64,000 nt of DNA, taken from NCBI GenBank assembly GCA_001630475.1, contig KV419400.1, positions 496,940 through 560,939 on the forward strand. Direction: 5' to 3'. This stretch comes from Sistotremastrum niveocremeum HHB9708. Its lineage: Eukaryota > Basidiomycota > Agaricomycetes > Sistotremastrales > Sistotremastraceae. The translations under genes and the position numbers were made by a program. The notes beneath the pieces are model-generated. The model saw only the letters and a program-made list of their open reading frames with translations. It ran no database searches and was not told where the DNA came from. Positions 1-64,000 of the stretch are shown here, piece after piece. The first letter of the stretch is position 1; each line of letters starts with the position of its first letter.

Positions 1-1767
1 GACTTTGCTGTCGATGTTGGCCGTCTCTACGACGCCATCATGCGAATTCCTGATCATCCTCCTCGCATTTTTGAAATTTCAAGTCGCCCAGAGCATAGCG
101 AAAAAAGAAATTTTGAGTGTAGGGTATATATTTGTTGGTCTTTCGTCGGGCATGACGGTCGCACATTTTGCCCCTTCTCTAGATGCACTCAGTTCATCGA
201 GCTTGGGAGTGTTCATCTCAGGCATCTGTCTTTCCATCACAGCAGCCATCTCCATCGGATTGATCTATGTCTCGGAAAGAAACCGTACCGCCTTTCCAGG
301 GGCGGCATTCGCGCTTTTTCCAGGGATCTGGACTTTGGCATGGATGACCGTTACGCAGATCAGTCCAATCGGAAGGCTCATGACATGGAGCCCCTTCGTG
401 GGTTCTGTATTGGACTCGTACAGGTGGATAAGGCCTTTCGTAGGGCAGCCTGGCCTTGATTTCCTGGTTGCGAGTTGGGCAACTTTGTTCTCCGAGATCG
501 CCGGAAGCTATTCGGGGATCCTGGGATATCGATACACGAATGACGCATTGATCGATCTTGAAGACGACGACAGCCGCAATTCTGAGGGGGTGATCAAGAC
601 GAACCATCGCATGATTCCCCTCTTGAGCTTCACCAGCATCCTCCTAGGTCTCGCTTTGCCTTCTTTCATGGTGTCATCTATGCCACAACCTCCCTTCAGC
701 CCTGCCACGGTCCCACTCAATGTGGCATGCATACTACCTGCCTTCCAGAAGGCAGAAGAGCACAGCCTCGGCGTATACATAAACGAAACTATGCAGTTCA
801 CCTCTCGAGCAAAGATACTCCTGTGGCCAGAGGGTGCTGTCAACTTCGAAACACCAAAGGACAAGATGGAAGGTCTTGCTCGAGTACAAGACGCATTATA
901 TTCGCATAGCCAGAATACCTGGGTAGGAGTCTCCTTCCAGGAGCCCGTCTCCGACGGCTTGCAGTCCGGAACACGAGGGCGACTTAGACGAACGGGTTTG
1001 GCCCTAGTTGGGAGTGGTGGGATTGAGTTCGAATACTATAAACGAAAGCTTGTACCAGGTGTGTCCCTTTTGCACTCTCCGGATCCGCTCTAAGCACTAA
1101 AACCTTCGCAGTCGCCGAGTCGTTCTCTCATTTAGCCTCCAGCGATCCCGCGCCAGTCGTCGAGCTAGGGGTTCCAATCACCGCGAACGCGAAGAGAAAG
1201 GGACCAAAGAAGATCCCAACCAAGTCTATTCATGTCTCTTCCGCGATATGCCTCGACGCCTCGGCCCCTCTCGCTATCTCGCACGAAACAAAGATCCCGC
1301 CCGCTTTGATCTTGATTCCCGCCCGTACCTGGCATCCCTCAGTCGGATACGCTATGTGGCAAATGGCTAAAAGTCGAGCGGAAGAGACGGACACGAACGT
1401 CCTCTGGTGCGATGGAGGCGAAGGTGGCCTGAGTGGCGTCTTGGGGCCATTTGCATCATCCGAGGATGGCTACCAAGTCGGTAGCGGATCCTTCGTGAAA
1501 ACGATCGGTCTCGCGTGGCCCCCGAGAGAGCGTTCGACCATTTATGGCTCACTGGGAGACGCACTTCCTCTAATACTGATATTCGCATCCATGGGCCTAG
1601 TGTACGTCGCGGGCCAGGGAAGCATCGCCTGGAAGCACAGCGGCCGAAATCTCCAGGGCATGGGTGCCTGGGCACGGGGTATGCTTGCCCAGCTGAACAA
1701 AAAGATTCGGCCAGGCCAGAAGGCCCCCGCACATGTTATGAACGATGAGTCCGAGTCTTTGATTTGA
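1..1767 (+). CDS. Lnt-like apolipoprotein N-acyltransferase family membrane protein (5' partial)
   Basis: Two exons, about 14..1058 and 1112..1767, closed by a TGA. The frame is open to the window edge, so the true start may lie outside; the first in-frame ATG is at 14. The N-terminal half has several hydrophobic membrane segments. The C-terminal half is a nitrilase-superfamily domain with the triad visible: Glu in LLWPEGAVNFE, Lys in YYKRKLVP and Cys in SSAICLDAS. A last hydrophobic segment follows near the C-terminus. This order (membrane bundle, nitrilase domain, terminal helix) is that of bacterial Lnt, which acylates lipoproteins. Fungal relatives exist, but I do not know their substrate. 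Splicing at 1058 restores KRKLVPVAESF, which fits the family. Removing 53 bases with a gcactaa-type branch site also avoids the TAA at 1091. Family is fairly sure, function is inferred. Confidence 0.75.
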
Positions 1768-1864
1768 TTCCCTTCCTATCTTGCTGTGTTTCACTTAGCG
1801 ACAGAATATTCATACGTGATTTCTTGGAGACGTCGTGGATTTCGGCCGAATCTCAGGGAGGGCA

Positions 1865-1949
1865 GGAGTATATTGGCAACGTAAATGACGAGACATCATG
1901 GTTCCATTACAAAAAGAGAGACAAGTCATTTACGTTGCGAATATACTCC
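1865..1949. repeat. Near-perfect inverted repeat (25-bp arms, 35-base loop)
   Basis: Positions 1865-1889 are the reverse complement of 1925-1949 at 24 of 25 bases. The single mismatch is at 1875. The loop is 1890-1924. The hairpin lies in the 260-base gap between two convergent genes, 98 bases after the stop of the upstream gene and 79 bases after the stop of NOP6. It could form in either 3' UTR. Confidence 0.85.
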
Positions 1950-2027
1950 GCGCCTGTAGAGTCTGTAGCGCAGTCGACATCGGATCGACATAGGAACGAG
2001 GTCCAGAAGCGTGACATTGGAAGCATA

Positions 2028-3100
2028 TCATCCAACAGATATCGCGTTGGCCCCTGTACTGAACGGTTGCTTGGGTCGTCCACCTTTGCTTCCCCGAACT
2101 TTGGCATGCTTTTTCCCGCCGCGATGAGTCTCTCCATCTTCCACGTTTGGTACAGTCCAAGTTCGTTTGGTGACAGGTCGAACTTCGATTCCCGAAGTTC
2201 TCGATATACGTTCTCCAACACCTGGTGCCGTACTCTCTGTCTCGGGTTGTTCGCCTCCCTGCTTGGTTTTCTAAAGACTTGTCAACACATGAAAGAAGAT
2301 GATAGGTGGAAGGGACTCACTCGTTGCGTCTCTAACCCACGATTTCTTTCTCGTACTTTCTGTATACGACTTTCGCTTTTCCCTCCACCTCCAGCAGTGA
2401 GTTCAACGTTGATCTTGCGACCCTCAAGTTCAGAATGATGGAGCTTTAAGCCCTGCTGCAGGGCATTCCGGTGAGTGAATTCGAGGAAGGCGCAGCCTTT
2501 GGATTTGGTGACGGGTCTCGACGGGTCCGTCGCTTTGGGGGTCATGAGGCGGACCGACGGTGGAGGATCTGTAGAGAATAATTTGATTCAATGTCGTTTG
2601 GGCGATGAACGGGGTAGAATTCGCCTACCACAGACAGAGAAGTGACTCTCAACTGCTTCTTTCGTGGTCGTGTACTTCAAGTTGCCTAGGATTTATAAAT
2701 AAGAAATTGAAATCCAAAAAAAATCCATTAGCTCACCAAGGAACAGGATATATCGAGTCTTCTCTGGCTTCGCTTTCTGCTTGCCTTTCACTGAGGCTGC
2801 ATTCTCGCCCTCACCATTCTGCTCTGTCGTGGTCGCACTCTCCGTCTTTGGTTTCTTAGGGGACTTGACTTTCTTGTCCCCATCTTCTCCAGCATCTTCT
2901 CTCTTCCGTTTCTTGTTAACGACTTTCTCTTCCACAGCAACCTCAGGGATGTCGTCTAGAACAATATCTTCTTCAGGGACATCTCCTCCAGTCTCAGGAA
3001 GGTCTGATCTCTTCTTTCCCTTCCCACTAGACTTTCTCTCACGGAAGGCAAGTCCTTTTCGTTGTTTCTTCGTGAGTTTGGCGGGAGCAGATGAACTCAT
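2028..3100 (-). CDS. NOP6: NOP6-like RNA-binding ribosome biogenesis protein
   Basis: Four exons on the minus strand: 2737..3100, 2629..2685, 2321..2568, 2028..2270, giving 303 residues. The start at 3100 gives MSSSAPAKLTKKQRKGLAFR, matching the Lys-rich N-terminus of fungal Nop6; an in-frame ATG at 3145 is judged to lie in the leader. Residues about 20-110 are acidic and lysine-rich. An RRM follows: RYILFLGNLKY is RNP2 and SKGCAFLEF is RNP1. The tail ends in GKKHAKVRGSKGGRPKQ, a basic tail of the Nop6 type. Nop6 is a nucleolar protein that associates with early pre-ribosomes and helps 40S assembly. Introns are 50-60 bases. Identification is strong on architecture. Confidence 0.85.
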
Positions 3101-3425
3101 GGTGAATTGGTGATAGGCGAAAAAAGTCAAGCTTCGGAAGCGCACTTCGGAAGCCAGACGCAGCCAAAACGATTATTCCCCGCCATAGCCTTGAATATAA
3201 ACATAAGTGAAGATTAGTCGTGTGTGGTTGTAACTCAATTCATGCCATCGCCTTGGATGATGCTAGGTCGTGTCGAAGAAAGATGTACTGGTTATTTGTA
3301 ATTGGTCACCCTAGTTAGTATCACGGCCTCGACGCGCGGAATCAATTGTTTATATTTGCCCCAAAATGCATCCTTTATTCTGAACCACGTCTCAACTGAA
3401 ATTTCAGCCTCTACAAGCCGCCGTC
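3101..3425. promoter_or_regulatory. Divergent intergenic region NOP6 / MYND gene
   Basis: These 325 bases separate two divergently transcribed start codons and must hold both promoters. I see no TATA box at a useful distance, no repeat and no small open frame worth naming. Confidence 0.4.
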
Positions 3426-4062
3426 ATGACTGCGTGTGCTTCTTGTGCCAAAGAAGATGTTACTTTGCGATGTTCTGCTTGTAAACACGTTTCGTACTGC
3501 AATGCAGAATGTCAGAAAAAGGTGTCGAATATTCATACGTCTTCACATATATTGGTTGAGTCACTCATGATCATTGCCTCACGCCTAGGACTGGAAAAGT
3601 CATAAACCGATTTGCCAACTGGCTCAAGGCAAGATGCCCAAGTTCAAAGAAACATTCGTTGGCGCAGATGGACATGAACTCCTCCCCGATCCTGATGAAT
3701 GGTGGAAGGGACTCTCCGAGACCGACAGTTTCATTCGGCTTATCGACGCTTATCGATTGCGTGTCGAGGACGAGTATATGTTTGAAGGCGAGGCTGGAGG
3801 GTTATACGGTGGCGAAAATCCACCCGTGGCCGACTTTCGTCGATTTCTGAGGCTCGCCGAAGATCGAGACGCCGTACCACCCTGGTGGAACGCTCAGAAA
3901 CGCAAAGAATGCATCCAGTTCTCATTGACGGACAAATGGGCCAACATCAGCTACGCGGTCGAGAAGAGCGATATTCGTGAACATTACGGAAATCCGTTCA
4001 TGCCGATGAACTTGCGGGAAATAGGGAGGAAGGTCCATGGATATATGCCTGGAGAATTTTAG
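3426..4062 (+). CDS. MYND-type zinc finger protein
   Basis: Two exons, 3426..3521 and 3589..4062, give 189 residues. The finger sits at the extreme N-terminus: CASCAKEDVTLRCSACKHVS, then YCNAECQKKDWKSHKPIC, with the intron just after QKK. All the Cys and His ligands of a MYND finger are present. The remaining 140 residues are acidic and Trp-rich (DEWWKGLSETDSF, VPPWWNAQKRKEC). This pattern recurs in small basidiomycete MYND proteins of unknown role. MYND fingers bind proline-rich peptides, so a protein-interaction role is likely, but I cannot name a partner. The gene is convergent with cofilin. Confidence 0.8.
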
Positions 4063-4240
4063 CAGGATGGGACATGGGCGTGGCTTCAGGCAGTAACAAA
4101 GATATCGGTTATTTGGTTTGTGGCGTATGAATTACAAGACTGCCACTTTCGATTTATCAATCGAGGAGTTCGAATGAGGCAAATCGGTGGTGAAAATGGA
4201 AGAAGAGAGGTAACTGATCAATACGATAAGAGTGGAGAAA

Positions 4241-4818
4241 TCAGATCCTCTTCGCAACTCGTTCATGCACTGGATTTCATGGCGTTAGTTCAGGAACGTG
4301 ACCACGACAAATCGACAACTGCTCACCAACTTCGGGGTCAAGTTCTTCATAGGAGGTAGCCTGGATCTCAGCGTGGACACCGACGAGAGATTTACGCAAA
4401 GCATCTTTGGACGAGGCGTAAACCATCTTCTGCTTGATTTTCGAATCGTCAGGGGACCTAGATTGAAAGCGGAGCTAATCAACATCATGCAGAACAACAG
4501 GCGACGAAGACATACCAAGAGATGAAGCAAATCTTGTTCCGCTTTCCTTCACCAGACTCGTATCCGAAATCGAGCACAGCCCATCGCGGTTCGCTGCCTG
4601 GCAGCTGGGCGATGAGGTCTTCCAGATCAGTCTCTCCAGTCTTCTCAACGACGACCTCGGTGAAGGCCTTGTTCATAGCGTAGACAATCCATTTGGTCTT
4701 CTTGCCCAACTTGAGCTCTTGGTAGGTGGTGAGGCACTCTGGGCTAACGCCGACTCCGGAAGACTGTGGACGTAAGATCAGACAACAGAAGGGCAAGATG
4801 GCGAAGAGCACGCACCAT
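4241..4818 (-). CDS. COF1: Cofilin / actin-depolymerising factor
   Basis: Four exons on the minus strand: 4816..4818, 4516..4763, 4327..4457, 4241..4269, giving 136 residues. The first exon is the ATG alone, followed at once by a gtgcgt donor. The protein begins MSSGVGVSPECLTTYQELKL, and the Ser after Met is the conserved regulatory position. GKKTKWIVYAMN and KICFISWSPDDSKIKQKMVY are hallmark ADF segments, the latter holding the long actin-binding helix. The last exon adds nine residues (HERVAKRI and the split Val). The length equals that of yeast cofilin within a few residues. Cofilin severs and depolymerises F-actin at cortical patches and is essential in yeast. Confidence 0.95.
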
Positions 4819-5226
4819 ATTGGCAACTGGTAAAGTAGGAGATGGGGGAGGAGATGAAGGTGGTTATGTAGTTGATGGAACTAAGCTGCGGTTGTTTGCG
4901 GCACAACCAAGATCAAAAGCCCTCCACCCAAATCGATAAGAGATCGGCCCAGATATCTCTAATCGTCCATGATTCAGCCCACATCACTAATATTGGTTTT
5001 ATTCTCATAAGACTCGTAGTATACCAAGTAACCCGCAGCCCATCTCCAACGTCCCCGACACCATTTCTGCCAAGATCAACGACGAAACAGTCTTGTCCGC
5101 AGACTCAACCAGGATGATCTCGGTGTTGCCACCGCTTGTTGCGCTGCGCGTCCACAAGCCCAAACAGCGCCCAATATCCTCCTCGAACAACCTTGGCTGC
5201 ATATATAAGCTTCTATTGGTTGAATC
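4819..5226. promoter_or_regulatory. Divergent promoter region COF1 / BCL7-like gene
   Basis: These 408 bases lie between the cofilin start (minus) and the next plus-strand start. A TATATAAG sits at 5202-5209, only 17 bases before the plus-strand ATG, which is too close to act as a TATA box for that start. I see no other clear motif. Confidence 0.35.
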
Positions 5227-5941
5227 ATGTCGCAGCGACGGAAAAATGGAGCATTTGTAGCTGCTGCGACTACAGAAGCAGCTCGGCGTCAACTAATGAT
5301 GCCGGTGCCATGTTGGGAGCTTCAACTGGTGACTCCAGAAGGTGTGAACCCGAGTTCGGGTTTAAAGGTCCTCAAGTGGGTACAGACGGACAAAAAACAG
5401 GTGTGTACACTCAAGTCCTCGTTTTGTTGCATCCTATAACCTCCCGCAGCACTTTAGCGATTCAGAAGACGAGGCGGACGATGCTCTCGCGCCTCTGCCC
5501 GACCTCCCCGAAGGAGGCGAAGTAGAGGGCGACGATGATGATCAGGAGGACGACCCGGCTCAGTCAGCCTCTCGTTTGGAGTCTCGCGATGTCTCCGAGC
5601 CAATAATCGCCCCGTCTGTCGAGCCCCCAACACAACCTCCTTCGCCTAAGCCACATCCACTCTCTGTCTCTCTTGTCCCCGAACCCGACGACGAGACACC
5701 TGATAACGAGGTCGGACAGGACCTCACATTGGACGCGTTCCCTCTGGGACCTCCAGGCGGTGACACGGGCACTCTGGATGCCGAGTTGAATGAAGAAACG
5801 ATGGAAGATGTTCTAGGAATGGATGCTGCCAATGCATTTGCTGATGTGGACGATCCTTTGGTAGGAGCTGGCGACGCAAATGATGTGCTGAGTGGAATGG
5901 TGGACGAAGAGCTGCTGTCGTTCGAACCTCCAGAACAATGA
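5227..5941 (+). CDS. Acidic nuclear-type protein with a BCL7-like N-terminus
   Basis: Two exons, 5227..5400 and 5450..5941, give 221 residues. Near the N-terminus, CWELQLVTPEGVNPSSG runs into LKVLKWVQTDKK. This resembles the animal BCL7 motif (Trp-Glu, then VT, then Leu-Arg-Ile-x-Lys-Trp-Val) both in spacing and in its position at the start of the protein. BCL7 proteins are subunits of BAF/SWI-SNF remodellers. The remainder is acidic and low-complexity (HFSDSEDEADD, a Pro-rich middle, then a C-terminus rich in Asp, Glu and Gly). The match is short and made by eye, so BCL7 kinship is a proposal. The gene model itself is firm: phase-0 intron of 49 bases, clean start and stop. Confidence 0.6.
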
Positions 5942-6182
5942 CCAACTCCATCGCGATTATCTTCGTTCATTCGTTCATTTTTGCGTTCTACTCCTGCTTT
6001 TCGTGTGTTCCATATTTCTATCTCCTCGCGTGTCTTGCTTCGTTACTATGTACAAGTGCTGTACGTTTGACTCTTTGACTCAAGGATTTCCGGATTGATC
6101 GACACCGCCACGAGGGAAACTGCGCGCAGTCGTCACGGTCACGGCAGCCGTGCTTGTGCCCTCGCTCTGCCTCGCGACGTCA

Positions 6183-7299
6183 ATGATCATTGACTTTGAG
6201 AAGCCGCCAAAATACGAAGAGCTAGAGGGCGAGTTATGGCGTAGCTGGTCTCTGTCATCCACAATGGCTAGCACCGATGATCTCACGCTCGTCGACGAGA
6301 GCAGTAGCGGATCAGGCACGGGAAGCACAAAGCACATGCACCAACACGCTCCCTATGATCCCTATGCCAGCAGCAATCTGGACATTGTCGACGATGATTT
6401 CTATGGAGGCATGCGCAGCGGACCAGTCTCAGGCTCAAAGTTTCGCGAAAATCTCGCGTATTCTCCACCGACAAAACCAAAGACCGTGCGTTTTGCCAGC
6501 GCCCCTGTAGTCTCTCGTCCTACAATGCAACCTCCACCTCTTCCACCTCGTCGATATGCTAGTAGCACACTACCGGCGAGGTCGAATTGGGCCGCTTTGT
6601 CCGACTCGTCGGGCTCGTCGTCTTCTCTTCCGATGGCCCCGATGAGTCCACCAAGGCCAATATATAATCGTCAGCAATTTAGTCCTCAGAGACGCGACCA
6701 GCACCTCCCCCCATTATCACGTTTCACGGAGCGATCAGCTCCTTGCCCTGTCTTTGTTCAACCCCCAGACTATCAGCCTTCATCTCGGGTTCCCAAAATA
6801 TTCCAAGCCCAAGCGCAGGTCACTCCATCGACACCGGACAATGTCGACTGGCTCGACGCGACAAGTCCATTCGGAAGAGCTCATCATCATGCCTCGCCTT
6901 ACGACGTTGTCCAACAGGCTAGATTGGATGCGGAGTTACCTCCCCTTCCGCGCATAGAACCTGTAAGTTCTCGACACGTTGATTCCCTATCCCACCTTTG
7001 GTGCCATCTCTGACACAATCTTGTAGCACAATTCACCACGACCGATGCGCCCACAATTAGGTGTCCTGCAGGCATCCACAAATTTCGATCGGCAGCGTGT
7101 TGAGAGACCATTCTCGATGTCCTCGATAGAATTTCATGACGAGCGACCGATCGCATCCGATCCATCTCCTTTGCATGAGAAGAAACGAGGCCTTCTCCGA
7201 AAGAGAACTCTACCCCAAAACCTCACCTCACCTCCACCCCCCGCTTCTAGGCCCCTTCCCGTTGAGCCTAGAAGAAAGCTGAGTAAACGGAAGATTTAA
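6183..7299 (+). CDS. Disordered Pro/Ser-rich protein of unknown function
   Basis: Two exons, 6183..6962 and 7027..7299, give 350 residues. The start at 6183 gives MIIDFEKPPKYEELEGELW; the frame is open upstream but has no earlier ATG. The protein is rich in Ser, Pro and Arg, with PPPLPPRRYASS as a possible SH3 ligand and several SPP/TP sites that could be phosphorylated. It ends in a basic stretch (LPVEPRRKLSKRKI) that could serve as a nuclear signal. I recognise no domain. It follows the previous gene on the same strand after 241 bases. Confidence 0.6.
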
Positions 7300-7598
7300 G
7301 TAATGTCCAATATGGACTTCTTTGATTTGTTCTTCTTGATTTGTTTTCTTTGCTTTCTTGTCTATATCGGTTTTCATCTCTTCCTCCCTGCTATCTTCTC
7401 GCTTTTTGTTGGTTTCTGACGTGCTTCTTCTGCCTCTTCTTCTACGCATTAAATTTATTATTTCGCTATACCATAATTCTTGACACTCAAGGCATGATCA
7501 TATCATAAAGTACAAAACTGAAAAGACAATAAATTACAAAAAATGCAGGGAACAGTGCGATAAGGAGTCGTTACAGGAATAAAGATTCTTGCTAGCAA

Positions 7599-10500
7599 TC
7601 ATGATCTCTTGATGGTTAACTTAATCTTAGGAGCGGATGGTGCAGGTGTGGATGTTGGTGACATGGGTGGATCTGCTTCATCAATGCCAGAGATCGGAGG
7701 GCTTGTTGCTAAAGGGGACATAGCATGTGTTCCCCCACCAAAGCTTGGGCCTCGGAAAGATCCTGGCAAACTCGAGCTGCTTCCTGCATAGAATGGCTCG
7801 ACTTTGGGTGTAGGAGCGGACATGGACGAAAGTGTGCCCAGTCCGCTAGGTGGAGGTGACATTCCTGAAGCTGAAGGCGAAGGAGCAGAGGGCGTCGGTG
7901 GGATAACACCGCCGTTGGCATTGGCTTCTGCGTACTTGGGGCATTTTCGGTTGGTTTCTACCGACGTCATCAGTTAAACAGCAGGGAAAGATGCTAGTGC
8001 GACTTACTCATGTGGCCCAGCTGCCCACAAAGCCCACACCTACGCGTCGTGTCTGGCTTCATAGGCCTGCGCAGTTGCAATGGAGCGCCGCCTTCTTTCA
8101 CAATCTTCGCATTCTTCCTAGTCAGCCGTCTCTCCTGGTTCTTCTTCATTCTCGCAATTTCTTCCTCGAGCCTGAAAGAAAATCAGAAATCAAAATTCTT
8201 GTTTTGGTTTGAGTCAGGTGACGTACCTCTTCCTTGCTCTCTTATCCTTTTCTGCATCACCAGTAGGAGCAAGCATGTCCGCCATTGTAGCTTCCTCTTC
8301 AATCATTTGCCGACGGCGAACATAAGCGTTAATCACAGCTGAGTCTCTGACAATCTCGGTAGTCCATTCACCGTCGACCTAAGCGAGTCATACGGTCAAA
8401 CATCGAGTCTCCAGCTCGAGTATTTTACTCACCAGTCTACGTATCTTCAGAACTTTACTGCCTCGACCTCCTTCAGGGCCCAGACTCATATCCCGATCCA
8501 TTGAGGAACCACGACTCATTGCAGGAGATAGAGACCGCATAGCGGCAGATGTGTAGAATCCACCCAGAGGAGAAGGTGCGGCAGCTGGCGATGCATCAGG
8601 CGCGGATGCACCTGATGGTATTCGCGGCTTTTTGGCAGCAACAGCTGGTGCTTTGCTGTTCTCTTCGTCCTCGTCGGTAAGTTGCGGCTCGTCTTTACGG
8701 CTCAATGATGCGTATTGCGCTTTCCAAATCCGTTCTACTTCGGATTTATAGATAACTTGCTGTTCTTGCACATTATAACGATGAGCATGTTTCGGACGAT
8801 TGTCGGCCTCGGCTAGTCAAAGATCAGAAAGGTACATGAACAAAATTGCATACGAAAACATACCCATTTTCTGATCGTAGTTTTCCCCTGCACGAACGAA
8901 GATCTCCTTCATTGACACACGTATGAAACTGAAAGCTTCTCCTCTACCCGATGGGTCGCCTTCACCGTGTAACTTAAGCATAGCTTTGTTCTGCGTAGCC
9001 TGCAAGAAATTCTTGGATATAATCCAAGGTGCGAGCTGTTGTTCGGCGGATAGATTGGCATCATCGCCATCCTCAGCAGACGCAGCAGCGTCGCCATAAC
9101 CGGAATCCATGAGATGCCTTTGTCCAACTTGCATACTTTCAGCCAAAGCCACACTTTCCGGGGTCAGCATCTTCAGCATTTCTGCGTCCGTGGGTATGTT
9201 CCAACCGGGCTTCAACCGCCAGAAGCCTTGGTGAGGACCTCGTCTGTGATATTCCATGAATTCCTTTAAACGCTGTCGCATTTGGAGCTCATTCTGATCA
9301 GGGAAATATTTCATCAGACGATTGATCTTCAGTCGCTCTCCCGGACTCTTTCGCAAAAGTTTAAAGGCGATAATTTGGAGTCTGTTCTTGACCGTGGTAG
9401 TAATTTTACGAGAATGTGGACCAGGGACTTCGGTGACGGGGAACGTCTGTCCAACGATGAAAAGTGACTTGATATCCCGGATGAAATATTTGGTGACGCC
9501 CTTAACGGTATTCCTATAATAAAATTAGCTTTGAACATGCTTAATAAAAAGGTAATATACCTGATCACCAGGAAATCCGTCGGGTATGGTTTCTGGCGGA
9601 ATAGCGGTGCACGAACTAAATTGTTGTACAATGCGGGGACCGTCTGACCCGGATAGACGTATCCGAATCGCAAGAACGGGGAATCGTCGCTGGTCTCGAG
9701 CACGAAGGGTTCGCCCAAATCAGACTGGAGAGTTGTGAGGATCGCATACTTCACTGTAAGAAACGACTGACTTTAGGAACCGTCTCGTCATTATCGTCCT
9801 TCTTCCTATAATAATTGACAAGAACGCTTCCCATTCCGAAATTGGACATGATCGCAGGATGCTCTTCCTTCACAGCCAATCAGCACACACACACGACGAC
9901 CTGCAGGATGTTGGCTTACAGAATATTCCCAGAGGACAAAGTTGCTGGTGTCTTTCAAACTGAGATCTCCTGTCGTGTGTAAGGTCTCCCCTACATCGCC
10001 TCCCTTGCCAACTTTCCTGCCAGATTTGTCCTTCTTCTTTTTGCTGGTGCGAACCTTCGTGAAACGCAATTCGATGTTCGCCGGAAATTGGAGTGGCGGT
10101 CGGTGGAATGACCGAGCCTCCTGTTTCGACAGGCGGGTTTTGTACTGATGAAGAATCGGTAAGCGAGGATGAATAGATCCTCTAACAAACTCACGAAGGG
10201 AAGCTGGAGTTTTTGTGCAGGATAGGCATGTTCGACAGTGAGCTGACCAAAAGTCTGTCTGACACGATGTCGACCGCCAAGTTCTTTGGGAAGCTCGTAA
10301 AGGTGATCGTTCGATAGATTGAACCGATCACGTTGCGGTCCCGTATCAACCTTAGGCTTTTTTCGAGGACGCTCTGAGATTATTAAGTCAGACCTAGGCG
10401 ACAGGTAGATAGCAGAAGGAAATGTACCATAGGCATGCTCTTGGACCACGTCATCGTCATTCGTCTCCAATTGAGTGAAGTCTCGAAAAGGCGCCTTGGG

Positions 10501-11507
10501 ATCCCAAATAATGCTCTGGGTCCATACCCCGGATTCAAGAGATGCGTTTGCGAGTTTTGCCAGATTATGGGAGTCCTCGTGTTTGGATGCAACAAGACCG
10601 GGTAAATTCTCAGGAAGATGATTCGGCGAATAGATAATTTGTTGTTCCCAATCCGATAGCAAGATGAGATCGAACGAACGATCATGCAATGATAGAGAAG
10701 AATTGACGTCTGAAACGCCGGAAAGGTCCTGGAAGGTAGATCAGGAAACTGCCATGTTGGTAGAATACAGACACGCACATCGATTGCCTTTCGCAATTCA
10801 TCATCGACAGTTCCCGAAGTTACGACCTGCTCCACGCGCTTATGCTCTACTTCTCTCTGTGCATCTCCCACAATGCCTTGCAAGTAGTTCTTGGGGGGCT
10901 CGTACGGTCGAGGATAAATCGGGTAGACTGGAGAGCATCAGGGACTGAACTTCTAATGGAAACCGGCAACTTACCAGTGAAAGGTCTCTTGGAGACTCTC
11001 GACTTTCGAACAGTGAACCCTTTGAACAATTCCGAGAAATCCAACACCTTGCCAGGTTGAAACGTCGGGAACCTTTCATAGACAGTCTTCGGCTTCTCAA
11101 CCATCCGTTTCACCAGACGCGTCTTCTTCACTTTACGCTGTTCATCCTCCCGCGTCGCCGTAGACGCATACGCATTTGCCTGTACGCCATTCGTAGAAGT
11201 GTCCATGTCAGTTTCAGGTTCCACATCCTCCTCCATGTCCTCTCCCACATCAGCACCTATTGCGTCCTCGTCCTCATCTTCGTCGAAGTTCTCGTTGTAG
11301 ATTTCGTTGGAGGTAAGACTTGGAAGACCAGCGATCCCGAGTTGGTTCGCATACACGTTGGCTGAAGGAAGACCGGCATCGCTCAGAAAATGATCCAGTC
11401 CAAGTCCTGTAAGCGCAGAAACTGCACGGGTCTCTTCATCCTATAGTTGATTCGCATTATGATAAGTGGCATAACTGATAGACGAAGATGCGCACTCGAT
11501 TATCCAT
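7599..11507 (-). CDS. TAF1: Transcription initiation factor TFIID subunit 1
   Basis: Thirteen exons on the minus strand: 11496..11507, 10975..11440, 10779..10927, 10428..10728, 10195..10373, 9920..10144, 9772..9867, 9561..9724, 8864..9513, 8433..8812, 8227..8378, 8008..8171, 7599..7957. The product is 1098 residues. The first exon encodes only MDNR. An acidic N-terminal part (residues about 30-80) is followed by the TAF1 core (DUF3591) at about 370-750, with HPAIMSNFGMGSVLVNYYR, GEPFVLETSDDSPF and GRR-type basic segments. A zinc knuckle at about 970-985 (C-x2-C-x4-H-x6-C, in CGLCGQLGHMKTNRKCPKY) is typical of TAF1. The C-terminus lacks bromodomains, as in yeast Taf1. It is the scaffold of TFIID. 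All frames close; the intron at 10374-10427 is 54 bases and has no in-frame stop. Confidence 0.95.
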
Positions 11508-14285
11508 TCAAAATCTCGACTCGAATTCCTAGACGGCCGTCTCCGTCTCCGAACCACTGAATGATTTGTTCTTCCCAATGAAAGCGCCTCTTCTACCACT
11601 TAATCCGCATACACAGTCTCCCTAATCTCAATGGGTCACTTGGATAAAACTGAAGATGCTGGGAGACGAGCTGATGAGGCCTTCCGAGCAGGCCGCGCTC
11701 CCTCACAGGCAGACGGAGGGCGGAACCAATTTCCGAACTCCGACCATTGACGACACCGACCTCGACTTGTTGCAGCGCAAGTATGGTTAGTGCGGCGACG
11801 ATACCTGACGGGGCTTGGTAGAAATGTACCGTAAGAACTACCTTCACCGTTTGCACTACTTTCCTCAAAAGTCCAGAAGGCGTCGCGATGAATACAATCG
11901 CTTGTAGAAAGCTACGATGGAACACCGAAACTCCTTTGTTTGAGACCATTCAAATGCACTTGACGACTTCTGGTATGGTTGCGCGTCTTCTGTGAATCAG
12001 TCACTTGCCAAGACTCCCTAAGGATTGCCTACTCCTGAACTATCTTCCTGGTTCTAACTCCTGGAATAACGTAACATGGGTTCCAGGACGGATCGGCCAT
12101 TGAGGGACCTACTCATGAACACCAGAAGTGCTCAGGTCGTTCCCTATGGTACGTATCGAACGTATCAGATGGGATGCTTGTGGATCGCGGAGGGATCTGC
12201 AGATCTATTACGTACCAGGCACAGTGGCAAGTCCCTTCAACACTTTTTTTTCTCATTGGGACAAATGTTATCAGCTTCGAACATCGATGGCAAGGGTATT
12301 ATGATTCCCATCTCCAGGTTCAGGTGTAAATGATACCAACGGTTCTTTTACTATGTCCAAATCCTCTAAAGTCCGTCGGTTCGAGAGCGTCCCGCTCAGT
12401 CCCTTTTTTTCCTGGCGAGCTCCCACCGCTTCACATCCTGAATATGAAACCTGCTTCGAACACTTTCATTAGCTTTCCTTGCTCTCAAATCATACTCTGG
12501 CTACGATAGCGGCCTTTGGACTACACCCTACAGGGCCAGTGACAGGTCATCTTACGATTGGCTGAAGGTCTCCTGAATAACCCTTGTGTCCGTCCATCTA
12601 GTGTCAACACCAACATCTCATCTCTGTCTCAGCAAAGGCTTATTTATAGATCAAGGTATCGCGTCTATAGGCCGACTATCTGTTGACCTTGGCATTGATG
12701 CCACAACGCATTTGTAGGTGGTGCTCCCAACTTCGCACTCTTCTCTCATGGTATAGCGCTAGAGATAGGGTCGGCTTCCTACTTTCACAATGGCATGGGT
12801 TCTTCCCCTTGGCATTTCACGATCGTCTCCTCCGCAGCGTGCCCACCCACACAGAGACTAGGGTTTCTATGTCATTGACAGAAGGACGACGTTCTATCCC
12901 GGGCACGGACCGTCGTTCGTAAACTCACATCGACACCACGATGCTTCCCTTGTTATCTATCCAAAATTCCTATCGAGACATACCCGGTGGTTTCACACTG
13001 ACTCACGCAATATGGGGCCACTGAGTGACCTTTCTGGTTGCATTTACTCATGATCAGGCCATACGTAGCTTTGTCTCGTCACTCGCGTACTGGATGACCG
13101 AGGATTTCACTGCTTTCTCCGCGGCGATTGGGTTGTGCTTGAGAACTCTGGGCTATGTGGAGAAGGGAGCCTTGCGCGGTCGGGATTGTCTTCTGTTTCT
13201 GACCCTCTGTCTCTGTCTACTTTGCCGGCCAAGCAAATGGAAGTACAAGGATTCCCTAAGCAAATGGATTAGCATGCCCTATCATCTAGTATTGCGCGCA
13301 ATCTCAGTGGCTGAGTCTGCTCTCCGAGTCTACCCTCGCCCCGGGCACCAAGAATAGCTCTCTGAATCAAAATGTAACCGAGTCGCTGCGCCGAGCTTGT
13401 TGAACAGGAGATCATCATGTTCAAGAAACCATCGTGACCGTCGTACGGCAAGATTCGTCGAGGTGTAAACGCAAGGTGGCCATTCGAACGAAAATACCAA
13501 GTATGGCATACAGGCTGCTACGTGTGGTACTTTATATCGAATGTACTGCTACCACTTGGCCCATTTGCTTTCCACGCTGGACAATCATAGTGAAATCGTC
13601 TGACTTAGCGATGTAGACTCTGTTCTATTTTTACTTCAAATTCCATGCCGCGGCGCAAGTTTCTATAAAAAAAGCCAAAGTGCTGCGGCCAAGGATCAGG
13701 TCCAACGTTGCCGAGGCGACGCCGCCTCTTGGCCTGGATATTGAGCTTTCCACGATATATTTATCGCAGTGATCGAGGACGAGTGCTGAGAGGCATTGAA
13801 GAGCACGTAAACGGGCAGAAACTGAGGTGATTGAGTAAAGAAGGAAAGATATACGTCACAGATTGAGTGTACACTTTGAAGTCTAGACTAATAATAGCAC
13901 GTGATGAGATAAGCAAAGTGTACAGTTGAAAAGAGAGAGTAGTAGTGAATGTAGTGACGGTGAGCGATGCGAGCCCATATAGATGTGTGTTCCGGAGCAG
14001 AGGCTTGGCATTTGACCTTCCTCTTCTGGCCTGCTTGGCGTTTTCTTGGCAGACCGGATTCCAGCTCAGGGTCTCTTCCCACGCCTAGCGGAACCACTGT
14101 GCCAAGAGTCCCCCGGCCACTGCCCGAGTAAAATAAGCCATCCGGCAGGCCGGCACGCTGCGGAGATGAATGCCGGAGGGGTGGCCAGGGTCCCGATTGC
14201 AGTCCCCGCCAACTCGCCGGCCAAGCATTTGCGACTCTTAAAGTGCTTCTCTCTCCCGACTCATCACTCTCCATTTCCCTCAACA
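11508..14285. other. Long gene-poor divergent region between TAF1 and PacC
   Basis: This 2.8-kb region has only short open frames (the longest about 118 codons at 11593-11949 minus and 110 codons at 13025-13357 plus). None joins across plausible introns into a protein I recognise. There are no long direct or inverted repeats at its ends and no transposase-like motif. The TAF1 promoter must lie at its left end. The right 600 bases hold a cluster of PacC-type sites. The middle, about 11.7-13.6 kb, could be a long leader, a non-coding transcript or the decayed remains of a gene. Confidence 0.5.
13688..14225. promoter_or_regulatory. Cluster of eight GCCARG (PacC/Rim101) sites upstream of pacC
   Basis: Sites read directly: 13688-13693, 13728-13733 (reverse), 14004-14009 (reverse), 14034-14039 (reverse), 14045-14050 (reverse), 14101-14106, 14184-14189 and 14220-14225. 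GCCARG is the established target of PacC and Rim101. About 0.6 sites would be expected by chance in this length with equal base use. The cluster ends about 60 bases before the pacC start codon, which suggests autoregulation. Confidence 0.6.
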
Positions 14286-16801
14286 ATGCCCGTCCCCTCC
14301 ATCGACGCTGACACCGACGTCCCCGCCTCCCCGACGCACGAGCATCTCTGTCGCTGGGCGCCGTGCACGAGATCCTTTCCCGACCCCGAGACGCTCTACC
14401 TCCATCTCTGCAACGACCACGTCGGTCGAAAGAGCACTAACAATCTCTGTCTGACTTGCAAATGGGCCGACTGTGGCACGACTTGTGCGAAGCGAGACCA
14501 TATAACGTCCCACTTGCGAGGTACGTCCACATCGCTCTCACAGCCCGACTCCGACGTTGAGCGCACCTCCTCTCTTAGTGCACACACCTCTGAAGCCACA
14601 CGTTTGCGAAGTTTGTAAGAAGCCATTCAAACGACCCCAAGACCTCAAAAAGCATGAAAAAATTCATACCGAAGACCACCATGCTCAGCACAAACACTCC
14701 AAGGCAGTGACCGTCCAAGACCCCGTCTATGTGCAAAGAGTGGCCGCATACACGCACAGCAGCAACGCTGGCTCTGGTCGATCCCGTGTTGCCAGAACTG
14801 ACAAATGTCCGTCGGCGCTTCTATCTTTATGCTTTGTGGTCTAATTTAGCGTTATTTAGTCAACGGTCACGCTTCATTGTCGCCCGACCCAACTTCGGCC
14901 TCTTCCAATTCGTCTGCTTCTTCTCTCCAGCTTCTCCCAACTCCGTCACCACCACGTAACCTTCATCCTTCTTTGTCCCCAGCATCGCCGTCGCTCGTCG
15001 CCCGGGCTCCCTACCCATACTGGCCCTCCGACACAGCCAATTACCTCCCTACCAACACCAACACCAGCCTCGGCTCCAAGAGACGTTTGGAGGATGACCA
15101 CGGCTATGACTCCTTGCCTGTCGACGACTTTGTCAATGACATGAAGAAGCGAAGACTCGAGCCCTCATATGACCCCCGTAATTAATCCCTCGATTTCCCA
15201 TAATGGCTTGCTAACACCTATTTTTAGATATGGCCGCTCGTCTGGCTTCTCTTGCGCAATATTCTCAGAACCCGCCAGCTCCCCCGTCTCGTGGATTCCA
15301 ATACTCTGACTTTGGCATCCGCACTGCCGAAGATTTGGCTGCTGTCAACCAGTTCTTGCTAACTTTAGGCAAAGACGTGATTTCGCAGCCTCAGTCGTAC
15401 AATCCTCAGCCCCAATATCATGCTCCGCCACCTGCTGCTGCCACTGCGTTCGATGGATACTTTGGAGATCTAGACCTTCAACAGCTTGGCCTTCTTGGCA
15501 TGCCGGGTATCGGCTCTGGCGCAGGAGACGGCTTTGCTGGCCACCCTTACGCCCCTCGTACTCAGGCACCATCTTACCCGCAACAGCCCGCTATGAACTC
15601 GTTGTATTCATCTTATGACTATCTCCCAACGAACAATCAACCCATCTCAACTCAGCCGAGTCGCCCATACGCCCAGACTCCGATGTATGCGCCCGCACCG
15701 TCGGCTTATCCTATGCGGCCAACTCCTCCGTTATCGAACCAAGGATCGCTGTCGCCATCGTCGTCTGTTGACACTCCTCCATCCATCCCATCACTTACGC
15801 CCCTCACGGCCGATTGGCTCGCCCAGCAACAAGCGCAGCAGAACCCATCATGGGCCGATCTCCGAGCTCCCAGACGCGGTGCTATGCCAGTCGTAGCGAG
15901 CATCGGACCATACGACTTCGTAGAGAAGAATCTACGACCCAGCATTCCCCTCAAGAGTGTTCCCGAACATCCCTCGCATCGCGAGCCCCGTATGTCTATG
16001 GAAAGACATACTGACTCTGTGGATGAGAGAGAAGACTCTCGAACTCTCGAGCCGAGTCCTCGGATGCGAGCCGAAGATGTCACTGGTCTTGGGCCAAGAC
16101 TCAGAAGCTTGGTGGCATCGGCCTCTCCTTCGCCTTCGCCTTCTGCAGTTCCCTTGTCGCTAAAGTCTGACGAGTTCATGGATTCCGATGATGATATCCC
16201 CACAAATAGTCGATCTGCTCGCAAGGATTCGCTTTCTGGCGAATCTTCGTCTAGGTTGCCTTCGCTCATGACGTTGGGCGACCCTGCATTGAAGCTTCCT
16301 GCGTTGACGAGACAAGGCCGGGACACTACTCCTTTACCTTCTGCTTCCCAGCGTCGTTCAGCTTCGCGCAGTCCAACTCTCTCCCCTCCCTCCTCTCCTT
16401 CATCACCAAGTTCATCATCACACTCCGTTTCCACACCTCTCCCTTCACGCCCTTCTCTTCCCAGCCTTTCGAGTCTTTCAGACGGTGTCTCGAAGATCGG
16501 ACTCATTGGCAAATCTCCTCGTCTATCCAGTGCGATCTTGTCACGACGCGGCTCGACTCCCGGATGGGAAGAAAGAATTCGTCATGCTGAGATCATTCGT
16601 AATCTCCTGGTGACTATTAACAAACAATGGAAACAGTCCCAGTCCGCAGCTTCCAGGCACACCTCCGACGAGATCGACGATGATCTCCATGAAGAAGACG
16701 AGGAGGACGAGTTGGAAAGCGAAGAAGAAAACTCACCACCTCATCGGACGTGGCGATTAAAGAGCGAGCCTAGGGATGTAGAAATGGTCAGCGCTGCATG
16801 A
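14286..16801 (+). CDS. RIM101: pH-response zinc-finger transcription factor PacC/Rim101
   Basis: Four exons: 14286..14520, 14579..14806, 14860..15177, 15228..16801, giving 784 residues. Three C2H2 fingers fill residues 22-108. Finger 1 is Cys22, Cys27, His40, His45; finger 2 is Cys58, Cys63, His76, His80; finger 3 is Cys88, Cys91, His104, His108. The signatures [20 protein letters not shown] and [18 protein letters not shown] are those of PacC. The rest is long, disordered, rich in Ser and Pro, with an acidic patch near the end ([13 protein letters not shown]), fitting a regulatory C-terminal region removed or modified on activation. The donor at 14807 (gtccgt) is weak, so the Phe at that junction is less sure. 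In alkaline pH the family acts through the Pal/Rim pathway and binds GCCARG. Confidence 0.92.
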
Positions 16802-17245
16802 ATTTCCCGATCCACAATTTCGCATCAGTATTCTCTTGCTATCTATACATCTTGTCAATATCGCATGCGTCCCTTCTGATTCCGAGTTTCATTCGCAATT
16901 TTGCTATCGTGTAACAACGTCTTATATATTTAGCTTTACTTTAGCTGCAGGTCTTGTTGACGCATCTCACTCATGGTTAGAATATCTGTACAAGGTCTCT
17001 TTCTATATATAATGTTGAATGAAGATCGGAATTCATGTGTCCAACTCTTTATAGTTTTCAGGATAATGTGCTTGTCCTTGACAGTAATTTATGTCTGGTG
17101 CACGCTGGGCGTCCGTATTCAAAGCAATGTGAACCCCATTGATCATTTATTTTCCGCTACAAACAAGCATCTTGTACCCATATATGCGCCTAATTTTATT
17201 TCTATACCCATCCACTGTCAGTTCCATCATACCTCGATGCACATC
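16802..17245. other. Convergent intergenic gap pacC / methyltransferase A
   Basis: These 444 bases hold both 3' UTRs. They are AT-rich, with several TATATA runs and possible polyadenylation signals. I see no gene. Confidence 0.4.
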
Positions 17246-18408
17246 TCAAAGACGAGTCACGCAGAACACCAACAACGTCGCAATATACTTGCCCTCCCTA
17301 TCCGGGGCCCTATCCTTTCTCTCCATCTCATGGATGAAGGCATCAACCTTGACGCTGCCCTTTTTAAACACCTTCCCATCCCAAAGCTCCTTCCAACTAT
17401 CAACAGAATGAGCATACGAGATCCCCCCGCTCGCATTACTCCTGTTCGAAGGTTCGCCAGCACTGCCTATATGAGAGCCAAAGATAATAGAACCAGGTTC
17501 GGGAGACAGAAGGCCTGCGAGACGTTGAGCAATCGTAAATTGTTGTTGTTCGTCAAAGAGGTGGAAGAATGCTGATGCGTGGATGACGGAGATGCGGTGG
17601 ATGAGGGGGTTTAGGGATGTCAGTGACTTGAGGGGTGGGTTTGCTCCTGTGACTGGTTCGTAGGCGGGCTCGGCGGGAGCGATGAGTGTGTCGCTGAAGA
17701 CGTCGCCCGCGATGAAAGGGACGTCGAATGTTTCGGGAGTAGATTTAAACAGCTCGTGACCTGTTGTGTTCTGTGTGAGCGAAGTCAAGGTATATAACTC
17801 CGATGGTGCATACCCAAGTCCCAGAATCCTGCACCACATATGTTAGCGAATCATTTTTGAGACGGAGGTAAGACTCCTCACCTTGACGCAGATCAGAGGC
17901 AATGACTTGGTCTTTAGGGAATCCGTCACGAATCACTTTACGACTATCGTTTCCGACTGCATATATGCGTCAGTAAAAATGCCTCGGGTTACGACCGAAC
18001 ACCCATACAGCAACAGCCTATGTCCAGCAGGATAGCACCGGGCCTTTCTTTTCCCAGTTTCAACACATCCTTATAGAAAGGATATCTCGAGATCTTGAGC
18101 CTGCCAAATGACGATGAAAAATGGATCAAGAACAAACGAAAATTGCTACTGACGTTGCGAAAGCGAAACGTCTGATGCATGGGTACGGATAGATCTGTAA
18201 TATCAGATACAACTATCAGTACGACAACAATTGGTTTTAGCTTCCGGCTTACAGCATACGCATCGCTCTGAACTTTCAAAATATGTTCCTTGAGTGCCTG
18301 ATCGTCCGTGATCCCAGATTCCTGTTTGAAAAAAGCGATTTCGTCTTCTTTGAGAGTATATTCATGGTCGAGCGGTGGAGGCCAATTTGGCTTGTCAGAC
18401 TCTGCCAT
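17246..18408 (-). CDS. Class I SAM-dependent methyltransferase, paralogue A
   Basis: Six exons on the minus strand: 18253..18408, 18154..18194, 18009..18100, 17882..17956, 17814..17828, 17246..17760, giving 297 residues. SAM motif I reads ILLDIGCCFGND (exons 3-4), followed by IASDL, the acidic end of strand 2. GFWDLGHELFKSTPE and SVIHASAFFHLFDE are family landmarks, and SPEPGSIIFGSHIG precedes strand 5. The fold resembles the fungal methyltransferase family that includes meroterpenoid O-methyltransferases, but the substrate cannot be read from sequence. No signal peptide is seen, so it is probably cytosolic. Exon 5 is only 15 bases. The gene stands 157 bases downstream of its tandem paralogue B. 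Confidence 0.85.
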
Positions 18409-18565
18409 GATAGAGCAGAAGCAAAGAGTGGGAGCCTGCGCACATTCGCCATGGTCGTTATCACTGCTGCGATGATGCCGACAATGCCGATCCGAAACCG
18501 AGGTTGCTGATCGGCCGGCATTCAATTTTAGCTCAAGTGCATCCGTTCTATTTCTTACTTTCTGA

Positions 18566-19753
18566 CTACAAACGAGTAATACTAAACGCCAGAATATTGA
18601 CTCCCAGCTCAGCTTGTGGACCTTTCAAATCAGCTCCAGGACACAACAGCGCAAGTCTCTCCTTGGGCACTTCATAAAGACCCGCAACGCACTTGACTGT
18701 TCCTTTCTTGAACACGACGCCATCCCACAGTTCATTCCACGATTCCGGCGAATGTCCGAAATAAATCTTCTTCATCGCACTAGGAGCTACGCCTTTGACT
18801 TTGGCACCGATGTGACTTCCGCAGATGATGGATCCTGCTTCGGGGGAGAGGAGGCCTGCCATTCTCTTTGCGACGATGGTTTGATTTTCTTCGTTGAAGA
18901 GGTGGAAGAAAGACGAGGCGTGGATGATGGAAACGCGGTGAGTTAATGGCGTCAATGAGCTGATTGTCTTTAGGGATGGGACGGTTCCGGCCGGTGGATC
19001 GCCGTATAGAGGCTCGGCTGGCGCAATCAGTGCTGGATCGAAAATATCGCCAGGGATAAATCGGACTGGATAACTCTCTGGTGTCGACTTGTAGAATTTG
19101 TGACCTTGTGGTTGGCGAATCACTTTAGTACGTCGTCGTCTCGTCAAACTAGAGACATACTCAATTCCCAATATTCTATAGCACATCATCAATCAGTTGC
19201 GTTCTGGAGTATATATTCTCAACATACCTTCTCGCAGGTCAGACGTGATGACCTGGTCGATTGGAAACCCATCCGCAACGGCCTTTCTTGCGTCATTTCC
19301 GACTTTTTTGGGTTGAGCAAACCATAAGCTTCAATGAGCATACACCAACCACGTACAGCAGCATCCGATATCCAAAAGAATGGCTCCTGGACGTTCTCTT
19401 CCCAGCTTCAAGATCTGAGGATAGATTGGATAGCGAGATATCTTGCATCTTTCATCGATATCGTATGTGATCACTGCCATCATTATGAAATGTATACCTA
19501 CCTTGCAAACGAGAGATTCCGAATGCACGGGTATGGATATACCTTTCCTGCAATGTCATTATTCAAAACTTCAAATAAATGCTGGTTGTCTTACAGCATA
19601 ATCTTCTTTCTGGACTGCTAGGATATGTGCCTTGAGCTCGTCTTCATCGTCGATCTTCATCTGCGTCTTGAGAAACTCCAATTCATCCTTTCCTAAATTC
19701 ACTACGCTTGGAAGTCTAAGAGGAGCAGCATTCTGGGGTGTCGAATCAGACAT
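18566..19753 (-). CDS. Class I SAM-dependent methyltransferase, paralogue B
   Basis: Six exons on the minus strand: 19595..19753, 19502..19542, 19357..19448, 19228..19302, 19161..19175, 18566..19104, giving 306 residues. Motif I is ILLDIGCCFGND and the next strand ends ITSDL. Internal exon lengths (41, 92, 75, 15) are identical to those of paralogues A and C. At exon 5 the junction encodes ELSHKF where the other two have a Gly, because the donor follows TTGA. The last exon is 24 bases longer than in A and C, including a short insert in the C-terminal part. It belongs to the same family as A; substrate unknown. The promoter lies in 19754-20045. Confidence 0.85.
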
Positions 19754-20045
19754 GATGGGGTCAGATAGAAGAACCTAACACAATAGCAGACTTTATAGCA
19801 TGCTATTGAGCTGGCCGGCGCAGCATTGATACAGGGACGAGATATAATATAACGAAGCCGACAATTACAATTCAGTTTGTCTATTGTAATTATGATGGTG
19901 AAATATATGAATGATGGGAAGTGCAAGATGACTATGTAATACAGATGGCAACGATATACTAAAGGACGTAGGCTGGTAGTACTATATAATGCAAGGGATA
20001 GGAAATGCAAAAGTATCAGAAAAAAGGTCATAGCAGGAGTCAAAG

Positions 20046-21536
20046 TCAGCCAAGGCTCAGATTATTAACAGCTTCACCGGCCCCCTCCACCTCTCTCATC
20101 CCGCGTTCGCCACTCGTTAGTCTCGGTAAAGGTCGAACGACCGGACTGGCCATAGCGACAGGTCGTAATTGAGGACTGGACAATACAGGAGAAGACACGA
20201 TGGACATAGGTCGTGGTTGCATGATGTTCATAGGAAGTCCTCCTGGCGAGGACGTCACTGACATTGATGTTCGTACGACTGGTGATCTGGGAATTGCAAT
20301 GGGAGTTGTCATGGAGTAAGAGAGGGATTCTCGGAGGGCGGACATGGAGGGTGAGACTGCTCGGCGTTTGGCTGAGATGGGATACGGATCGTAACGTTGT
20401 TCCTCGACTGATGAAGGAATAAGCATCGGAATAGGGATGAATCAGGGAGAAGACACGTACTCATTGAGCCACGTTTGCGTTTATTCGGTCGGACGGCCGA
20501 TGCTGTGGGCGGAGGAGTTTGACGCCACGTGGGTGGTGGAACATTACTCAGAAGCGTGGAGGCAGAGGGTGATCCAAAGGATGTTGGAAGAGGCTGGAAA
20601 TCGACCATTTTAGCAATGACTCAGATAACGGTAAAAAGGACGTACAGTGTCAATATCCATGAAAGTTCCATTAGGACTATCACGGAATGAAGCAGGTTCG
20701 GACATTGTTTGATCATCCGGTGCGATCACAGTTGCAGGACCCGTGGCCACATTGCTGTCCACATCATCGTCCTCGCTGACATTATCATCCTCATTTTGCT
20801 CTTCACCGCCAGCCTCTTCTGGATATCTTCCCCGATCAGACATTGCTCGGGGAGTTCGAGGCTGGCCAATCGGAAGACCGCTACATGTTGCGAGGAGACG
20901 CTGGAACTGAGCCTCGGATTTGACTTCGTTGTCGAGAGGATGAGCTTCGGTAAGCAGCGTGAGAAGGCGAGGTGGTCTCAACTGCATGCACAATCAGAAT
21001 ACACCACACTGAAACAAACCGACGAAACTGACTGCATGAGATAATCGGCGAGTGTGTGCTCTCGGCGAGATATCCGGAGCATCCATGAGTGGGAATGGAG
21101 AGGACGACGCAGAAGAAGGTCTTCGCGGGGGAGTAGCGGGGGCACGGTCCATCGCCGGTTCAGAGTCGGTCTCGAGGATTAAGGGCGGCGTAGGTAACTC
21201 TATTTCAGAGTCGGGAGAGCTGTCAAAGCCCGTACGGTATCTGTCACGGTCGTTGTCTGAATCATCTTCAGCGGGTGGCCGACGTGGGCGGCTGAAGACA
21301 AAGGAAGTGGCGAGAGGGCTGTGGATTCTGGTGTCGGGCGACATTGGGTCTTTGCCACCCAACAAAATTGGTCGGCGAAGTCGACGAAGGAGTGGATTGG
21401 GCTTGGAGACGTCGTCGTCGGTGAGGATGTCGTTGGATTGGGTAGACAACGACGATTGGAAACCGAACTCTTTCAAAGAAGTGGGCAGTGATGGGCGTGT
21501 AGCCTCAGACGGGCCGGCACCTGGAGAGTCAGACAT
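20046..21536 (-). CDS. Unknown disordered protein with a conserved-looking middle
   Basis: Four exons on the minus strand: 21033..21536, 20646..20981, 20461..20593, 20046..20407, giving 444 residues from MSDSPGAG. An in-frame ATG at 21683 would add 49 residues including a hydrophobic stretch (SIVALSACLLIVAALEAFMI), so a membrane-anchored form is possible. The centre (LRPPRLLTLLTEAHPLDNEV then KSEAQFQRLLAT) looks structured and helical. The flanks are Ser/Pro-rich, with many SP and TP sites and a basic NKRKR and AKRRAVSP that could be nuclear signals. I do not recognise the family; a phosphoregulated nuclear protein is a guess. Confidence 0.65.
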
Positions 21537-21808
21537 GGTTTGTGTTTCAGTCTCGTCAACGATCATGAACGCCTCCAATGCGGCGACGATGAGCAAGCAA
21601 GCAGACAAAGCGACAATGGAGATGGGGACATGGGAGACTGGATTCGGAAACGGAAGACTATATAGCGGTCGACTAGCGCTCATGTCTCACAACTACGAAG
21701 CCAACGTTCATCGTCAATGCCGTCGCTTTCTACATCAAGACACACGAGCCCTCCCTATAATAATCAATTCCCTTCAATCGCCCTTCAATTGTGCCTTGGG
21801 AGCGTCTC

Positions 21809-22077
21809 TTACTTGCGTTCGCACGAGCACTTGTCGTCTTCGGGGACATCTTTCATCACCTAGATCCAATCGTCAATTATCTTTCTCGAAGCAGAGCATC
21901 TCTAGGACAGCTCATACCGACTCGACGTGCTGGCCGCATCCCTGAAACAGAACGAACCATCAGCACAATCGCACCACTGAGCCTAGTGATGCCACCTACT
22001 CTCCAGGTTGTCTTGCCACAAGTACCGCACTTCACAGCAAAGCACGAGTCGACTGGAACGGCACTGATTGCTTGCAT
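21809..22077 (-). CDS. Tiny (50-residue) Cys-rich protein with paired CxxC-type motifs
   Basis: Three exons on the minus strand: 22000..22077, 21918..21941, 21809..21859, with 58-base introns. The exons are too short to show as an open frame, but splicing gives a coherent protein: MQAISAVPVDSCFAVKCG, TCGKTTWRGCGQHVES, VMKDVPEDDKCSCERK. Cysteines occur as C-x4-CGTCGKTTWRGCGQH and, near the end, CSC. I recall similar small proteins (KCGKTTW.GCG.HV) in many fungi and plants, with unknown function. The Cys/His pattern suggests a metal-binding site. Both introns have good donors (gtaggt, gtatga) and CTAG/TTCAG acceptors, and the frame closes with TAA. Confidence 0.7.
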
Positions 22078-22289
22078 TGATTCGAGCAGTGGGAGGACGA
22101 AAAGCGAGGTGGGTGGGCAAATTCGGGGTCAGGCCGCGCGACACCCGTGCTCATCTTATCTCCAATTTATCTCTTCTGCGTCCACTGGCAGATAGGGGAC
22201 AAATTCGGATCCCGCGAACATAGTCATGCAGATACAAGATGGGTATACAACTATGGCTACAGTTACAGATAGCGTTTGAACAGCCCCCT

Positions 22290-23275
22290 TCACTTCTTTC
22301 CCGCAATTATATTCCAGAGCATCCCCAGAGCCCAACGTCGAGGGATCAGGTTCAGGAATAACCACTTGAATGCGCCACCACCACCTCTCCAAAACCAAGG
22401 CGGTGTCGGCCGGAGTGCTCTCTCGACAACTTGGGCAGCGAACACGTCAGCGGTAACATATGTGCCTTCTTTCTGACTCATATACATTCTCCCAATGATC
22501 CGGTCGAGATACGATTTATACAGCGAGTTCGGCGGCAGTGTGAATATCTTGGAGTGGTTCTGGGCAATGTTCGATTTCACAGAGGCTGGTGAAACAAGGA
22601 ATGTCCGGATGCCGAGAGGTGCTAGTTCCAGTGATAGTGTGTCTGTCATCGAATGCAGCGCCGCTTTGGCAGCAGAATACATGCCATTAAATGGGGTAGG
22701 TCTGAAATATGGGTTAACCTGGAAAACGGATGAGACAAAATGGCGACACACATTTCACCGGTAACCGAGCCTATGTTGACGATCAAACCATGTTTCCTTG
22801 ATGCCATATGTGGAACCACTTCGTTGGTCATTCTCAGCACAGAAATAAAGTTGGTATCGAAACACTGTGCAGCCTGTTCGGCAGGTATATCGATAATAGG
22901 ACCTATCAAGACCCTCAGTCCATATGAATTAAATATAAGACGTTTGATGACGCACCGATACATAGTGTTCCTGCGTTGTTCACCAGAATGTCTATCCTGC
23001 CTTCCTCCGCAATGACGAAATCAATTGCAGACTTGACGTCTTCGTCTTTCGTCACATCCAGCGTCACCCGACGAATACCAGCATGCTTAAATCCATCCAT
23101 AGCCTCCACTCGTCTTGCCGAAGCATAAACGCGACATCCTTTAGCAGCGAACGCGTCGCATCTTGAACGAAATCAACAAAGGACAAAATTCGAAAAAAGA
23201 AACGCACAAAGAGTGTCCAATGCCACCTTTCGAACAACCGGTGACCAGGACGACCTTTTGCTGTCCTTGACTCAT
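22290..23275 (-). CDS. AYR1: Short-chain dehydrogenase, AYR1-type 1-acyl-DHAP reductase
   Basis: Four exons on the minus strand: 23208..23275, 22956..23161, 22752..22902, 22290..22701, giving 278 residues. The N-terminus carries the Rossmann motif VVLVTGCSKGGIGHSL, and ILVNNAG is the classical SDR NNAG. The catalytic Ser is in NIGSVTGE and the Tyr-Lys pair in MYSAAKAAL. The sequence TGCSKGGIG rather than TGxxxGxG is typical of the Ayr1 branch. The enzyme reduces 1-acyl-dihydroxyacetone phosphate with NADPH on lipid droplets and the ER; yeast Ayr1 also acts as a triacylglycerol lipase. The hydrophobic C-terminal stretch (FKWLFLNLIPRRWALGMLW) would suit membrane or droplet attachment. Confidence 0.85.
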
Positions 23276-23437
23276 GGCTGTCAAGTTGGAGCTGAGGAGA
23301 GAGTGGATACCGCACCCACTATACTCTGACCGGACTCGGAGACACGGAACCAATTCTGTCATAGTCCATGTTCACATCCGATGAACGACACGGCAGACTC
23401 CGATTTCTTTTTTTTTTCAGGCTCGAGGCTCAGCACG

Positions 23438-25104
23438 ATGGCTAAAAGGACAGCAACAGAACTACAGACGAATGACGGGGACGAGTACTCCGGACCATCG
23501 AAGAGCCAGGCGTCTGGGAGTGGCAGTAAACCTCTTTCGACCAGAGGGCCGAATGTGAATGAGCAGGAGATGGGCGAGTTTGAAGATGCTTATGAGGACG
23601 AGATCGAGAGCGATGAGGAGGTCGTTGACACTGCAGACGCTGATGCTGGGGAAGATGGTGCGCTACCACTTCTAACTATACCCGATGTCTCTTCTTATGA
23701 TTTACAGGAATGGACGTGGATGAAGTCCTTCCTGCAGTTGAGGAAGAAGATGGCCCGGAGCCGACCTTAGACACCTTCATCCCAGGTCGCCACAAGCTCG
23801 AAAAAGATGAAATACTCCAACCTGATCAATCTGTCTACGAAATGCTTCACCATATGAATGTGACATGGCCCTGTCTTTCATTCGACGTCCTACGAGACGG
23901 CCTTGGCTTCGGACGCCAACGGTACCCTGCCACTACCTATGTCGTAACTGGCACCCAGGCAGATGTGGCTAAAAATAACGAATTATTGGTCATGAAGATG
24001 AGCTCTTTGCACAAGACTCAAAAGGACGACGATGATTCGGACGACGAAGACGAAGACGAAGCGGATAATGAGAATTTAGACGAAGATGCTATTCTCGAAT
24101 TCAAATCGATACCTCATCTCGGTGGTGTAAATCGAGTTCGAGCACAACCTATCCATGGAGAATCGTTACCACCTCCTTCACAACCCTACTATGCCGCATC
24201 ATGGGCCGAAACAGGAAAAGTCCACATCTGGAATATTCGTCCGCATCTCGAATCTTTAATATCACCCGGCTACGTCGTCGACAAATCGAAAAATTCACCT
24301 GCATTCACTATAAACTCCCATGGTCGCACTGAAGGATTCGCTATGGACTGGGGATCTTCGGGCGCGGCGAACCCCAGTTCTCTCCGCCTCCTCACTGGCG
24401 ATGTCCACTCTAAAATTTATTTGACGACATCTACCCCATCAGGGTTCAACGCCCTATCACAACCTTTTACTTCTCATACATCTTCTGTTGAAGATTTACA
24501 ATGGTCACCCGCAGAACCCACTGTGTTTGCCTCATGTTCGGCGGATCAAAGCGTTCGAATATGGGATGTGCGTGTCAAAGGGCGTAAAAGTACAATGAAC
24601 GTGGAGCACGCGCATCCAAGCGATGTGAACGTCATTAGCTGGAATCGGAATACCACATATTTGCTGCTCAGTGGTGGTGATGAAGGAGGCATCAAAGTTT
24701 GGGACTTGCGGAACTTGAAAGCGTGAGTCCCCGTTCTTAATTAGCATTGCCAATAGCTGAAGGTTGTGCCCTATAGCGATTCGGCTCAAGCCCCTTCACC
24801 CGTTGCCTCATTCTCGTGGCATACCGCTCCTATCACCGCGATTGAGTGGCATCCCACCGAAGACTCAATATTCGTGGCTTCTGGCGCCGATGACCAGACA
24901 ACCTTGTGGGATCTCAGCGTTGAGGCCGATGACGAAGAAATGGGCGAGGCACCAAGCAATACCAATGAGGTTCCACCTCAGCTGTTATTCGTCCATCAGG
25001 GTCAGAAAGATGTCAAGGAGGTGCATTGGCATCCTCAAATTCCGGGTGCAGTTTTGACGACTGCTGCTGATGGGTTCAATGTCTTCAAGACTATATCTGT
25101 ATAA
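23438..25104 (+). CDS. RRB1: WD40 ribosome-assembly chaperone (GRWD1/Rrb1)
   Basis: Three exons: 23438..23657, 23708..24722, 24777..25104, giving 520 residues. The start MAKRTATELQ is chosen over an in-frame ATG at 23381, because a T-rich stretch ending in CAG lies between them and may be a 5' UTR intron acceptor. An acidic N-terminal part leads to the CAF1C-type segment (SVYEMLHHMNVTWPCLSFDV), followed by WD repeats: VRIWDVR, IKVWDLR and TTLWDLS. A second acidic insert (DDDDSDDEDEDEADNENLDE) lies near residue 185. Rrb1 binds nascent ribosomal protein Rpl3 in the nucleolus and is essential in yeast. Confidence 0.93.
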
Positions 25105-25211
25105 TAGGAGCGAATAATATGCTCTGCGAGGAGATGATCTAATCCTAGAAAACGATCTAATACAGCCCAACGCTGTTGTTTCCTTTGGGTGATCTGATCT
25201 GCAATCTAGCG

Positions 25212-26451
25212 TCAGGACGTTTCCATGTGTGTGTCTATGATGGCTTTCACCTTCGCGATATTTTTGTGCAGGATGTCCGTCAGGACGGCATATATATTTC
25301 TGATGTCAATCAGATGTTGCCGTGCAAAGTAGTATTGCTTTTCGTCATGCTCCGCCAATGCGAGCTGCTCTCAGCGTCAGTATACCAATTTGACATATGA
25401 AGCGTGGTCCTGACTGGGTAATCCTCAAGGTGAGGATACTTGATCATTTTCGAGCATATTTTTGCTCGTGCAAGGTGATGCGTACGGACACCATCCCTTG
25501 TATTGTATGCCGCCTCTTGCGACTTGCTCAATTCCGACAAGACTTCTACGAGGGTGAACCATGGTCTTTCAGAAATGCAAGGACCGGATGCAATACAGTT
25601 GTACCTTCCTGGATTTGAACACCTGTCGGATGTCATTCAGGATGGTGCAGGTCGCAAGATCAGATCTGCTTACCGAAATTGTCCCCGCTGGCTCAGTATG
25701 ATTAGACTCAGCGCCTCACCATGATCCAGTGGAAGCTCACTCTTCGATTCTGTCGGACAGCAGTACGTTCGTCAGCATAAGCATCACATGAACACCACAA
25801 GGCACTCATACCTAGGCATGGACAAATTAACCCAAAGCGTAACAGTGTCCTTCAGTATGATTTAGTGAGTGAATGGATGGGATGCGAGATTTCTCACACA
25901 GAGCGACACTAGTTCATCGCACTCGTCTTTGACGTGCTTAAGAACTACCTGCAACTGCCTGTTCGCAGTCACATAACTAGGATAAACAGTAAAGTGGGCG
26001 TCGTCGGCAGTCTCGTGATCTTCGAGTTTTCGTTTCTTCGGTTTCCGTGGATCAATGGAGGGGTCCCCTAGACTATGATGGACTGTCGTGTCTGTAGATT
26101 TGGCGGCATGGGATATATGGAAATGTGATGACGGCATCGCCGATTCAGCGACTAGCTTTTGCATTTGGCTAACCTGTTTATGAGCCAAGCCGACAGGAAT
26201 GTAAGAAGCTCTCACAGTATCTGGTATTCAAACACATCAACAGCAGAAGTATAACGACGTACAACCCACTCATACCTTGCTTGGGAACTTCTTGAATATA
26301 ATATCCTCAGCCGTCGAGGCCACACTTTTCCTGAAATCCTGAAAGGAGACTTTTAAGAGCAGGCATAAAAGAGATACACAAAAAAGTCACGCACTTCTAA
26401 GCTCTTCTTGACCTCCGGCTCCATTTCTACGCTCTTATTTTTTGAGCTCAT
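25212..26451 (-). CDS. Proteasome activator PA28/REG-gamma homologue
   Basis: Nine exons on the minus strand: 26395..26451, 26276..26338, 25898..26173, 25812..25849, 25741..25749, 25674..25687, 25605..25622, 25415..25545, 25212..25364. The product is 252 residues, the length of animal REG-gamma. It has DFRKSVASTAEDIIFKKFPS at the N-terminus, SYVTANRQLQVVLKHVKDEC for helix 2, the activation-loop segment WVNLSMPRIEDGDNFGVQIQ, and KICSKMIKYPHLEDY near the end. The complex is a heptamer that opens the 20S proteasome gate, usually in the nucleus. A basic stretch (RKPKKRKLED) may be a nuclear signal. Exons 4-7 are 38, 9, 14 and 18 bases, yet they rebuild the conserved loop exactly. Yeasts lack PA28. 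Confidence 0.92.
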
Positions 26452-26580
26452 GGTCCACTAATGCGTTCACTGACAGAAAAGTCAGGGTCACGTGTGACTT
26501 CGGCGCGTCGCCTGTCGCGCTTCGCGTCAAGTTGGTTCCGTTTCTGTCTGGTCCCTGTTGAACGCCAAATCGAAATCCTG

Positions 26581-27287
26581 ATGTCACTATACCCAGATTA
26601 CCTGAGTCCCACAGCTACTCCTACGAAAGTGGGAAAATCTGGCAGGTCGAAAACGAGGAGAGAGGCATCCGGCGTGTTCTCGCTCTTCCAGACACCCCAA
26701 ATCCAGCAGTTCAAAGAGGCATTCTCACTTATCGATCAAGACGGTGATGGCATCGTGAACGAACAGGATCTACGCGGAATCTTCACGAATCTAGGTATTT
26801 CCCAGCGCGATGTACTGATAATGACACGCTCAGACTGATGTTTTACTAGGCATCACTCCCACACCAAGCATGCTCAAGGATCTTCTAACCGCCCGTCCCG
26901 GAAGTCAGGGAAGAACATCATCGGCTTCATCAGATGTACCTGGTGTGAACTTCACAATGTTCTTGACAATGATGGGCGAACACTTGTTTGAATTCGACAC
27001 GGAAGCCGAGCTCATTGAAGCATTTGAGAGCTTCGACGATGGGGACACAGGAACTGTGAAGTGTGATGAAGTGAGAAAATGGCTGGGAGATGTCGGCGAC
27101 CGAATGCAGGACTCAGAGGTGTGTACTTTCGCCTTGCTCTAGCTAATTATCTTGACAACCTTCGAACTCGTAGATTGATAGGCTACTGAAGGGTCCATTT
27201 ACCGATCGACAAGGAAATTTCAATTATCGAGAATGGGTCAAGGTTCTGAGAGTCAACGGAGAGGCTCAAGAATCAGAGTCGTCTTGA
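26581..27287 (+). CDS. Myosin II regulatory light chain (EF-hand)
   Basis: Three exons: 26581..26794, 26850..27118, 27174..27287, giving 198 residues. After a basic N-terminal extension comes ASGVFSLFQTPQIQQFKEAF, the phosphorylatable Ser region of regulatory light chains. EF-hand 1 follows, with the complete loop DQDGDGIVNEQD. Later loops (DDGDTGTVKCDE) are degenerate, as in RLCs. The frame is open back to 26461, but MSLYPDYL at 26581 is the more natural start; starting at 26461 would leave only nine bases between this gene and the divergent PA28 start. The protein would regulate conventional myosin at the cytokinetic ring. Confidence 0.85.
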
Positions 27288-27560
27288 AAACCATCAGAAG
27301 AATTCCCGATGTATGTACGATTGCTGAATGCAGAGCACGTTTACGCCCCACCCTCGAATTCATTTCAGTCACCTCTGCATTCAACTCAATAGCAATAGCG
27401 CAGGATATCAAAGATATGGCGCGAGTCTGTTGGTGCCTTGCCCAAAGTCTAGTTTGGCCTCAGAAGCCGAAATGCTGTCGGCCGGCATGATGCCATCCGG
27501 AGAGCCTACAAGATATAAAGAACCTAATCTCTCCCATGGTCCATTTCTCGATTTCCCTTC

Positions 27561-28709
27561 ATGGCGACATTCACCAGGCCGGACGGGCGCGTCGTCTATC
27601 CTCTGGATAATGAGTATCATCTCCGTTCTGACGAATCAGAGTTTTACAAAGCCCAGACCGGAATCACAGACGATGCTGCTTTAGAGCAACATATCAGGGC
27701 CGTTCAGAAGGAGGCATATGCTGTATGCGTCCTTGCTGTTCGGAGATCATTGTGACCTACTTCTATGTTGCTACAGGTCTTCCCATACAACTGTATCCGA
27801 AGATTTAACTTCGTGACGTCAGTAAAGCCCACGGATGCAGCTCCCATATCTGACAACAAAATAGATTGAAGATCTCTCGGCATCCTATCTATCAAGATGT
27901 TCTGAAACTCGGGAAAGAGCGTCCTGGGGCTATCCTCCTAGACATTGGATGCTGCTGTAATCTTACACATCTTCGCTGTTGATATTGAATCGCTCACGTT
28001 TCTCCAGTTGGAAATGACGCTCGCAAAGCCGTCGCAGATGACTATCCCATAGACCATGTACTTGGTTCAGATTTGCGCCCTGGTAAGTAAGATATAATGA
28101 GCTAAAACTTCACGTTCTGATGTACTAATAGAATTCTGGGAGCTGGGTAAGCCAATTGCCTGGGTCGCGGGCGGACCTAGCTAAACTTCATTAGGTCACA
28201 AACTGTTCAAAACGACAGTTAACTCGTTCCCGGTGCCGTTCCTGGCGGGAGACGTGTTTGATCCAGCGTTCATTGCACCTGCTCAACCAGCCATAGATCG
28301 GCTCAATGGAGCCACGCCAGATTTAAGCACCCTCGCCTCGTTGACACCTCTGACACACAGAATATCAGCAATCCACGCGTCCTCGTTCTTCCATCTGTTT
28401 AATGAAGAACAACAGCACGTTGTTGCAGAGAAGCTGGCGGCACTGCTGTCCCCGGAACCCGGTTCTGTCATCTTTGGCTCACATATGGGTGCCTTCCAAA
28501 AAGGCGACCTCATTAATGGCGTAGGAAGGGCCATATTTGCTCATTCTGAAGACAGCTGGAAGGACCTTTGGGACGGCGACATATTCCCGAAGGGGAAAGT
28601 CGAAGTGTCAACCTCGTTGAAGCAGGTTGATAGAAACACCACAGGCGTGTCGGGTCCAGATGGTGCTCGCATAGCGCATTTGCTGGTGTACAGCATCCAC
28701 CGCTTATAA
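27561..28709 (+). CDS. Class I SAM-dependent methyltransferase, paralogue C
   Basis: Six exons: 27561..27722, 27777..27817, 27865..27956, 28008..28082, 28132..28146, 28195..28709, giving 299 residues. Exon lengths are 162, 41, 92, 75, 15 and 515. The middle four match paralogues A and B base for base, and the last matches A. Motif I is ILLDIGCCFGND, then LGSDL, and EFWELGHKLFKTTV spans the 15-base exon. The C-terminal half runs ISAIHASSFFHLFNEEQQ and SPEPGSVIFGSHMG, nearly as in A and B. It lies about 8 kb from the A-B tandem and on the opposite strand. The substrate is unknown. Confidence 0.87.
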
Positions 28710-29000
28710 ATTCATTCTGTTCCGCGATGTCAGTCGTTTAGAGCGACTTCAAGTAACGAAAAATGCTGCAACCTCGAGCTCTGGTTGTGTTCTCATGTTT
28801 CATCGCCACGGAAGTTATGCCGAACTGGATACTAGATATGTTGCAACTTTCTACCGCGGTCGAGTGAGAGATAAGGAAAAGTAGTTCATTATATTTAGAT
28901 GAAGGATCTGGATCCAATGTAAATGCAAGATATGAGACAAGACTGCATAGATCAAATTAAAAGATTCCAAAACGGAATGAACGAGGCAAAACGACTACGA
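28710..29000. other. Convergent 3' gap
   Basis: These 291 bases between methyltransferase C and the giant Pro-rich gene hold both 3' UTRs. I see nothing else. Confidence 0.35.
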
Positions 29001-32000
29001 TTAACTGAAAGCACGTGGATCAAGTGGAAACTGGGGTTCGGGATAGTCATCAAAATGAGTTTCGCCATCTAGGAAACGTCGCAGTCGTGCAACCTGGGAA
29101 GACAGATACATCACAATGATTTGCATCTGTATGTCCAGTTTGAGTCGTAGGAGCTCTTGACAAGTAGCCAATGCTTGAGCTCGGGTGTTCATGAACATGT
29201 TTCCTTCGAAACCGAGATTCTTGAGAGATTCGATCAGTTCGCCAAATTCTGAGCACCAGGCTAGAACACCGAGCTGAAACGTGTCTATCAGCATCTTATC
29301 GGCGAAAGAGGAAGGCAAGATGGTGCGAACCTGTCCATATTGTTTGTACCTCTCGTACAGCACGTTTGGTGCAGCTTGGAGGGCGTAAATGAAAGCCTCG
29401 TTTCGTTCTATCGTGTCAGGTAATGGCGCGAACTGAGAAGGCTGGGTAGGGGGTGCGGATGGCTGGACGACACGTGTTAGTGAGCGCTTGTGTGTGGAAA
29501 GAAAGTGTGCCTACCTCTGGTTTCGGAGGTGGGTCGCGAAGCAGGTGGTGTGGTTCTGGCTCGACTCCCCAGCCATCATTGCCCATCTCATCTTCATTCC
29601 ACTCCATTTGAATTAGTAGCGACGGTGATCCTTCGTGTGAGGAAGCGGTTTCGACTAGAGTCCAAAGCTCTCGCGGAAGAGTTCTTGCGAGATCCGGCGA
29701 GACTGCAAATGAGTGTCGTCTGGACGAGGGAGGTGCTTGTGACGAGACGGATGCTCGACGCGCTCGATTAGTGAGAGAGCTTAGGCGAGACCACCGGCGA
29801 TTAGAACCGGAAGCTTCAGGTGCAGAACTGGAGATAGGTTGTTGATAGGCCTCTTTGGGCTGTGGGAAGGGAACAGGTGCGGAAGGGGGTGTTGTATGAG
29901 GACGAGATTTAGGTGGCGGAGGTGGAGGTACAGGTACAGGTACAGGCGGGAGGGTGAAACTGGAGACTGAGGCAGCAGCCGAAGGAGCTTTAGAAGGAGG
30001 AGCTGAAGTGGGTGCAGGGGGAGGTGCGCTGGTGGCTTTTGAAGCCTTGCCTTTCGAAAAGAGCCTGGTAAAGGTGCTGAAGGGCTTGGAGGCAGAAGCA
30101 GATGGTGGTGGTGAATCGAGATCGACTGGCTCCTGGCAGGTGGCAGGTAAACACGAGGTGATGACTAAGCTTATGTAATCAGACTTACTTCCGAATTGGC
30201 GCTTTCAGATGGGTCCGCAGGAGAGGAAGGAGGGATCCAATATTGAGAATTACCACCACCTAATGGTGCTGGAGGTGCTGAGGGTGCTGAGGGTGCTGAA
30301 GGAGTAGGTGCTTCTTTGACTGACTGGGGAAGAACTAGAGGAGGCGGTGGTGGATGGGCAGTGGCAGATGTGAAGGCTGAGGCAAGTTTCGCTGGTGCAC
30401 GAGGTGGTGGTGCTTGCGAAGCTGTCTCGGGGAGTGCGTCTGGGGAGGGTGTTTCCTCGGAAGTTGAAGGCCGAGGCGGTGGCAGCGGGAGGGGAGGTGG
30501 AGGTGTGTGGAAGAACGTCCGACTGAAGAATGACGTTTTGCCTGGGGGGTTGGCTTTCGGCTGCTGCTGCTGCTTTTGGTCTATTGAAGGTTGAGGCTGC
30601 GTCCCCTCCTTGTCGAGTTCCGACGGCTCGAGTTCTGCTTGTACGGCTAGCTGGAAATGAGTTTGACGATGAAATTGGTAGCGAAAAAAGATACGCACTG
30701 GTAGTCTCTTCCTTGACGCGAAGCTCTGGCTCAGGAGATGGCAAACGTGAAGTGCTAGGCTCTGGTGCAAGAGACATGGTATCGTATGGCTGACCTGCAG
30801 GCTCTGCAGGGACATTTGCCGGCGTTTTCTTGAAGATGTCCTTGAGCGAGCGATGGGCTGTACGAGCAGGTGCCTGCTCAGCCTGTGGCTCTGGCTCCGT
30901 CTCTTGCGGAAGGTCGTGAGGTGTTGGTGGTACTTGAGTTGCTGAGGGGCGGAAGATAGATTTGAGAGTTCTTCGACGGGAGCGAACTTCGTGGAGAGAA
31001 CTTGGAGGGGATTCAGAAGCGGGAGGTGTCGGAGGAGCTTGTGCTTTAGGTTTCAGAAGGCTTCTAAACGAGCGTCGACGAGTCAGTCTGGGGTCTTCGT
31101 CCAAGGGAAAGTCAAGGGGGTCGTTCTTGGGATTTGGAATGTCGGGGTCGGTAAAGAATGATTTGGATGAGTTGTTTCTACCCAGAGACCGAAGAGATTT
31201 GTTGCGGGAGCGAATTGAATGTGCAGTGGGCGGTCGAGAAAAATGCGAGTGACGATCGTAGGAACCAGATTCGCGTTGAGGGGGCATCGGAAGAGACGAG
31301 GACGAGCCTGGTCTGCCATACTGTGATGTCCTGTACCACCAAGATGCGGGTCTTGAGTTAGGAGGTTGGGTAGTGGTAGCGGGAGAGTCAAGATAGCCCG
31401 ATGTGTTCGCAGAATGAGTAAATTCATGAGGATCGACGAATTCTGTTCCTTCCGATGCATAGAACCGCTGATCCTGCGGAAGACATGATAAGTAAAATGT
31501 AAGAAAATTCGGTCTTATATAACGTACGGATGTGGGGCGTGCCTGTGGGCGAGGCAAATGACCATCCGACGAATTTGCGTAATTGGAGGTGAAGTTGTAG
31601 AGATCATGGTCGTCTTCAGAAGGATCGGGTGAAGGATCAGGTGCAGGTGTGAAGAAGTACCCTGGTCTGTGACTTGCATCCGACGGAGGCGCAGGAGCTT
31701 TCGGTCGATACACAGGATCCTCGATATCCTCTGGATTCAATATACCTATGCCAATAGCTGAAGCAAGGAATGACGGTATAGAGGCCTGAGATTGACGCGC
31801 CGAAGAGGCTCTGGAATCACGATTCCGAGTAGGACTGAAGTAAGCAACAGGTGGAGCTGAAGCTTGTGGACTAGGTGGCGGTGATAGCTTTTTGCCTTCT
31901 CTGGGTAGCGGGGGAGGAAGAGGGAAGACAAAAGCCTTCGATGATGGAAGAGGACTCGAAGACTTGGCCGAGGGATCCGAAGGAGAGGCTGGAGGTGACG

Positions 32001-35000
32001 GTGTTTCAGACGACTGTGAAGTTGGTCGTGGCGTTTGCACGCGTAACCGGGGTGGTGTCCATGCTTTCTCTGATGATTGGGACGGTCTACTGGTAGGCGG
32101 CATGGATGGGAATGAGGAAGTGTTGCTATACGACGAAGGCTTCAAGATAGACGGTGGACTGACGGGTACTGAAGGGTGCGAAGGAGGCACAGGGACTGAA
32201 GAACTCGCAGATGATACGGCCGATGGTGGCTCGGGTGAAGTGTCCTTCTTGCTGTATTGAGGGACAGGCCCAGGATCGTACCTTGGCGCAGGTGCGAGAG
32301 TCGGCTCGCCTGTCTGTTCTGGTGCCACGACGGGGTCGGGAACTTGAGGTGGCTGCGTGGAAGTAGAGGTCTCCTGAGCCGGCGCCTGTGCTTTCTCTTT
32401 GCCTTTGGACTTGAAGAAGGAAGGCTTCTTAAAGAAGGAAGCACTTGCTTGAGGTGGTGGCGGAGGAGGCGGTGGCGCAGGCGCAGGGGAAAGCGACGCC
32501 TCAGTAGACGGGGACTGAATCGCGATCGGAATCGATGACGGCTGCGGCAAACTCGAAGACGGAAGTGGAGAAGGAGGCTTCGCAGGAGGGGAAAAGATGG
32601 AAGGCATGGTGGCACCCGGAGGTGGCGTCTTGGATAAGTTTCGTCCTCGCAAAGGGACAGGCGCGATGACGTCCCCCGGACTCTGACGACCCTGCGGAAG
32701 AGGCGGGGATTGAGGAGGTGAGATGTTGAAAGCTTGCTCAAAGTTTTTCGGAGTCCGAGTCGCGGTCCTAAACTCGTCGTCCTCAGGGAATAGGTCCTTC
32801 GTGGTTTCTTTTTTCGACGACGAAGGAAGCGGAGGCGGGGACGTGTTCGCCGCAGCGGGTGACTGTGCGTAAGAGGGTTTAGGAGGCGACTTGGGCGAAG
32901 GCTTTGGGGAAGGTTTGGGAGGATGAGCCGGCGTTGATTTAACCTCTGGCGCAGGACCGGATTCGACGGGAGCTTCTTTGGTGGGCGGCTGGAAGTATTG
33001 GGGCGGAGAGGGGGATGAGGGAGAGGACGAAGACGAAGCTGCCGCGACTACTGTACGAAGAGGATGAGAAGCATGAGAGGCTGCAGGCTTCGTGGGCTGA
33101 GCTGAAGGTGCGAAAAGCGGTACCCGGGGAACAGTATGAGGTTGTGGAAACGTAGGTTGTGAAGTAGACCTTTGCCGAGGAAATCCTGCTGGCTGAGGAT
33201 CTGGGGCGGCAAAAGAGGCCTGTTGGAACGGGGATGGGACAATAGGCTGTGGGAAGGTCCAGAATTGTTTGGGAGGAGCGATACTCTGCTGTTCCAACTG
33301 TCGACCTTGTTGGGCCTCAGCTCGTGCTTCCTCTTGCTTTTCAAATGGCCTTTCTTGGTGCCTTTCAGCCTGCTTCTCCTGCTGTTTTTCGGGTTGCCTT
33401 TCCGGTTTGTCCTGCTGCCTCTCAGACACTCGTTCATGTGTTACTTCCTGTTGCCTTTCCTGCTGCTGATCCTGTCGGAGTTGCGGTTCGTTCCTCGGCT
33501 GTGTTGTGCCCGCTGAGGATTGCAAAAACTGCGTGGACTGTGAGAATGAGTTATGCTTAGGCTTTGGAGCGATGATAGGCGGTACAGGGGGGATCTGCGA
33601 AGGCGCTGGAGGAGCCGGCGGTGGCGGTGGCGGTGGCGGTGTAGCAGGACGACGTGGCACGGGAGCTGGGAGAGAAGGGGGTTGAGCCTGTGGTTGTGAT
33701 TGCAAGCCATAAAATGGTTGCGAGGTTATGACGCGGGGGATATGAAGAGGGGGAGGTGGCTCTGGTGAATCGGGCTCCTCCTCAGACTCAATGACATTCA
33801 AAGGAAGAGCTGGGTGTGAAGCGCCAGGAGGGAGCTGATGATGATCAGTTCGGGGAGGCTCTCTTCTATACACAGGTTCCGGGAAATCTTCCTGAGCTGG
33901 AAACCTGAAATCTGTGACCGCGACTTCCTCAAAAGGTGCGCTGATGATGGGTGAATGATTGTCCCTCCTCCCAAGACGAGACAGTGCCTTCCCTGGAGCA
34001 CGAAGAGAAGTCTTCAGCGTGGCCTTGGAGGCAAGCTTCAGCTTGGTCAGAGATCTTTGAATGACGCCCTTGGGAGGTTGCGTCTGAATGGTACTCGTAG
34101 AACCGATCATGCTCGGGGGTGCCGAAGGGTTAATGTGATTAGGATCATTAGGATCGACTTCGTCGATTGGTGATATACTCATAGCCTGACGTTCCAACCG
34201 CTCCTGAGGATCCTGGTAAAGTATAGAAGTAGACCGGAATGGATCAGGATCCGGGTCAGGGAAAAATGACTCTTCGGAGGTTCGTCGAGGAGGTTCTGGA
34301 GGTGGCGGTTGGGGTTGTGTCCGTGATCTCAGAGAAGCTGGACGGAACGACCGTTTAGAGGGAGGTTTGGTCGGTTTCGCCTGCGCTGGATATCGATTCT
34401 GATCTTGCTCGTGTTGACGAAGATAGTCAGCGAAGTCCTGGGACACAGGAATGTCGTTAACGTCGGGCGGCTGAGAAGCCGTGGACGGTTTGCGACGAAG
34501 AGAGCCGAAACGGAAGCGCAGATAATCGGGTGATTTGGGGTTCGGAGGTTCAACTGAGGGGGTATGAGATGAACCGGATCCCTTTCTTTTGCGGAGTGAA
34601 GACAGTGAAGAAAAGGACGGGAAATGGGGTCTGTTGACTTTCGCAGGTGCTTGGCTCGATATCGTGGTTTGTGCAAAATCACTGAGATCGAAAACAGGGA
34701 AGGAGACCTTATTCGGTGCTTCTTTCGTGATAGTGGTTTGTACAAAGGACCGAATGCGAGGCACATTCGGGCGAAGAGAGGAGCGTAACGAGCTCCTGAC
34801 AGAGTCTGTTTGAGACCTTTCTACAGGCGGGCGCTGCCATTGCCGATCAGGATGCAAATATGGCGGGAGACCAACATGTACTTACGAAGAATTGTTGTTC
34901 AGCTGCAGGCTCAGGTGCTGTTTGAACAGGAGGGGGCGCTGGAGGTTCTTCTACTGGGGGGTCTGGATTCCCTTCGACGGTCACGTCTTCAACAGTATCC

Positions 35001-35722
35001 TCCTCAAACTCATCCTCCAGAGATGGTCCAACGGACGAACGAGCTGTGATGCGAGATAGGGGACGTGAGGATCTAGAAGTTGATGAATTCTGGATGGAGA
35101 TGCCGTCGAAACGATTATTGAAGTTTTTGAAACGGGATCCAAAGGATGATCTAACGGAATAGTTTGTAGGAGTTGCAAATGGATCTCTTGTTTGCTATGC
35201 CAGCCTGGGTTAGGGCTACTCTAGCGAATTCCAGATGATGCTCACATGAGTATATACCGTTTCACCCTCAGAGGCTGTCAGAGCATCTGATTGTCGACGG
35301 TGTCCGTTCTCAGACTCCGATTCTTCTGACGGCGGCGCAAGAGAAGAGTCACGTTTGCGATCCGGCGGTCTGTAAGAGCTGGGCGCAAAAGAGATGGTCG
35401 ATTGCCTGTACGAGGGACCACCCGTGGGGGTTACGTTCCTCGCCGTGGCAGTATGTTCCTTGGATTCGGTAGACGTTGGAACCTAGACAAGTCGCTTGCA
35501 ATGCAGACTTGTGATGAGAACACTTGCGAGTCGCGGAAGATGAAGTATTTGAAGATTGGTCGTGAGGCAGTCGTGAGGATTAGGCCCGACGGATCTGAAC
35601 TGTGAATTCCAGTGCAAAAATGTCCTCCAGGCTTTCATCAGGCTTCTCCAGGTCACTGTCCGCATTGCCAGAACGTGGTCGACACCCGCGCTCATGGCCA
35701 CGAGGCCCCTTTACCTATTCAT
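29001..35722 (-). CDS. Giant Pro/Ser-rich disordered protein with a structured C-terminus
   Basis: Predicted exons on the minus strand: 35715..35722, about 35601..35655, 35246..35482, 34886..35194, 31528..34833, 30699..31473, 30189..30646, 29515..30132, 29001..29462, giving about 2,000 residues. The join between exons 2 and 3 is the weakest: it needs a gttcag donor and a 118-base intron. The long middle is disordered, with poly-Pro blocks, SP sites, repeated RSxKSL-type basic motifs and a Gln/Glu/Arg-rich stretch (33290-33480). The last 220 residues look folded and conserved (PRELWTLVETASSHEG, NMFMNTRAQALATCQELLRL, KLDIQMQIIVMYLSSQVARL). I do not recognise this domain; it reads as a helical bundle. 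A scaffold at the cell cortex or in signalling is a guess. Introns at 31474-31527 and 29274-29330 have no in-frame stop. Confidence 0.6.
33290..33480 (-). repeat. Gln/Glu/Arg charged repeat tract within the giant protein
   Basis: In the coding frame this stretch repeats short units of the form (R/K)-Q-(Q/P)-E-(K/R), for example ERQQDKPERQPEKQQEKQ. It has the composition of a single long charged helix or coiled coil inside otherwise Pro-rich sequence. Confidence 0.6.
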
Positions 35723-36088
35723 GCACTGTGCTTGCAATGAACGATAATTGTTACGAACAGCGTGGAAGAATAATCTGTCGCCGGTTTGGATTGTCTCATC
35801 GGTGTCACAAGCAATGTTGAAGTTGATTTTCTGACGCGTCGAGCGCGTGCAAGCGCGTGCCTCTATAAAGTCCGAATTGTTTGTACCGGGAATTCGGTCA
35901 ACGAAGCGTCTATTCTACAGAAATGAAATCGTGAAGATCTGTTCAAGAATGTCAATCTATGCACGAGATCAGACTTCCCCCTTATGAGCCAGTCTCTGTA
36001 TCGGGTTAACAAACCCTCGAACACGCGAACTGACTCTGAAGATCTTCTACCGTCACAAAGAACCAAAAAAACGAACCCTCTTCCATCC
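35723..36088. other. Tandem intergenic gap upstream of the giant gene
   Basis: These 366 bases hold the giant gene's promoter and the 3' end of the flavin oxidoreductase. A small palindromic GCGCGTGCAAGCGCGTGC repeat lies near 35840-35860. I see no gene. Confidence 0.35.
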
Positions 36089-37799
36089 CTACAAGCGACT
36101 TTTTTCCTTGCGAGGCCTGATCATGTCCACCCAAGCACGTTCCAGTTGATTCGCAGGTTTGATCGCCACTCCCAACTCCTTGGCTGCATTTAATGCCCAG
36201 TCCGCATTTCGCATTAGTTCCCGGGCGAGGTAAATGACATCCGCTTTGTTTTGTTGGAGATATTCCTCCGCTTGATGTGCATCAGTGATGAGGCCCACAG
36301 CGCCGATTAGGATGTTAGGCAATGCGCTCTTTAATACAGATGCGAAAGGAACCTAAAACGGATGAGATGACGACACGTATGCAATGAATTCATATATGAA
36401 CGTACTTGGTAGCCGGGTGACAAGGGTATCTTTTGTAAGCTCCAATTACCACCCGAACTGCAATCGATGAGATCGACGCCGAGCGCTTGCAGCCTTTTGC
36501 AGAGAATGATGCTTTGCTCTACGCCCCACTGTTTATAGTCATCTCCAACCTTTTCTGGACCCTCAGCATATTCTACCGCGCTTATGCGAACAAAGAGTGG
36601 CTTCGTTACCCACGCAGACCTGACCCTCTCCACGATTTCGAGTAAGAATCGAATACGATTTTCAAGAGAACCACCATATTTGTCTGTTCTATGGTTCGAA
36701 AGTGGAGAATAGAATTGGTGAGACAGATATCCGTGGGCAGCGTGCAACTGGGAGACCAGAGAGTGCGTCAGCGCAGCCTTTAGTAGGTCGCAAAATAGGT
36801 CGGACCTCAATGAAGTCAACTGTCAACTCCGTGAGCTAAATATAATATTGGTGAGCGCCTTCACTTACATCCGGCTTTCTCGCTTCGGAGAGTCGCTTCC
36901 ACGTAAGCATCTTGAACATCTTTGATCTGCTGAAGCGTCATTTCCTTGGGCAAAGGATATCCTTTGGCGAAAGGGATTGCGCTTGGGGCTTGGACTGTGA
37001 TACTTACTTAGCAAAGTGGACTACTTTGAACAGTAGACGAGCTTACCATTATTGGGCCAGCCATTCTCATTTTCGTAAGCCACTGCACGATGCGACGCTC
37101 GAGTGCGAGCGTAGTCTCCTTGCACCCAGAAAGCTAATGTAGAGCCTTTTCGTCCAGCATGGGCTAGCTGGATGCCGATCTTCGTTCCTTGACCGTGACA
37201 GAATTCGACGATGCGCTTCAAAGGTGGAATCTGGGAATCGGTCCATATGCCCTGATCGTTTTGTTCATTACTGTTCACGGTTAGACTGCCAGTGCACATA
37301 CAGCATCTTCCGGAGAAATACGGCCTTCGGATACCACAGCAGTCGCTTCCATGGTTATAGCGCCTACTCCTCTTGCAGCATATGTCTACGAATCCATGAG
37401 ATGTGTGATCCAACAGAAATGTGTTCGACTCACTCCTAGATTTACGAGATGCCAATCCGTGGCATGGCCGTTATCAGACGAACATTGGCACATGGGAGAC
37501 TGAACATAAATTTCTGTCAAGCACAGGCGTCTAGCAATATTGTGTATGGCCTTCGTACCACCCATATCCTGTTTTTGAATGTGGTACTCCTGATAGTGAT
37601 AGGTTGGAACAGTTTCGGTGGAGACTTGTTCTGAGGATAGACTTCCTAGAATTCATCATGAATGTCCTTCTCGATGTACACACCAATGAATGTAACTGAC
37701 AGAAGAATAGAGCGTTCCAATCTCTGGTTCATTCGACGGAAAGTACTGCTGAACGCCTGGAACGCCAGGATTGACGAAAGGCGCCTTTGTGCTGGCCAT
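36089..37799 (-). CDS. Old Yellow Enzyme, YqjM-like NADH:flavin oxidoreductase
   Basis: Nine exons on the minus strand: 37701..37799, 37562..37645, 37434..37499, 37302..37385, 37047..37251, 36869..36994, 36806..36819, 36406..36747, 36089..36352. The product is 427 residues. It opens with [17 protein letters not shown] and [20 protein letters not shown], the YqjM-branch start with its FMN-contacting Cys. [10 protein letters not shown] is the substrate-site segment, and [14 protein letters not shown] with [14 protein letters not shown] is the family core. The Arg in YGGSLENR and the late [14 protein letters not shown] bind FMN phosphate. The enzyme reduces activated C=C bonds with NAD(P)H. Exon 7 is 14 bases and encodes DFIE. 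Confidence 0.93.
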
Positions 37800-38096
37800 G
37801 ACGGTGTGCAATCAAGTGAGGTGTTCTGGATCCCGTGCGTCTATCCCTCCAATCGCAACGAGTCGTACTATGTCCATTAGGTATAGGGCTCGATTGGCTC
37901 ATCGAAGCCCTGAGGAAGCCGGAAAAGACGCCAGAAAGTAGCGCACGTGATGTTGCCTCTTTCTCTCTTCTCGCTGTCGTTGTCGGTCTGTCGAGAGTGT
38001 GACGCGATGGCCGACCTGCTTTGAGCCCAAAGAATAGGTCCAACCAAACTCTCAAATTGAGAATTTCTTCAGGCCTTGTGTTTTGGACGTCAATAA
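37800..38096. promoter_or_regulatory. Divergent promoter region OYE / PXA gene
   Basis: These 297 bases separate two divergent start codons. I see no recognisable site beyond short AT-rich stretches. Confidence 0.35.
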
Positions 38097-39689
38097 ATGG
38101 CCACCAGCGCTGGTTCGTTGAACGATGCGCGGTCAACCACTTCAGTCTTGCCTACCAAGGGCAATCAAAGCCTTGCAAAGAGGCTTCTATTTCCACATCT
38201 CCCCCATAATACACCCTTGCCACCCTTTCTCGCATCCCCAGCCGCAGCCTCGCAGCTCAACCCAGAACTCCACGAATTTCTTGCTCTAGCATTACGCGCA
38301 CATGTTCAACCATGGTGGTCTAAGATATCCAAATACGACAAAGACTTCATTCCATCCATTGCTGAAGTCATAATATTCTTCTCCCAAACCGTCGAACAAC
38401 GACTTATCGCCTCCTCGCCACATCTCATAACAGCACTATGTTGTGACTGGCCTAATCTTCTGGAACAACATTATATGGATTACCTCAACGCAAAGCGTAA
38501 AGTCGGTACCAGCTATGCATCAGGAGGAGAGCTTTCCTTAGCTGCTCTCTTTCACGCGGCTCAGCCACACATGGCTGTCGATGAGCAAGGCTTCGTGAAT
38601 GAAACCTACCTCTGTCTTTCTGTGGAACACGTCATGAAGAGATGTCTTCCTCCAGAGGACTGGAACTCCGAGGCCGAACGAGCGATAGTGCGTGAACTCA
38701 TTGTTCGGTTGCTACTGGATATAGTGTGGGGAAGACTCGCGAAGCCCTGGTTTTGGATGAAGTTGACCCTCGACTTACTGGGGCCTCCTCCTGAATCAAA
38801 TCATAAGGTATGTGATTTCCAATCCCTGAGGATGCACACCCCCTTACTACGGAGATAGCCCCGTCAACACGGCCGAATAACAATTCACGGGCTTCTGATA
38901 CTCTTCCTATCCTCTGTCCAATCCCTGTCAGGCTTCGCCTTGTTTTTAATAGCATTGGTCCAGTCTACTTATGCGTTGGTCTTATCGGTTGCCGCCTCAT
39001 CTGATATGCCGCCCATGCCATACTCCGGAAGCCTGACCAAGCCATTTATAGATGTAATCGCTCAAGTGCTGAGCTTACGGAACCGCAACACGAGTGCGGC
39101 TGTTTTGTCTCTATCTTACCGCATCGTACGTTTTCTGGACCCATTTCTTAATCGGTTCGTACTATTCATTCCTAAGTGGTCATTCTATTGACTAATTTGT
39201 ACAGTCTTATACCCTATCTGTTTTATACCTATGTTACCCCCGAATTCCTATTGAAAGTCGTCCGACTGTCCAAGACAACTCTCTTTCCTAACAACGGCTA
39301 CCCTGGACCTCCTTTCGAAGAGCCCAGCGTCGAAGAACAGATGGACATTCGTTTCCAACTTGAGGAGCGTTTGCTTCAGGTTATGCCCGGTATGCGACAT
39401 TACTATCCCAGAAGTCACCCCAATCTCTTACGCAATAGCAGGCTTTCTCGGCACGTTGCTACTTGGGTCTACCGAAGAGGTTAGGCGACAGACAATCAGG
39501 GATGCGATCGACCCATTATCCTCGCGGCTTTGTAACATACATCTGCTCATGTTCCTTTTCGACGATCTAGTGCTGACGATCTTCCCTGATCTCGGGCTGA
39601 ATGACCCTGCTTCGAACACAGACACGGATGGCTCTGTGGAAGATCGTGATGGCAGTCTAACACCGCCGGATCCATTGTTTCCACCCTAG
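38097..39689 (+). CDS. PXA-domain protein
   Basis: Four exons: 38097..38807, 38859..39154, 39205..39389, 39442..39689, giving 479 residues. The PXA (PX-associated) domain fills residues about 60-235: PELHEFLALALRAHVQPWWS, YDKDFIPSIAEVI and ERAIVRELIVRLLLDIVWGR are its helices. A hydrophobic central part follows (IHGLLILFLSSVQSL, FALFLIALVQST), so the protein is probably membrane-attached. The last exons carry a helical segment (AIDPLSSRLCNIHLLMFLFD) and an acidic tail. Related fungal PXA proteins lack the PX and nexin domains of animal SNX13/14, and their role is unclear; ER-endosome or vacuole contact is plausible. Confidence 0.8.
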
Positions 39690-39843
39690 CAAGATAACCT
39701 TCGGCTATATTCTGGTGGAGTCGGCAACTAGCCGAGAAGATCGACAGGTACGACTCTCGAAACAACGAAAGGCAATCGAATACAGTCTAATCGAATAGAT
39801 AGGTACACTTTCCTTATGATGACTTCTCTTATCCCCCTACTTC

Positions 39844-40676
39844 TCAAAGCTTGAACGGCGTCCTGGGATACTCTGTCTTCCCGGAAGCAGCATCATCGAC
39901 GAACCAATAGACCTGCCCTGGATAAGCGGGTCTCACCCTAGAGCTGGGGAGCCCCTGTTCCGGTTTATCGAGCACCTGGCTCAAGATGTCGAGCTTGGCT
40001 CCACCAGTCGCGACAAAGACTACTTTGTTCGCGTGGTTGATCACCGGATAGGTGAAGGTAATGCGTTTGGGAGGTGGCTTAGGGGAGTCTTCGATGTACG
40101 CGACCCATCTCGAAGATTCTGACAAAAGCTCGTGTCCTGGGAACAAAGAACCCGTATGTCCGTCCGGGCCCATCCCGAGAAGAATGAGATCGAAGATTGG
40201 GAAGCGAGCCGCATCCTTTTGGGCAAATTCCCGGATGAGTTCTTGTTCATATGCGTCAGCGAGCTCCTCGAGGTCGTCGAGTAGGGTTGTGTCGATAGGA
40301 TGGATGTTCTGTTCGGGGATGGGAACCTTGGAATAGAACTCGCTCACGCAGAGAGAATGGTTGGAATCCGGATTGTCGAAAGGGACCGCGCGCTCGTCGA
40401 CATAAAAGATGTGCCTAAGTAGTCAACAGTCAATTGATGGGGTCAGCCGGAGACGAATAGCACGGACCATTTGTCCCATTTCACGCCTGGTTTGCCGATG
40501 AGACCTGTGAGTGTGTGAGGGAGCGAGCCGCCGGAAAGCGCGACGGTGAATCTGTCTTTCTTTGCGATGGCATCGTGCTGGGTCGCGATTATGAAATCGG
40601 CGAGAGCTGGAGTCAACTCGTACGCTGATGGGAACGAATAGAGAATGGGCGCAGAAGGCGGTTTGTGAGCAGACAT
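39844..40676 (-). CDS. SOL3: 6-phosphogluconolactonase
   Basis: Two exons on the minus strand, 40468..40676 and 39844..40414, giving 259 residues. The start at 40676 ([10 protein letters not shown]) is preferred to an in-frame ATG at 40700. Family landmarks are [30 protein letters not shown] with NPDSNHSL, and [20 protein letters not shown]. The last is the catalytic loop with its His. The enzyme hydrolyses 6-phosphogluconolactone in the oxidative pentose phosphate pathway, in the cytosol. Length matches yeast Sol3/Sol4. Confidence 0.94.
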
Positions 40677-40762
40677 GGCTGGACGAGATGGTGGTTGCAA
40701 GGATAGAGATTAGACCTCCGGATGAACCCGAGAGTCACTGACGTCAAGTAAGAAAAATGTAG

Positions 40763-41671
40763 TTACAAATGTACATCTTCTTTTATGTCTTTCTGCCAGT
40801 CCTGTTCGCGCCTTGCAACCATCCCCATCCGATCTGCTACAAAATCACAAAAGTCTGCAAGTCTTTTGTCTTGCAACGTTACTTGTCCTTCGCTCGCGCT
40901 TGTCGTTACAATGCGGACGCTGTTCAAGCCATCAGCACAACGAACGACAGGACACTCGCTGCTACTCACTATTTCCAGCCCTATCCAGATAAAAGTCAGC
41001 CCGAACAACGCACAAAAAATAGCAGCACGTACTATTGTCATTCGAGGGTGATGAATGCGCATGTGGCTCTGCATCGCAATCTGGGTAGCGAATGCCCATA
41101 GCTCGGTATATCCTCTGACTCCGCTGGTGTACACTTTTGAGATAGCCTTTATATTACTACCCTCTCTCCAGGGCACTGTCTCCCAACCTCTTTCTCTCAA
41201 CGCGTCTTGTTTTGCCGTAGTCAAAGGTTGCAGCTTTTCCGGCTTGTGACTTCCCGGAGGATTAGAACGAAGGATAGGTCTGGTGGGGGGAGCGGCATGG
41301 GTTTCTTTCGTCTCCGTTGGCTTTTGCGCATTCTCCAAGTAGTCCTGGATAGAGGCTGTTGGTGGGAGTGACTCGCTGAAGCATCGCTACAGGTCGAGTG
41401 CAGTAAGATCAACAACATCGTCTGCAAGTCAGTGAGCTGTTTGCCTACCCGCGACGTCAAATTTGCAGTATTCTTGTAAATTATTTGCGTCCGTGAACAG
41501 AATCTCAAAGAGTTGACACCAATTCTTGTCGCCATGCTCGCAAGTTACGAGTAAAAGAACCGTGTAGTCGGAACACTCAACGTCCGATATGTTCATCCAG
41601 ACGCGACTTGCGAAGCACAGACTAGCTACTCGAACACTAGCCATTCCCTCCTCTGAAATCATCTTAGCCAA
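40763..41671 (-). CDS. Small membrane protein of unknown function (start uncertain)
   Basis: Modelled as two exons on the minus strand: about 41456..41671 and 40763..41386, up to 279 residues. The second exon has a Pro-rich region, then ERGWETVPWREGSNIKAIS, one clear membrane helix (IVRAAIFCALFGLTFIWIGL) and a charged C-terminus. The first exon (MNISDVECSDYTVLLLVTCE, NWCQLFEILFTDANNLQEYC) looks coding, but its 5' part overlaps the start of the divergent protease gene. The start may therefore be the internal Met at about 41596. The intron needs a weak gtcgcg donor. A single-exon form beginning MENAQKPT at 41338 is also possible. No family recognised. Confidence 0.5.
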
Positions 41672-42706
41672 ACCACCAAAGCCTCCCCAGCGTCGTCCAT
41701 TAGATTCTCAAATTTTCAGCTTTCTAAAGACTGGAAAGCACCGCTCTCCACCTCTTCAAACCTTACTCAGTCAATATGACTCTCGAGCAGGCAGAGTGTT
41801 GGATGCGACGCTAGCCTATGAATCCACTCCATCGACAGATCGACGTGTAAATATTAAGTCGGCTCAAGCAAGTGGCGTTGTGTTCGTGGCGCATGTCCTA
41901 CAGGCTCAGCACGAGAGCTACCTGGCACTATGTTCTGGATTCGCCATCGGGGCCAGCTCATCCACAGGCGAGAAGATCATCGTGAGCTGTGCTCACACAA
42001 TGGAAGAGGTGAGCCATGTCTGAAATTTGAAATATTGCCATTGACCATCATCCAGATTCGTAGATCTTCGCTACTAAACTCTCCTGAAATATCGTCGTCG
42101 TCGTTCATCATCACTCCGGATAGTTCACCTTCTTCCCTATCGATTACACCCGTACTGGAAGTCCTCTCCTCGATGCCTAGATCTGATCTTGTCCTACTCT
42201 CAGCTCGCGTGCCACATCTTCCATCACTTCCCGTATCTCCATATCCTGCCAGACCCGACGATCCCCTGCATATACATGTCGTATCTCCAGAACCGTCTAG
42301 TACCGAATACGTTCCGTGGCTAGGAGAATGGAGATCATGGCAGCCAGGACAGGTGTTGGGGTATAGAGATTTCGCTGGTCGAGAAGCCCAGGTTCGTTCT
42401 GGATCGTGCTACAGAATACACTCCTTACGCATCTCTATAGCCCGGAACATACGACGCATTGTCGCATATGTTGTTCAAGCCAATTCCTACCCAGGGTTCG
42501 AGCGGTGGGCCAATCATTGGAGAAAATGGCTCCGTCATAGGAATCGTTTCTGGCAGTAGGATGGATAATTCGGTGGAAGGCATCCGAGGATGGGGAACTC
42601 CTTCTGAGGCTATATACGAGGTATACCGAACCCAGATCTATTGTTAATAGCTCATTCATTTCGACAGATGTTCAGCCTGCCAGGACTCAGATTAAAATCA
42701 GGATGA
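41589..42706 (+). CDS. Trypsin-like serine protease domain protein, possibly mitochondrial
   Basis: Four exons: 41589..42008, 42056..42391, 42441..42620, 42668..42706, giving 324 residues. The N-terminus (MFIQTRLAKHRLATRTLAIP) is basic, amphipathic and free of acids, as in a mitochondrial presequence. The catalytic His lies in KIIVSCAHTME and the nucleophile in TQGSSGGPIIGENGSVIGIV, the usual Gly-x-Ser-Gly-Gly. The Asp is probably in MPRSDLVLLSA. That puts the His-Asp-Ser order of the chymotrypsin fold at about residues 136, 185 and 280. No PDZ domain follows, unlike HtrA. Substrate unknown. Its start overlaps the 5' end of the divergent membrane-protein gene. Confidence 0.8.
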
Positions 42707-43829
42707 TCCTGATTACGAAGCAGCCAATCGCATAAATGCGCGTGATCTTCGGGTGATCATTGTTGAGCTGTTTTCGCGGGTTTGCACTTTCATCACAACG
42801 CACAAATAGCGCAACGCGCTATATAAACCTGCTCCTCGGCCACCCACTTCGCTCTCCCCTCCTCCATCAATGTCTCCCTTTGAGATGCTCCTCTCCCGTT
42901 GTTCTTCTCGTCCTTTCGCGATCTGAACGCGCATAGCATTTCTCTGGATACACTGCATCTGCAAATCCAAGTCCGTCTGGCATATATCGCCCTTAACCTC
43001 TGTCGCCTCTCCTCGTCGCGCCCGCCTCAAGTGCACTGTCGTTCCATGTCTGTGGTCTTTTCCTGTCGACCTCGAACCCTTCGCCCTCTATGTTACCCCT
43101 CGGAACAGTCCGCCCCGTCCTCGTACCCCTCGTCGAACCACCAGGTCCTTTGTTCCCATCCCCTCATCCCCCATCTCTTCCTCAACGCCGACCGGCCCCC
43201 GACCTCCTTCGCCACGTCAGCATCACCGACAATGGCCGCATAGAAGTTCCCGAGCCAGCTCCATATCAGAGCCTGACTCGGGAACTCATTTCATCTGATA
43301 CGATGGGAACGTTCGATGGTGTGTTTCACGGCACAACCGCAGCTTTGGGATCCGTCCGTATGACCTGGCTCGGGACTTTCTGATGGCGTTATTGTGAGAG
43401 TTGTCGATGGCCGAAGGTGCTATACAGGTCGAGATGGAGATGGATTTATTGTTCCGCGGTATTGCAGAATTTATTGCACAAGGCGGGAAGATGCGATATC
43501 GGTGCGTTTATTCGTTGCATTCCGAGGCAATTCCGGGTACTCTACGACTCTGGAATTGCAAAGGAAGTGTGGAAACCAGTGTTCAAATTTCAATCGATTG
43601 GGACGGCTTGCATGCTAAACAGAAGCTCCTTGTTTCGGCACCGCAACAGGGTCGATTAGATTAGAACTTGGATGCCAGAAATATATGTTCCTTCATTCCG
43701 CGTCGTCCTCTCAGTGATCCTCAGAATGGTCTGAAGCATTATGTTGAATATTTCAGAGAATAACGAAGCGGTAGCTTACATGTCTAAGAATTGCCTTTTC
43801 TGGCAACCTCTAACCCTCCCGCAGCCCTC
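42707..43829 (+). other. Long upstream region of SNF4 with short open frames
   Basis: These 1.1 kb precede SNF4. The stretch 42840-43250 is C/T-rich on the plus strand, as in strong fungal promoters. Several short upstream ATGs and frames occur; the largest, 43090..43383 (97 codons), starts MLPLGTVRPVLVPLVEPPGP and has no recognised domain. A CCCTCCCGCAG acceptor-like sequence ends six bases before the SNF4 ATG, so a 5' UTR intron is likely. I treat the region as promoter plus leader, not as a gene. Confidence 0.45.
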
Positions 43830-45391
43830 ATGTCCAGTTCAAGTGCACTTCCTCCTCTCGCCAGTCCGACAAGTAAAGCCCGTCGGAAGCCATCCACACG
43901 CAGAGGACGTGCTGCTTCATCTGTACAACATCCTCGCGAAGTTCACAACAGTGCTTTGCAAGCAATCAGACAGTTCTTGAAGAGCAAGAACTCATACGAC
44001 GTTTTCCCCGTCTCCTTTCGGATCATTGTCTTAGATACAAAGCTCGAGGTCAAGAAAGCTCTAGGTTGTCTATTGGCAAATGGTACGCTCAATTTCTTCG
44101 CACCCCTTATCTGGTTTCACAATCGATTGCATCGTGTGCCATCATTCTTGCGCTGGAATGCTGACGATTCCTTGTCTTTCTATTCAGGTGTCGTCTCAGC
44201 ATGTCTATGGAATAGCGAGAAGTCCTGTTTTGCAGGAATGCTAACTGTCTCGGATCTCATCCATCTCATGCAATATTATTACCAAGGATCCGCCACGTAC
44301 GACGACGTAACTTCAAAGATCGAGAAGTTCAGACTAGAGAAACTGCGAGGTGTGTAGATGGGCCCTACGGAGTGTCTTCATATTCTTAGTGTGCTGTTCA
44401 TCAGAAATTGAGAAGGATCTGGGCGTCGATCCCCCGCCCCTTTTGTCGATGCATCCGATGAAGTCGATATGGGAAGCTGCTCGCATGCTTATTCAGACTC
44501 ATGCTCGACGATTGCCACTTATCGACCACGATTCTGCCACTGGACATGAAGTGGTTGTTTCAGTCATGACCCAGTATAGAATGCTCAAATTCATCGCTAT
44601 CAACGTGTGTATTTCGGCAGTCTTTCCCACCACTCCTCGTACTGATTGCAATGCAGTGCAAAGAGGCTGATCTTCTTCACATGCCTCTTCGAAAACTGGG
44701 CATCGGAACATACGTGCATGCCTCGCCCTCTGCGCCGCTTGGACCCAATCGATTTGCTCCGTTGGAGGTTGGATACATGGATTCAACGGTCTTTGATATT
44801 GTGCACGTATTTTCGGAAAGGGGCATATCAGCTGTCCCTATCCTGGATGCCGATGGCAGGGTCTTGAATTTGTACGAAACCGTCGACGTTATCGTGAGTG
44901 TCTCCAATTCCCTCCATTAGTTCGCTGGGTTTGACATCTTTGATCAGAGCTTGGTCAAGTCGGGAGATTATCGTCAGCTGGATCTGACGATTGCTACTGC
45001 ATTGAATATGCGATCTCCGGACTTCCCTGGTGTCATCACATGTACTGCCCAAGACTCCCTGGGGACATTACTTCGTCTCATTCGCCAGCGGAGAGTTCAT
45101 CGGTTGATCGTTGTAGAAGGCGAGGTCAGTATCAACTTCTTTGTATTATTTAAGAGCAACTCCTGACCCAACCCATAGCTCGAAGAGAAAGAAGGCGGCA
45201 AAAAAGGTCGTCTGCTTGGAATCATCACACTGGCCGACGTACTGCAATATATCGTCGGCGACCTAGGCATCGGAGAAGGCAGCGAAAGCGTGCTGGCCGA
45301 GGTTCCAGATAGATCAGACGCTTTGCTGAGCCCTTCAGCGTCTTCCCTGTCAGCATCAGTGGCTGGCAGCACGAGTGTCGAAGAGCAGTGA
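43830..45391 (+). CDS. SNF4: AMPK/SNF1 gamma subunit with four CBS motifs
   Basis: Six exons: 43830..44082, 44188..44349, 44405..44604, 44657..44893, 44948..45124, 45179..45391, giving 413 residues. A Ser/Arg-rich N-terminal tail leads to ALQAIRQFLKSKNSYDVFPV, the standard gamma-subunit opening. Four CBS motifs follow: FAGMLTVSDLIHLMQYYY ends the first, ARRLPLIDHDS and YRMLKFI mark the second, GISAVPILDADGRVLNLYE the third and VHRLIVVEGE with GIITLADVLQYIVG the fourth. In the SNF1 kinase the subunit binds adenine nucleotides and relieves autoinhibition under low glucose. The first intron (105 bases) is twice the usual length. Confidence 0.95.
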
Positions 45392-45569
45392 AAATTGAGA
45401 TTTTTGGTTGTAGACTCGGATGTAAGCTGTATCTTGTCATTGTATACCTCATTGATCTTCCAACTTGTACATGTATCCATGGATGTATATACTTTGATTC
45501 ACGTTGTCCAAATAGAAAAAGACTGACTGCTCAATATTTTGCTAGTAGCTGTGACACGTGACCAGAGCA

Positions 45570-46136
45570 ATGCTTCGCACCTGTACTGCTCGAGCATCGA
45601 AACGACCAATATTCTGGAGAACATTCACATCATCCACACCATGCAAAGATAGCAGTGATCTTCCTCGAAATGACCTCCCTCCTACAACTATGCCCCGCGA
45701 GCGTCTTCGAGCGTTAGTCTCGCTATACCACGAGAGCCTTTACTTCATCACACCAGAGACCCTCGATGCCCACATCGACCGAGTCTTCATCAAACCCGAT
45801 GAGACTGCTTACGATGCGAACAAGGCGTTATATACGAACCCGTCTGCTCCCATTGCCTCGACGAAGGCAGAGCTCACGAGGCGAATGGAGCGAAGAAGGA
45901 GAGCGGCTCGACGTGGATCTCTGCTGAAGAAACAACCAGAGTTTGCGATGGATCCAGACGTCAACCCTCGGGAGAAAGCTTCTATGTCCCAGGCTGAGGT
46001 TGCACTCAACAATGCACTCTGGGGAGCTGATATGGGGAGCTGGCAGAAGCCTGGGCTGGAGATGGCTGAGGAGGCTGAGGATCTCGAGGATATCAGTCGG
46101 TTCCTTGAGCCATTTGAGTCGCTACCAAAGGCTTAG
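45570..46136 (+). CDS. Putative mitochondrial protein of unknown function
   Basis: Single exon of 188 residues from MLRTCTARASKRPIFWRTFT, a basic, Ser/Thr-rich, acid-free start typical of a mitochondrial presequence. The middle (MPRERLRALVSLYHESLYFI then TPETLDAHIDRVFI) is helical. A basic patch (RRMERRRRAARRGSLLKKQP) and an acidic C-terminus follow. Length and composition suit a fungal mitoribosomal or respiratory assembly factor, but I recognise no family. It follows SNF4 on the same strand after 178 bases. Confidence 0.65.
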   Translation: MLRTCTARASKRPIFWRTFTSSTPCKDSSDLPRNDLPPTTMPRERLRALVSLYHESLYFITPETLDAHIDRVFIKPDETAYDANKALYTNPSAPIASTKAELTRRMERRRRAARRGSLLKKQPEFAMDPDVNPREKASMSQAEVALNNALWGADMGSWQKPGLEMAEEAEDLEDISRFLEPFESLPKA

Positions 46137-46567
46137 AACACTCTTGGTATGTTTCTTTTTAGCATCGTCAGACTTTTCCTCACTGCGACCTCAGTATAAA
46201 AGTCGGCTCTTCAGTGCAACTCACTGCTCATGGCGACTGACTCTCAAGTCGTCTAACGTGTCGCGACACACAATCCACACGACGTACTATCAGGTCATAT
46301 TGCCATCCCTAGAGAGCCGAGAAGAGCCAGAGGCCTTCGCTCCTTCGCTCCTTGAGCAGGCATTTGACGTCAAATTGGCCGCTGTATTTCTGCGCAAACC
46401 TATGACTCAATAATAATCGATCATGTATCATAATAGCACTGTCGTTCGAAGATCCACCTCTTGAGGCTCATTTCTTCTTGAATGAGAAGCTACAGTTGAA
46501 GCGCAATTCGTTGCTGTTACCGCGCCCGCTGCAGGCACGCGTCAACTGCGCTGCTCTCGCCACCAAC
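46137..46567. other. Intergenic gap before TVP23
   Basis: These 431 bases hold the 3' UTR of the previous gene and the TVP23 promoter. I see no supported gene here; open frames are short. Confidence 0.35.
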
Positions 46568-47769
<1,202 letters not shown>

Positions 47770-49368
47770 GAAGTAGAATGTGAGTATTTCGTTACGTCCA
47801 TCTTCTCACTGATCTCCAACCCTGTTTGCTAGAGTTCAGGTATAGCAGAGTCTACACTACTAGATCCGAAATGACCCTGCAGGCCCTTATGTATTTCGCA
47901 TACCCAAAAGTCACGATTGGCACTTTTTCACTCTGAAGTTTCATACCCTCAGTCCGGGCCGAGCTTCTGACTTCAAGTGCGTTACCTCTTGATCCACCGG
48001 GCGCATGTCACAGGAACCGCTCGCGTCTCGCCGTCCCGACTTGATCAGTGATCACGTCTCTCAAACCCTTGGCCTTCTCAGCAATTTATTTCAGTGCGAA
48101 AACAGAACGATTGCTAAATACGATGTGGCGCTTTACCGACCTATCACTACTCCGCAAAATGAACTCGCCACCACCGACATTGATGCAGAATGCCGCAGGC
48201 ATACCAAGAACTTTGATCCAACGCTTGTTACCGTTCATGGTCCGGCCCACTCGGAGCGGTGTGATTTTGGACCACTTTTTCACTGGACGAGACCTGCTCC
48301 AGCACCATACCTCCAAGGCTAGTGTCGTTTCATGAGTGCACAAGCAGCGAAAACCTCATGGGCTTTCGGACGTGAACATTTCGGTCCCGATCACCCTAGC
48401 GACGCGACGGGAAAACATCCCAAAGTGGGTTCACCACATGTGCCTGGTACCTCACTGACGCGCTTTGCTTTGGGTTACAGGTCAGTTTTATTTTCAGGCA
48501 TAGTTCTTTGCGAAAGCTCCTCTGTTCGGGATCAATACAAACGCCCTATACCGCAACAACCGCACGTGTGCTGTGGCTCATGCTGACTTTCCTGATCAGT
48601 TAATGTATACAACCTCCTATGAACGGCCTATCGATGCCTGCCCCATCAAATCTTAATGCACAAGACTAGCAAGCTTCGAAACCCCTTTCCTGGCCGAGTC
48701 GGCGTACCTCTGTCTGATCAGCAAATCATACCGCTACTGCATATATCTCTGCGCAAATTGCATCAAGAGGTGGTGCTAGTCTTTATGACCCTGTGAACGA
48801 CACCCCGGACATACCACTTCCGTTTCGACATCAGAGAGGCGAGCCTGAATGATCATATTCGGTTTTGATGGATGTACCTGGGATTGGCCAGTTCAGTAAA
48901 TTCGGGGAAAGATCGTGACCAAAGTGTGCCGCACTTTGATCCTGCAATAGCGGAGGGTTTGATCCGGCTGAGGACCAAATTCAAGGCGTCTAATATCCTC
49001 GTGTGATCCCAGGGCCTGGGTATGATCTCGACGGAAAGAACAGGATCAGCAACTCCACGCAGGATTTGCGAGCTTCGAAATCCCTCAGTCGTGAGCTCAA
49101 GGCTGTGTTTATCCTTATGTAAGTTCGGACAAGACGCCTAGCAACTAGGAAACAACAAGGCATGGACAAAAAGCTTTTCGTTCATAAACAGGTAGATCAT
49201 AATGACAAAAGTTCGAAGGACATGGCGAAAGATGCACACAGAACAAAGGTAATAAGTACGACAAGACAAGACGCAGGAAATAATAGGTTACGAGAACTTG
49301 TCCATCTAACGCAAACGAAGAGTGTCTGATCATGCCATGTGGGAATATGAAGCCTTTCGGGATACCGG
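47770..49368. other. 1.6-kb gap between convergent genes
   Basis: Two convergent genes are normally a few hundred bases apart here, so 1.6 kb is long. Only short overlapping frames occur (105 codons at 48005..48322, 84 codons at 48332..48586). None joins into a recognised protein. I found no terminal repeats. It may hold a decayed gene or a non-coding transcript. Confidence 0.4.
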
Positions 49369-51584
49369 TCAATGTGCTCGAGATGCACTACCCATTACGC
49401 CTCTTACGTCGACTATTGAATACGCCATAGTAGGTGCTGGAGGAGGGCCGACGAAGGACCGCGTTCGTCCGTGTTTTTTGAAGCTTGAAACGCGTGGTGT
49501 TTGTGTGGATTGACGGGATGATGCAAGCGTACGATTCTGGTTGGAGATTCGGCCCGAGAAAGTAGAGGGTGTAGGTGTCATCAGCGTAAGGGTGGACGGG
49601 GTGGACGTATCGAAGGAAGGCGACGACGGGAAGACGAAGAGAGTTTGCGAGGGGGTATAGGCTATTTGCTTGGAAGGAGGAAATGTTGGCGCCGATGACA
49701 TTGTGACGGGCATCTTGGGAAAGGCTTGTAAGGGGAGGGCGGATGGTGGAGGTTTTGTATGGCGAGTGCGGGGCATTGGCATGGCATGATCAGAGTCTTC
49801 GTTATGATGAATAGGTTCTTGAGGGTGGTGCAATGATTGCACTTTGGGTACACTGTGGATAGGCGCTGTCGCAGGCCCTGGCGAACTAGGGACAGTGGGA
49901 AGGACGCTTACCAGCGGCGGGGGTCTTTTCTTCGGAGCTTTTGGTTTGCTAACCCCAGCAAAATTCTTGGGGGAGGAGTGTCCAGAAGGCGCAGAAAAAG
50001 TTTGTCGCGACGCGGGAGCGGAGGAAGTCGGTATGACCAGTAACGGTGGCGGTGAAGTACGCAATCGACCACCCGCCGACGGCGGAAGAGAAAGCGTGGC
50101 TCTAGGCGTTTCTTTGCCCAATAGCGACTGTGGTTCCTCCTGAGGCTTTGTCCCGAACATATGGACGTCCTCGTCGGTGTCGGCGGTATCAGGTGAGAAC
50201 CGGCTGGCCCCTCGCCCGCCGCTTCGACCTCGATCGTCAGAATCATCCTCATCTTCCTCTAACAAATCCTCGCTCAATATAGAGCTTTGGGTAGTGAGGT
50301 TGGAGCTAATTGATCCCGTGCGATGTCGGCTACCAAGGGCGTAACGGTTTCGCCACGCAGGACCCATTCCTACACCGGAACCAGTACTCGGGCCCAAGGA
50401 TGACTGCGATCCCAAAGACGAGTTGGACGCTTTTTTGGCAACGATCCTATCCTCCATCTCTTGATCCAAAGCCCTCGCTTCCCGGATGTAAGCCATGTCA
50501 TCCTTCTCGTCGTCGCCCGGGCTTCCCATATCATCCTCTTCCATTGCCATTCTCCGACGACTCCATTCCTCGTCATCTTCCGCCGCAAGGGAAGAACGAT
50601 CAGAAGGGGTGGGAGACCCTGTACGATGGAAAGTCCGTTCGTAATCCAGTAACTGGTATATCAGACTGGCAGAAATACGATGAGGGGCATCAAAATACTA
50701 GAAACGTGATTGACGCACGACATGTTTGGACCGACCCATTTGCTCTTATCCTTGACGAATGCGTAAGCGCCGTGCATACCAGCACTCTTGAGCGCCCAAA
50801 TTTCAGGGGGTACCGTAGGCAGGGAAAGAGCAGCCGCACGCATCACGAGCGCTATTGCCAAAGTGGCAGAGCGAGAAACTCCGCACTGACAGCTTTAAAG
50901 GGAAGAAGAAGATTGGTTTTGATTAGGAAATCAAGAAATGATGGAATTTTAGTGAAGGACGCACTGAATGATAACACCATCGCCGCGGTCCAGCGCTTGA
51001 TCCACAAAGGCCATGGCTGCGGGAAACCCCTCACGAACCAGGTCTGTTTGGCCGTGAGACCAGGGTAGTTTGAGATAATGCATACCGGGACGGCCGGTCT
51101 GGGGGTGGGGTGGGTAATACGTTCCCGTCGTCTCATGCGAAGCCTTGGAGAGGTCCGAAGTAGATGCTGTCATCCGCAAAGATGCAACCAACGAGTCGAA
51201 GGGTGACGAGACTTCCTTGGCTACATTGAGGATAGCTCGTATACCCCTTGATATCAGGGAGGGCCAATCACGGACGTTTTCTTCTGCTCCTAGCCAGATG
51301 CCAGGCAGAATCTGCACCGGACCGTCGATGTAAGGGGCGGAAGGCGACTCTGCTTCGTCTCTCCGATGCAAAGCAGCTGAAACCGAGGGAGCAGGAAGAG
51401 ACATGGTTGATGGGCGTTTTCGAGCAACTCGGCCAATTTGGGTGACTGGCGAGTCTGGTGGAATTGCAGACATTGGAGATGCAGTGGAGGCGTCCGAGAC
51501 GGTAGGCAAAGTAAGAGACAGCTTCTTCAAATTTCGGCCAGGGCGCGGAGGCCCAACAACGGGTCGAGGGTCGTTAAAAGACAT
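49369..51584 (-). CDS. MSG5: MSG5-like dual-specificity MAP kinase phosphatase
   Basis: Three exons on the minus strand: 50965..51584, 50719..50892, 49369..50665, giving 696 residues. The N-terminal 75 residues are Ser/Pro-rich and could hold a MAPK-docking motif (PGRNLKKLSLTLP). The phosphatase domain starts at about residue 90 (VQILPGIWLGAEENVRDWPS). The active site at residues 207-214 reads HCQCGVSR, complete only when the intron is cut at 50893-50964. The general acid is probably the Asp in RDWPSL or nearby. SKWVGPNMSLIYQLLDYE closes the domain. The long tail is disordered, acidic and Ser-rich. Msg5-type phosphatases inactivate cell-wall-integrity and pheromone MAP kinases. Confidence 0.9.
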
Positions 51585-51879
51585 GACCGTGGGCGTGAAA
51601 TGGCGAGCTTAAGCTCAAATGAGAACGACGACGACGAGGGGAAGATGGAAGAGGTGCGACGAGCCTGCGTGCACAACGAGAGAGTTGGCGGGGGATAAGA
51701 ACTGGGGCAAACAAGGGCAAACAGTTCGATATGAGAGCAACCGATCAAAAACGGACCAAAGCACAATAAGGAGCAAGAACCAATTTACCGCCGTGACTTC
51801 CAAATAAGGAAATTAGGGCCAAAGCTGCGTGATTGGCGCCCGTCGAGGTTGTGTGCGGCGTGACTTCGGGTAAACGGAC

Positions 51880-52932
51880 ATGGCACTGCAAGTCTACGTC
51901 CGTGGCCACGAAGAGCGGACGACACCGAAACAACATACAGTGTACAGGATAGAGGTCCAGGCGAGCGTCAGGTCATGGACAATCTTCCACAGATACTCAG
52001 AGTTCGTCGACCTCGACACTGAGCTCACCAAGAGCACAGCCTCGCCACCTCCTGCTCCCCTGCCACCAAAGCACACCTTTTCATTACGTCGGACCATCGC
52101 CCAAAGCGAGTCTATTCTCGAAGAGCGCAGATCAGGGCTCGAGGCTTATCTCAGAGCCATCGTCGCCAGCAAGAATCCTGTATGGAGAGACTCGTTCGCC
52201 TTCCGAGATTTCCTCAGCATCCCCATCTCCAAACAGTCAGCAGATCCAAACTCTCCAGCCCAGTTCTCTTCCACGTCTTGGATCGATGAGCATGCTGACC
52301 TCACATCTCTCCTGCGCGATGCGCGTGCTGATCTCAATAAGCGCGACGCTCTTCTCGACAAGGGCGATCCCACATCATCTCACTCAGCAAATGTTCAAGC
52401 AAAGAAGAAGCTCGCCGCCGTGCTCCTTCGGATCACTCCTCTCGAAAAGGGGCTCGAAAGCCTTGCAAAGTCCGGCCTAAGCGATGGGGAAATTCAGAGA
52501 AGAACCGAGATGACTGCCAGACTTCGTGACGAATGCGACAAGCTGGGCAAAATGGTCGTCGCAGCGCGACAGGCTTCCAAATACGCCGGTCCCGCACTCT
52601 CCGCTGACCGTGAGCAGTTGCTCTCTGGTGCCAATCCAAACCCTTCCTCCCGCCCATTCGCACGAGTGTTTGGTCAGGGTCCTGCAGAAACATCTGCGAC
52701 TCGTCCCTTGGACGATCCAGGTCTCCTTCAGCTCCAGAAAATGCAGATGGATCAGCAAGACGAACAGCTCGATGAGCTCACTGCCATACTACGTCGGCAG
52801 AAGAATCTAGGGATCGTGATCAGCGAGGAAATCGCCAGTCAGATCGAGTTGCTCGATGACCTCAATGACAACGTGGATAGGGTTGGTGGGAAATTGACTT
52901 CCGCGAAGAAGCAGCTGAACAGATTAGATTAA
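51880..52932 (+). CDS. VAM7: VAM7-like PX-domain Qc-SNARE
   Basis: One exon of 350 residues, with no intron, which is rare in this window. The PX domain covers about residues 1-110: HTVYRIEVQASVRSWTIFHR with YSEFVDLDTEL, the PI3P-binding Arg in the RRYSEF-type motif, and LPPKHTFSLRR. The middle is helical. The SNARE motif covers about 285-348 (MQMDQQDEQLDELTAILRRQ, then IASQIELLDDLNDNVDRVGG), with a central Gln that fits layer zero. There is no transmembrane anchor, as in Vam7. It acts at vacuole homotypic fusion with HOPS. Confidence 0.92.
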   Translation: MALQVYVRGHEERTTPKQHTVYRIEVQASVRSWTIFHRYSEFVDLDTELTKSTASPPPAPLPPKHTFSLRRTIAQSESILEERRSGLEAYLRAIVASKNPVWRDSFAFRDFLSIPISKQSADPNSPAQFSSTSWIDEHADLTSLLRDARADLNKRDALLDKGDPTSSHSANVQAKKKLAAVLLRITPLEKGLESLAKSGLSDGEIQRRTEMTARLRDECDKLGKMVVAARQASKYAGPALSADREQLLSGANPNPSSRPFARVFGQGPAETSATRPLDDPGLLQLQKMQMDQQDEQLDELTAILRRQKNLGIVISEEIASQIELLDDLNDNVDRVGGKLTSAKKQLNRLD

Positions 52933-53058
52933 CTCTTTTCGGATTTTCCTCGAGTTCCTTTGTATTCTGGTTCCGTGCGGCATACGATCATGTATCAATG
53001 GGTTCTTTCATACAGTTATAATTACACACGTGTACAGTCGTTAGTAGGAAAAGCGTGA

Positions 53059-55072
53059 TCATAATGCGAACACTTCAGTGTGGACTGCCACACCCCCTGT
53101 GCTCCTCTGCTGTGCTAATGATAAAGATGCCACAGTGTTCAACGCCTCGGTTGTCAGGGACTCGGGTCCACTAACAGCTAACGCGATACCTCCACCTTCC
53201 GAATCTGATAGCAAAGGTTCCAACATGCGCATCACGGAAGGTTTTTCGATCACAACGTCACAATTTGGGATCGAGGGCACACTTTCTGGGTCGCATAAAC
53301 ACGTGACGAATACCGTGATGTGGAGTTGAACGCTTGAATCCTTAGCTAGAGTAGCGATGTCTCTTAGCATTGGTGCGAACCAGAAAAGAGCACCTAAACC
53401 CATCGATCAGAGATCTGGAAGGTTCCCTGTAACAGCTAAGACTGACCGAAAGATCTGATACACCACGCAAATTCGATGCGAGTCGTTTTCTCTCCACCTT
53501 TTCGGCCAAGCTTCACGATCCGCCCGACCAGGTCGTCCAGGATGCCGAGAGTAAATGTAGCCCCGGACCCCCCAGCCACAAGCAACGCTTGTTCATACTC
53601 TCCTGCATCAATGGTCGACCCGCCATAAGGGCCGTCAACCATGACGACGACTCTTGCAGACGACTTCTCTTTATCACTCATAGCATGAGCATTGAGTGCT
53701 TTCGACCAATCACCACAAACGCGTGCGCCGAGAACAAGAGAACCGCGTTGGGTAGAGCTGAAACAAGACACAGAGGACGGCGCGTTGAGAATAGTCAAGG
53801 GATGAGACTCGAAAATCCGGCCTGAGAAGAAAACTCGAAGCCGAACGTGTTGACCTGCAATCCAACCGCCGTCGCAATTCTCGACCTTGACCTACGACAA
53901 ATCAGCGGGGGGAGAAATAGGGAAGTAGACGAGACTGACAATAGTCATTTGATTGTCCGGGGCGTCCAGCACAGCATCTTTAATGCGATAGCGAAGCATG
54001 CGGACGAGGACGTCAAGGCCATAGAAGGCTATTGGCGGATATATCCATGGGATTGAATAGGGGGTGTGATAATTAACCACGACAAAGAACGTAACAACCG
54101 CGACGATGCTGAAGACGTTAGTAAGTGAACGGCTCTCTGAAATAATATGAAGAAACACTCACTGGAAGAAAAAGAAGAGTTGATAAGCATATTGGCGGAC
54201 AGGTTTCAAAGATGTGAGGACGATAATGCCCAAGAGAGCATATGCAATGACGCCAAGGGTTTCTTTCGTGGATCCAATGATTTGGACGTTGTATATCAAG
54301 TGATTTCTGATCCACAAACTGCCATGGATGGTCGCAGACAGGAACATCCCTCTACCACCCCAACGGTGAATGAAATTGAGTTTCTCGTACCCTTGACCAA
54401 GAAGCAAGGTAAGGATACTGTTTTTGGTGGCAAACGCAAAAACGAGAGGAAGTTGTGCTAGAGCAATGAAGCCTGTCCATAATATATCAGCGAAACCAAG
54501 AATAAGGTGTGCCAGCGCAGGAGATGTACCTGCTCGATTCGGATTATCCGTCAGAGGTGCCCGCATCACAATGCATACAACTAATATTGCCATATATGCA
54601 ACGAGAATAATCACTATCACAGGTTCAACAGCTATGCACACATTAAAGACAGTATCACTCACGTTGCCCCAAGTCGAGACTCAATCCTGGCAGCGTCCAA
54701 AAGAGAAATGACCGCAATTTGGCGGCTGTTCCTATACTAGAAGACAGAGATTTCCTTCGGTGATTTGGAAAGCCTTTCTCGTCTACTGTATTCACGGGTT
54801 GGTAATACTTTCCGTATAGATCTTCCCATATCCCAAGACCTTGCCATGCCCGTCCGCTGCGGATGGATCTGTACAGATATGGCGCAGAAAACGCTGCCAG
54901 AACAGCAACGAGTCCTGTCCATGCAACGGTGAAGTGGATCTGCCATGGGGGGTCTAGTGCATAAGTGCTGCGATAAACAAAGCCGAAGTCAGCGAAGCCT
55001 CTCGAACGCTTGCAAGCCTGCTGACTTGTAAATCTGGAACTGGGTAGGGATTGCAGGGGGGGCATCGGCCAT
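53059..55072 (-). CDS. Ferric/cupric reductase transmembrane component (FRE family)
   Basis: Seven exons on the minus strand: 55026..55072, 54663..54967, 54530..54613, 54163..54472, 53940..54108, 53447..53891, 53059..53393, giving 564 residues. The N-terminal helix is IHFTVAWTGLVAVLAAFSAP. The reductase core begins NPNRAGFIALAQLPLVFAFA and continues KLNFIHRWGGRGMFLSATIH, holding haem-ligand His residues. FAD binding is shown by HPLTI in ESHPLTILNA, and NADPH binding by LVAGGSGATFTLGIL and AVSGPESL. The enzyme reduces extracellular Fe(III) and Cu(II) with cytosolic NADPH at the plasma membrane. The intron at 54473-54529 is 57 bases without stops. It heads a same-strand run with BIM1 and CTR. 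Confidence 0.93.
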
Positions 55073-55232
55073 GACAGAAGAGATACAAGGGCAGGAGATG
55101 ATCTCCTTCAATGGACGCCAATGTAGTAAGTGGGAGTAAGAGGCAGGGGAAGACGGGGCCGTCGGACTCTGAAGGAAAGGCAACCGGCGCCTCTTCGGTC
55201 TTTATTGATCGGTGTTGTCATCCTGCCGTAAT

Positions 55233-55255
55233 AGGAAACGGTGAAAAACTTTTTT
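55233..55255 (-). promoter_or_regulatory. Shared promoter element, FRE copy
   Basis: On the minus strand this reads AAAAAAGTTTTTCAC, then C, GTTT, C, CT. It lies about 161-183 bases upstream of the reductase start. The BIM1 promoter carries the same element with 21 of 23 positions identical. No other long sequence is shared by eye between the two promoters. Confidence 0.65.
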
Positions 55256-55502
55256 CTGTTTCGACCACCTCGTGGGGATATTTCATAACAAGCTAAGACC
55301 AGTATGGCGTTTCCCTGTGTCAGATGAGCTTCAGCGGTCAACCGTAGTTCCATATCCCGAGCCAGGCGTCTGGCTCTTGCTTCTCGAAATCCACGCCGAG
55401 ACTTCATCTTTTTTAGATTTTTGCTTTGCGTCGAGCCCTCAGAATGTCCTAGTCTTAATCTCGGAATTCAAGTATTCAGAATTCAAGGAGGTCATCCTAT
55501 TT

Positions 55503-56323
55503 TTACAAGAGATAGGCAGATGCAGCCAATAAAAATGATCCTACAAGAGAAATACTACTAATCGTCATTGACATATCGCTTCCACTCGCCGACTTGCCAC
55601 TAGCGGTAGGAGCTGAAGTGCTACTAGACGACGAACTCGTAGTACTCGGGGCACTTGCAATATTGGCGCAGGTAATATTGGATTCAATTGCACCCTTTGG
55701 CACCGTGAAGCCTTGAACAAGGGTCACATCGGCACACTGGATGTCTCTTTAGTTTATCTCATCTTTGAATAGTAAAACCTACGTACCTGGTACAAAGTGC
55801 CGTCACCGCCATCATAAATGATGAGAATGGTGGCGTCGGTCCCATTGGTTGCGCCGGATATGTTGAGAGAAGAGATGTCGACGTTATAGCAAGCCGGTCC
55901 CTCCGGAATCTGATTGAAGCCTACTAATGGGGGGTACGTAGTCCCAGAAGACGTTGTGTTGAATTGAGAAAAGGTGGTCGGGTTATCAATACCAACAGCG
56001 ACCTCAATAAGCACTGTTTGAGATTAGCTTCCGGTACGTGAATTTACAGTAGAAGGTATACCTGTAGCAGTCGTATGAAAACTGGATATTTGTATTTGAG
56101 CAGGTCCCAGGGGAAACTCGGTGCGATTGGTGACATTGTTAAATCCACCTACAAAGAGAAATCATTACGCGGAAAACAAGAATAGATGATAGAATTTACC
56201 ACATATAGGAGTGACTTCGGCGTCATCATCGAAACCACGAGTCTGCGGATATTGCAGGGTGAAATGTGCTTGCGCTGCACTGGCGAGGAAGGAAGCCGCG
56301 ATGAGACCAGATGTGAACTTCAT
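55503..56323 (-). CDS. BIM1: BIM1-like (X325, LPMO-fold) GPI-anchored copper protein
   Basis: Four exons on the minus strand: 56200..56323, 56062..56148, 55787..56013, 55503..55736, giving 223 residues. A signal peptide (MKFTSGLIAASFLASAAQA) would be cut to expose His20, the N-terminal Cu ligand of the histidine-brace fold. The mature start HFTLQYPQTRGFDDD and the conserved CGGFNNVTNRTEFP are X325/Bim1 hallmarks. Cysteines at the CGG, in GPACYN, in QCADVT and in ITCANI can form two disulphides. A Ser/Thr-rich linker and hydrophobic tail follow, as for a GPI anchor. Cryptococcus Bim1 helps Ctr1 take up copper under scarcity. N-glycosylation sites are frequent. Confidence 0.93.
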
Positions 56324-56445
56324 TGCTTGAAACTGTGAATGCGCAAAGAGCCAAGCAGGTGATGGTACCGAGAGTGTGGTTGTGGTGGTAAAGCAGTTTT
56401 AAAGCCGTTGTTGTTTGGCTACAGTTGCTTGGCTCTGTGTGGTGC

Positions 56446-56469
56446 GAGCAAACAGTGAAAAACTTTTTT
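56446..56469 (-). promoter_or_regulatory. Shared promoter element, BIM1 copy, with a TTTGCTC copper motif
   Basis: On the minus strand 56447-56469 reads AAAAAAGTTTTTCAC, then T, GTTT, G, CT. It continues to C at 56446, so that positions 56446-56452 are TTTGCTC, the core of the yeast Mac1 copper-response element. It stands 123-146 bases upstream of the BIM1 start. Confidence 0.6.
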
Positions 56470-56728
56470 TCGCAATTTTTCCATGGACCCTCCGATCGGC
56501 TTTGCAACATCTCCTATCTGTTTCACATCATCTGACCCACTCAGAGTTGCTGCCGGAAGGAATAGTACCTTGCTTTTGATGCGTCATTTACAGCTTACCC
56601 GATCGCTAGTCGTCCTTGGGCATTTGTGCAAAGCGATGTGTCGACTTCAACGTTTGAAATACGAATACGAAAAACATTTTCATAAAACTACAGCATACTG
56701 GACAGAGATACAAAGCTTCTTCGGAAGG

Positions 56729-57472
56729 CTAATGAAGGTGGGCCGCGAGTGCCGCATAACGCCCAAAGATGATTTCTCCCACCCCGAGGCCAACGACAAT
56801 CGAGATCAGGAACCCCGCTTGAAAAGTCCTAGCCCAGGCAGACAGAGATTAGCGAAATTACTACATGAGGGATAGAACAGATATCCACTTACATGACTGC
56901 TAACATTAGAGCATATCCAAGAGCCGCTTGAGCCGCGTGGATGATACCACGAGCGATGTCGTGAGCAGGAATGAACGGCGCCATGGTGCGAAGCGCCGCA
57001 ATGCGGCCTTCAGCGGGACGTGTTGCGTTATTGAGCTTCGGCAGAGATTCGATTTCGGTTTGGCTTTCCTTTTCGTTAACGGAAGTGGCCGCGTTACTGA
57101 TACCGGCAATGCGGGCGGCGACAATGGCGCTACTCCTTCATGGGAACAGTCAACGTGAGATACAGGGAAGGACCACCACGGACTGGCTTACCGTCGCCTC
57201 CAGTATGCCTCCATCACGCCTCGCATTGCAGCAAGCCAACGTTCAATGATGGCCAACATGAACAAGCCGATACAGGCACCGGCAAGTGCACCTTTGGATT
57301 GTGGAACCCATGCACTGAACCACAACGAATCCCCCAGACTGAAATGCATCCAGGGCATCATCATCCCGCCCGATGTCATTCCTCCCATGTCATCCATGCC
57401 ATCCGACGACATATCAGGATCCATCTGAGCAGCAACGCCCAAAAAAAGCAGAGGGAGGAGAGCGATCGACAT
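56729..57472 (-). CDS. CTR-family high-affinity copper transporter
   Basis: Three exons on the minus strand: 57192..57472, 56893..57129, 56729..56828, giving 205 residues. After a signal-like start (MSIALLPLLFLGVAAQ) comes a Met-rich ectodomain (MDPDMSSDGMDDMGGM, TSGGMMMPWMHFS) that would bind Cu(I). The first membrane helix (GALAGACIGLFMLAIIERW) follows. The basic/polar cytosolic loop then precedes AALGYALMLAVMTFQAGFLI (Met-containing helix 2) and SIVVGLGVGEIIFGRY (helix 3 with its GxxxG packing motif). CTR proteins are trimers that import Cu(I). It lies 405 bases upstream of BIM1 on the same strand, each with its own promoter. Confidence 0.93.
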
Positions 57473-58682
57473 GATATGGAGAGGTTGGGAGCGAAGTACG
57501 GAGTGTGGACGTGACGGTGAAGATGAAAAGAGTTGTTTGGTCGTGCTTATCGGTTATCATGGGAACTCCTGCTTACCTAAACATTGCCTTGTGCGATGGC
57601 CAGATAAAACTCCGCTTGGGCTTCTATTAAATTGCAGAATTGGTGTGTAATGCAATTCACTGGGGAGGGTTTCCGAAGATGATGTACGAGTCGGCGGGTT
57701 GATTCAGCAACATTCGAGTGTGCGCTGCTTAAGACGAAAGGGCACTGCAAATCGGGACCAAAACGCCACCAGCGAGAGGACTATGGGGACATCAACTCGA
57801 TGCAATTAGACGGCTTCAGCTAACAATAGCACCCAGTAAGAAAATTAGAGGGACGAAAGTTGATGAATTAGAACGGTGGGTTCTCGGGGCATGGTGGTGA
57901 GGGCAATGGGGATTTGTGGCGAAACTTCGGGAAAGTTTGCAAGATGATAAGGGCGAATACAATTCAGTAGAGTTTCATGAGGACTGCGCTCTCACTGTCC
58001 CAAATTGTAGACGCCGTCGACAGATGAACGATGAGATAAGACTATCAGAGAGGGGTTAACGTACGACAGAGCACGGGTAGCAGTAGATGACGGGAGCAAG
58101 AGCTCGACAGAGTGAACAAACGAGAGACCTGGTCAAAGAAGTCGTCGTGGAGCGATTGAGGTCACCATGCTATAAGAGAGACGATTCATCCTATGAGAAA
58201 TGCGGCCAACGATTGAGGGTTAGGGAGTAGTAGAATAACGCGCATGCAGCAGAGCCGGTCTGGGTTAATTGAGACGAGCAAGACGAAGGGAAGCGGATGT
58301 CGATGAGTGTCGGTGGCATGCGTCAATACTTGGAGGTGAGTGCGAGCAATGAGCACATGTGGCAACGACAGCCAACGAGTCCAGGGTTCATGAGGCAACG
58401 CTCTCACCGAGACTACGTCGACGTCGAAGGCAGTGTCTCAGATGATGTCGGACCTTTTGAAATGGAACGTTTAGGACGAGAAAGAGGACGAGATCGTTTG
58501 TGCGAAGGGACACTGGATCTTGCGAAATGATGGGAGCAAGAAACAAGAGCAACAGGGCCTGAATGCGTGAGCTGTTTTCGCGCACATGAGGCTTTTACCT
58601 GATTGGCTAAAAATTGCTCATCCGCTTAGGTCAGCAATCCACGTAAGCGCTCTCTTTCACGTGACATCGCTCATCCACTGAC
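57473..58682. promoter_or_regulatory. 1.2-kb divergent region CTR / rhodanese
   Basis: Two promoters must lie here. One open frame of 77 codons (58297..58530) lacks any recognised feature, and the rest is open only in short pieces. I found no copy of the FRE-BIM1 element and no exact TTTGCTC. Confidence 0.4.
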
Positions 58683-59327
58683 ATGTTGCGTTTTGCTGCC
58701 CAAAGAGTCGCCTCTCGAGCATTACGGCCTCAAGCCACTGTTTTCAGAGCAAGGCAATGTCTTGTTGCAAACTTTGGAACCACTATACGTCGTCAGAACG
58801 CCAAAGATCCTAGCAAGCCCGGCGACGCCGTTCTCGAGGAGCACAAGAAGCTTCAATCTGACTGGACTGCTCCTCTGGTACACTATGATACCGTGAAGGC
58901 ATGGTCTGAAAGGCCTTCATTTGTATGTCCCAGAATGCCCATATCAGACGTCATATCATCGGTTTGATCCAGGACGCCTATCTCATTGATGTACGAGAAC
59001 CGGATGAGACCATCCAAGGCATCATTCCCTCAGCTGTCACTCTCCCTCTGTCTGGGATGTCTAAGTCCTTGCATCTGGCCGCGACTGACTTCAAAGCTCA
59101 ACATGGCTACGAGAAACCACTTCCCCATCAGGAAATCATATTCTATTGCAGATCTGGCAAGCGAAGTCAGACTGCAGCCGACATAGCCAGGCGAAATGGC
59201 TATAAAAAGTGAGCATTCATTTCAGATAACTTTTTGTCGCTCATCAGCCTCATCCAGCGTTAAATCATACGATGGGTCTTGGTTGGACTGGGTCAAACGA
59301 GAACAAAGCCCTTCATCATCATCGTAA
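58683..59327 (+). CDS. Mitochondrial single-domain rhodanese
   Basis: Three exons: 58683..58922, 58973..59208, 59258..59327, giving 181 residues. The N-terminus (MLRFAAQRVASRALRPQATV) is a strong mitochondrial presequence. The rhodanese domain covers about 75-172: AYLIDVREPDETIQGIIPSA, then the active loop EIIFYCRSGKRSQTAAD with catalytic Cys, and NVKSYDGSWLDWVKRE at the end. The last part is restored by using the second of two adjacent acceptors (59257). The family moves sulfane sulfur, for example in thiosulfate or hydrogen sulfide metabolism. The substrate cannot be told. Confidence 0.9.
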
Positions 59328-59453
59328 TCGAAAAGTAGTTCATAGTTATCAAGATATGTTAGTACAATACAGTATTGACTTCCAGGCCACGTATCTTCTC
59401 TCCATCGTACCTGTGCTCCTCTCAAGCCAATTCTGCTCTCAAGCCAATTCTGT

Positions 59454-61073
59454 TCAAGCAAAATCGTCCAGCATCGACATCTGGGATATTGAGTTCACGT
59501 CAGGGATCACATGCATAACCAACAGGGTATTTTCGATCCCGATCAGTTGTGACCTCGATGGTAATCCCAACAACTTGCAAACCTGCTTGTCGGAGGAAGA
59601 AAACACCGCAAGACCGGAGTTTGACTGTGGAGTCGATAAAGACCCAAAGAGGACCTAATGATCGTTAGGAAATGTATGATGGGGCGCTAGAAAACAACGT
59701 ACAAAACAAGGTCTTGCGTCGAGATACTTGCACAAGGACTCGTGAGTAAGTCTGGCGCGTCCGTCACTTGTATCTCTTAGCGTGAGCTTGCCGTATGCAC
59801 CCCCAACTGTCCATTCATCCAAAGAGTGCTCGTCGATTGGACATAACGAAGGTACTTGCAATTCCAGAGAATCAACCTGAAGTAAAACAGTCTTCATGTA
59901 CACCGGTGGATCAAACACCGGATTCAGTGACGGGCGAGTCTCCTCGACCAGAACCGATAACATTAGGGAATCGCGAAGTCTGAGATCCAAAGCTCCGTAG
60001 CTTCCAGAATGCCTGAACGAGTTATTCAGATAGAAACACTAGGGACAGTATTCAGTAACGGTAACTGACATGACCGGGGCAGCGGAGGGACTAAAGAGGA
60101 CGAATGTCACTAAGTTAGGAGATCTGGAGTCTACTACTTCAACGACCGAATCCACTCACGTTTCCAGGAATTTTCGATTCATTTTCCATCCATCGCTTTT
60201 CCGGCGTTGGTCTGTTTGCAGATCAGGAGAAGAGTTTTCCTGCACACGAGGGACAGCAGGGATGGCAGAGACCTTCGGTGTTACGTAGAGATCGTCTTCC
60301 TCCTCTGCATCGTTTCCACCATCGTCGAAGTCTTCCAGTTCTTCCGCGTCGTTCTCGCAATAATTTGCTAAACGAAGAAGTTCGTCAGGAGTTGGAGGTA
60401 CACGGGGAGGTGGTGAGGGAGCCGGCGCTGGAAAGTCATCGAACGGAGTTGTATGCTCGTCTCCCTCAGCTTCGGGCCCGAAGAATTCAGTCCAATCATT
60501 GGAAGGGGTTGCGTTTGATGGAGTGCTCTCAGACGCAAACTTTTCTTTGTGGTACTTTCCCCTGATAGTCCGTAAACCTTTGCCTTTGTCAAACAAGAGC
60601 AGCGAGCCTGTTCTTTTGGATGGAACGCCCACGAGTTCTTTCGGTCGTTTCTGACCGTTGATCAGCTTAGCTTTAGTGGCGATACCGCCCTTGAGAGTAG
60701 CTTTCTCTGCTTCGTAGCTCAGGTGAGCCACAAGAGGGCGCTCCTTGCGCAGAATATGGGCAGGTAGATTATTCCAACGAAGCTCTTCCGGGTTAGGCAC
60801 AGAGAAAAGCGAGCCTGCTGGTGACACCTCACGTTCGAAGTAGCGAGGAGCACGACGCCATGCATCGGGATTGTACGTGTAGTCTTCTTCTTCAGACGAG
60901 TCGGGGGTTGCGACTCGTTTGGGACCCACTCTTCGTATCTTCGGACGCGGTTGTTGATAGTCGTCATCTTCATCTTCATCGCTCGAGCTTTCAGCTCTCC
61001 TGGTCTTGGAAGTACCAGGAGACGGCGATGCAACCGAGTCAGCCACTGACGGTGACTCTTGATCAGAGGTCAT
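59454..61073 (-). CDS. Unknown nuclear-type protein, exon structure only partly solved
   Basis: The first exon, 60160..61073, is secure and starts MTSDQESPSV. It has an acidic/Ser-rich N-terminus with basic patches (PRPKIRRVGPKRVATP) suggesting a nuclear location, then YNPDAWRRAPRYFEREVSP and a middle rich in Asp and Pro. Later exons are best read as 59877..60012 (HSGSYGALDLRLRDSLMLSV), about 59771..59828 (WTVGGAYGKLTL), about 59703..59729 and about 59502..59654 (PLWVFIDSTVKLRSCGVFFL, LQVVGITIEVTTD), with a last exon ending at 59454 (MSMLDDFA). An alternative splice through 60066..60090 gives a shorter 346-residue form that stops at 59911. I do not recognise the family. Confidence 0.5.
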
Positions 61074-61178
61074 GGCTGACTAAGCCGAAAACGGTCTGGC
61101 GCAGACTTGTTCTATCCGTTCTGCTGCCTCTCCTAGCATACCTATATTCGCCCTTTCTAGACCAATTTAATCATATTG

Positions 61179-64000
61179 ATGGCTCCTGGAACTCTGTACG
61201 ACCCCTCCACCGCTCCCCAACTTCGCCCATGGCTAATCCGGACGTTAGAACCAATGTACGCACAGCTTGCAGTGATCCTACGACATTCTGACCTCGCCAC
61301 TAGATGCGACGCCGATCCAGTAGTTCTGGCAGACTATGTACTGGCACTATTGATTCATGACGGACCTGAGGCTGAGCTGAGAAAAATGTTTGCAAAGCAA
61401 TTAGAGGAATTTCTTGAACAAGGTGCGTCAACATTTCCGTCTCGCCCGCTCTCGATATGAACATATTTTTCCAGAATCTGGAAGATTCGTTGAGACCTTG
61501 TTCTCTGCTCTGCGTTCGAAAGCATACCTCCCATACTCAGATTCATCCGCTCCTCCCGCCGACGATGCAGGCATTCCCATTCCAATCGACGCTCTTGTGA
61601 CCCCTACTTCATCAAAACCCCAGAGACCTCTGAAGCGTAGCTTGGAGCAAGTAGACAGAAGTCACGAGGGTGAAGAAGACCGTGCTCCTCCGAAAGGTCC
61701 CCGTAAGAGCATTGACGGTCAATTTTCGAGGCACCCCTCTCATCGAAATAATGGATCAAATAATGGATCAAATTCATGGGGAAGAGGCGATCGAAATTAT
61801 AACGGACATGTGAACGGCGGTCAAAGCAATGGTGCTTATGGGAGGGGCGGTATGAACGCTTATAATGCGAGGAATGGGCGAGCGCAGGATACAGCTGCTG
61901 GCGGCCCTGACCAACGGCCCATATGTCGCGATTATCATAGTGCGGGTTTCTCTGCATCTATCATTTGCGCCTCGCTGACACTATTGCTCGGTTCAGATAA
62001 AGGATATTGTGCTCGTGGCGCACTCTGCAACTATAGCCATGGTGACGACGCCATCGTACCACCTCCCATGTACGGGCCTCCAGGTGCTCCTCCTGTAAAT
62101 GGTGCCATGGGAGTGTCACCAATGAATTTCCTCCCTCTGATGATGCCTTGGATGGGGGCGGCCGGCACCTATGACCCCAATGAGTCGGTCATGGATATGG
62201 GTCGAAGTAATGGGGATGCCTCCCCCCAGGGGCATTTCAACACATCCGGACAAAGCAGAGATGGAATGGCGGTCGATGGTGCAGATGAAGTGATTCAAGA
62301 CCTTACTCCTGTGGGCGGCCCTGTACGATTCCCCCCAGCTCGCAAGCACGCCCAGGCTGCTCATCCGCTCCCCCTCCCCCTTCCGATGCCTATGCCTATG
62401 CCAATGGCTATGCAACCACCACCTTTTATCGAACCTATATCAGATGAAACAAACGGTTTCAATCATAATAACGGTCTGAATTCGAATGGTCGACCTTGGA
62501 GGGGGCGGGGCGGTCATAGAGGAGGGACTTTCCATGGCGAAAACCCATCTTTTGGATCCCGATCTGTCTCTGGTGAAGACAAGACCCTTGTGGTCGAGCG
62601 CATTCCAGCAGAGAATCTCTCTCTTGAATCAGTGAATGGATTCTTCAAACAATTCGGAACGGTCACCAACGTGGCCATAGACAGCAAGACGGCTAAAGCC
62701 TTAGTCAGCTTTTCTACCCACCTCGAAGCACAGAACGCCCGAAATTCTAAGGAGGCTATCTTTGGAAACCGATTTGTGAAAGTGTTCTGGCATAAACCAA
62801 TGGAAGGGCAGGGGCAGCGCGGAGTCAAAGCTTTGGAGGCGTCCGCACCTGTGGTACAAGGGCTTGGGACCGAGTTACCGCCGGCGGATGAAAAGCCTGC
62901 GCAGCCTGCTGCTTCAACGTCGAAGGCTCCTTCAGCGGCTGAAGCAAAAGCCCGCATGAAAGCGTTGGAGGCGATTATTGCCGAAGGGAGAGTTCTGGCA
63001 TCTCGACTCAAAACTGCTCAAGGAGAAGAGAGGAAAACAATTGAAGCTCGAATGAAAGTACTTTTAGATCAGCAAAGTAATCCCCATCCCAAACTCCCGC
63101 CGCCTACCGCGACTCCCCCGAGAGCAGCATCACATCCACCGGCCACGCCTGCGAAATCTACAGAGGCTCTTAGGTTAGAACGTCTGGATAAAGAACTCGA
63201 TCTCCAACAGGCTGTGCAAGAGCTTACGCGCAGAGTGCAAGATCCTAACGAGGATGCTGATGCCATTAGAGAGGAGCTTAGCAGACTATCAGCTAAAGTA
63301 GGTTTCTTGAGTTTTATTATCTATATGCATTGACTTCGCTTCCAGGCTGCTGCCGAGGGAATCGGTCTCGGCGGGGAAGACGGCGATGAGCCTATGCAGG
63401 AAACTCCCTCGTACCCATCGCGAGGCTCTTATCGACCCTACCGTGCCAGAGGACGAGGATTCACTGGTCGCGGTCGATCTTTCTACCGCGGTGCAGCGAT
63501 GGCAGGACCTCCTCGTAACATGAAGCTAGACAATCGGCCCAAGAGGTTGCTTGTCAAGGGCGTGGCATTGGGGGACGAGCAGGCCTTGCAGCATGTTCGT
63601 GAATGGTACTTGGTATGATTATATCGTATGATATCGCGACGTTGAACACTGATTCGATTTTGCCTTCCTATTAAGACTTCTGGCCAGCTCGATTCACCGC
63701 AGCAGCAACCGAATGGCGATATAATTCTCTCTTTCCAGACAAGATCTGCTGCAGAGCAGGTATGTATTATCTTCACCCTCTGTAGAAATTCTGATGGCCA
63801 ATGTTGGATAGGCATTCGCTGCATCTACCCACATCAAAAGCCATGTGAATGACATAAAGATCACTTGGCACTCCGATACCTCTCAAAATAATACCACTCT
63901 TCCGCCACCCCCTTCGACGTCTACAGTCATCGAAGCCGAAAGTGTTGACCACCCTATGGAATCCTCCTTAGATGATGGAAGTCATGGTGATGAAGGAGGA
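61179..64000 (+). CDS. RBM26/RBM27-like CCCH zinc finger and RRM protein (3' partial)
   Basis: Six exons seen: 61179..61422, 61475..61939, 61997..63297, 63346..63612, 63676..63759, 63812 to the window end; over 840 residues. A PWI-like N-terminal helical part (residues 1-105: PWLIRTLEPMYAQLAVILRH, ELRKMFAKQLEEFLEQ) is followed by a CCCH finger at residues 232-251 (C-x8-C-x5-C-x3-H), formed only when the 57-base intron is removed. A Met/Pro stretch leads to an RRM at about 470-545 (KTLVVERIPAENLSLESVNG, KALVSFSTHLEAQNAR). Coiled helices and an Arg/Gly-rich box (RPYRARGRGFTGRGRS) come next. The RBM26/27 and S. pombe Rmn1 group acts in nuclear RNA surveillance with MTREC/PAXT. Confidence 0.88.

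What the first reader, a model, noticed from the sequence alone, without database searches (positions are those of the whole stretch)
53059..57472. Three-gene copper-acquisition cluster: reductase, BIM1, CTR
A metalloreductase, a BIM1-type histidine-brace protein and a CTR transporter lie in a row on one strand with nothing between them. Established work in Cryptococcus shows Bim1 helping Ctr1 under copper scarcity. Here the reductase that makes Cu(I) is physically linked too, which suggests a surface relay: reduce, capture, import. Seen: gene order, families, the N-terminal His after the BIM1 signal peptide. Inferred: joint function.
Basis: partly seen in the sequence, partly recalled or inferred. 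Interest (0 to 1): 0.75.

Follow-up and report, generated by a model that had tools for sequence, protein, structure and literature searches.

The report
Fungal copper-uptake gene trio
A fungal chromosome carries, side by side, genes for a copper transporter, a surface copper-binding protein and a metal reductase; the last two share a DNA switch-like word that is very rare in the genome, which suggests they are turned on together to gather scarce copper.

Summary
On the minus strand lie CTR (57472-56729), BIM1 (56323-55503) and a ferric-reductase-family gene (55072-53059), with gaps of 405 and 430 bp. All three spliced models pass Pfam cut-offs; the BIM1 brace histidines are its only histidines.

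First, BIM1 was found at two loci and both lie beside a CTR. The second pair (contig C38) uses a CTR of another subfamily; no reductase was found there. Second, the 15-mer GTGAAAAACTTTTTT occurs exactly three times in 34.7 Mb: upstream of BIM1, of the reductase and of the second BIM1, same orientation, 132-183 bp before each ATG.

Best explanation: a copper-scarcity surface module (BIM1 captures, reductase makes Cu(I), CTR imports), BIM1 and reductase under one shared element. Against joint control of all three: the CTR promoter lacks the element, and there are no expression data.

CTR-reductase adjacency is published (A. nidulans and 110 of 127 fungi screened; F. oxysporum), and so is BIM1-CTR coupling in Cryptococcus. 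The linked trio and the element were not found in the papers searched. Conservation in relatives could not be tested. New variant of a known kind.

The parts
56729..57472 (-). CTR copper transporter gene; exons 57472-57192, 57135-56893, 56828-56729; 207 aa with Met-rich N-terminus (9 Met in residues 17-42), MLAVM (M-x3-M) and GLGVG in the second half
   Evidence: Gene model; PF04145 E 4.4e-36; PDB 6m97 CTR1 chimera E 3e-06; Met positions
55503..56323 (-). BIM1/X325-type histidine-brace protein gene; exons 56323-56200, 56148-56062, 56013-55787, 55736-55503; 223 aa, signal peptide, mature N-terminal His (H20), second His H66, hydrophobic C-terminal tail of GPI-anchor type
   Evidence: PF20238 E 3.6e-31; 6ibh/6ibi/6ibj E 4e-21; signal cleavage and GPI tail judged by eye plus hydropathy
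53059..55072 (-). Ferric/cupric-reductase-family gene; exons 55072-55026, 54967-54663, 54613-54163 (start of this exon uncertain), 54108-53940, 53891-53447, 53393-53059; 583 aa, two H-x13-H pairs (200/214 and 268/282), FAD and NAD(P)H domains
56455..56469 (-). Shared promoter word AAAAAAGTTTTTCAC (gene sense), -146 to -132 from the BIM1 ATG; with its flank GCGAAAAAAAGTTTTTCAC
55241..55255 (-). Same 15-mer, -183 to -169 from the reductase ATG
56446..56452 (-). TTTGCTC (core of the published Mac1 site TTTGCTCA) 2 bases downstream of the 15-mer in the BIM1 promoter; not found in the other six promoters scanned
   Evidence: position -129 from ATG; 10 such words on both strands of the 64-kb window, so weak on its own

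Best explanation
This is a copper-scarcity uptake cluster at the fungal cell surface. A GPI-anchored BIM1/X325 protein binds extracellular or cell-wall copper in its histidine brace. The neighbouring plasma-membrane flavocytochrome passes cytosolic electrons outward and makes Cu(I). The Met-rich CTR channel imports Cu(I). BIM1 and the reductase, and a BIM1 paralogue elsewhere, are switched on by one factor through an element around AAAAAAGTTTTTCAC about 130-185 bp before the ATG. Shown: gene structure, families, brace residues, adjacency, recurrence of CTR-BIM1 linkage, and the genome-wide rarity and placement of the exact word. Inferred: protein roles, the Cu(II) to Cu(I) order, induction by copper shortage, and that the word binds a regulator.
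For: Family assignments and the structural relative 6ibh. 2 of 2 BIM1 loci beside a CTR (a protein search at E up to 10 found no third BIM1 locus), with BIM1s 66% identical but their CTRs only 25% identical; the C38 CTR is 48% identical to the third CTR on C2, so the second pair does not look like a plain copy of the first. The exact 15-mer occurs 3 times in the genome, all three upstream of these genes in the same orientation, backward control 0. The longest word common to the three promoters is 15, against a maximum of 11 in 2000 shuffles. Of 21 promoter pairs among seven copper-gene promoters only the three BIM1/reductase pairs share a word longer than 13. Published biology: Bim1/Cbi1 works with Ctr1 and both are in the Cuf1 low-copper regulon (PMC9258870 passages); CTR and reductase genes are co-induced and clustered under Mac1 in F. 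oxysporum (PMC11563359 passages).
Against: The CTR upstream region, 1.2 kb to the next gene, has no copy of the element with up to 3 mismatches and no TTTGCTC/TTTGCGC site. For the BIM1/reductase pair alone, 1 of 2000 shuffles also reached a shared word of 15. Inside the window alone, 2 matches with up to 3 mismatches is not unusual (6 of 100 shuffles had at least 2). With 2 mismatches allowed on an 18-mer there are 5 sites in the genome (3 copper, 2 other) against 6 for the backward control, so only the exact word is informative. I noticed the word by eye before testing it. The element does not fit the published Cryptococcus CuRE consensus. The two BIM1 promoters may share it simply by descent. 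No expression data, no relatives' genomes. The reductase could serve iron.
Confidence: 0.72

Rival explanations
1. Only CTR and BIM1 form the copper unit; the reductase is a neighbour that serves iron (or both metals) and the shared promoter word is a general element such as an AT-tract nucleosome-depleting site.
For: No reductase match was found on C38, where the second CTR-BIM1 pair lies. FRE-family enzymes reduce iron and copper alike (recalled). AT tracts are common in fungal promoters (recalled). 1 of 2000 shuffles of the BIM1/reductase pair reached the same word length.
Against: The exact word is not common: 3 occurrences in 34.7 Mb; the broader pattern GAAAAAN{0,4}TTTTTCRC has 4 distinct places (6 matches), three of them these promoters, against 3 backward-control matches. 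The word is in the reductase promoter, not in that of the CTR.
Confidence: 0.15
2. The proteins act on the cell wall: BIM1 is chiefly a wall-integrity or oxidative protein and copper uptake is secondary.
For: Cryptococcus Cbi1 also affects chitin/chitosan in the wall (PMC9258870 abstract, author summary and passages). P. destructans authors propose that BIM1-like isoforms may have split roles (PMC13208438 passages).
Against: Physical linkage to CTR at both loci; no polysaccharide cleavage detected for several X325 members (PMC7924993 passage).
Confidence: 0.08
3. Chance adjacency of three unrelated genes, with a chance promoter match picked out after the fact.
For: The promoter word was noticed by eye before it was tested; relaxed searches show no excess over the backward control; no relatives were available to show conservation.
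Against: Few family members genome-wide, recurrence of CTR-BIM1 at C38, and three exact words at three copper-gene promoters with none elsewhere.
Confidence: 0.05

Closest known systems
Cryptococcus neoformans Cbi1/Bim1 with Ctr1 (Cuf1 low-copper regulon)
   Same: GPI-anchored histidine-brace-family protein working with a CTR transporter; same families (PMC9258870 passages)
   Different: Published as a functional and co-regulation link; in the passages read nothing says the genes are neighbours, and no reductase is tied in. The published CuRE consensus (PMC7961099 passages) does not match the element here
Aspergillus nidulans ctrA-freC tandem (and orthologues)
   Same: CTR and metalloreductase next to each other, sharing a promoter region where Mac1 binds; 110 of 127 screened fungal species with a ctrA orthologue (PMC7705104 passages)
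   Different: BIM1 and Cbi1 are not mentioned in that paper (0 occurrences in the listings). Here BIM1 lies between and the genes are head to tail, each with its own upstream region. Which species were screened, and whether any is a basidiomycete, was not seen (figure not held)
Fusarium oxysporum ctr3/fre9/FOXG_07771 and fre12/ctr1b clusters
   Same: Clustered, Mac1-dependent, low-copper induced CTR and reductase genes (PMC11563359 passages)
   Different: ctr/fre pairs divergently transcribed; BIM1 not mentioned (0 occurrences); Mac1 motif DHNTGCTCANNN
Laetisaria arvalis LaX325 (PDB 6ibh, 6ibi, 6ibj)
   Same: Same protein family as the BIM1 here, brace His residues aligned; organism from PMC7924993 passage
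   Different: A single protein structure; genomic context not given in what was read
Pseudogymnoascus destructans low-copper gene set (CTR1a/b, BLP2/3, FRE) and CRC cluster
   Same: CTR, BIM1-like and metalloreductase genes respond together to copper withholding (PMC12113139 passages)
   Different: Gene numbers put CTR and BIM1-like genes at separate loci; the reductase named there (VC83_01834) is in a cluster with metallophore-type genes

Membership tests
BIM1/X325 (PF20238) | Family profile match over cut-off | tested here: met
   108.9 bits against cut-off 27
BIM1/X325 (PF20238) | His at the mature N-terminus plus a second internal His (copper brace) | tested here: met
   H20 and H66 align with His1 and the internal His of 6ibh; no other His in the protein. 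Cleavage site judged by eye
BIM1/X325 (PF20238) | Copper binding without polysaccharide cleavage; GPI anchoring | not testable with these tools
   C-terminal hydrophobic tail seen; biochemistry needed
CTR copper transporters (PF04145) | Profile match; M-x3-M in a transmembrane helix, GxxxG-type motif, Met-rich ectodomain | tested here: met
   125.1 bits against 25.3; MLAVM and GLGVG, Met-rich N-terminus in the model. Motif definitions recalled, the M-xxx-M one also in PMC7705104
FRE metalloreductases | Ferric_reduct, FAD_binding_8 and NAD_binding_6 domains; two His pairs for haem | tested here: met
   All three domains over cut-off; H200/H214 and H268/H282. Meaning of the His pairs recalled
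FRE metalloreductases | Uses Cu(II), induced by copper shortage | not testable with these tools
   Inferred from linkage and the shared promoter word only
CTR-reductase gene cluster (A. nidulans ctrA-freC type) | CTR and reductase directly adjacent, sharing a promoter | tested here: not met
   BIM1 lies between them and all are on one strand
Mac1/Cuf1 copper-response element | TTTGCTCA-type site or Cryptococcus CuRE before each gene | tested here: not met
   TTTGCTC and TTTGCGCA are found before BIM1 only, TGCTCA and the Cryptococcus consensus in none of 7 promoters (CTR to 1.2 kb for the TTTGC[TG]C words). The fission-yeast-type consensus DWDDHGCTGD (recalled) matches once before this CTR and once before the C2 CTR, but 76 times in the window, so it says nothing
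Conserved cluster across basidiomycetes | Same three families adjacent in relatives | not testable with these tools
   Genome tool states the window's assembly has no relatives held; by their descriptions the other genome collections offered are prokaryote, phage, plasmid or viral, and no metagenome scan was allowed

The most novel reading that the evidence does not exclude
This lineage uses a copper-response element unlike the known CuRE, built like an inverted repeat of GYGAAAAA half-sites (GCGAAAAAA/GTTTTTCAC, complete in the two BIM1 promoters, one half complete in the reductase promoter), that marks a very small regulon: the two BIM1 capture proteins and one dedicated cupric reductase, but not the transporters. 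Capture and reduction would then be regulated as one unit apart from import, and BIM1 would have come to lie next to different CTR genes more than once.
Probability: 0.35. Interest if true: 0.55.

Novelty: new variant of a known kind. Interest (0 to 1): 0.42.

Why it matters
How BIM1 hands copper to CTR, and which enzyme reduces it, is unsettled: the Cryptococcus paper seen here calls the mechanism of Cbi1 action unknown (PMC9258870 abstract). A locus where the capture protein sits between a transporter and one particular reductase, and shares a very rare promoter word with that reductase, names the candidate reductase and gives a clean promoter test.

Tried and rejected
Joint control of all three by one motif: not shown, because the CTR promoter lacks the word. 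The Mac1/Cuf1 consensus as the shared element: not met. The 15-mer as a repeat element or general promoter tract: rejected, only 3 copies (the tool warns that it skips simple repeats and very common words). Relaxed motif searches: with 2 mismatches on an 18-mer, 5 places against 6 for the backward control, so no excess beyond the exact word. Of the two extra places, the C13 one (also the fourth place) had no copper gene that I recognised by eye in reading frames within about 2.4 kb (no family search was run there, and the C13 reductase-family locus is about 82 kb away); the C3 one lies inside a long open frame (L043:3134-6661). Plain segmental duplication of CTR-BIM1: disfavoured by 25% CTR identity against 66% BIM1 identity. 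The C38 CTR as a full high-affinity transporter: doubtful, no Met-rich N-terminus seen in the three forward frames of the 0.4 kb before it. Literature for a linked BIM1-CTR-reductase trio: not seen in the listings of searches; a search for pieces of the word together with 'copper' listed one paper, on a viral vector, with no 'copper' in it. Only open-licence PubMed Central papers are held; of the papers listed I saw passages of ten (one search found nothing), none in full; the two original BIM1/X325 papers (recalled, 2020) were not seen.
Full report
The region and its genes. The window lies at C7:496940-560939 of a 34.7-Mb assembly. KDZ transposase matches (19) and introns of 48-64 nt point to a basidiomycete; that KDZ is typical of basidiomycetes is recalled. 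On the minus strand three genes follow one another: CTR (57472-56729, 3 exons, 207 aa), BIM1 (56323-55503, 4 exons, 223 aa) and a reductase (55072-53059, 6 exons, 583 aa). Gaps are 405 and 430 bp. The finding's coordinates match the first and last coding bases exactly. Pfam confirms each family well above cut-off. Flanking genes are a PX-domain gene at 51880-52932 (+) and a gene with a rhodanese-domain exon at 58910-59212 (+), whose start I place by eye near 58683; I know of no copper role for either.

The proteins. BIM1 has a signal peptide, the mature N-terminus HFTLQYPQTRG, and just two histidines, H20 and H66, which align with His1 and the internal His of the solved X325 protein 6ibh. The QCADVT stretch also aligns. 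The tail is hydrophobic as for a GPI anchor. CTR has a Met-rich ectodomain (9 Met in residues 17-42) and the MLAVM and GLGVG motifs. The reductase has two H-x13-H pairs and FAD and NAD(P)H domains. Its second intron is uncertain.

Copies in the genome. The search tool scores only its best candidates, so these are lower bounds. CTR matches fall at 3 loci (C7, C2, C38), BIM1 at 2 (C7, C38, and no third in a protein search up to E 10), PF01794 at 6, one of them below cut-off. PF08030 falls at 5 loci, one of them (C51) outside that set, none on C38. Of the other PF01794 loci, those on C59 and at C7:930k look like NADPH oxidases rather than metalloreductases, judged by eye. BIM1b on C38 (L016:8184-9014) lies 0.9 kb after a CTR gene (L016 about 6697-7267) on the same strand, and a 27-residue Cys-rich, metallothionein-like gene (L016:6051-6248) lies before that. 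The BIM1 pair is 66% identical (145 of 220 aligned). The two neighbouring CTRs are 25% identical (34 of 138), whereas the C38 CTR is 48% identical to the C2 CTR (63 of 131); window CTR against C2 CTR is 31% (45 of 146) (the C38 and C2 models were spliced by eye). So BIM1 sits beside a CTR at both its loci, but beside CTRs of different subfamilies. The C38 CTR model lacks a Met-rich N-terminus.

The shared promoter word. BIM1, the reductase and BIM1b share AAAAAAGTTTTTCAC in gene sense, starting at -146, -183 and -155 from their ATGs. I saw the shared stretch by eye while reading and then tested it. Its reverse complement GTGAAAAACTTTTTT has 3 matches in the whole genome, those three, and the backward control has 0. 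The three-way longest common word is 15, against a maximum of 11 in 2000 dinucleotide shuffles; for BIM1 against reductase alone 15 was reached in 1 of 2000 shuffles, and random pairs of window stretches reached at most 14. Of 21 pairs among seven copper-gene promoters only these three pairs exceed 13 (15, 16, 16). A broader pattern has 6 matches at 4 distinct places genome-wide, the fourth on C13, with 3 backward-control matches. With 2 mismatches on an 18-mer the count, 5, is no higher than the backward control, 6, and inside the window alone 2 matches within 3 mismatches is reached by 6 of 100 shuffles. So the exact word and its genome-wide placement carry the evidence. The search tool warns that it skips simple repeats and very common words. 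The CTR promoter has no such word within 3 mismatches.

Mechanism. The likely chain is: BIM1 takes copper from the medium or wall, the reductase supplies Cu(I), CTR imports it. That Ctr1 imports Cu(I) and that Bim1 works with it is published (PMC7924993 passage; PMC9258870 passages). That a histidine brace prefers Cu(II) at rest is recalled, and is why I put capture before reduction. Co-regulation of BIM1 and the reductase is inferred from the promoter word. The genome holds four copper-fist loci; whether one binds the word is unknown. The word with its flank looks like two inverted half-sites GYGAAAAA in the two BIM1 promoters (one half changed in the reductase promoter), which is an observation and not a shown binding mode.

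Comparison with what is known. CTR-reductase neighbours are established: A. nidulans ctrA-freC, in tandem in 110 of 127 fungal species screened by its authors (PMC7705104 passages; I did not see which species), and two F. oxysporum clusters under Mac1 (PMC11563359 passages). P. destructans induces CTR, BIM1-like and reductase genes together from separate loci (PMC12113139 passages). In the passages read, none ties BIM1 physically to either. So the kind is known; the trio with BIM1 in the middle, and the word, are a variant as far as these searches reach. I could not test conservation in relatives.

Verdict. Observation confirmed; interpretation partly supported and sharpened; interest moderate.

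Noticed in passing
L016:6051-6248 (C38): Candidate 27-residue metallothionein-like gene with three exons (MAGEHVCSCGTNCSCPTGQCKCGTKTK), next to a CTR and BIM1 paralogue; its promoter has the half-site word TTTTTTTCGC. No Pfam match.
   Followed up: partly
L016 about 6697-7267 (C38): CTR-like gene with intact reading frame but no Met-rich N-terminus found; may be a divergent or decaying transporter.
   Followed up: partly
C17:624938, C37:167138, C18:379214, C48:40271: Four copper-fist transcription factor loci; Cryptococcus is described as using a single one, Cuf1 (PMC13343922 passages).
   Followed up: no
C13:813884 (L037:4885): Fourth place matching the broader promoter pattern; no copper gene recognised by eye within about 2.4 kb.
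   Followed up: partly
window 51880-52932: PX-domain gene of Vam7-like look immediately beyond the reductase, on the opposite strand (the Vam7 likeness is judged by eye).
   Followed up: no
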